Shown here: piece by piece, positions 1 to 54,098 of the stretch
Layout of the letters: each line of letters starts with the position of its first letter
How positions within the stretch are numbered: the first letter of the stretch is position 1
Assembly: GCA_027577595.1 (NCBI GenBank)
Contig: JANBRJ010000106.1
Coordinates: 1 to 54,098 of the forward strand
Reading direction: 5' to 3'
Origin: Coemansia sp. RSA 487
Taxonomy: Eukaryota; Kickxellomycota; Kickxellomycetes; Kickxellales; Kickxellaceae
DNA: 54,098 nt
Translations under genes and position numbers: made by a program
The notes under the pieces: model-generated
Told to the model about the DNA's origin: nothing
What the model saw: only the letters and a program-made list of their open reading frames with translations
Databases searched by the model: none

Positions 1-77
1 TAATTATTTATGGTATATAACCATAATAATTTTACTCTAATTAGTGTTAGCGTGTTGCAGAAATTAATTTTTATTTT
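1..77. repeat. Terminal direct repeat (circle overlap)
   Basis: Bases 1-77 are identical to 54022-54098. This is what a circular molecule gives when the assembly runs past its own start, so the true circle is about 54,021 bp. nad1 reads across the joint: exons 1 and 2 lie at 1367-3513 and exon 3 at 53623-53973, all minus strand, which independently supports circularity. The repeat lies inside nad1 intron 2. Confidence 0.95.
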
Positions 78-348
78 CTGCCTAAATCTTTAAATTTAAG
101 TCGTTACGGGGAAATGTTAAGGAAAGATCATTATATATAATCTTTTAGAATTAGAGTATACAATAACAAATCTTCCCACGGTATTACCATAGATATAATT
201 TATATCAGTAGGCTTCACCGTTATGAGCTAATTTCATTAATAATCACTTATTAAATCGGGCGAATATAATCGAAAAATAAAAATAAATTTTTATTTTAAT
301 TTGTTTTATATATTTCAAAAAATAATATTAAAAATTAGATATAATTAT

Positions 349-1366
349 TTAATTTTTTCTATAATTATTCATTCCTAAATATAAATTTTTAATTTGATTA
401 AAACCATCTATTTTAAAATGAACTTTTTTAGATATTAATTTTACACCTAAACTAAAATCCTTAAAATCTAAAGTTTTATTACCATACAAAGGATATTTAT
501 TGAAAAAAGGAATAATATATTCTTCTAATAAAATTCTTTTTGAAAAAATTAATTCTATTAAATTATTTTTTTTATTAATTTTAAAATTTCCTTGATTATT
601 AAAAGATTCATTAATTTTTCTAATTAATGTTTCATCTCTTAAATTTTGACTAATGATAAATCTTGATCCAAATGCATATTCAAATTTAGAAGATTTTTCT
701 TTTTGCATATCTAAAGTAAATGAACCATCACCATTAACAAATCCTGCTATCCAATTACCATCTATAAAAGAATAATTTATATTTATATTAGGAATTTCTA
801 GATTTTTTATATAATTAGGAAAATTTAAAATTAATTTCTGGGTTTAATGAAGAATATATAGATTTTAATCCTATTAAATAATTAAAATTATCTAAATCTA
901 ATTTAATTTTATTTTGTTTAATTTTAAAACCTTTTTCAAAAATATAAAAATTTTTTAACTTTACAGTTTTTAAAGGATAATTATTGAAATGTAAAATTAC
1001 TAATTTTAAACCTTCATGAGATCTTATTTTAAATCTATAAATATTTTGATCTATAGATATTGAACCTCGATCATCAGAATGATGATCAGTTATTAAATTC
1101 AACAAATCTAAATTATTAGAAGTTTTTTTAGCAACTAAACCATATTCAAAACTTAAATTATAATTATATTTATAATCCTTATTTTTTGAAAATTTTATAG
1201 AAAAATGTCCTTCTGCATCAGAAAATCCCGTAATAAACCAAGGATCTATATTATTTTTTGAAATAATAAATGTAAAACTATAATAAATTAATAAATTGTT
1301 TACATTATCATATATAAAAAAAATTAATAAAAAAATAACAAATTGGATTATAAAAATTTTTAATTC
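349..1366 (-). pseudogene. LAGLIDADG HEG of nad1 intron 2, frameshifted
   Basis: The intron runs from 1366 down across the joint to 53974 (about 1,414 nt). The ORF continues in frame from exon 2 and carries a first LAGLIDADG motif near 1220-1250 (WFITGFSDAEGHF). It stops at about 815. A second domain with WIAGFVNGDGSF (about 740-770) and the matching C-terminus ending at 349 lies in another frame, so one frameshift separates the two halves, at a T/A-rich run near 815-830. Two-motif proteins of this kind normally act as single-chain homing endonucleases or maturases. Either the gene is newly broken or the homopolymer was misread. The ribozyme core follows at about 300-1 and 54021-53980. Confidence 0.8.
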
Positions 1367-3513
1367 ACCCAAGAAAATTAAAGCAAAACTGAAAGAAGAA
1401 TATTCTGTAAATGCACCTGAAACTAATTCTGATTCAGATTCTACTAAATCGAAAGGTACTCGATTAGTTTCTGCTAAAGCAGAAATAAATAAAATAGGAA
1501 ATAAAGGTAATAAAGGTAATAAAAAAATAGTATATTTTTGAAATAAGATAATTTCATTAATATTGAATGAACTAACAGTACAAACGATAGTTAAGATAGT
1601 TAAACCAATAACTAATTCATAAGATATAAGTTGAGCTGTAGTTCTTAATGAACCCATTAAAGAATATTTGGAATTACTTGACCAACCAGCTAATATAATA
1701 CCAACTACACTAATTGATGACATGGCTAATAAATAAATAACACCTAATTCCATATCACTTATACTATTACCTCTACCAAAAGGAATAGTTGCCCATCCTA
1801 ATAAATTAACTATAAAAATAGTTAAAGGTGCAGACAAGAAGAACATCTTGTCGGATTGTGAAGGTAAAATAGTTTCTTTTAATAATAATTTTACACCATC
1901 ACTTAATGGTTGTAGAAGACCGAATAACAATTATCTTTTTTTTAGCCAAAGATATCCTACAGGATATCTTCTAGGCAGAGTTAAAAGACTTTTCCCAAAT
2001 ATATATATATTTCATAGATAAGAAAAAAATCTATTAATTTATTTTTCTTATTATGTAACTTTTCAGATAGGGTTTGACTATATCTTAAGCTTACGCTAAC
2101 CACCGTTTAGTCGATGAACTGCACACCTCTCAAAGAGGGGTATTTGGCTGCAGATAACCTATTTCCTTTCGTACATTTATTTCGATTTTACCATACCACG
2201 AGTCATTACCTGTGCCACGAAATATGTTACCATTCTCGTTTGGTTGAAATAACTTTAAGGTGTTCCCGCAATTTGATGGTTTATAGCAGAAGGTTCACTT
2301 CTACTTCTAGGCCAAAGAAGATTACTCAATTCTTCTCTTCAGTATTTTACCTAAATTAAAAATTTTATCTAATAAATCCATTTCTTAAAAAATCTTTAGT
2401 AATACTTAAAATTGGTAACTGATTAAATTAATTACCAATTTAATTTTTATTCTGAAAATTTTATTTTCTTTAAACCTTCTGATGTAAAATGAATTTTTAG
2501 GTTCAATAAAAGTTATAATTTTTTTTTTAATGCTAAATTATTAAAAAGTAGAGTGTTTATTAAATAAATTATTTTTTTTAATTTATTAAAGATGTAGATA
2601 AAATCCATTTATCTCTAAATAATTTATTTTTATCTGTATTTCTAGAAATAGTACTTACATTACAATTAAAAAATTTAGCCGCCTCTGTATAACTATTAAA
2701 TTCTCTAAATACAGTTGTTTTATTATTTTTATCAAATATAAATACTTTTTTTCTTAATTTTATCACAGTACTTTCAGAAATAGATTTACCTTTAAGAGCA
2801 AGACTTATTTTAATTTTAGTTTCAGTAGAAAGAGTTCTACCAGATAAAGTTTTACTTATAGAAGCTTTAGTTTTAGTTGTATGAGTTTTACCATAAAAAT
2901 GATTATTTTCTCCACTCATTTTTATAATTGTATCTACTGAATGCTTAGAACCTAATCGAGAATTTGCGTTAAGATTAAAATTATACTCAGGATTTAAATT
3001 ATCTATATAATATTGTTCTCGTTTAATAATTAATTTTCGTGCTTCTTTTTTTGATAATTTAGAAACATTTATATACTCAAGAATAGATAAACTAAATACG
3101 GAATAACCGTGATAAAGTAAAGCTTTATAAATATACATTGAATTATGATTTTTTAAATAATTTAAATTTAAATAATTTGATAATCTAATAGATATATCAA
3201 ATGCTGAACCTACATATTTTTTACCGGAATCTAAATGAATCCATAAATAAACACCTGCTTTTTTTTTATTATCAGATAAAATTTTTAACTTATTAATATC
3301 TACATTATAATATTTTATTATAAAAGGATATTTATTATTATTATTTTTTGAAGATGTATGGTAAAATCTTATAATATTTAGTTGACCTATATGATTAGGT
3401 CCGACTCTTCTTTGCATCGAACCCATAACTTTTCTTTCTGCTAAAGTTAAATAAGCAATTGCCAATAATACAGGTAATATAATAGAAAAAATTTCAATTA
3501 TTGATAATAACAT
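1367..3513 (-). CDS. nad1: NADH dehydrogenase subunit 1, exons 1 and 2
   Basis: NAD1 is a membrane subunit of respiratory complex I near the quinone site. Exon 1 is 3385-3513 (43 codons, start MLLSIIEIF, through the conserved AERKVMGSMQRRVGPN motif). Exon 2 is 1367-1927 (187 codons, LFGLLQPLSDG to LIFLG, including AETNRVPFDLVESESELVSG). Exon 3 is 53623-53973 across the circle joint. Joined, they give 346 aa, normal for the family. Both joins obey the group I pattern: the exon ends in T and the intron ends in G. Each upstream exon runs in frame into an intron ORF, GIY-YIG after exon 1 and LAGLIDADG after exon 2. It is the last gene of the minus-strand series cob-nad4-nad6-nad1. Confidence 0.95.
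1928..3384 (-). mobile_element. Group I intron 1 of nad1
   Basis: Sits after codon 43 of nad1. The 5' part is a GIY-YIG ORF fused to exon 1 (2578-3384). The conserved ribozyme core follows at about 2045-2360, including the segment CACAGGTAATGACTCGTGG and the P7-like AAGATATAGTC. This core is nearly the same as that of cox2 intron 2 (47150-47420, plus strand), although the ORFs differ in family detail and position. The intron's last base is G and the upstream exon ends in T. The plus-strand reading frame at 2114-2359 is only a shadow of the core. Confidence 0.88.
2578..3384 (-). CDS. GIY-YIG homing endonuclease in nad1 intron 1
   Basis: In-frame continuation of nad1 exon 1, about 268 codons. 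The GIY-YIG module is clear: AGVYLWIHLDSGKKYVG gives the GVY...YVG pair, an Arg follows in SIRLSNY, and EQYYIDNLNPEYN supplies the catalytic-type Glu and the conserved loop. C-terminal repeats of the NUMOD type (KHSVDTIIKMSGENNHFYG and later copies) and a last helix-turn-helix-like region with EAAKFFNCNVSTISR are expected to bind DNA. The frame is intact. It probably matures by cleavage from the exon-fused precursor. It is not closely similar to the GIY-YIG protein in cox2 intron 2, whose ribozyme it shares. Confidence 0.88.
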   Translation of the reverse strand, partial: QLNIIRFYHTSSKNNNNKYPFIIKYYNVDINKLKILSDNKKKAGVYLWIHLDSGKKYVGSAFDISIRLSNYLNLNYLKNHNSMYIYKALLYHGYSVFSLSILEYINVSKLSKKEARKLIIKREQYYIDNLNPEYNFNLNANSRLGSKHSVDTIIKMSGENNHFYGKTHTTKTKASISKTLSGRTLSTETKIKISLALKGKSISESTVIKLRKKVFIFDKNNKTTVFREFNSYTEAAKFFNCNVSTISRNTDKNKLFRDKWILSTSLIN

Positions 3514-3613
3514 TATATTTAAATTTTATATAATTTTTTTAATAAAAAAATTCTTTATTTTGATATTCACTTATTTATAAACTTATAATTTTTATAATAA
3601 TTAAAAATTATTA

Positions 3614-4240
3614 TTAAGCATATGAATTAAAACATAAAGCTATAGGTCCTATCATAGCTAATAATAAATTTAAACTTATTATAATTAACCAAAAAGCATA
3701 ATTAGTATATAAAGAATAAGCAATAATTTTAATTTGATTTGTATTAGGTAATAAAGTATCCCATAATTCATTTGTATTACAAGTTTCTTTTATTATATAA
3801 GATCCTCCATTAAAATAATCAAATAATGTCCAAAAATTATTCGAATAAGAATTTAAAAAATTATAATTTTCTAAATTATATATTATTTGTTCTATATCAT
3901 ATTTTAATGTATAATAAATTAATACAAAAATTATTAATGTTATAATTGTTAATGGTAAATATTTTGTAAAAGAAAATTTTAATATATTTGTAAATTCTGG
4001 ATATTTTGTATCTAACATCATTATTGCAAATAAAAATAATATTGATATTGCTCCTACATATATCATAAAATATGCTAAACCTATAAAACCTATTGATAAA
4101 ACTATTAAATAACTTCCACTAAACAAAAATACCATAATTAAACTTATTATAGAATAAATTGGATTTACAGATATTAATGTTAATATAGCAGATGATAATG
4201 CACCACTAATTAATATAAATTCTATTATTGTTTTTATCAT
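3614..4240 (-). CDS. nad6: NADH dehydrogenase subunit 6
   Basis: Complex I membrane subunit, 208 aa, uninterrupted. The signature is the stretch around residues 45-75 (YLIVLSIGFIGLAYFMIYVG followed by AISILFLFAIMML), the pi-bulge helix shared by all NAD6 proteins. About five membrane segments are visible. Start ATG at 4240 follows an A/T run. It lies between nad4 and nad1 on the same strand, with 100 bp to nad1 exon 1, so it is probably co-transcribed with them. Stop TAA. Confidence 0.95.
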   Translation of the reverse strand: MIKTIIEFILISGALSSAILTLISVNPIYSIISLIMVFLFSGSYLIVLSIGFIGLAYFMIYVGAISILFLFAIMMLDTKYPEFTNILKFSFTKYLPLTIITLIIFVLIYYTLKYDIEQIIYNLENYNFLNSYSNNFWTLFDYFNGGSYIIKETCNTNELWDTLLPNTNQIKIIAYSLYTNYAFWLIIISLNLLLAMIGPIALCFNSYA

Positions 4241-4493
4241 TTTTTTTTAATTTAATTATATATTTAACCCCTCTCAACGGATTTTTTATTTAAAAATTAA
4301 TTTATTTTAAATACTATTAAAATAAATTATATATATAAAATTAATTTTTAATAATATTAATATTTATAATATTAAAAATAATTATTTTAATTATTTTATT
4401 TAAAATTTTCTTTATTAAAAAATAAACCAATAAAATTTTGTAATAATAAAACTAATAATTAAAATTATAAAACATAATAATTTTATAAATAAA

Positions 4494-4830
4494 TTAATAA
4501 AAAAAATTACTTAAAAGATCGACAATTTTATCTATATTATTATGTATAAATGAATAATTATGATCATCAGGAATTTCTAATTCATTTGAATTTATTTGAT
4601 TAATAATATTCTCTACATATTCAGGATTAACATCATAAATTATTTCATTTACTATCTGATAATTAATTTCTTTGATTTTATCAACAGTACATAAATTTTT
4701 GAAATTATTAATTTTATAAATATCAATATTATTCAAATAATTTATAATATCAGTATAAGAATTATCTAATATATAATCATAAGATTCTTTACTTATTAAA
4801 AAATGAGTATTATTTAAATTCCCATTATTT
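4494..4830 (-). pseudogene. Out-of-frame tail of the NAD4 C-terminal extension
   Basis: Downstream of the nad4 stop an open frame continues from about 4850 to 4494 without its own obvious start (the first Met gives an 80-residue piece starting MNNIDIYKI). It is polar and Asn/Ile-rich like the extension of NAD4 itself, and is entered by a one-base change of frame exactly at a GC-rich palindrome (4843-4857, CTGAAC-TTC-GTTCAG). I read it as the former end of a longer NAD4 extension that was cut off when the palindrome arrived. No family is recognised. It could instead be a chance frame in AT-rich DNA, but about 110 open codons argue against that. Confidence 0.5.
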
Positions 4831-7721
4831 TTAATATATTCTCTGAACTTCGTTCAGGGTTTCATTATCAAAACCAGCTTCTATTAATGTATTTTGATAA
4901 TAATTAATTATATTATTTACTATTTTATCCTTATTTGTTAATAATATATTATCTTTTAAAAATGAGAATATAGAATCATTAATACGAATTGTTTCTATAC
5001 TTTGTGATAAATTAAGAATTTCATTACTGTCGTCTGCGACGAATAATCTATCATGAGTTTTAAAACGAGATTGATTATTATATAAAGATAATTTTTTTTT
5101 TTTTATAAAATAACTTTTAATAAATAATGGTAATATCATATAATTAGAATTAATATCAGAAGAAAAAACAGTTGAAATTTTTAATAATATAACAGAAATA
5201 TCATATTCAAATATATCAGTAATTAAAAAAGGTATAATAGCAGTTATAAAAATAATAATAAATAAAGGTAATGTAATAGAAAATTCTCTTATAGTTAAAT
5301 CATTAGATTTAAATTTTAAATATAAAGAATAAGAACCAAATAATATTCTACCTAAAAACCAGATAGAAAAAGCAGCAACTAAAATAATACTTAAAGAAGA
5401 AAAAATACCTATAGTAGGATCAATAAAAAAAATACCTATAAAAGATAAAAATTCACCTATAAAATTATTAGTTAAAGGTGTAGCCATATTACTTAAGATA
5501 AAATAAAATAATATAAAAGAAAAAATAGGTGTAAAAATATTTAATCCTTTATAATATAATAAAGTTCTAGAATGATATCTATCATATAAAACAGCTACAC
5601 AAATAAATAAACTAGGTGAAGTAAAACCATGTGCTATTGATAAAAATATAGAACCAGATAAACCTTGATATAAAAATGAAAATAAACTCATTATTGCTAT
5701 AGCCATATGCTACTCTAACTAGAGGACTGGACCATATCTTTATTTACTTATTCTGATTTAAATCCTTTATCCCATGAACTAATTAATTGTTGCCATGCTT
5801 TATTTAAAAAAAAGTTTTTATCTCCCGAAAGAGCTTTTAGCTCCTTTAGTTCATAAAATTTAGGTATTAAATTGACCCTAATAAGTTTGGCGGATCTAGA
5901 AGGATAAATATGAAAATAGTTTTTATATAAAGATAATACTTCTTCTTTTTTATAAACAACCCATCTAAATGTTTTTCTTTTTTTATCATGAAAATAAACT
6001 ATACCTCCATATAAATTAATTAAAGGGTCTAAAAGATATTTATCTTTTTGAGTAAATGAAAAAATAATTTTATAATTTATTTTATCTATATATATACTAT
6101 CATCACTATCAAAAAATCCTGATAACCAACCATTATTATATGTTAATGGTTGCGGTTGTATTAAATCAATATTATATTTAGAACATATTTTATTTAATTG
6201 ATCTAATCTTTTTGGATTTCTAATTAATCCATTTATTACATAAATTAAATTTAATATACCTTCTTTATGATGTAATCTATATCTTACAGCTTTAGCACCT
6301 GATTTTAATTTGATTGAACCACCAAATCGTTGTTTAATTAAGTATAAACAATGTTCATCTCTTAAATCCATAGTTATTTCTAAACCTACAGATCCAGTTT
6401 TAGTTTTATATAAATAACCATCACCATCAATAAGGCCAGCTAACCATTCATTAAATTTTTTTTCAGTATTATTTTTATTTTTAGTAGAAGTAGTATACAT
6501 AGAAGTTAAATTAAAAAACGGATTAATATATAATAATCCATGAATATTTTTTTTAAAGATATTGGTAAATAACAAACATATGGCCTCTGAGATTTTCATT
6601 CGCGTGCTAAGCGCTTTGATTATCTGCGGATTATTTAAATATATTACAAAAATTCTAACTAAAATGGAATCTAAAAATAAAATAAGATTACTAATAATTT
6701 TAGTATTTTGTAATATTGAAATTTTTTTTAAAATAAATTTCTTAAATTTCCCGCATATAGTTTGTTGCGATAAATATATTATATTTATCGGGCCAATTCG
6801 ACCAATGGAACTATAAGCAATAATTTTTTTTAAATCAATTTGTCTTAAAGTTGTAAAAGATGAATATAATATACCTAATAATGATAATAATAAAGTTAAA
6901 GGTAAAAAATGATAAGAACCTTCAGGATATAAACTTAAAGAAAATCTTATAAATCCATAAGTTGCTAATTTTAACATAATACCAGCTAAAATAATAGAAC
7001 CACTTAATGGCGCTTCAGTGTGAGCTAAAGGTAACCATTGATGAAATGGTAATAAAGGTGTTTTTATAGCAAAAGAAATAAAGAATCCTAACCATAAAAT
7101 AAATTGTTTCTTAATTGATAAAAAAGAAGTAGAAATAAAAATATAATCATAAGTACCTGAAAAAGAATATAATGTTAATATAGCTAATAACATAAATAAT
7201 GAACCTCCTAATGTCATTAAAAAAAATTGATAAGTAGCATATATTCTTGTTAATTCTTCTTTTTCTTTTCCTTTTTTATTACCTTGTTTATTACTACCAA
7301 ATATACCTATTAATAAAAACATAGGTATTAATGATGTTTCAAAAAATATATAAAACATTAATATATCTAATATTATAAATACTCCTATTAATATACTTTC
7401 TAAAAGTAATAATGATATTATATAATATTTTGTATTTCCTGTAATATTCCAACCACCTATTATAGATAATACCATTATAAATGTTGTTAATAATATAAAT
7501 AATAATGATATACCATCTATACCTGTCATTATAGTATTAGTTATTCTTATTGTAAATTGTGGAAAATTTTGACTATAATTAAATTTATTCCACATTATTA
7601 TTGATATTACTAAATTTATCATACCTACACTTAATCCTATCATTTTTATTTTTTTTTTATCTGTATAATTTAAACATCCTAATACACCTATAATTGGAAA
7701 CATAATTAATAAATTTATCAT
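4831..7721 (-). CDS. nad4: NADH dehydrogenase subunit 4 (2 exons)
   Basis: Proton-pumping membrane subunit of complex I. Exon 1 is 6801-7721 (307 codons, through KKIIAYSSIG) and exon 2 is 4831-5709 (HMAIAIMSLF onward). The join gives SSIGHM, the usual NAD4 sequence, with T before and G at the end of the intron. Conserved landmarks are the ETSLIPMFLLIG segment, the region around HQWLPLAHTEAPLSGS and LDLKKIIAYSSI-like residues. The conserved protein ends near FEYDISVILLKIS. About 100 polar residues then follow, so the product is 599 aa against roughly 490 in relatives. This extension holds a small palindrome at 5029-5040 and ends at another at 4843-4857. Confidence 0.93.
5748..6800 (-). CDS. 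LAGLIDADG HEG in nad4 intron 1
   Basis: The intron is 5710-6800 and the ORF continues exon 1 in frame (about 350 codons). Motif 1 is [13 protein letters not shown] and motif 2 is WLSGFFDSDDSIY, in which the usual Gly after the acid is Asp. Motif 2 keeps an acidic residue, so activity is possible. The body ([29 protein letters not shown]) is very close to the HEGs of cox1 introns 5 and 6, and the intron 5' ends also match, so the three are copies of one mobile intron. The N-terminal part reads through ribozyme-core sequence (MKISEAICLLF). Confidence 0.88.
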   Translation of the reverse strand, partial: RIGPINIIYLSQQTICGKFKKFILKKISILQNTKIISNLILFLDSILVRIFVIYLNNPQIIKALSTRMKISEAICLLFTNIFKKNIHGLLYINPFFNLTSMYTTSTKNKNNTEKKFNEWLAGLIDGDGYLYKTKTGSVGLEITMDLRDEHCLYLIKQRFGGSIKLKSGAKAVRYRLHHKEGILNLIYVINGLIRNPKRLDQLNKICSKYNIDLIQPQPLTYNNGWLSGFFDSDDSIYIDKINYKIIFSFTQKDKYLLDPLINLYGGIVYFHDKKRKTFRWVVYKKEEVLSLYKNYFHIYPSRSAKLIRVNLIPKFYELKELKALSGDKNFFLNKAWQQLISSWDKGFKSE

Positions 7722-8249
7722 TTTTTTTATTATAATTTTTTTTTTAAATTTACTTTTATTATTATTATCTTACTATATAAATTTTTATCTTCTATTTTAA
7801 ATTTTTTATTACTATTTATAAATTTTTTTAAAATTTTAATTTTTTTTTTTCGTTGTTAATAAGTTTTAATAAAATAATAAAAATTTTAAATATAATAAAG
7901 TATATAAATATACTTTATTATATTTAAAATTATAGCTTATATATACCTTATATTTTAAATATATTTATTATTTACATAAATATAATTTAAAATAATCCAA
8001 ATATAATTTAAAATAATCCAAATATAAATATAATTATATTTATAATTTTATAACCTGTATCTAAATGAGCTAAAAGAAAAATTGAACACATACCCCCTTA
8101 AAATTCTTAAAATCCTTATTAATAAATTATTATAGAAGATATTTTAGGAGATAATAATTCGATACTATTAGCATATTTTATACCAATAATTATATCTTTT
8201 AAAAATCCTTTAGTAATATATTCTTTTTTAAATTATTTAAAGGAAGTTG
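7722..8249. other. Intergenic spacer, nad4-cob
   Basis: No gene seen on either strand in about 530 bp. The sequence is nearly pure A/T. A 19-base unit (AATATAATTTAAAATAATCC) is repeated in tandem about twice near 7980-8020. The half nearest cob (8050-8240) is less repetitive but has no conserved frame or tRNA fold that I can find. Confidence 0.6.
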
Positions 8250-11200
8250 TTAAGAATTATTATTAGAAGTAATAAGATCTGCTAATGTATTTTCTAAAAT
8301 ACTAATAAAAGGAATAATTATTAAAAAATAAGAGAAATAAAAAATAGTAGATATTTGACCTATAAAAATAAATGGAGGTTCTGCATGATTAGCACCAATC
8401 CACATTAAAATAAAAAAATTAGCAATAAATAACCAATAGAAAAATTTCATAAATGGTCTAAATTGTAAAGATCTCGTGTTGGACAGATCCAACACGGGTA
8501 ATAAGAATAATATTAATATAGCAGTAAACATTGCTATAACACCACCTAATTTATGAGGAATAGATCTTAAAATAGCATAAAAAGGTAAAAAATCATATTT
8601 TATAATAATTTATACAACATAGAAGGATGAATATGATCTTTTACTAAATTTATTAAATAAACTTTAGAAGAAGACCATATGTAAATCCTAGGTTTATTAT
8701 CCGTTAAACGCGTAGCGCGTTCTACAGTTAATTTCGTACTTAAAACTTCAATTAATAGTTCTACTTCTTTTATGGAAAAACCATAAGTATTTAAATGTAA
8801 ACCTTTTCCATGTTTACTTCCATCATCCATGATCCAATAAGCTAAACTAACTGGAGTTAATAATTCCATAATATTTAAAGGTATAATTTTTATACCTTCG
8901 TCATACAGTATCACTGTATGACGAGTGAAACATGGAAGACTTAAAGTTACAAAAGTAATATATTCATAAACTTTATCAGATTGAGTATCATTAAAAGATT
9001 TTTTAATAGTACTAATTTTAGGTGTATAATCTTTATTACAATATAAATTAAAAATACTATATACATGATAAAAATATTCTTTATGTTTATTCGTTTAAGT
9101 ATACATAAATCTAGAATTACCTATTAAATATCTTTTTTGAATATGACCATCACCTAATAAAATACCTATTAATACTTCAGAAATATTAAAAGAAATAATA
9201 ATTTTAGACTTATTCTCTTTAGATAATTGTTTTTTAATAGGTATAATAGATAAAAAATTTATTCTGATTATAATTACTTTTACAAATTATAATATAAAAA
9301 TTTGGACTATATCTTAATCCATTTATATTTAAATAAATGGATTTCTCACATGTAGTCTCTGAGGAACCAAGCATAATAAATTTATTATGCCGGTTTCCTG
9401 CTGATTATCCATTGTTATATCTTTAAGATTTTTACCTTATTATAAAAACGGTACTTAAAGTTTTAGAAGTTTCCAGCATATGGTGAGATAATTCGTATCA
9501 TTTTACATGATCCGTCGGCATTTTTTACATACCATTCAGGTACTATCGAAGGTGGTGTAACTAAAGGATTTCCTGGTATATAATTATCAGCTTCACCCAT
9601 AAAATTAGGTATAAAGAAAATAAAGAATGATAATATTAAAAAGAATAAAAAGAATGTAACATAATCTTTATATGTAAAATAAGGATGAAAAGGAATTTTA
9701 TCACCATTAGAAGAAATTCCTAATGGGTTGTTAGATCCGTGTTGATGTAATCCTATTAAATGTAACACTATTAATGCTGCTAAGATAAAAGGTAATAAGA
9801 AATGTAAACTAAAAAATCTATTTAAAGTGGCGTTACTTACAGAAAAACCACCCCATATGACATTTTATTTTTGAACATTATGTGATGTTCCGCATTCGCT
9901 TACGCATTGAATTAGACTATGTCTTCCTCCCTTGATTTTTTATAAAGGGAGGTTAGGCGCTTGTGGGAAGATTATTATTAGTATAACTCACTTCCTAGTC
10001 GTTGAACGTTCCAGTATATATTTAAATACCTATACTGGCTTCGCTGCTAATTGTCCCTCGATATGAAGGGGTTTCTTGACAATTCACCTAATTATACAGC
10101 CCGATCTTACGATCGGACGCAGCTCATATGAGAATTAAGATTAAAATTAATAATGAAAATATAAATTTATTCAGGTTTATCAAAAAATATACTTGAGTAT
10201 CTTTTACTCGGTCTTGACTAAGGTACAAGACCAGTATATTGAATTAATTTATAACCCATTAAAGGATGATTATCAGAAAAAAAATTAATAACCGTTTTAA
10301 TATCTTTTTTTGAAGATACACTAAATTTAGAATAATTTTCTTCTATACCTATTTTTCTTGTTGTATTAAAAACAAATTTAAAAGATTCAAACATAGGAAG
10401 ATGAGTTCGTTGTCTTAATTCAAAACATGCATCTCCATTATTTTTAAAGAAAAAACTACCCTCAGAAATTGTAAATCCAACTATCCAATTATTAAAAAAA
10501 GAGAAATTTAAATAATCTTGGGGTAATAAAATAATATTAGATTTAGGAATTAATTCTATATTTATATCTTGATATTTAGTAATATCGTTATTCAAAATAT
10601 AAATTGTTTTATTATATTGTTGAATTCTAGTATCAGTTAAAAAATATAATTTATGATATAAAAATAACGGAAATAATATTTTTTGTAAATCAGTTTTATT
10701 AAAAATTAATTTAACTGTATTAGGATTAATTTTAGGATATGTATTTATATTACCTATACCCGATACATGTTCAACATGTATCGGCATTTCTTTATCTCTA
10801 ATATCTAAAGCAATAGTTAAATTAATTTCTATAAATCCTTTAGTAGTTTTTGTAACTTTTATATAACCATCACCATCTATTATACCTACTAATACTGATA
10901 AAAAAGAGTAAGGTATAAGTAATAATTTTTCTTTTTTAATTTCTGTTAACATATTTTTATTTTTAGCACCTTTACCTAATTTACCAATTATTGGTAATAA
11001 AGAAAAAAATAAATTTATATTTTCATTATCAAATTTTGTTGATTCTATCATAAAATAAAAGAACTGTACAATATCAGTACCAATAAAAGGAATAGCACTA
11101 AATAAATTAGTAATAACGGTAGCACCCCAATAACTCATTTGCTTATTATATAATTAATTTCTTTTAGAATTCATATTAGCTTTTATTTCTTTTATTTTAT

Positions 11201-14200
11201 TTAAACCTTCTTCAGTTAAATGTTCTTTGTTTATAAGCATATAAAAAATAATTTTCCAATCATTATAATCTTTTAATTTTTTTCCTTGTAAAGGAAATTT
11301 ATCAAAATGAGGAATAATATTATTTTTTATATTTTCTAAATTACTTACAACATAAACACAAGTTTTAATACCATGTGAATTATAAACAGTTCCTGTTTTA
11401 AAATAATTGGCAATATAAAATAATAATTGAGAATCTGTTTTATTTTGAGTTATTCTAAATGATAATGATACAGTATAACTTAATTTAAAATCTTTTCTTT
11501 TCATAATATTTACACTAAAATGTCCTTTACCATCAGTAAATCCTGTAATCCACCAAGGATTAAAAATTTTTATCTCATTATTATTTATATTATCAGAAAA
11601 TTTTAAAATTTTTGAAGGAATAACTATATTTAAAGCTAATATAAAATTATAATCAATTATAAATATTTTTTGTTAATTATATAATTTTGGACTATATCTT
11701 AATTATATAATTTATTAATATATAATTCTTCACGTGTAGTCTCTGAGGATTTTATCAATATACCTATAAGTATATTATGATTTCCTACTGATTGTCCATT
11801 GTTACATCTTAAACATTTTTACGAAAAATATAATATTATAATTCTCGTAATTAAAGCTTTAGGAGTTTTCAGTATATAGTGAAGTATTTCTGATTATATT
11901 TCTATAATTGAAGGCCAAATAAGAAGACCATAAGGTAAAACATACTATTCTCGTTAAAATAATATTAACGATAAAATTTCGACTGTGCATTAAGCATCAT
12001 ATAAGATAAAATATATTTTTCAATTATTTATCTTTTAGATACCCATTAGTGACCCAGTCTGTCGCGATTATTTATTTAACCGACGATCTGTTTCATTATA
12101 TTTATAATGATCTTTGATCGTTTTCACTAATGTCACCAAATTCCCGATATCTCTTACAGAGAGATATCGGTGAACTCAACGATTATGTATAATCGTCTTA
12201 CTGTTGATTATATATTCCCAATAAAAGTTAACTATATATAACTACTTAACCGGATAAGTAAAAATATTAAACATTTAAACCATTTATTTAACATTGTTAA
12301 ATAAATGGTTTGCTGTCTGTAATTATATTTGTGAGAGATCTTTAATATAAGATTTTCAATATTACTTATTAGATAAGTACCAGTAAGATTATCATTGAAT
12401 ATTTATTTATGTTCCATTAATTTAAAATAATGGCTATAAATTTATTATTTTCTCCGCTAGCGGAGCTAGCAGAAAAATTTATTTTATTTTCTGTAAAATT
12501 ATATAATTTTTTTATTAAATCTTTATTATTAGAATCTTTTATATAGGGATATATACCAATATTTAATAATATTTCTTCTATACTTAAAAATTGATTTTTA
12601 TAAATAAAATCTACTAATAAAGGATCTGTATAAATTTTATTATTTTTTAATGCTTTTTGTAAAATTTTATAACTACAATGTAACAATAAGGCAGCCAACT
12701 GAAGATTGGGACAAAAGAATAAAAAATTACCTTTATCATCATATAAATAAACAGGATGTTGTTTAGTTATACATTTTAATTTAGTTTCATAACTTATAGG
12801 AGGTCTTTTTAATGCTGATTCACTTAATTTTTTTCTAGTTTCAATTGAAAATTTTTCAGACATTTTTTTTCTAATTTCTTCATTATGTTTATAACCAAAA
12901 GAATTTCCTGCTTCAGTTAATATATTATATTCAGGTAATAAAGTTTTTATATATTTAGTTTCTAACCCCAATAATTCTTTATTATTAGTTCTATTTATTA
13001 TTTCAGGATAAAATTCTAAAATAATAAAAGCAAAATTTGGTAAACCATATTTTAATACACTATTTTTAATTAATTTACTACCTGATAAATATATTAAATG
13101 TCTCATAAAACGAGACATAAATTTATTAGTAGAAGCTGAACCTATATAATAATTTTCTGTTACTAAATTTAATACCATATAAATTCCTTGTTTATTTTTT
13201 AATTCTTTACTTATTTTATACTGAGTTACATTTAAATGTAACTCAGTATAAATTTTTTTATAATAAATCTTGTTCTTCAACAAGATTAGTAAAGTACCTA
13301 AATTTTTATTATTTATATCTTTATTATTATCTACATTGTTGCTATAATATTTTTTACTGAATATTATAGATAATTGGAACATTGATAAATATTCGTCTAT
13401 TATGGACAGATTTATATTTTCAATTAAATAATTATTCAATGATTTCGGGCTATATTCATAACCCAAGAATGCTGTAGCCATTACTATTAAAAAGATTACT
13501 ATACCAGTGTACCATAATAAAATTCTAGGTTTACTATATGAACCATAATATATTGCTTTACCCATATGTAAATATATAAAAATAAAGAAAAATGCAGCAG
13601 TATTAGAATGCATATATCTAATAATCCAACCATTGTTAACATCTCTCATGATCAATTTAAATAAATTTTAAGATTCTAAAGGTTCAGATCCGAACATAGA
13701 TATATCTATATTCAGTTTTATATATAATTTATCAGTATCTATATATCTATAAACTGTTCTATTACCTTTTATATTTAATACTTTTTAAGTATTATAATAT
13801 GATTTAAAAGGTGAACCTTCTATTAATTTATTATTTTTATATACATATACTTTAAAACCATATTTTGAACCTTTACTTTTAGAATATTGTTGAGCTAATT
13901 TAGTATGATTTAATCCACTAAAGATATCAAAAGGTGGGTTTTGAGAAAATATATAATTAATTAATTCTAAATCTATAAAAAAATTTTGATTTAAATTATT
14001 AGTAGTATATTTTTTTTTATTAATATTATTGGATATATTTATAATAATTTTTTTACCTATCGGTAATAAATAATAACCAAATTTATATAATTTTACTATT
14101 ATACACCATAATTTTAAATCTTCAAATTTTCTAGTATAAAATTTTTAAGATTTTAAAAAAGGCATGATATAATCATATAATATATCAATATCAGTTATTA

Positions 14201-15417
14201 CATAAGAATATACATTTGTTTTTTTATTTAAAGTTTTTATAAATTTAGGTACATTTGTATATTTAGTTTCTTTTTTTTTTGGTAATTTTGATATAAATTC
14301 ATCAATTTTATTTAAAATTAATAAACTTTTTTTATGTTGTGTTATTTGAAAATAAGATATATTATTTTTAATTCCAAATGTTCCTTCACTTTCAATAAAT
14401 CCTAATAACCAATTAGAATTTATATTAAAAATTTTATTTTCCATTATTAATTGATCGAACAACGAAGTTGTTCGAGATAAATCTTCTAATTCATTTATTA
14501 TTCTATTTTATTTTTAATAGAAATAATATAATTTATTTTATTTTCAGTAATTATTCTACCTTTTTCTTTATTTATTTATATTATTTTATAAAAATCGTTA
14601 AAATCTAATCTTTTTATTGTTAATAATGGAAATTCTTTTAATATAGGACAAATTATATTTTTAATATCATCACAATTTTGTATTATAAAAGAAGAATATT
14701 GTTTATTTTCTTGTATAACTTTACCTATTCCTAAATTTTGTTGAATTAATTTTAAAACTTCTATATCATCCTTATGTAATGATATTTTAAATCTAAATCT
14801 TACATAATTTCTGTCAACAGAGACCATAAAATTACCTTCAGCATCAGTAAATCCACTAAACCATTCTAAAAATCATTTGATATATGAGATAATTTTAAAA
14901 TATTATGATTTATATTATTATTTTTATTTAAATTTATAATTATATTATTTAAAATTATTATATTATCTAAATTTATATTAATCTTTTATTATATACTTTT
15001 CAATATAAATTGGACTATATCTTAATTAATATTTTTTTATTAATCTTTAGCATGTAGTCTCTGAGGATCTCCATAAAAATTTTATTTTATGAATTCCCTG
15101 CGGATTATCCATTATTATATCTTTTAAATACCAAAATTTTTTAAAAATTTTGGTATTTAAAGCTTTAGGAATTTTCAGCATATAGCTAAATTTAAAGAAC
15201 ACATCTAAGAGAGAATATGTTCTACGGATGTAAATGCTAAATCAATACTTGGGCAGTAATGCATAGCTAATGTTACACCTGTTATTATTTGAATTACTAA
15301 ACATACACCTAATAAACTACCAAAATTCCATATATATGAAATATTACTTGGTGCTGGTGAATCTATTACAAATTCATTTATTAAAGAAAGAATTGGATGA
15401 CTTTTTAAATTTTTCAT
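8250..15417 (-). CDS. cob: Apocytochrome b (6 exons)
   Basis: Haem-binding core of complex III. Exons, in reading order: 15217-15417, 13461-13652, 11927-11944 (a micro-exon of only 18 nt, YVLPYG), 11063-11141, 9531-9860 and 8250-8593. All five joins have T at the exon end and G at the intron end. The product is 387 aa, standard length. Landmarks are [21 protein letters not shown] (haem ligand His), [13 protein letters not shown], the second His pair around [42 protein letters not shown] and the C-terminal helices. Exon 6 contains a perfect GC-rich inverted repeat (8475-8496) that leaves the protein length unchanged. It is the first gene of the minus-strand series, diverging from trnQ/nad5. 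Confidence 0.95.
8475..8496. repeat. GC-rich palindrome in cob exon 6
   Basis: CGTGTTGGA-CAGA-TCCAACACG, a perfect 9-bp stem inside the coding sequence (residues [10 protein letters not shown]). Codons GTG, CTG, TCC, AAC and ACG are otherwise rare here. Protein length is unchanged compared with the usual LPFTDTSRVRSSQFRP pattern. Confidence 0.85.
8594..9530 (-). pseudogene. cob intron 5 with decayed LAGLIDADG_2 HEG
   Basis: Group I intron of about 937 nt. A frame from about 9250 to 8600 codes for a LAGLIDADG_2-type protein: motif 1 is [13 protein letters not shown] and motif 2 is [11 protein letters not shown], ending in the typical [10 protein letters not shown]. One in-frame TAA stands after RFMYT. 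Relatives have Gln at about this place, so a single CAA to TAA change would explain it. Two GC palindromes (8899-8923 and 8707-8721) lie inside the frame as in-frame inserts. The core with CAGCAGGAAAC-like and AGAGACTA-type elements is at about 9300-9450. Confidence 0.8.
9861..11062 (-). CDS. cob intron 4: LAGLIDADG HEG (ORF 10218-11062)
   Basis: The intron lies inside the conserved cob codon for Phe (VQ-F-IWGG). The ORF continues exon 4 in frame to 10218, about 280 codons. Motif 1 is [13 protein letters not shown] and motif 2 is [14 protein letters not shown]; both keep an acid. The layout resembles the cob-intron endonuclease/maturase group that includes I-AniI (family knowledge, not checked by alignment). 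A perfect 11-bp-stem palindrome (10760-10784) lies in frame within the ORF (HVEHVSG). The group IB-like core at 9880-10200 includes GACAATTAGCAGCGAAGCC and CGTTCAACGACTAGG elements. The same core type is seen in cox1 intron 11. Confidence 0.87.
11142..11926 (-). CDS. cob intron 3: single-motif LAGLIDADG ORF (11154 to about 11672)
   Basis: Short intron (785 nt) following the 18-nt micro-exon. The frame is open from about 11672 to 11154 with no clear ATG before an internal one at 11504. It has one recognisable motif, [13 protein letters not shown]: the residue that should be the catalytic acid is Lys. The rest is a normal C-terminal LAGLIDADG fold ending with the [19 protein letters not shown] signature. 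The protein is probably half-sized and unable to cut, so it may survive as a maturase or be drifting. The ribozyme elements (GACTATATCTTAA on the plus strand) lie at 11690-11880. Confidence 0.8.
11945..13460 (-). CDS. cob intron 2: GIY-YIG HEG (ORF 12417-13460)
   Basis: The ORF is fused in frame to exon 2 (about 347 codons). GIY-YIG signature: [17 protein letters not shown], followed by an Arg-containing SRFMRHLIY and [13 protein letters not shown] with the catalytic-type Glu. NUMOD-like repeats follow ([16 protein letters not shown]). The N-terminal linker is Asn/Lys-rich and includes a 38-bp perfect palindrome (13215-13252) read in frame as [14 protein letters not shown] second palindrome (12452-12465) is near the C-terminus. 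The group I core is at 11950-12300, with GACAGACTGGGTCACTAATG and TGCACAGTCG. Related core elements occur in cox3 intron 1 and cox2 intron 1. Confidence 0.87.
13215..13252. repeat. 38-bp perfect palindrome in cob intron 2 ORF
   Basis: Arms of 19 bp (left arm TTTATACTGAGTTACATTT) meet without a spacer between 13233 and 13234. It lies in frame in the GIY-YIG ORF, in the linker before the nuclease domain. Confidence 0.9.
13653..15216 (-). pseudogene. cob intron 1 with decayed LAGLIDADG HEG
   Basis: Group I intron of 1,564 nt after EH of the conserved VEH-IMRDV sequence. Two separated open pieces (14576-14860 and 14145-14520) carry LAGLIDADG motifs [12 protein letters not shown] and [12 protein letters not shown], interrupted by TAA stops. 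A GC palindrome (14456-14474, CGAACAAC-GAA-GTTGTTCG) sits between them. A third coding-like stretch at 13790-14130 ([20 protein letters not shown]) looks like a remnant of another intron-encoded domain. The ribozyme signature (GGACTATATCTTAA on the plus strand) is at 15010-15180. I judge it a dead endonuclease in a still spliceable intron. Confidence 0.8.
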
Positions 15418-15631
15418 TAAAAAAATAAAATCTTAATTACTTTTATATTATGTTAAACATAAATTTTTATGATAAAAATTTTACCTATTTTATATGAATT
15501 TATTATAAATAAATTTATTTATAATAAATTTTTCATTTTATAATTATTATTTATAATATATATATTTATATTATATAATTAAATTATATATTTATTATTT
15601 TTATAATAAACCATTATTAATGAATGGTTAT
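15418..15631. promoter_or_regulatory. Divergent spacer cob/trnQ with 34-bp palindrome
   Basis: The only place where the two transcription directions diverge: cob starts leftward at 15417 and trnQ rightward at 15632. It contains a perfect 34-bp AT palindrome at 15497-15530, centre between 15513 and 15514, and a second stem-loop, AACCATT/AATGGTT, at about 15609-15629. By position it is the best candidate for promoters of both strands or a replication start, but I recognise no established promoter consensus. Confidence 0.5.
15497..15530. repeat. 34-bp perfect palindrome in the divergent spacer
   Basis: Arms of 17 bp (left arm AATTTATTATAAATAAA) with no spacer, centred between cob and trnQ. See the divergent-spacer entry. 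Confidence 0.9.
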
Positions 15632-15705
15632 TTGGATGTAGCCAAGTTTGGTAAGGCATCGAAATTTGAATTCGATTATCGGGAGTTCAAATCTCTCCAT
15701 CCAAT
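15632..15705 (+). tRNA. trnQ: tRNA-Gln (UUG)
   Basis: Full cloverleaf: acceptor TTGGATG/CATCCAA, D arm GCC/GGC, anticodon stem TCGAA/TTCGA with loop ATTTGAA (anticodon TTG), and T arm GGGAG/CTCTC with TTCAAAT loop. First gene of the plus-strand block. Confidence 0.93.
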
Positions 15706-15707
15706 AA

Positions 15708-15776
15708 GGCGGAATAGTTTAAAGTAAAACGTTCATCTCATACGTGAAGATTAAGGATTCATACCCTTTTCCGCTA
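15708..15776 (+). tRNA. trnM: tRNA-Met (CAU), copy 1
   Basis: Acceptor GGCGGAA/TTCCGCT (first pair G-T), D arm GTTT/AAAC, anticodon stem TTCAT/GTGAA with loop CTCATAC (anticodon CAT). One of three CAU tRNAs in the genome. Two bases separate it from trnQ. Confidence 0.9.
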
Positions 15777-15817
15777 AATTATTAAAAACTTATAAGGAAG
15801 AAATGTAATTATATATA

Positions 15818-17761
15818 ATGTATTTATTAGTTATTAGTTTACCATTAATAAGTGGTATTGTTTCAGGTTTATTAGGTAGAAAAATAGGAGTAAAAGGAAG
15901 TCATTTAATTAGTTCTATTTTATTATCAATTTCTGGTTTATTATCTTTAATAATATTTTATGATTCAGGTATATCCGGTTCACCAGTTAAATTAAAATTA
16001 TTGAATTGGGTAGATTCTGAAATAATAGAAATAAATTGGAGTATTTATATGGATAGTTTAACAGTATCAATGGTATTATTAGTTACTATTGTATCAGCTT
16101 GTGTTCATATATATGCTGTAAGTTATATGGAAGGTGATCCTCATAACCAAAGATTTTTTAGTTATTTATCTTTATTTACTTTTTTTATGTTAATTTTAAT
16201 TTGTGCCGACAACTTTTTAGTATTATTTATCGGTTGGGAAGGTGTTGGTATTATGTCTTATTTATTAATAAATTTTTGGTTTACTAGAATAGAAGCTAAT
16301 AAAGCAGCTATGTTAGCCATATTAATGAATAGAATAGGTGATTGGGCATTTAGTATAGTTATTTATATGATGACTTTAATATTTGGTGCTTTAGATTTTG
16401 CTTCAGTATTTTCTTTAACTTATACTATTAATAACAATTATATTACTTTAATTGCTATCTTATTATTTATTGGTTGTATGGCTAAAAGTGCTCAATTAGG
16501 TTTAAATACTTGGTTACCTCAGGCTATGGAAGGTCCTACACCAGTATCAGCATTATTACATGCAGCAACAATGGTAACAGCAGGTGTATATTTAGTAATG
16601 AGAGCATCACCAATATTTGAATATTCTGATACAGTATTAGCTATAATAACATTAATAGGTTGTACAACAGCATTATTTGCTGCATCAATAGCATTAGTAC
16701 ATAATGATATAAAAAAAGTAATTGCATATTCAACAATGTCTCAATTAGGTTATTGTTTCTTAGCTTGTGGTATAAGTGGTTATGATATAGCTATATTTCA
16801 TATAGTAAATCATGGTTTCTTTAAAGCTTTATTATTTATGTCTGCTGGTGCTGTACTTCATGCGTTAAATGATGAACAAAATACTAATAAAATGGGAGGT
16901 TTAATAAATATATTACCATTTACATATACTGTAATGTTAATAGGTTCTTTAAGTTTAATGGCATTCCCATTTTTAACAGGATTTTATTCTAAAGATATAA
17001 TTTTAGAATTTAGTTATGGTCAATATTTATTAGGAGGTTCTATAGGTTATTGGATAGGAACTACTACTGCATTTTTAACTAGTATTTATTCAATAAAAAT
17101 ATTAATTTTAACTTTTATGAATAATCCTAATGGACCTTTATCTAATTATAAACATTCTCATGAACCTAGTTTTATTATGATAATACCTTTAGTAATATTA
17201 GCTATATTAAGTATATTTTTTGGTTATTTATTAAAAGATTTATTTATAGGTTTAGGATCAGATTTTTGGCTTAATAGTATTTTTATACATCCAAGTCATA
17301 TTAAATTATCTGATACTGAATTTTCTTTACCTTTAATTTTTAAACTTTTACCTCTTATATTTAGTTTATTAGGTGCTTTTTTTGCTTATTTATTACATTT
17401 TTTTTTACCTTTTTTTACTTCTTATATATCTATGAAATATAATAAACATATTATAAATTTTTTAGCTTCTGGTTATTGGTTAGATTTGATTTATAATAAT
17501 TTATTTATTTATACTGTTTTAAATTTAGGTCATAAAACTAATAAATTTATAGATCGTGGTATTATAGAAATTATAGGACCTTATGGTTTAACTAATTTAT
17601 TTTCTATTAAAAGTAATAATTTAGCTTCTTATGATACTAATATTATCCCTGATTATTCAGGTTATATAATTTCTGGTATTATTGGTTTATTATTTTTAAC
17701 TTTATTTCCTGTAAATTTTAAATTTATTATATTTATATTACTTTCATTATTCTTTATTTAA
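15818..17761 (+). CDS. nad5: NADH dehydrogenase subunit 5
   Basis: Largest membrane subunit of complex I, an antiporter-like proton channel; 647 aa, no intron. Conserved core: WEGVGIMSYLLINFWF (about residue 140), NRIGDWAF, LPQAMEGPTPVSALLHAATMVTAGVYL (about 230-260), LVHNDIKKVIAYSTMSQLGY and FHIVNHGFFKALLFMSAGAVLHA. About 15 membrane segments are visible, plus the long amphipathic C-terminal part. Start ATG at 15818, 41 bp after trnM. nad4L, which precedes nad5 directly in many fungi, is far away here (51159). Confidence 0.97.
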   Translation: MYLLVISLPLISGIVSGLLGRKIGVKGSHLISSILLSISGLLSLIIFYDSGISGSPVKLKLLNWVDSEIIEINWSIYMDSLTVSMVLLVTIVSACVHIYAVSYMEGDPHNQRFFSYLSLFTFFMLILICADNFLVLFIGWEGVGIMSYLLINFWFTRIEANKAAMLAILMNRIGDWAFSIVIYMMTLIFGALDFASVFSLTYTINNNYITLIAILLFIGCMAKSAQLGLNTWLPQAMEGPTPVSALLHAATMVTAGVYLVMRASPIFEYSDTVLAIITLIGCTTALFAASIALVHNDIKKVIAYSTMSQLGYCFLACGISGYDIAIFHIVNHGFFKALLFMSAGAVLHALNDEQNTNKMGGLINILPFTYTVMLIGSLSLMAFPFLTGFYSKDIILEFSYGQYLLGGSIGYWIGTTTAFLTSIYSIKILILTFMNNPNGPLSNYKHSHEPSFIMIIPLVILAILSIFFGYLLKDLFIGLGSDFWLNSIFIHPSHIKLSDTEFSLPLIFKLLPLIFSLLGAFFAYLLHFFLPFFTSYISMKYNKHIINFLASGYWLDLIYNNLFIYTVLNLGHKTNKFIDRGIIEIIGPYGLTNLFSIKSNNLASYDTNIIPDYSGYIISGIIGLLFLTLFPVNFKFIIFILLSLFFI

Positions 17762-17870
17762 TATATATTTTTTTATTTTCTAAAAACATAATTCTATTTG
17801 TTTTTTTATTTATGTTTTATATATAAATTTATATAAATATATATATTTATATTTAATTTTAATAATTTAA

Positions 17871-17942
17871 AGGAGTTTAGCTTAATAGGTAGAGCATTTA
17901 GCTTACAACTAGATAGAAGTAGTTCGAATCTACTAACTCCTA
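17871..17942 (+). tRNA. trnV: tRNA-Val (UAC)
   Basis: Acceptor AGGAGTT/AACTCCT, D arm GCTT..GAGC, anticodon stem TTTAG/CTAGA with loop CTTACAA (anticodon TAC), T arm GTAGT/TACTA-like with TTCGAATC. Lies between nad5 and rps3. Confidence 0.93.
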
Positions 17943-17988
17943 TAAATTTATTTCGTAAGTATAAAAAAATATTTTATAAAAAATAAAA

Positions 17989-18747
17989 ATGTCAAATAAA
18001 TATCCTTTAAGTGCTAAATTTAAAAAAATAGGAAATTGGAATATTATTACATATAAAAAAGAGAATAAAAATATTAATAAAGAATTATTTATTAAAAAAA
18101 TATTAAAAATAATATTTTTTAATAGAGCTTTAATAAGTACTCCTAGATTTTATTATAAAACTAATAAAGTAAATATATATATATTTGCATTTAAAAATTT
18201 AAATAAATATATTTTTTCAAAATATAAAATAAAAGAAATAAATGAAAAATTTATTTTAAAATTAAATAAAATTTTTACAAATTTTATGGGCATGCCGGTA
18301 TCTTTAAAAATTATTAGATTAAATAAACCTTATTTAAATAGTGAAATATTAGTTAAATATATAGCATTAAATTTTAGAAAAAAAAGTTATTTTTTTATAA
18401 GAAAAACAATAAGAAAAAAATTAAGATTAATGGAACCAAATGATTTTAATATATTCTTTTTTAATTATAAATTTATTTTTTCTTATTTATTAGATAAACA
18501 AATACAATCTTATATTAATGGTATAAAATGGATTTTTTCTGGTAGATTAACAAAAAGAAGAAAAGCTAGTAGAGCTCGTAAATTTGTTTATTATAAAGGT
18601 TATTTTCAATTTAATAATGCTAAATCTTTAATCGATTATAAATCTAATAGTTATAAACCATTAAAAAGAGGTGTAGGTAAAAAAAGAATAGGTAATGGTT
18701 CTGTAAATATAAAAATATTTATAAATAATGTTATAAATATAATATAA
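17989..18747 (+). CDS. rps3: Mitochondrial ribosomal protein S3
   Basis: Small-subunit ribosomal protein, 252 aa, highly basic (Lys/Arg, Asn, Ile rich). The C-terminal S3 signature is clear: GIKWIFSGRLTKRRKASRAR near residues 180-200, then the KPLKRGVGKKRIGNGSVNIKIFI region that pairs strands in the S3 C-domain. The N-terminus (MSNKYPLSAKFKKIGNW) resembles the start of free-standing fungal mitochondrial rps3. It is not inside an intron, unlike the rnl-intron form of many ascomycetes. ATG at 17989 follows an A-rich stretch 46 bp after trnV. Confidence 0.9.
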   Translation: MSNKYPLSAKFKKIGNWNIITYKKENKNINKELFIKKILKIIFFNRALISTPRFYYKTNKVNIYIFAFKNLNKYIFSKYKIKEINEKFILKLNKIFTNFMGMPVSLKIIRLNKPYLNSEILVKYIALNFRKKSYFFIRKTIRKKLRLMEPNDFNIFFFNYKFIFSYLLDKQIQSYINGIKWIFSGRLTKRRKASRARKFVYYKGYFQFNNAKSLIDYKSNSYKPLKRGVGKKRIGNGSVNIKIFINNVINII

Positions 18748-19217
18748 TTTTTTATAATTATAAAAAATTATGATAATTTGTATAAAATATATTTTCTTTA
18801 TAATATTTTATTTTTTTTTTACTTAAAATTCTTTTTTATATAAATAATAATTCTATAAAATATTACTAAATTAAATCATATAATAATTATTATATTTTAT
18901 TATAAGATAAAATTATAATTAGTTTAAAAAATTTAAAATGATGTACATAGGTAATGTATATAAATATTTTTATATATTATTACCTAATCGAAGGTTTACA
19001 TTTATTATATTTTAATAAAACTAATTATATTTAGTTGTATGGAATATAAATTTTAAAATGTATTTTAAACGATTTAAAATAAATAAAAAATTTTAAATTC
19101 TTATAAAAAATAAAATTAGGTAAATAGGTTAAATAAATAATTTTAAATAATAAGTTGTAATTAAAAAAATTTTAATATTCGTTTTTAGCGCTGATAAAAA
19201 AATTAAAATTTTTTATA
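18748..19217. other. Intergenic spacer rps3-atp9
   Basis: About 470 bp with no reading frame or tRNA. It holds the motif AATAATTCTATA (18846-18857), related to the repeated 12-mer after atp9 and cox1, and a stem of AGGTAAT/ATTACCT type at 18949-18988. I looked for the conserved RNase P RNA elements here and did not see them. The last part (19140-19215) is the atp9 leader. Confidence 0.5.
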
Positions 19218-19439
19218 ATGTTAGCTTGTGCTAAATTAATTTCTGCTGGATTAGCTGTTATGGCTTTAGGTGGTACTTCTATAGGTATTGGTAATGTATT
19301 TTCTTCTTTATTAAATTCATTAAGTAGAAATCCTTCATTAAAAGGTCAATTATTTTCTTATGCTATATTAGGTTTTGCCTTAGTAGAAGCTATGGGTTTA
19401 TTTGCATTAATGATGAGTTTTTTATTTATATATGGATAA
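19218..19439 (+). CDS. atp9: ATP synthase subunit 9 (c subunit)
   Basis: Forms the proton-carrying ring of F0. 73 aa, the usual length. Two membrane helices around the polar loop [12 protein letters not shown]; the carboxylate Glu lies in helix 2 ([14 protein letters not shown]). Some helix 1 positions differ from most fungi ([18 protein letters not shown], with Thr, Ser and Asn in the Gly-rich face). Stop TAA overlaps a repeated 12-base motif (19438-19449) also found at the cox1 stop. Confidence 0.96.
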
Positions 19440-19449
19440 TAATTCTAAA
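19438..19449 (+). promoter_or_regulatory. Candidate 3'-end motif AATAATTCTAAA (atp9)
   Basis: The 12-mer overlaps the atp9 stop codon. The identical 12-mer overlaps the cox1 stop (37172-37183), and near copies follow nad2 (39057-39068) and rps3 (18846-18857). It resembles the yeast mitochondrial dodecamer AATAATATTCTT that marks mRNA 3' ends. The link is inference. Confidence 0.4.
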
Positions 19450-19922
19450 AAATATAAATAGTTTATTAATAGAAATTATTAAATTAATTATATATATATT
19501 AATATAATAATAAAATATATTATATTTAAATTTATAATATTATATGTATATAAGGAGGTTTTTAAATTATAAAAGATTTTTAATTTAAAATTAAAAGGAT
19601 AATAAAATAGAAATAAAAAATTACAAATAATAATTTATCTCTCAATATTTTAAATATATAAAATTATTTATATATAAATATGACAATTATATAGATATAA
19701 TAAAATATAAATAAAAATATAAAATAATAATTTTAATTATAAAAATATAAAATAATAATTTTAATTATAAAAATAATAATTAAAAAATTAATTAAAAAAA
19801 AAATATCTAGATATTTTTTTTTAATTATAATAAACCTTTATAAGAATTTAATATTATATACATATTGTAAAGAAATAAATTAAAAAAAAATAATTATAAG
19901 AAAGATTTATAATAAAAAAATA
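19440..19922. other. Intergenic spacer atp9-cox3 with tandem repeat and hairpin
   Basis: About 480 bp without a gene. A 28-bp unit occurs twice in tandem (19713-19740 and 19741-19768). A long, almost perfect hairpin centred on TATCTAGATA (about 19782-19826) lies roughly 100 bp before the cox3 start. Otherwise simple A/T sequence. Confidence 0.6.
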
Positions 19923-21792
19923 ATGAAATTAAATCATTATCCTCAACCATATCATTTAGTTGAACCTAGTCCTTGGCCTTTTACAACATCATTTTCTTTA
20001 TTTACAATAACTGTAGGAGCAGTTATAATATTTCAAGGATTTTTAAATACTACATTAAAAATAGGATTAATAACATTATTATTATCTATGATTTTATGGT
20101 GGAAAGATGTAATAATAGAAAGTACTTTTTTAGGATATCATACATTTAAAGTACAAAATGGAATAAAAATAGGATTTTATATATTTTTATTTTCAGAAAT
20201 ATTTTTATTTTTTTCTTTATTTTGGACTTATTTTCATTCATCATTAGCACCATCTGTAGAATTAGGTAGTAGTTGGCCACCTATTGGTATAGAAAGTATA
20301 AATCCTTTTGGTTTACCCTTATTAAATACAGTAATATTATTATCATCAGGTGTTTGCCTGAAATGTGATATAAATGATTTATTTATATTAAGTAATATAT
20401 TACCATTTAATCATACCAGAGTTCCATCTTTAAAAAGAATAGGACCTCATAATTATAATATACTATCTATTTTAATTGGTTCTTTATTAGGAGATGGTAC
20501 TATGGAAAAAGATGGTAATGGTTCACGTTTTGCTTTTTATCAAGAAAAATTAAATGGGGAATATTTACTTTGGTTACATCAAATTATAAGTTCTTTAGGT
20601 TATTGTAAACCTCAAATACCTATTATTCAAACTAGACAAGGAATAAATGGTAAATTACGTTATATTTATAGATTTAGAACATATACTTATAGTTCATTTA
20701 ATTGGATATATGATGGATTTTATCCTGATAAACGTAAAATTATACCAAAATTTTTAAAAGATTATTTATCTCCAATGGTTTTAGCTATATGGATTATGGA
20801 TGATGGATCTTTATATAAAAATCGAGGTATAAAATTTTGTACTAATTCATTTACTTTAAAAGAAGTTCAATATTTAGCTAATCTTTTAAAAATTAAATAT
20901 GATTTAAATACTTCTATTCATAAAACAGGTGTAATAAATCAATATAATTTATATATACCTAAAGCTACTTTAATAAATTTGATAAAAATTGTTCAACCTT
21001 ATATTCATCCTACTATGTATTATAAATTAGGAATTATTTAATTTATTTTTGATATATAAATAAATTTTATATTATATAGTCCATAAATAATAAATTTTAT
21101 ATTATTTATGCCATAAGGAAGATAAAATTTTATCTTGGCGACATTGATGAAAACAGTCAACAAAATAAATCTAATTTTTAGACTGTCGGTTATATTATGA
21201 TCGCAACAGACTGGTTCATCAATGGATTCATAAAATCTATATATAGATTTTATGGGTTTAATGTACAGTCGGAATCTCAAAAATTTATACATATAAATTT
21301 TTCTAAGGTTTTATATTTATTTTCAATATTTATATAATTTTATAATAAATTATTTTTTTTGAAAATTATAATAAATATAAAATACAAGAATAATATATTT
21401 AGATTTATATATATATTATTGGAGATTTGGCCACAGTTACTTGGGCTCATTATGCTTTAATTGAAGGTAATAAATTTAGTTTTAAAATATCTTTATTATT
21501 AACTATTATTTTAGCTTCTATATTTACTGGTTATCAAGTTATTGAATATTATTATGCACCTTTTACTTTTGCTGATGGTATTTATGGTAATACTTTTTAT
21601 GGTTTAACTGGATTACATGCAATACATGTCTTAATGGGTAATACTTTTTTAATTATAGCTTTAAGTCGTACTTTTAAAAATCATTTTACTGATACTCATC
21701 ATGTTGGTTTAGAATTAGGTATTATTTATTGGCATTTTGTTGATATAGTATGGTTATTACTATTCATTGTAGTTTATTACTGGGGTTCTTAA
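19923..21792 (+). CDS. cox3: Cytochrome c oxidase subunit 3 (2 exons)
   Basis: Membrane subunit of complex IV. Exon 1 is 19923-20351 (143 codons, to LLSSG) and exon 2 is 21430-21792 (ATVTWAHYALIEG to YYWGS). The join restores the invariant LLSSGATVTWAH, with T before and G at the end of the intron. The product is 262-263 aa. Landmarks: WWKDVIIESTFLGYHT, FLFSEIFLFFSLFWTYFHSSLAP, GLTGLHAIHVLMG and WHFVDIVWLLLFIVVYYWG. Start ATG at 19923 follows a very A-rich leader. Downstream lies orf229. Confidence 0.96.
20352..21429 (+). CDS. cox3 intron 1: LAGLIDADG_2 HEG (ORF 20352-21041)
   Basis: Continues cox3 exon 1 in frame, about 229 codons, intact. Motif 1 is ILIGSLLGDGTME and motif 2 is [11 protein letters not shown], both with the acid in place, and the end is IHPTMYYKLG. 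It is related to the HEG of cox2 intron 1, which shares KRIGPHN and NSFTLKEVQYL-type stretches. The ribozyme core (21110-21300) contains CAGACTGGTTCATCAATGG and GTACAGTCGG, also like cox2 intron 1 and cob intron 2. It looks like an active homing element. Confidence 0.88.
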
Positions 21793-21966
21793 TTCTTATA
21801 TAAAATAATAAAAATATATTTTTATTAAGTTATTATAGATTTTATATTGAAAAAATCATTAATTATTCTTTATTAATCATGATTATAATGTTTTAATCTT
21901 GTTTATTCCTAATTAAAAATTATCTTTATTATTTTCCTTTTATTTATTCTTTTTTCTTTATTTATT

Positions 21967-22656
21967 ATGTATAATTTGGGCTATTATACATATTTTAATT
22001 GCCTAGCTAAATTAATAAAAAAAAAAAAAATTATAATGAAAAAATATTTAAAATTAAAAACAATAAATTATTTAAATGAAAATATACCTGAATTTTTACA
22101 TATAGGAAAAATGAATATAATTTGTGTGATGAGTTTATTAAAAGATGAATCAAAAAATAATTTTGTAACATCAATATCTAGATTACCTTTAATTTCTGAT
22201 GAGAAATTTAATTATTTATTAAAATTAAAATTATTACCAAATATATTAATAATAAATAAAAATTTTTCAAAATATGTAGATTTAAATCAGTATTTTGAAA
22301 ATGAAATTTTATTATTAGATTTAGAAGATTTTGTATATAGAATAAAAAAACATATAGAAAATAAAACAATTAATTCGCATTTAAATAAATATGTCTATAT
22401 TTTTAATGATATTGAATGGCATGAAGTAATAGAAATATTTAAAAAAAATAATATATATATAAGTGGTGGACATATATCTAAACGTCATATAATATCATCA
22501 ACTGAAAGAAGATTATGTAATGTATTAGATATTTTAGATGTAGGTTTAAATTATACTATAAAAAATTATCATGAAAATGATAATTTATTAACAACGAAAA
22601 AAAAAAAAAATGAAGATAATGATATAAATTATGATAAAGATAAAACACCCCATTAA
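21967..22656 (+). CDS. Unrecognised free-standing ORF (orf229)
   Basis: An intact frame of 229 codons between cox3 and cox1, outside any intron. An internal ATG at 22036 follows an A-run and would give about 206 aa. The protein is mostly soluble, Asn/Lys/Ile/Leu-rich, without LAGLIDADG or GIY-YIG motifs or a clear membrane helix apart from the first 15 residues. It ends in a charged, Lys/Asp/Asn-rich tail. Recognisable stretches for searching are WHEVIEIFKKNNIYISGGH and ISSTERRLCNVLDILDVGL. Codon use is the same A/T-ending style as the host genes. I do not recognise a family; it may be a lineage-specific mitochondrial gene or a remnant of a plasmid gene. Confidence 0.6.
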   Translation: MYNLGYYTYFNCLAKLIKKKKIIMKKYLKLKTINYLNENIPEFLHIGKMNIICVMSLLKDESKNNFVTSISRLPLISDEKFNYLLKLKLLPNILIINKNFSKYVDLNQYFENEILLLDLEDFVYRIKKHIENKTINSHLNKYVYIFNDIEWHEVIEIFKKNNIYISGGHISKRHIISSTERRLCNVLDILDVGLNYTIKNYHENDNLLTTKKKKNEDNDINYDKDKTPH

Positions 22657-37171
<14,515 letters not shown>

Positions 37172-37173
<2 letters not shown>

Positions 37174-37183
37174 TAATTCTAAA
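37172..37183 (+). promoter_or_regulatory. Candidate 3'-end motif AATAATTCTAAA (cox1)
   Basis: Identical to the 12-mer overlapping the atp9 stop codon and placed in the same way: the stop TAA at 37171-37173 supplies its first bases. Possible mRNA 3'-processing signal. Confidence 0.4.
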
Positions 37184-37540
37184 TAAAATATTTATAAATA
37201 TTTTATTTATAAATTATTGAAGTATAATAAATTTTATTAGTATTATCAAATATAATTTTTAATATATTGATAATAATTTACTAAAATTTTATTATTTTAC
37301 ATAAAATAACATAAATGTTTGAATAACTTGTATATAAAGTTTTACTACATTATTTAATTGTAATATCATTTATGAATAATTTTATTATATTTTTAATTTT
37401 TATATTATTTTTTAATATCTTTCTTATGAGAATAATTATATGACATCTGATTCAAAACCTTCTCGTTGGTGATGTCGTAAGTACCTAATTATATAGGGAA
37501 ACTAATTTGAAATAATTTTATTAAATTATTTTTTTTTACA
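37174..37540. other. Intergenic spacer cox1-nad2
   Basis: About 370 bp, no gene. The last 110 bp are unlike the rest, with more G and C, and hold a stem GACATC (37442-37447) / GATGTC (37471-37476) over a 23-base loop, followed by CGTAAGTACCTAATTATATAGGG. It does not fold as a canonical tRNA. It could be a decayed tRNA or intron piece, or the nad2 leader. Confidence 0.4.
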
Positions 37541-39025
37541 ATGTTAATAGGAACAAAATTTCTTATATTATTAATAGGTGGTAAATTTTTATTACCTATA
37601 TATATAAACAGAACAAATTTATTATTAATTAGTTATTTATATTTTTGTATATTAAATATAATTGGAGAGATTACTATATATGATATGGTTGTAAGTTTAT
37701 CTATGTATAGTAATCTTTATCAAATAACTAAATTAGGATTTTTTATAAAAATATTAATAATTGTAAGTGCTTTTATAATAAGTTTATTAGGTGAAAATAA
37801 TAATATAAAAGGAAATATATTAAAATCAAGTGAATATTATTTATTAACATTTATATGTATATTAGGTATGATTACATTAATAGAATCAAATGATACAATT
37901 TCATTATTTTTATCAATAGAATTAATTAGTTTTCCTTTATACATAATTTCTTCTTTATATAATACTAATGCTAAACAATTAGGTATAAATAGAGATAGTC
38001 AATCAGGTATAAAAGCTGGTTTAAAATATTTATTATTAGGTGCTTTTACTAGTACTTTTATATTAGCTGGAATTGTTAGTATATTAGGTGAAATAGGTTT
38101 AACTAATTATAAAAATATAAGTATATTTATAAATACAGGTATAGATAAAAATATAATATTTAATTATATTTTATTTTTAATTGAAAAAGGTATTCTAATG
38201 GGTTTTATTTTTATATTATGTGGTTTATTATTTAAAATAAGTGCAGTACCTTTTCATAATTGGGCTCCAGATGTTTATGATGGTGTACCAACTATAGTTA
38301 CATCTTGGATTTCTATTTTACCTAAAATTAGTTTTCTTATTATTATTGGTATTTTAAATACTGAAATGTTTAAATATATTTTAGGTTCTAATTATATATT
38401 TATATTATCTTCATTTGGTTCTTTAATTATAGGTAGTATTTTAGGTTTAAGTCAATATAGAATAAAAAGATTATTAAGTTATAGTAGTATTGCACAAATA
38501 GGTTTTATTTTATTAAGTTATAGTATATTAGAATCATCTAGTTTAGAATCTGTTTTTTTTTTTATTATACAATATACTTTAACTTCTATTAATATTTTCC
38601 TTATTATTATGAGTCTTAATAAATATTTTAATATAGAAATTATAAATCAATTTCAAAGTTTATTAATTTTAAATCCATTTTTATGTTTTTCTTTAATGAT
38701 TTCTTTTTTTTCTTTTGCCGGTGTTCCTCCTTTTATTGGATTTTTTGGTAAATTAGATATTCTTTTTCAATCTATTCATTTTGGTTATTATTTTTTAGCT
38801 TTTATAGCTATTATTACTAGTATTATAACTGCTTCTTATTATTTAAGAATTATTAAAATTTCTAATTTTGATCTTATTTATACTAAATCTAATATTTTTA
38901 ATTTTATTACTGGTAATTTTACTATTAATAATTTTATTTCTATTATAACTTCGATTATAATTTTTTATATTTTCTTCTTTGAATTTACTATATCAGAAAC
39001 TTTTAATCTTTTTTTTAATTATTAA
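37541..39025 (+). CDS. nad2: NADH dehydrogenase subunit 2
   Basis: Antiporter-like membrane subunit of complex I, 494 aa, no intron. Landmarks: SIELISFPLYIISSLY (about 125-140), GLKYLLLGAFTSTFILAGI, PFHNWAPDVYDGVPT with WISILPKISFL (about 235-265), RIKRLLSYSSIAQIGF and SFFSFAGVPPFIGFFGK near residue 400. About 14 helices. ATG at 37541 after a T-run. nad3, which often follows nad2 in fungi, is 13 kb away. A 3' AATAATTCTAAT motif is at 39057-39068. Confidence 0.96.
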   Translation: MLIGTKFLILLIGGKFLLPIYINRTNLLLISYLYFCILNIIGEITIYDMVVSLSMYSNLYQITKLGFFIKILIIVSAFIISLLGENNNIKGNILKSSEYYLLTFICILGMITLIESNDTISLFLSIELISFPLYIISSLYNTNAKQLGINRDSQSGIKAGLKYLLLGAFTSTFILAGIVSILGEIGLTNYKNISIFINTGIDKNIIFNYILFLIEKGILMGFIFILCGLLFKISAVPFHNWAPDVYDGVPTIVTSWISILPKISFLIIIGILNTEMFKYILGSNYIFILSSFGSLIIGSILGLSQYRIKRLLSYSSIAQIGFILLSYSILESSSLESVFFFIIQYTLTSINIFLIIMSLNKYFNIEIINQFQSLLILNPFLCFSLMISFFSFAGVPPFIGFFGKLDILFQSIHFGYYFLAFIAIITSIITASYYLRIIKISNFDLIYTKSNIFNFITGNFTINNFISIITSIIIFYIFFFEFTISETFNLFFNY

Positions 39026-39333
39026 GATTATTTTTTATATTAATATAAAAATAAATAATAATTCTAATATATTTTATATAAAAAATTTTTATTAACAAGA
39101 ATTAATTAAAATATATTTAAATTTCTGTTAATTTATTTTTATAATTCTGAAACTATAAATATATTTATAAATATAGAATATTAGTAATAATATATTTTAA
39201 TATAAATTTTAATATATTATTTAAATCTTATATATAAATTATAAGTTATATATAATTATATAATAAAAATATTGATTTAAAATAAGATAAATATTATTAA
39301 TTAAAATAATAAAAAATAAAAAAAAAATATAAA
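39026..39333. other. Intergenic spacer nad2-atp6
   Basis: 308 bp of A/T-rich sequence with no gene. Contains a near copy of the 12-base 3' motif (39057-39068). Nothing else seen. Confidence 0.5.
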
Positions 39334-40083
39334 ATGTTATTTTATAATCCTTTAGAACAATTTTTAGTAAATAACTATTTTTCAATATCTTTACCTTTTT
39401 ATACTTTATCTATAACAAATTCAGGATTTTATATGATAATATCAAGTATATTAATATATGGTATATTAAATATATCAATAAAAAATAAAAATATAATAGG
39501 TAATAGAATAAGTATATTAATAGAATCAATATATAAATCAATATTAAGTTTAGTAAGAGCTCAAATAGGTAAAGAAAATGAAATATATTTACCATTTATA
39601 TTAACTTTATTTTATTTTATATTAATAACAAATTTTGTTGGGTTAGTGCCTTATGGTTTTTCACCTACTGCTCATTTTGCATTAACTTTAAGTTTAAGTA
39701 TAATGATAATAATAGGTTTAACTATAATAGGTTTTGAAAAATATAAATTATCTTATTTTTCAGTATTATTACCATCAGGTACACCTTTAGGTCTAGTACC
39801 TTTATTAGTAGCTATAGAATTATTATCATATATAGCTAGAGCTTTTAGTTTAGGAATAAGATTAGGAGCTAATATAACATCAGGACATATATTATTAAAT
39901 GTAATAAGTAGTTTAACTTTACAAATAATATCTATTAATATATTTTTTGCTATTTTATCTATTATACCTATTGTATTTTTAATTTTATTAATGGGATTAG
40001 AAATAGCAGTAGCTATATTACAAGCTTATGTATGGTGTGTTTTAACTTCTATTTATATTAAAGATTCATTAGTTTTACATTAA
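39334..40083 (+). CDS. atp6: ATP synthase subunit 6 (a subunit)
   Basis: Proton half-channel of F0, 249 aa. N-terminus MLFYNPLEQF; core signatures are LITNFVGLVPYGFSPTAHF (about 90-110), the Arg helix SYIARAFSLGIRLGANITSGHIL (about 160-185) with the essential Arg, and GLEIAVAILQAYVWCVLTSIYIKD at the end. Complete without introns. atp8 follows 89 bp downstream, the reverse of the more common atp8-atp6 order. Confidence 0.97.
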   Translation: MLFYNPLEQFLVNNYFSISLPFYTLSITNSGFYMIISSILIYGILNISIKNKNIIGNRISILIESIYKSILSLVRAQIGKENEIYLPFILTLFYFILITNFVGLVPYGFSPTAHFALTLSLSIMIIIGLTIIGFEKYKLSYFSVLLPSGTPLGLVPLLVAIELLSYIARAFSLGIRLGANITSGHILLNVISSLTLQIISINIFFAILSIIPIVFLILLMGLEIAVAILQAYVWCVLTSIYIKDSLVLH

Positions 40084-40117
40084 TTTAATATATATTAAAT
40101 TAGAAATAAACTTTTCT
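40081..40117 (+). repeat. Repeated 3' element after atp6 (also after cox2)
   Basis: The 36 bases after the atp6 stop (a TTTAATATATATTAAA hairpin followed by TTAGAAATAA and CTTTT) recur after the cox2 stop at about 49227-49262 with two or three differences. Possibly a shared 3' RNA-processing signal. Confidence 0.5.
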
Positions 40118-40172
40118 TTATAAAATTTTTGCTTATTTTTAGAAATATAATATTTTTTTATTATTATTTTTT

Positions 40173-40325
40173 ATGCCTCAATTAATACCTTTTACTTTTA
40201 TTAATCAAATAACTTATGGTTATTTAATACTTTTACTTTTATCTTATTTTTTATCTACTTATATTTTACCTAATTATATTTTAAAAGATTTAACTAGATT
40301 ATATTTAATAAAACCATGGTTTTAA
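40173..40325 (+). CDS. atp8: ATP synthase subunit 8
   Basis: Small stator protein of F0, 50 aa. Fungal hallmarks are the start MPQLIPFTFINQITYGYL (MPQL consensus), one membrane helix, and the basic C-terminal tail ending TRLYLIKPWF. Start ATG at 40173 and stop TAA at 40323-40325. It lies between atp6 and rnl. Confidence 0.95.
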   Translation: MPQLIPFTFINQITYGYLILLLLSYFLSTYILPNYILKDLTRLYLIKPWF

Positions 40326-40377
40326 TTCTTTAAAAAAAAAAAAATTATAGATAAAATTATAATTATAATATAATAAT

Positions 40378-43125
40378 TAAAGTCTATAATATAATATATG
40401 TAAAGGATATACAAAAATATACAAAGAATTAAAAGGAATCATAGTGGATGACTAGCCATTATATTTATAGGAGGTATTACCAAAATATTGTAAAATAAAA
40501 AAATTAAACAATAAATTCCTTATAAGACATTATTAAAAAAATAATGATAGTGAAAACTATTACTTAAATATACCTGTTGAACTGAAACATCTAAGTAAAC
40601 AGAGGAAAATAAATCAACCGAGATACTTAAAGTAGTGGTGAGCGAAATAAGTATAGCCTAAAATAATTAAAAATAAATAAAATCTATTAAAAATTTAAAA
40701 ATTTTAAAAAAAATTTTAGAAAATTTTACAGGAAAGTAAAATATTATTTTAAAATAAAAATATTTTATATTAAAATATTTTTATTAATTAATTTAATTCA
40801 TAGATGGTGAAAAACCAGTAATTTTATTTTTAATTAAAAATAAAGTAAAATGAGAGAAAACTTGTTTGAAGATAGGGAAACCATTCTCTAAGGCTAAATA
40901 TAATATAATGAGCGATAGAGTAAAGTACCGTGAGGGAATGTTGAAAAGATTTGTATTAAAACTAGTGAAATAGAACCTGAAACTCTGATTCTATAAGTTC
41001 TGGTAGCATTATAAAATTGTTACCAGTTACCTCCTGCATAATGGGTCAGCAAGTTAATAAGAAGAGCAAGAATAATTTCCTAATTAAAAAGAAATAGTTC
41101 TTTTTATTAGACCCGAAAACAAGTGATCTTTACATGATCAAGTAGTTAGACTGAACCGTTGTATGTTGCAATATACTCGGATGAATTGTGTAAAGGGGTG
41201 AAAGTACAATCTAACTTGTAAATAGCTGGTTTTCCGCGAAAACTATTTTAGTAGTACATTTTATATAATTTTACTCACTTTTGCTATTGATTCCATACTA
41301 ATAGTTTAATTGGGGGAGTTTAGTCACTTTTATCATTGGAATCTAATCATAAAAGAAGAGTAAAAAAATAAATAAAATAGTCAGACATATTGTGCTAAGA
41401 TAATATGTCTAATGGGAAATAGCCCATCACCTTATATAAGGTCCCTAATTAATAACTAAGTGAAATAAAGAGAGTATTGTTTCTTATTCAATCCTTTAGT
41501 GGGCTTGGAGGCAGCCAACTTATAATGAAAGCGTAATAGCTCAAGGAAATCCTTAAAGGAGAAATGAAGCATCAAAAATAATAGGGTCTAAGTTATTAAC
41601 CGAGAATAGGTTGAAAAAGGTAGCGGAACATTCAGTAAATGAATAAAAAAATGAGTATAGTACTTAAAAAAATATATCTGAATAGATAATGCTGACATGA
41701 GTAGCATAATGAAATGTTTTTAAATCATTTCCGCCGAAAAAAATAGGTCACAAATAGAATGTTGTTCGTTATTTGGTAAAACGGTCTCTAAGATAAGAAA
41801 GTAATCTATCGATGAGTTCATATAAAATAAAATTCTTATTTTTAAATTATATTTTATTTTGTAAAATATATTAATTATAAGCTGGAAAATATTATATGAA
41901 ACCGTACTTAATCCGACACTGGTTTTTTAGTAGAATATACTAAGGCGTTTGAGATAATCATCTTGAAGGAATTCGGCAAAATAACTCTGTAACTTCGGGA
42001 TAAGGGGGCGATATATATAAATATATCGGGCACAAAATAGAAGAGAACAACTGTTTACTAAAAACATAGGACTTTGCAAAGAATAATACTTTCTAAGTAT
42101 AAAGTCTGACACCTGCCCGGTGCTAGCTAGCTAAAAAAAAGTGTATTATGCTCTTTTAATAACCTCTAGTAAACGGCGGTCTTAACTATGAGGATCCTAA
42201 GGTAGCGAAATTCATTGTCATCTAATTAGTGACCAGCATGAATGGTGTAATGATTCTCTTACTGTCTCCAAGATGAACTCAGTGAAATTACAATATCCGT
42301 GCAGATGCGGGTTATCATTAGTTAGACGGGAAGACCCTTTGAAGCTTTACTGTTAATAAATATTAGGAATAAATATATAATTATAAGGTAATCTCATTAG
42401 ATTTTTACCTTTTTTTATTGTTTATTTTATACATAAATAAATTTTATAGATTATTTATAAGACAGTTTATCTGGGATGGAATCCTCATAAATAGTAACTG
42501 AGGAGTTCGAAGCTTAATTATTTTTAGAAGGGAGATCTAAGCTCTATTATATGAGATATATAATGTAATGGTTAAAATTAAGTTAATAGGAAGGACAACA
42601 ATCCAACCTTTGATTTACGTCAGACATAGTGATCAGGTGATCTCAGTATGGAATGGTCATCGCTTAACGAATAAAAGCTACTCTAGGGATAACAGGCTGA
42701 TGAGTCCTGAAAGATCACATCGGCGGACTCGTTTGGCACCTCGATGTCGACTCATCTTATCCTGGATGTGTAGAATCATCCAAGGGTTTGGCTGTTCGCC
42801 AAGTAAAAAGGTACGTGAGTTGGGTTAAATACGTCGCGAGACAGTATGGATCCTATCTTCTAATGATAAAGGAATTAATAAATTGGATTTAATTATTGTA
42901 CGAGAGGAATTAGTGGAGTTAATTTACGGTGTACCAGTTCCGATAATTATAAATTATCCGATGGCTGGAATGCTTTATTAATAAAGGATAACGACTGAAA
43001 GCATATAAAGTTGGAAACCAATCAATTGAAATTCCTAAATAGATACGCATAAAATCAATGCGTTATAGGCTATAAGTAAAAATATTGTAAAATATGCGCT
43101 ATATAGTACTAAAAATCAAGTAACT
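40378..43125 (+). rRNA. rnl: Large subunit ribosomal RNA
   Basis: No intron interrupts the conserved sites. Landmarks: the GAAACATCTAAGTA region near 40585; AACGGCGGTCTTAACTATGAGG near 42172 (helix 67-71); GGATAACAGGCTGATG and the peptidyl-transferase loop at 42685-42780; and the sarcin-ricin loop AGTACGAGAGGA-equivalent (TTGTACGAGAGGAATTAG) at 42896. Ends are estimated from conservation, about 10-30 bases unsure. A palindrome CGATATAT/ATATATCG (42009-42028) sits in a variable helix. Small frames within it are shadows. Confidence 0.93.
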
Positions 43126-43205
43126 TTGTATATATAAATTAATAAAAAAATAAGAAAATTTCATTTTATTGTATATATAAAAATATTTTTTTTTATATTT
43201 ATATA

Positions 43206-44790
43206 ATGGGAGTTTAATCTTAGCTCAGAATGAACAGTAATTATTAGCTTTACACATGCTAGTTTAGCAAAAAAAGCAGCGAAAGGGTGAGTAAAACAGT
43301 AAAAAATCTACCCTAAAGTAAAGTTAAATACTTTATAAAATTAACAAAGTTAGCTTTAGGATGAATTTAGAATTTGGATTAGGTAGTCGGTAATTTAATA
43401 GTTTACAGAGCCTAAGATCCATAGTTAATCTGAGAGGATGATTAACCACAATGGTAATGAAAAAAGAACCATGGGTTTATAAACTCCAGCAGTGAGGAAT
43501 ATTGGACAAGGTTCGAAAGAACGCTCCAGCTAAATAATTAAAAAGAATGGGTTGTGATATTATTCATTTTTTTTTCAGTAATAAATCATTATGAGTATAT
43601 ATTACTATTTACATATCCTGACTAATTTCGTGCCAGCAGTCGCGGTAATACGAAGAGGATAGCTGTTATTCTTCATAAATAGGTGTAAAGAGTGATTAGA
43701 CGGTAAAATAAATTTATTTAATAAAAAAAATAAAAGTTTAAAAAATTATTTATTAAATTATTTTACTAGAGTATTTAAAAAAGAAATTGGAATGCGAAAT
43801 GTAAGGATGGAATCTCTTAATATTTTTTAGAATGCTAAAGGCTTAGGCTTTTTTCTATAAAATACTGACGTTGAGTAACTAAAGTGTGGGTAGCGAAAAG
43901 GATTAGAGACCCTATTAGTCCATACCATAAACGATGAGTGTTAAAGGATTAATTATTCTTTCGATTTACATTTTAAACACTCCACCTGGAGAGTACTAAG
44001 GCAACTTTGAAACCCAAAAGAATAGACGGTCTTCTAAACCAGCAGTGAAGCATGTTGTTTAATTAGATGATCCACTAAGAATCTCACCTTAAAATTTATT
44101 TTTTTTGTATTCTTGTCTTTAGATAAATATTTATATTTATTATTAGATAGATTTAAAAAAACTTATAGTTTTTTTTTTAACAGGCGTTGCATGGCTGTCT
44201 TTAGTTCTTGTTGTGAGATGTTTAGTTAAGTCTTTACTAAAGAACGAAAACCTGTATTTAGTGTCTTTTTTTTTAATAAAAAAAATCCTAAATAATTAGT
44301 AAAATAAATAAAATAAAAAAATTGATTAACGATGTTTTCATTATTTTAATATTTCCTTTTAGTTTTTAAATTAATTTTTTGTTTTTGTTATTGTAGGATT
44401 AAGACAAGTCATCATGACCTTTATAAATAGGGCTATAGACGTGCCACAAGAGTTTAAACAATAAGTAACAAAATTTTGAAATAGAGTAAATCTATAACTT
44501 AAACTACGTACGGATGAGACTCTGAAACTCGAGTATCTGAAGTGGGAATTGCTAGTAATCGTGGATAACAATGCTACGGTGAATAAATATAACTGGATGG
44601 TGTACTAATCGCCCGTCAAGGGCTGAAAGTGAATGTGACACGAAGCTTTGTATATATATAAAATAAAATAAAAATAATAAATAAATTTTTTTATTTTTAT
44701 TTTATATTTTATACTTGTTACTTCTCATTCATAATTAGTTTTAAGTCGTAACATAGTAATCGTAGGGGAACCTGTGGTTGATTAATTAAT
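43206..44790 (+). rRNA. rns: Small subunit ribosomal RNA
   Basis: Begins near GGGAGTTTAATCTTAGCTCAG and ends near AGGGGAACCTGTGGTTGATT. Landmarks: GTGCCAGCAGTCGCGGTAAT at 43632 (530 loop), ATTAGAGACCCTATTAGTCC at about 43903, GCATGGCTGTCTTTAGTTC at about 44191, and CGCCCGTCAAGG at about 44611 (decoding region). No intron. Variable regions are expanded with A/T. It lies 80 bp after rnl, so the two are probably co-transcribed. Confidence 0.93.
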
Positions 44791-44879
44791 TCTAATATAA
44801 TGTTATAATTCTATAAATATTAATTCTTATTTTATATTACATTTAAATTATATTAAATATTTATTTATTTTTTATATAT

Positions 44880-44961
44880 ACGGATGTGGTGAAAAGGTAG
44901 ACACGTTATATTTAGGATATAATGGTATTATACTATGTGGGTTCAAATCCCACCATCCGTA
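44880..44961 (+). tRNA. trnL1: tRNA-Leu (UAG)
   Basis: Acceptor ACGGATG/CATCCGT, anticodon stem TTATA/TATAA with loop TTTAGGA (anticodon TAG), a long variable arm as in class II tRNAs, and T loop TTCAAAT. Directly after rns. Confidence 0.92.
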
Positions 44962-44989
44962 AAATATAAAATTTATATAAATTATATTA

Positions 44990-45061
44990 GCCATTATAGG
45001 TTAATTGGTAAACTATCTCTCTTCCAAAGAGATGTTATCCGTTCAATTCGGATTAGTGGTA
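44990..45061 (+). tRNA. trnG: tRNA-Gly (UCC)
   Basis: Acceptor GCCATTA/TAGTGGT, anticodon stem TCTCT/AGAGA with loop CTTCCAA (anticodon TCC), T loop TTCAATT. Confidence 0.9.
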
Positions 45062-45069
45062 TTATAATA

Positions 45070-45139
45070 GGCTTTGTAGCTTAATGAAAGCTGTTGTTTG
45101 TCGAATAACCAGTTGCCGTTTCGTAGACGGTCAAAGCCG
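45070..45139 (+). tRNA. trnD: tRNA-Asp (GUC)
   Basis: Acceptor GGCTTTG/CAAAGCC, D arm GCTT/AAGC, anticodon stem GTTGT/ATAAC with loop TTGTCGA (anticodon GTC), T arm GCCGT/AGACGG-like. Confidence 0.88.
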
Positions 45140-45183
45140 AAATAATAAATATTTAATTATATAAATTATATAATTAAATATTA

Positions 45184-45254
45184 GGGGATATAATATAATG
45201 GTAGTATATGGTTTTTGCAAAGCTAAAGTAAGAGTTCAATTCTCTTTATCTCCA
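45184..45254 (+). tRNA. trnA: tRNA-Ala (UGC)
   Basis: Acceptor GGGGATA/TATCTCC, anticodon stem TGGTT/AGCTA with loop TTTGCAA (anticodon TGC), T loop TTCAATT. Confidence 0.9.
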
Positions 45255-45360
45255 ATTAATTAATAAAAATTTATATATAAATTTTTATTAATTAATTTGA
45301 AATAATATTTCAATAAAAATTTTAATTATAGATCTTTTAAATAAAAAAATTTTTTAAATA

Positions 45361-48300
45361 ATGAAATTATTAAATAATTTTATTTTATGGAATGATACTG
45401 CTGAGCCTTGGCAATTATCATATCAAGATAGTGCCACTACATCAATGGAAGGTATTGATACATTAAATGGTGAAATTTACTATTATGAAGTTATAATTTT
45501 TATATTAATAATATGGGTTTTCATATCTATTTTTTCTAAATTTGTAGGTCAATCAATATCTTATAAATATAGTAATCATAATCCAAAATTAGAAATAATA
45601 TGGACTTGTACACCAGCTATATTGTTAATTTGTATTGCTTTCCCAAGTTTTAGATTAATTTATTTAATAGATGAAATTGAAGAAACTAATGTAACAATAA
45701 AAGTAATAGGTTTCTTATTAGGTGGCCTAACATTATATATTTTAAATAAAATAAAAGATACCTATTTTAATAATCAAGTAGTTCCTTGTTTATTAAATAT
45801 AGATGAAAAAAATAATATTTCAAATAATAATTTAATTAAATCTTTTTTTATTTTTTTTAATATTCCTAATATAAGAGCTAATAAAAGAATTGGACCTCAT
45901 AATAAACAAGTAATTAGTATAATTATAGGTTCATTATTAGGTAATGCTTATGCTAATAGAAAATCTAAAGAAGGTATAAGATTAATATTTAAACAAAGTA
46001 TTATACATAAAGATTATTTATTTTGGTTATATGAATTTTTTTACAACAATGGTTATTGTACTAATTTATTACCCCGAGCAAGTATATGCTCGAGAAAACT
46101 AAAAAAAAATAATGAAATAAAAGAATATTTTGAATACGAATTTAATACTTTTTCTTTTAGAAGTTTTAATTGGGTACATAAAATGTTCTATAAAAATGGA
46201 AAAAAAAGAATAAAAATAAATTTATTAGAAAAATATTTAGATCCATTAGCTTTAGCTATTTGGATTATGGATGATGGATGTTTTACTAAATATGGAGTAA
46301 GAATAGCAACAAATAGTTTTACTTTAGAAGAAGTTGAATTTTTAAGAGATTTATTAAAAAAAAAATTTAATTTAAATTGTATAGTTCAAAAAATTCAAAC
46401 TAAAAGTCAATGGTCTTTGTATATTAAAGCTGAATCTATGAAAAATTTAAGAGATTTAATATTACCATATATTCATCCAAGTATGTTATATAAAATAAAT
46501 TTAAAAAATAAAAATTAAATAAAAAAAAAATTTGAAATATAAAGTTCTTTTAACACAAATATAAATATATAATAGTCGTGAGTATAAAATAAAATTATTT
46601 TATATTCTAAGATTTCGACAGAAATCTTTAAAAATTTTATAAATAATTTTTATTTATGAATTTTTAGGCGATACAAGTGAAAACGGTTAAAATATAATAA
46701 AATTTCAATACCGTATAATTATACAAGACCGTCAGTAAATAATTTTATTTTTTTATTTATTGCTACAGACTTGGTCACTTGTGGGTCCGTGTATGTATTA
46801 ATACATCTGAAGGGCTTTATGTATAGTCGATTATTGTCAAAATATATTAATATATTGACATTGCACCAATGGTATTGGAGTTACGAATATCCTGATTATA
46901 ATAGTGATATTTCATTTGATTCATTTATGCAACCTACAGAAGATTTAGAAAAAGGACAATTTAGATTATTAGAATTAGATAATAATCCTGTTTTACCTGT
47001 AGGTATACCTATAAAAATTATAACTTCTTCAAGTGATGTATTACATAGTTTCGCTATTCCATCTGCCGGTTTTAAAATTGATGCTGTACCTGGTAGATTA
47101 AATACAATAACTTGTAATTTTGATAGAAAAGGTACTTTTTATGGTCAGAAATGAATATTGGCCATAACCATAGTAAACCTATGGTTATAAATCATCAAAT
47201 TGACGGGAACCCCCTAAAGAAATCTTAACCAAGTAAGTATGGTAACATAACTTATGGCACAGGTAATGACTCGTGGTATGGTAAAATCAAGATTTATAAT
47301 TCAATGGGAAATCCGCAGCCAAGTACCCCTCTTTGAGAGGTATGCAGTTCATCGACTAAACGGTGGTTGGTATTATTAATAATGCTTAAGATATAGTCAA
47401 ACCCTACCCGAAAGAGTACAGGAGATTATGAAAAAATTTTATAAAATTTTCATAATCTCTGTTAAAGAAAAATTTAAATATATTTAAATTTTTGGGGATT
47501 AAAATTCTACAATAGTTTGCTAAACTTATTATTTTAATATAAAAATAAATCTTAAAAATAATATTATAATAAAAAATAAAACATATATAAGTTTTGATTT
47601 TTCACAATTTTTACGCTATTGTAATATTTTTATTGCATAATATATTTAATAAAAGTATTTTAAAAAATCATTTTATAATAAATAAATATCCATTATATAG
47701 ATTAAATTTTATAGCTGTAATACCTTTAATTAGATCTTTTAGTACTAATATATTAAAATATTCAGTAAATAATCCAGAGTCTTTAGCTATAAAACATATA
47801 AATAGTGGTAAGTCTATCACTCATTCAATTATTAATAAAATATTATTAAATCAAAATTTATCTATTACTAATAATAAATTAGAAGATTTATTAAAAGTTA
47901 AAGGCATAGAAATTAATTTACCTGTGGTAACGCTAGAAGATAATAAACTTTTAGCTGAATTAACAGGTAAATCAAAATATAAAGGATTCTTTGGTGTATA
48001 TATATTTATACATAAAAAAACAAATCAAAAGTATGTCGGTTCATCTAATTTATTAAGACGTAGAATGAATTATTATTTTAAAGGTAATTTTCCTTTAGCT
48101 GGTAAATTTTTACCTATTCTTCATAAAGAAGGATTAGGAGCTTTTAAATTAAAAATATTTAAATTAGATAATAATAAATTTAATAGTCAAGATGCTTTAA
48201 TATTAGAACAATATTTTTTATTAAATAAAAATTTTGATTTAAATACTTTAAGAGTTGTAAATGCAGGATCTTCTAAAGGTAAAGGTGTTTATATATATGA

Positions 48301-49197
48301 TTTAACTTGTAGTATTTTTTATTATCATGCTAAATCAAAAATAGAATTAAAAAGAATTTTAAAAATACATCCTGAAACTTGTAAAAAATATATAGATTCT
48401 AAAGTCCCTTATTTGAATAACTTTTTGTTATTTAGTTATCCTATATCTACAGCTGTAATTGGCAGTATACCAATTATGGAATTAATAAATATAATGCAAA
48501 AAGAAAGACAAGCTATGTATATATTAGGAACTCGTAGGAATATTTCTGTCATATTAGAAATTAAAGAAGGAAATACTTTTGTAAATTCTTCTATTATAGG
48601 TCATACTTTAAATTTTTATTCTTTAACATCTTGTATAGAATATTTAAGAAAATTAGGTTTAATTATAAAGAGAGATACTCTCACTAAATATATAAAAAAT
48701 GAGAAAATATTTTCTCATTTTTTATGTAAGTACTCAGATAAAATTTTACCAAATAATTTTGAAGAGGTAGGATTAATAATTGAAGAATATAAAAAATTAA
48801 AAGTAGATTCAGATTCTTTAAATATTAATAAAAAAAATAAACCTATATTAGTAAAAGGAAAAAATTTAGAAAAAAAATTTGAAAGTATTACGAATTCAAT
48901 TAAATATTTTGAGACTTTAGGTATTAAGTTAGATCGAAAAACTTTATATATTCATTTAAAAAATGGTAAAGAATATAAAGGTTATTATTTTTTTTATGAA
49001 TAATTAGTAATTAAACTTTTTTTTTGTAAGGTAGTAATTATAAAATATGTATTTATAATTTTTTATATTAAAATAATTGTAGATTTAAATTGCAATGTTC
49101 AGAATTATGTGGTGTATTTCATTTTGGTATGCCAATTCTTTTTGAAATAGTTTCAATTAATGATTATTTTACTTGGTTAAATTCTTTTGATGATTAA
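45361..49197 (+). CDS. cox2: Cytochrome c oxidase subunit 2 (3 exons)
   Basis: Carries the CuA centre that accepts electrons from cytochrome c. Exons: 45361-45711 (117 codons), 46864-47145 (94 codons) and 49093-49197 (34 codons plus TAA); total 245 aa. Joins restore [15 protein letters not shown] and [17 protein letters not shown]. CuA ligands are visible: His in DVLHSFAIP, Cys, Glu and Cys in CSELCG, and the following His and Met. Both introns end in G with T before. Two N-terminal helices; the start has an unusual NGEIYYYEV stretch. Exon 3 would be missed without splicing because the frame after exon 2 stops at once. Confidence 0.96.
45712..46863 (+). CDS. cox2 intron 1: LAGLIDADG_2 protein lacking motif-1 acid (ORF 45712-46518)
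   Basis: In frame with exon 1, about 268 codons, intact. Motif 1 reads [13 protein letters not shown]: the catalytic acid is Asn and the following Gly is Ala, whereas the cox3-intron relative has IGSLLGDG. Motif 2 is normal ([11 protein letters not shown]), and the end is [11 protein letters not shown]. It may nick, or only assist splicing. A palindrome CGAGCA/TGCTCG (about 46076-46093) is in frame within the ORF. The core at 46570-46860 has GGCGATACAAGTGAAAACGG and ACAGACTTGGTCACTTGTGG. Confidence 0.87.
47146..49092 (+). mobile_element. Group I intron 2 of cox2
   Basis: 1,947 nt. The ribozyme core (47150-47420) comes first and the ORF lies after it. The core contains AAATTGACGGGAACC, CACAGGTAATGACTCGTGG, TGCAGTTCATCGACTAAACG and AAGATATAGTC. 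These also occur, in the same order, in nad1 intron 1 (2045-2360, minus strand), where the ORF lies before the core. Intron ends in G before CAATGTTCAG. Confidence 0.88.
47594..49003 (+). CDS. GIY-YIG homing endonuclease in cox2 intron 2
   Basis: 469 codons if TTG at 47594 is used; no ATG is available before the conserved part, so an alternative start or a shorter product is likely. [26 protein letters not shown] at about residues 133-152, [10 protein letters not shown] with Arg, and [18 protein letters not shown] with Glu. The long C-terminal half holds several NUMOD1-like repeats ([55 protein letters not shown]). Intact frame. Unusually long for the family. Confidence 0.85.
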   Translation: MIFHNFYAIVIFLLHNIFNKSILKNHFIINKYPLYRLNFIAVIPLIRSFSTNILKYSVNNPESLAIKHINSGKSITHSIINKILLNQNLSITNNKLEDLLKVKGIEINLPVVTLEDNKLLAELTGKSKYKGFFGVYIFIHKKTNQKYVGSSNLLRRRMNYYFKGNFPLAGKFLPILHKEGLGAFKLKIFKLDNNKFNSQDALILEQYFLLNKNFDLNTLRVVNAGSSKGKGVYIYDLTCSIFYYHAKSKIELKRILKIHPETCKKYIDSKVPYLNNFLLFSYPISTAVIGSIPIMELINIMQKERQAMYILGTRRNISVILEIKEGNTFVNSSIIGHTLNFYSLTSCIEYLRKLGLIIKRDTLTKYIKNEKIFSHFLCKYSDKILPNNFEEVGLIIEEYKKLKVDSDSLNINKKNKPILVKGKNLEKKFESITNSIKYFETLGIKLDRKTLYIHLKNGKEYKGYYFFYE

Positions 49198-49301
49198 AAT
49201 TTATTAATATAAAATTAATTTTATATTAATTTAATATATTAAATTAGAAATAATCTTTTTTATTTAATTTAAAAAATTAAATAAAAATATATATATTATT
49301 T

Positions 49302-49361
49302 AAGGAATAATATAAATAAATAAATCCTTAGCTAAATTAAATTAATAAAATAAAAAAAAAA
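49302..49361 (+). repeat. Shared leader before orf114 (copy of nad3 leader)
   Basis: About 60 bp ending at the ATG of orf114. It matches 52393-52450 before nad3: AGGAATAATATAAATAAATA, then CCTTAGCTAAATTAA, then an A-run and ATGAAT. Each copy can form a 6-bp stem (TAAGGA/TCCTTA here, TGAGGA/TCCTTA before nad3), a base-pair-conserving difference. Its place directly before two start codons suggests a translation or processing signal. Confidence 0.7.
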
Positions 49362-49706
49362 ATGAATCTAAATTTTATACGACATATTTTATTACTTGTA
49401 TTAGGTTGTTATTTACTAAGACATACTCAAGAATTACTTTTTTTATTAAAATTATCACTAAATGAATTATATATTTATTTTAATATATATGGATTAGAAT
49501 ATTTTCGTACAGATAGTTCTATTTCAAATCATATGCATATAGTATATAATGAATATAATAACATCAGAAATATAAAACATATTATACCACAACCACCTAC
49601 AGTAGACCCTTTAGTAATAAAAGAAATGTATTATGTTGCAGGATTTTTAGTTTTAATTGAGATTGTATTTCTTTCAAAATATATATTATTTATAAATAAT
49701 ATATAA
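49362..49706 (+). CDS. Unrecognised small membrane-protein ORF (orf114)
   Basis: 114 codons between cox2 and trnT, outside introns. There are two hydrophobic segments, residues 5-35 (IRHILLLVLGCYLLR...LLFLLKL) and 90-112 (YVAGFLVLIEIVFLSKYILF), with a polar middle containing PQPPTVDPLVIKEMYYV. ATG at 49362 follows a leader also found before nad3, which makes expression likely. I do not recognise a family; it is not similar in sequence to NAD3 despite equal length. Candidates include a small ATP-synthase or respiratory accessory subunit, but this is only a thought. Confidence 0.6.
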   Translation: MNLNFIRHILLLVLGCYLLRHTQELLFLLKLSLNELYIYFNIYGLEYFRTDSSISNHMHIVYNEYNNIRNIKHIIPQPPTVDPLVIKEMYYVAGFLVLIEIVFLSKYILFINNI

Positions 49707-50090
49707 ATAATATATATTTTAAAATTTATATAAATTAGTTTTATTTCTCTTATTTAAAAAAATTTCTTTCATTTTTTTAATTCTATTTAAAATAAATCTT
49801 TATATTAATTCTATATAAAATTATTAAAATTTATATATTAATTATATTTGATAAAAGAATTTTTATAAATATTCATTATAATGAATATTATTTACAAATT
49901 ATAATTCATAATATTAAATAAATAATATTAGGTAGTTAAGTAAAAATTATCTATATATTTTATATAACATATATTTATAATTTTTATATACATAAGTATA
50001 TTTAAAATTTAAAATATATATATAAATATTAATTAAATTAAAAAAATAAAAAATATTTTTATTATTATTAATATTTAATATTGTTTTTAT
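49707..50090. other. Intergenic spacer orf114-trnT
   Basis: About 380 bp, A/T only, with no gene. It holds a perfect 22-bp palindrome (49868-49889, AATATTCATTA and its complement). No tRNA or frame found. Confidence 0.5.
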
Positions 50091-50163
50091 GCCAGATTAG
50101 CTTAATTGGTAAAGCAGTAATCTTGTAAATTACTTTATATGGATTCAAATTCCTTATCTGGCT
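50091..50163 (+). tRNA. trnT: tRNA-Thr (UGU)
   Basis: Acceptor GCCAGAT/ATCTGGC, anticodon stem GTAAT/ATTAC with loop CTTGTAA (anticodon TGT). First of a run of twelve tRNAs. Confidence 0.93.
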
Positions 50164-50170
50164 ATTATTA

Positions 50171-50253
50171 ACCTACTTGGAGAAATTGGTAGACTCAAAT
50201 GACTTAAAATTGTTTGCACTTTGTGTGTGAGGGTTCAAGTCCCTCAGTAGGTA
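50171..50253 (+). tRNA. trnL2: tRNA-Leu (UAA)
   Basis: Acceptor ACCTACT/AGTAGGT, anticodon stem AATGA/TTGTT with loop CTTAAAA (anticodon TAA), long variable arm. It reads TTA, by far the main Leu codon here. Confidence 0.92.
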
Positions 50254-50258
50254 ATAAA

Positions 50259-50341
50259 GAGAAGAAAGCATTTTGGTATTGCAATCGCCCTGTAAAGGCG
50301 ATGGTTTTTAACCATTCTGGGTTCAAATCCCAGTCTTCTCA
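50259..50341 (+). tRNA. trnY: tRNA-Tyr (GUA)
   Basis: Acceptor GAGAAGA/TCTTCTC, anticodon stem TCGCC/GGCGA with loop CTGTAAA (anticodon GTA), long variable arm GATGG/CCATT-like. Confidence 0.93.
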
Positions 50342-50353
50342 AAAATAATAAAA

Positions 50354-50425
50354 GGGGAGATAGCTTAATGGTAAAGCCTACTGCTCATAACAGGAAAGAT
50401 GTGAGTTCAAATCTTACTCTCCTCA
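50354..50425 (+). tRNA. trnM: tRNA-Met (CAU), copy 2
   Basis: Acceptor GGGGAGA/TCTCCTC, anticodon loop CTCATAA (CAT), T arm GTGAG/CTTAC. One of three CAU tRNAs; one of them may be an Ile tRNA with modified C34 reading AUA. Confidence 0.88.
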
Positions 50426-50436
50426 AAAAAATAAAA

Positions 50437-50509
50437 TGTGAATAAGTGTAACCGTTTTGCACATAAGACTCATTATCTTAAAGAGATTGTTCAATTCAAT
50501 CATTCGCAA
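50437..50509 (+). tRNA. trnM: tRNA with CAU anticodon, copy 3 (Met or Ile2)
   Basis: Acceptor TGTGAAT/ATTCGCA, D arm GTG/CAC, anticodon stem TAAGA/TCTTA with loop CTCATTA (CAT). Which CAU copy is initiator, elongator or Ile-lysidine type cannot be fixed by eye. Confidence 0.85.
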
Positions 50510-50515
50510 ATTAAA

Positions 50516-50585
50516 GATCTCATCATCTAAAGGTAGGATCTGGCACCTTCACTGCCATAATGTTCGTTCGAATCGGACTGAGATC
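50516..50585 (+). tRNA. trnE: tRNA-Glu (UUC)
   Basis: Acceptor GATCTCA/TGAGATC, anticodon stem TGGCA/TGCCA with loop CCTTCAC (anticodon TTC). Position 33 is C instead of the almost universal T. Confidence 0.88.
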
Positions 50586-50615
50586 AAAAATTTTAAAAAT
50601 AAATAATAAATAAAA

Positions 50616-50687
50616 GGAATCGTAACTTAAAGGTTAAAGTGTTTGCTTGATAAGCAAAAAATAATGGTTCAATTCCATTCGATTTCA
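50616..50687 (+). tRNA. trnI: tRNA-Ile (GAU)
   Basis: Acceptor GGAATCG/CGATTTC, anticodon stem TTTGC/GCAAA with loop TTGATAA (anticodon GAT). It would read ATT/ATC; ATA, very frequent here, needs another tRNA. Confidence 0.9.
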
Positions 50688-50695
50688 ATAAATAA

Positions 50696-50768
50696 AGATT
50701 AGATATCTTAATGGTAAAGTATCGGGCTGCAAACCTGATTATGAGTGTTCAATTCACTCTCTAATCTT
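50696..50768 (+). tRNA. trnC: tRNA-Cys (GCA)
   Basis: Acceptor AGATTAG/CTAATCT, anticodon stem TCGGG/CCTGA with loop CTGCAAA (anticodon GCA). Confidence 0.92.
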
Positions 50769-50787
50769 ATAATAAATAATAAAATAA

Positions 50788-50860
50788 AGGAGTATAACTT
50801 AATTGGTAGAGTAACAAACTTTTAATTTGTATTATTTGGGTTCAAGTCCCAATGCTCCTA
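50788..50860 (+). tRNA. trnK: tRNA-Lys (UUU)
   Basis: Acceptor AGGAGTA/TGCTCCT, anticodon stem ACAAA/TTTGT with loop CTTTTAA (anticodon TTT), T loop TTCAAGT. Confidence 0.93.
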
Positions 50861-50868
50861 AATTATAA

Positions 50869-50940
50869 GCCTTGATAGCTTAACAGGTAAAGTACGGAAC
50901 TGAAAATTCTGGATAGGATGTTCGAGTCATCCTCAAGGCA
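50869..50940 (+). tRNA. trnF: tRNA-Phe (GAA)
   Basis: Acceptor GCCTTGA/TCAAGGC, anticodon stem CGGAA/TTCTG with loop CTGAAAA (anticodon GAA), T loop TTCGAGT. Confidence 0.93.
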
Positions 50941-50949
50941 TAAAAATAG

Positions 50950-51022
50950 AGCTGTAGTAGCTTAATGGTAAAGCAAATCACTGTTAATGATCGGATCTCT
51001 GTTCAATTCAGGGCTATGGCTA
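50950..51022 (+). tRNA. trnN: tRNA-Asn (GUU)
   Basis: Acceptor AGCTGTA/TATGGCT with wobble pairs, anticodon stem AATCA/TGATC with loop CTGTTAA (anticodon GTT). Confidence 0.9.
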
Positions 51023-51027
51023 ATAAA

Positions 51028-51111
51028 GGAAAAATCGCCTAATGGTATGGCAATAGTTTGCTAAACTATGGATGTTAAACATTCATGGGGGTTCGAATCC
51101 CCTTTTTTCCG
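51028..51111 (+). tRNA. trnS1: tRNA-Ser (GCU)
   Basis: Acceptor GGAAAAA/TTTTTCC, anticodon stem ATAGT/ACTAT with loop TTGCTAA (anticodon GCT), long variable arm, T loop TTCGAAT. Its D arm is present. Confidence 0.93.
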
Positions 51112-51158
51112 AAAAACAAAAGGGTAAATATTTTCCTATAAAAAAAATTTAAAATAAA

Positions 51159-51467
51159 ATGAAATTAGCTTTATTATTATTTTTAATAGGTATTTATGGT
51201 ATAATTTTAAATAGAAGACATTATCTTTTAGTATTAATATCTATTGAAATATTATTATTAGCTATAACTATATTAGTTCTTTATTTTTCTATTCTTCATG
51301 ATGATATGTTAGCTCAAATATTCGGTTTATATATAATATCTATAGCTGCTGCTGAAACAGCTGTAGCTTTATCTATATTAGTAGCTTATTATAGATTAAG
51401 AGGTACAATAAATATTACTACAATATCTGAAAAAACTACTACTTTACTTCCTAAATTTACATTATAA
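51159..51467 (+). CDS. nad4L: NADH dehydrogenase subunit 4L
   Basis: Small complex I membrane subunit, 102 aa including a polar C-terminal tail somewhat longer than usual. Signatures: LNRRHYLLVLISIEILLLA (helix 2 with conserved Glu) and FGLYIISIAAAETAVALSILVAYYRLRG (helix 3 with second Glu). It lies between trnS(GCU) and trnS(UGA), separated from nad5, with which it overlaps in many fungi. Confidence 0.96.
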   Translation: MKLALLLFLIGIYGIILNRRHYLLVLISIEILLLAITILVLYFSILHDDMLAQIFGLYIISIAAAETAVALSILVAYYRLRGTINITTISEKTTTLLPKFTL

Positions 51468-51554
51468 ATAAAAATTAAAAAATAAAAAAAAAAGAATTAT
51501 AATTATAATTCTATAAAATTAATATATAAATTAATAATTTTATATATTTTATAA

Positions 51555-51644
51555 GGGTAGATGACTGAGTTGGTTTAAGGTGCTTCGCTTGAAACGAAGA
51601 GAAGTTTTGAATAACTTCCATGGGTTCAAATCCCATTCTGCCCG
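51555..51644 (+). tRNA. trnS2: tRNA-Ser (UGA)
   Basis: Acceptor GGGTAGA/TCTGCCC, anticodon stem CTTCG/CGAAG with loop CTTGAAA (anticodon TGA), long variable arm GAAGTT/AACTTC. Confidence 0.93.
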
Positions 51645-51646
51645 TA

Positions 51647-51719
51647 CGGATAGTGGCGTAATAGGTAACGTGTCTAACTTGGGATTAGAAGATTATAAGT
51701 TCAATTCTTATCTATCCGA
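51647..51719 (+). tRNA. trnP: tRNA-Pro (UGG)
   Basis: Acceptor CGGATAG/CTATCCG, anticodon stem TCTAA/TTAGA with loop CTTGGGA (anticodon TGG). Confidence 0.92.
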
Positions 51720-52392
51720 TATAATAAAATTATTGATATATTTTTAATGAGTAGTAGAGTATTAGAAAGTTTTTTTTATAATATTATAAAAGGTTTAACT
51801 AATATTTTTGTTTTTTATGACATTATAAAAAATTTTAATTCTTTTTAGGTTTCAGATTCTTCTGATTTTGGTTCTAGTTTATTTAATCAGTAATTTTACT
51901 TTATTTGGTACAGATAATTTTTCTTTATTAGATATTAGTAATTCTTCTTCATTTAGTAATTTTAATAAATCTAAATTAAAATTAAAAAAACTGTTGAAAT
52001 AGTAAGAAATAAAAATAATTTATTTCTTTTAATATAAAATTATTTAAATATAAGTATACCTTCTGATTTTGAACCATTAATAGAATTTATATTTGGTATA
52101 TTTTAATAAATTTAGTATGTTTATTTTTTATAGTAAATTTAATTATTTAATTAATAAATGACTTAAATAAAAATATTTTATAAATTTATATAAAAATATT
52201 AATTGGATTTTTATTACCATTAAAAGAAATAATATATTTATTACTTTTAATAGTTTAATGATAATAAATGTAATATTAATCTAATTTATATAGAGAAGAG
52301 ACATATTAATGTATAATTTCAAATGGATTAAGGAATGTTGATTAATTTGAAATTATTTATAAAAGAGGTTAAATAAAAAATTTATATTACTT
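51720..52392 (+). pseudogene. Spacer with decayed reading frame, trnP-nad3
   Basis: About 670 bp. From 51850 to 52110 the sequence looks coding-like on the plus strand but is broken by several stops. Pieces such as SDSSDFGSSLF and NFSLLDISNSSSFSNFNKSKL show Ser/Asn/Phe-rich residues. A similar flavour (LLDFNLLNLNL, FGSLSNSLF) is seen in 53340-53520. I read it as an old, unidentified gene in ruins. No family is recognised, and chance composition cannot be ruled out. Confidence 0.35.
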
Positions 52393-52450
52393 GAGGAATA
52401 ATATAAATAAATAAGTCCTTAGCTAAATTAATTAATATAAAAAAAAAAAA
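52393..52450 (+). repeat. Shared leader before nad3 (copy of orf114 leader)
   Basis: Direct repeat of 49302-49361, ending at the nad3 ATG. It can form the stem TGAGGA/TCCTTA around an A/T loop, followed by GCTAAATTAA and an A-run. Confidence 0.7.
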
Positions 52451-52801
52451 ATGAATACATTATTATTATTTATTATATTAACACCTATTATATTAATTTT
52501 ATTATTATTAATAAATCTTATAATACCTGTTAATAAACCGGATTTTTCAAAATTATCACCATATGAATGTGGTATGGATACAATAGGTACAGCAAGAGAA
52601 AAATTTAATATACAATTTTATTTAGTTGCTATATTATTTTTAATATTTGATATAGAAGTAATATTTTTATTTCCTTTTGCATCTGTTTTATATAATATTT
52701 CTTTTTTTGGTTTTTGGATAGGAACTATATTTATATTTATTTTAACTATTGGTTTTATTTATGAATTAAGTAAAGGTATTTTAAATTTTATACAAAATTA
52801 A
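52451..52801 (+). CDS. nad3: NADH dehydrogenase subunit 3
   Basis: Complex I membrane subunit, 116 aa. Signatures: KLSPYECGMDTIGTAREKFNIQFYLVAILFLIFDIEVIFLFPFA, with the loop Cys in YECG and the DIEV motif in helix 2. Complete. The start is fixed by the leader repeat that ends at 52450. Isolated from nad2, its usual neighbour. Confidence 0.96.
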   Translation: MNTLLLFIILTPIILILLLLINLIIPVNKPDFSKLSPYECGMDTIGTAREKFNIQFYLVAILFLIFDIEVIFLFPFASVLYNISFFGFWIGTIFIFILTIGFIYELSKGILNFIQN

Positions 52802-52822
52802 ATTAATTCTTTATTTATATTT

Positions 52823-52894
52823 AGGGAAATAATTTAATTGGTAAAATGCTGGTCTCCAAAACTGGTTTTAAAGGTTCAACTCCTTTTTTCCTTG
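52823..52894 (+). tRNA. trnW: tRNA-Trp (CCA)
   Basis: Acceptor AGGGAAA/TTTCCTT, anticodon stem CTGGT/ACTGG with loop CTCCAAA (anticodon CCA). A CCA anticodon reads UGG only, which fits the absence of in-frame TGA in the core genes. Confidence 0.92.
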
Positions 52895-52914
52895 GATTTA
52901 TAATTATTATAATA

Positions 52915-52987
52915 ACACTCTTTACTTAATAGGTTAAAGTAATAATCTTCGAAATTATTTATATGGGTTCAATTCCCTTAGAGTGTT
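52915..52987 (+). tRNA. trnR1: tRNA-Arg (UCG)
   Basis: Acceptor ACACTCT/AGAGTGT, anticodon stem ATAAT/ATTAT with loop CTTCGAA (anticodon TCG). CGN codons are rare in the host genes but used in the HEG of cox1 intron 2. Confidence 0.9.
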
Positions 52988-52991
52988 CTAA

Positions 52992-53064
52992 GGCGAATAT
53001 AGTTTAATGGTAGAACTACAATTTGTGGCTTTGTAAATATGGGTTCAATTCCCATTATTCGCCC
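52992..53064 (+). tRNA. trnH: tRNA-His (GUG)
   Basis: Acceptor GGCGAAT/ATTCGCC, anticodon stem ACAAT/TTTGT (last pair weak) with loop TTGTGGC (anticodon GTG); the discriminator base is C, usual for His. Confidence 0.88.
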
Positions 53065-53084
53065 TTTATAAAATATAAATAGTA

Positions 53085-53158
53085 ACTCGTTTAGCTTAAT
53101 TGGATAAAGCATCGATCTTCTAAATCGTTTATTGTAGGTTCAAATCCTTCAACGAGTG
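53085..53158 (+). tRNA. trnR2: tRNA-Arg (UCU)
   Basis: Acceptor ACTCGTT/AACGAGT, anticodon stem TCGAT/ATCGT with loop CTTCTAA (anticodon TCT). Last plus-strand gene before the convergent region. Confidence 0.92.
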
Positions 53159-53622
53159 TTTTTTAATTTATAATAATTTTATAAATAAATTAATATGCCC
53201 TTATAGATTTTATATATTTATTTATAAAATAACTAATGATTTATTTTATATTTATATTTTAAAATAATATTATTTATATAATAGTTTATATAAATAATTA
53301 TTTAAAATAAAAGAATTTTATATTATTACTGATAATGAATTATTAGATTTTAATTTATTAAATTTAAACTTATAAAGCTATATATAAATATACAAATTAA
53401 TAAACTTTCAAATGGTGTAAAACTATTAAAATATTCCATTAATAATTCTAAATTAAAATCTAATAATTTTTAGAAAGTAATTTTGGTTCATTGAGTAATT
53501 CTTTATTTATATTTATTTAATGTATATAGTGAAACTAATACAATTATTACACTGTTAATATATCTGTAAATACACTGAATATAAATTTTTGAATTAGAGC
53601 ATTAAACATAGCTTGAATTCTT
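53159..53622. other. Convergent spacer trnR-nad1 with decayed coding-like sequence
   Basis: 464 bp where plus-strand and minus-strand transcription meet. No intact gene. 53330-53520 holds short Leu/Asn/Ser-rich coding-like stretches broken by stops, similar in flavour to 51850-52110. Ends directly at the nad1 stop codon. Confidence 0.4.
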
Positions 53623-53973
53623 TTAATTATAGTTTTTTTTATTATATATTAAAGAAATAGATAGAATTAATATTGATGAATAATTTGTAGGAAAAATAAG
53701 TATTAATAAAGAAATAATTAACATAAAAAGTCCTAATGTAATAGGTAATAAACATTTCCAATTAAGATTAATTAATTGATTAAATTTTATACGTGGTAAT
53801 ACTGCTCTTACCCATATAAAAATAAATAATAATAAACATGTTTTAAGACCTAATGATAAAGGTTCTAAGAATATTAATATAGCATCAGAGAATAAATAAG
53901 AAAATGGTACTAAATAACCACCTAAGAACATAATATTAATAAGAGTACACATTGATATCATTGCACCATATTC
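53623..53973 (-). CDS. nad1: NADH dehydrogenase subunit 1, exon 3
   Basis: Last exon of nad1 (116 codons plus TAA), starting EYGAMISMC and containing the conserved LGLKTCLLLFIFIWVRAVLP region. It joins exon 2 (ending at 1367) over an intron that spans the circle joint (53974-54021 plus 1-1366). The base before the exon on the coding strand is G, as expected for a group I 3' splice site. The final hydrophobic stretch and a short polar tail close the protein. It faces the plus-strand trnR at 53085, so this is the convergence point of the two transcription directions. Confidence 0.93.
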   Translation of the reverse strand, partial: EYGAMISMCTLINIMFLGGYLVPFSYLFSDAILIFLEPLSLGLKTCLLLFIFIWVRAVLPRIKFNQLINLNWKCLLPITLGLFMLIISLLILIFPTNYSSILILSISLIYNKKNYN

Positions 53974-54098
53974 CAAATAGTCCAATACGAAAGTATTGGG
54001 TTAGACTATACTTTCAACTAATAATTATTTATGGTATATAACCATAATAATTTTACTCTAATTAGTGTTAGCGTGTTGCAGAAATTAATTTTTATTTT

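Follow-up and report, generated by a model that had tools for sequence, protein, structure and literature searches.

A group I ribozyme class occupying nad1 and cox2 in the mitogenome of Coemansia sp. RSA 487, and the histories of its GIY-YIG genes

The window analyzed here, a stretch of 54,098 nucleotides from Coemansia sp. RSA 487, is an AT-rich fungal mitochondrial genome (21% G+C) carrying nad, cox, cob, atp6, and rps3/VAR1 genes together with both rRNAs. Its ends (1-77 and 54022-54098) are identical and form a 77-bp overlap, and the window probably represents a circular mitogenome of ~54,021 bp. Two introns located in genes on opposite strands, nad1 intron 1 and cox2 intron 2, are the subject of this study.

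Exon 1 of nad1 (3385..3513, minus strand), recognized by its translation and by the Pfam NADHdh family, comprises 43 codons ending in GPNHIG/GGT. Intron 1 (1928..3384, minus strand; 1457 nt), delimited by the exon frame and splice-site rules, begins with CAACTAA and ends with ATTG, position 1928 being the omega-G, and is followed by exon 2, which resumes with LFGLLQ. The insertion site was assigned to nad1P144, considering that the homologous junction in another mitogenome (G003, contig L048) lies after codon 48, which corresponds to nt 144, and that the window nad1 starts five codons later. The frame of exon 1 runs into the intron as an open frame of 315 codons containing GIY-YIG, NUMOD3, and NUMOD1 domains, and the ribozyme core comes thereafter (P2-P9 with a P5 extension; 2054..2306, minus strand). 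The endonuclease gene (HEG; 2578..3384, minus strand), in frame with exon 1, lies in the P1 loop, between the 5′ splice site and the internal guide sequence, and its product matched the catalytic domain of I-TevI with an E-value of 0.003. The guide sequence GCCTA (2308..2312, minus strand), identified by complementarity, is predicted to form a 5-bp P1 with the exon sequence UAGGU; two alternative 6-bp pairings of the exon, both with G.U, lie far upstream in the ORF. Within the core, the P6a hairpin ACCCCTCTTTGAGAGGT (2125..2141, minus strand) is common only to the nad1 and cox2 introns of the window.

The cox2 coding stretch located 5′ of the second intron (46864..47145, plus strand; Pfam COX2) ends in FYG, TTTTTATGGT, and the intron itself (47146..49092, plus strand; 1947 nt) starts with CAGAAATG and ends with TTG, with the omega-G at 49092. 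Its assignment to cox2P651 rests on spacing, since the LNHG and FYG junctions are 423 nt apart, which equals the distance from P228 to P651. The guide sequence GCCATAA (47161..47167, plus strand) is predicted to form a 7-bp P1 with the exon sequence UUAUGGU, and the core (47165..47420, plus strand) includes a P6a hairpin (47325..47341, plus strand) identical in sequence to that of nad1. A long free-standing GIY-YIG gene (47591..49003, plus strand; 470 codons from stop to stop) lies 3′ of the core, its frame being cut off from exon 1 by stops. This frame has no ATG 5′ of the GIY-YIG domain (47591-48070), and the first methionine of its counterpart in another mitogenome (G006) aligns with a leucine codon of the window gene, which may reflect either a non-ATG start or early decay. 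The Pfam GIY-YIG domain was detected at similar scores in the nad1 and cox2 genes (33.0 and 32.8 bits; cut-off 22.6), and no PDB GIY-YIG chain matched the cox2 endonuclease at E <= 1.

The positions and arrangement described in the original prediction, with a nad1 ORF preceding the core and fused to exon 1 and a free cox2 GIY-YIG gene following the core, were therefore confirmed. The insertion sites had also been described as dissimilar, which holds for their 3′ side, whereas the 5′ exons both end in GGT and the guide sequences, at an equivalent place, both begin with GCC. Moreover, the P1 helix of either intron has U.G at the 5′ splice site, and both introns terminate in G. A conserved GGT 5′ of the 5′ splice site, with considerable exceptions among GIY-YIG introns, is reported in PMC7487136.

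The comparison by blastn aligned 2061-2299 (minus strand) with 47172-47413 (plus strand) at 78.2% identity over 248 columns (205 bits), the identity of the two cores being 78-81% overall. This was the strongest among the listed matches of window intron stretches outside the HEGs, in which the other long matches extended over about 190-320 columns with 69-74% identity and 88-113 bits, and the shorter pieces over 48-85 columns with up to 85%. Within the 17.8 Mb assembly, an exact 25-mer of the core is confined to the nad1 and cox2 introns, and a 361-nt query likewise matched these two introns only. Both cores also exceeded the Rfam gathering cut-off of 50 bits for RF00028 (group I intron), with 79.2 bits for nad1 and 83.9 bits for cox2 (E 4.5e-22); the same model missed both introns in a scan of the whole window and the cox2 intron also in a 3.9 kb stretch, the filters being laxer on shorter stretches.

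Core patterns combined with exon peptides led to five further members of the class, all of them on fungal mitochondrial contigs deposited in a viral collection. Two occupy nad1P144 (G003 on L048, and G005 on L058), one occupies cox2P651 (G006 on L060), and two reside at different sites of cob (cobA in G001 on L003, and cobB in G002 on L004). At the nad1P144 site of G004 the gene is uninterrupted and no match to the nad1 core was found. IMG/VR files the fungal mitochondrial contigs L003, L004, L048, L056, L058, and L060 (15-44 kb) as viral, and G002 and G004, which have the same sample number, may be one fungus. In IMG/VR, core words also matched L005 by chance, and beyond 23 nt nothing convincing of either intron was found there. 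The core pattern search of the genome-contig collection gave no match, and the short-peptide search with the cox2 endonuclease recovered no relative, although G006 encodes one at 63% identity.

A model (R1) built from six of the seven members, leaving out cobB_G002 because its inserts exceeded the column limit, returned 58 matches at E <= 0.5 in a search of 15 sources (256,399 bases). The seven members scored 181-289 bits, six of them being training rows and the held-out cobB_G002 scoring 181.4 bits, while the next best match reached 113.8 bits and the other window introns at most 50.7 bits. The second cox2 intron of L048, considered as a candidate at first given its 70.8% identity over 137 columns, was rejected, since it scored 96.9 bits with R1 against 181-289 bits for the members and fell outside them in the tree. 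By the same rule used for the window introns, P1 comprises 6 bp in G003, 5 bp in G005, and 5 bp in cobA_G001; in cox2_G006 the pairing at the place of the guide is limited to 3 bp (GGU/GCC).

The consensus fold of six cores contains 73 pairs in 12 helices, with 97.4% of the cells paired, compared to 35-40% in slid controls. Changes on both sides were observed for 25 pairs, against a mean of 13.0 in shuffled alignments, and none of the 500 shuffles reached as high a number; P7 is invariant across the folded cores and hence provides no covariation evidence. Helices 5-7 of the fold correspond to a branched extension of P5. Such a branched extension (P5abc) is a criterion for subgroup IC. The nad1 and cox2 cores of the window belong to one ribozyme class, P5-extended and tentatively IC-like; in the table for Purpureocillium atypicola, the cox2P651 intron is listed as IC1 and the nad1P144 intron as 'derived' (PMC11509744).

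It could be argued that this likeness is merely what any two group I introns have in common, as the P3-P7 motifs are common to all group I cores and other intron pairs of the window reach 69-74% identity over part of their length. This seems extremely improbable, considering that a hold-out covariance model (R2), built from the four non-window cores, assigned 265.9 bits to each window core (2053-2305 in nad1 and 47166-47421 in cox2) against 52.9 bits for the next window intron, and that the three outgroup cores tabulated have 48-62% identity to the class. The claim of the original prediction that both introns contain the same ribozyme core is thus well founded, and its further proposal, that one ribozyme spread between the two genes here, was not sustained. 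Copying of a core between nad1 and cox2 in either direction, for instance by reverse splicing, with a second endonuclease taken up afterwards, would fit the strongest core match within the window among the matches listed, the equivalent place of the guides, the GGT at the end of both exons, and the identical P6a. The core trees, inferred from 13 of 16 aligned matches with outgroups (the outgroup part carrying a long-branch warning) and from 7 of 16 without an outgroup, make such a copy very doubtful, as the clade uniting the two window cores was rejected (AU p 0.0010 with 13 rows, 0.00077 with 7 rows, and 1.5e-5 without P6a). Among the rows compared, the nearest relatives of both the cox2 core and its HEG are found at the cox2P651 site of G006, the two cox2 cores being paired with support of 96/99 (13 rows) and 100/99 (7 rows). 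These two cores have in common a 6-nt deletion and 15 letters absent from the other five members, against three letters private to the window pair, all in P6a, and they differ from the three nad1 rows in 18 letter columns and 9 gap columns. The expectation that the window cores would be more alike than introns of the same class also failed: on the shared alignment, the cox2 core has 88% identity to cox2_G006, and the nad1 core 83% to cobA_G001, 81% to each of nad1_G003, nad1_G005, and the window cox2 core, 75% to cox2_G006, and 74% to cobB_G002. Since both the core and the HEG of cox2 are affiliated with those of the other cox2P651 intron and the clade of window cores is rejected, we find no sign of a direct copy between nad1 and cox2, and the strongly favored reading is that one ribozyme class is represented here by two separate lineages, each at its own site. 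Within the sample of seven members, the nad1P144 trio is the grouping of the best tree with support of 65/83 (13 rows) and five private letters, the 7-row tree did not resolve it, and a clade of the window nad1 core with cobA_G001 was not rejected (p 0.153); because the trio is weak as a core clade, a history tied to the site is less certain for the nad1 core than for the cox2 core.

A further reading accepts two site lineages and proposes a later exchange of P6a and its flanks between their cores within one mitogenome, through gene conversion or template switching. The 17-nt hairpin is identical in the window pair and different in all five other members, and thus connects the two window introns in conflict with the core tree. 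Allowing up to 3 mismatches, the window contains no further copy (chance expectation 0.01), and the 13-nt center of the hairpin occurs in 2 of 69 loci, both being the window's own copies (39 loci served only as background for this count and in a separate blast comparison). The longest identical run of the window pair lies in P6a, and a GENECONV-like permutation run test gave uncorrected values of p 0.0026 with 7 rows (21 pairs) and 0.0012 with 6 rows (15 pairs), which become about 0.05 and 0.02 once all pairs are taken into account. This test is unspecific, as it also marks pairs drawn from different contigs, including the window nad1 core and cobA_G001, for which p was 0.0004 and 0.0010, as well as nad1_G005 and cox2_G006, for which it was 0.0002 (7 rows) and 0.014 (6 rows); it does not prove conversion, because it is significant across contigs too. 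Besides, paired and rate-varying columns clump, and an ancestral P6a may have been kept in both introns. Overall, a later exchange of P6a is conceivable and rather unlikely, and the same tentative standing, if slightly lower, is given to the more specific proposal that P6a was homogenized by ectopic gene conversion between the opposite-strand genes and that the cores are mosaics shaped by module exchange as well as descent. An identical stretch of 44 nt covering P2-P4 was also observed between the window nad1 core (2054-2306, minus strand) and the cobA_G001 core (L003, from 3813), a hint that mosaic cores may not be limited to the two window introns.

For the histories of the endonuclease genes, 51 reading frames yielded 52 domains, of which 46 entered the tree after six shorter than 95 residues had been dropped; the bootstrap was unsettled (correlation 0.934), so the support values are rough, and two rows were long. 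The HEGs of the window align only around the GIY-YIG domain (30% identity, 138 columns, E 1e-5), in agreement with the original description of the two genes as not closely similar, and their placement as sister branches, which had been named as an outcome contradicting that description's conclusions, was rejected (AU p 6.2e-5). The cox2 HEG is sister to the cox2P651 HEG of G006 (100/99), with 63% identity over 491 columns, and by this sister relationship core and gene appear to have stayed together in two mitogenomes. A clade of the three nad1P144 HEGs was rejected (AU p 5e-7); the genes of G003 and G005 fall into one clade together with three further HEGs, including that of G004, which is fused to nad1 at a later site. 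Because the window GIY-YIG gene and those of G003 and G005 represent different subfamilies, the HEG at nad1P144 appears to have been replaced under a constant core at one site. The GIY-YIG gene precedes the core in G003 and G005 and, in G003, is plainly in frame with exon 1. Both cob members carry LAGLIDADG genes, before the core in G001 and after it in G002, where the protein scored 22.2, just under the Pfam cut-off of 23.1. Considering the four sites together, the gene can be found on either side of the core and both endonuclease types are represented. Independent uptake of the endonucleases, as originally proposed, fits these observations in general; it needs to be qualified in that the cox2 HEG stayed with its core in two mitogenomes and the nad1P144 HEG was seemingly exchanged.

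From the class membership, sites, arrangement, and relationships observed, both introns are in all probability mobile group I introns that represent separate lineages at the catalogued fungal sites nad1P144 and cox2P651. By analogy with known members of the family, each intron would self-splice through P1, in which the exon ending in GGU pairs with a guide beginning with GCC, and the GIY-YIG protein would cut intron-free alleles of its own site, with the intron being copied in by repair (homing). The HEGs would occupy places tolerated by the core, either 5′ of it in the P1 loop or 3′ of it beyond P9, and their acquisition or exchange may have been independent of the core. Between the two mitogenomes with a member at cox2P651, core and gene would have been inherited or transferred jointly.

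Introns at both sites are listed for P. atypicola (nad1P144 and cox2P651; PMC11509744) and for Epichloe (nad1_144 and cox2_651; PMC12007492), in which introns are reported to cluster by insertion site (PMC12007492), while the cox2P651 intron is reported for one of five Cordyceps (PMC10327131). The nad1P144 introns of Epichloe and P. atypicola lie at the same site as in the window, GPN.(I/V)G^, that of P. atypicola being listed with a GIY-YIG gene (PMC12007492; PMC11509744). In comparison with the nad1P144 introns of G003 and G005, the window GIY-YIG gene (NUMOD3 and NUMOD1) is of a different subfamily, whereas the cox2P651 intron of G006 has the same site (FYG^QCSE) and the same order of core and gene, with 88% identity in the core and 63% in the GIY-YIG protein. 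By its table entry, the cox2P651 intron of P. atypicola carries a LAGLIDADG gene instead of the GIY-YIG gene found in the window (PMC11509744).

Introns that are alike yet carry different ORFs, ORFs that vary in position, and ORFs that are alike although their introns have diverged have been described (Edgell et al., 2011; PMC3073962), as have optional ORFs moving into an intron, with Podospora nad1-i4 as a cited case (PMC4964425), and several independent acquisitions of GIY-YIG genes (Megarioti and Kouvelis, 2020; PMC7487136). The latter source also stresses the coevolution of introns and HEGs, a pattern followed by the cox2P651 pair but not at nad1P144 (PMC7487136). With respect to the composite introns with exchanged HEGs described in these sources, nothing categorical differs, and the window adds seven cores at four sites (PMC3073962; PMC7487136; PMC4964425). 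The general principle that cores and HEGs mix and match is already published, and the present case is a resolved new example of it, in which one ribozyme class is traced across four sites and is accompanied, on one side or the other, by several kinds of endonuclease gene. Two easily confused histories are told apart, a stable pair of core and gene at cox2P651 and gene replacement at nad1P144. Besides, a resemblance between two introns of the same genome does not attest a jump until same-site introns of other species have been compared.

Additional observations were made on endonuclease genes at other places. Three LAGLIDADG stretches of the window, located in a nad gene and in cox1 (5790-6456, minus strand; 28619-29315 and 29845-30537, plus strand), have 72.6-74% identity over 664-702 columns, an intragenomic likeness greater than that of the nad1 and cox2 HEGs. 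A relative of the long cox2 GIY-YIG gene of the window is present in G003 (L053, 11054-11423 and 11672-12517) in a cox2 intron lying between P228 and P651, which has a core that does not belong to the class. Finally, a cox1 GIY-YIG gene (33311-34407, plus strand) appears to be split over two frames, one with the GIY-YIG domain (33311-33910) and the other with NUMOD3 and NUMOD1 (33838-34407), and probably represents a decayed HEG.
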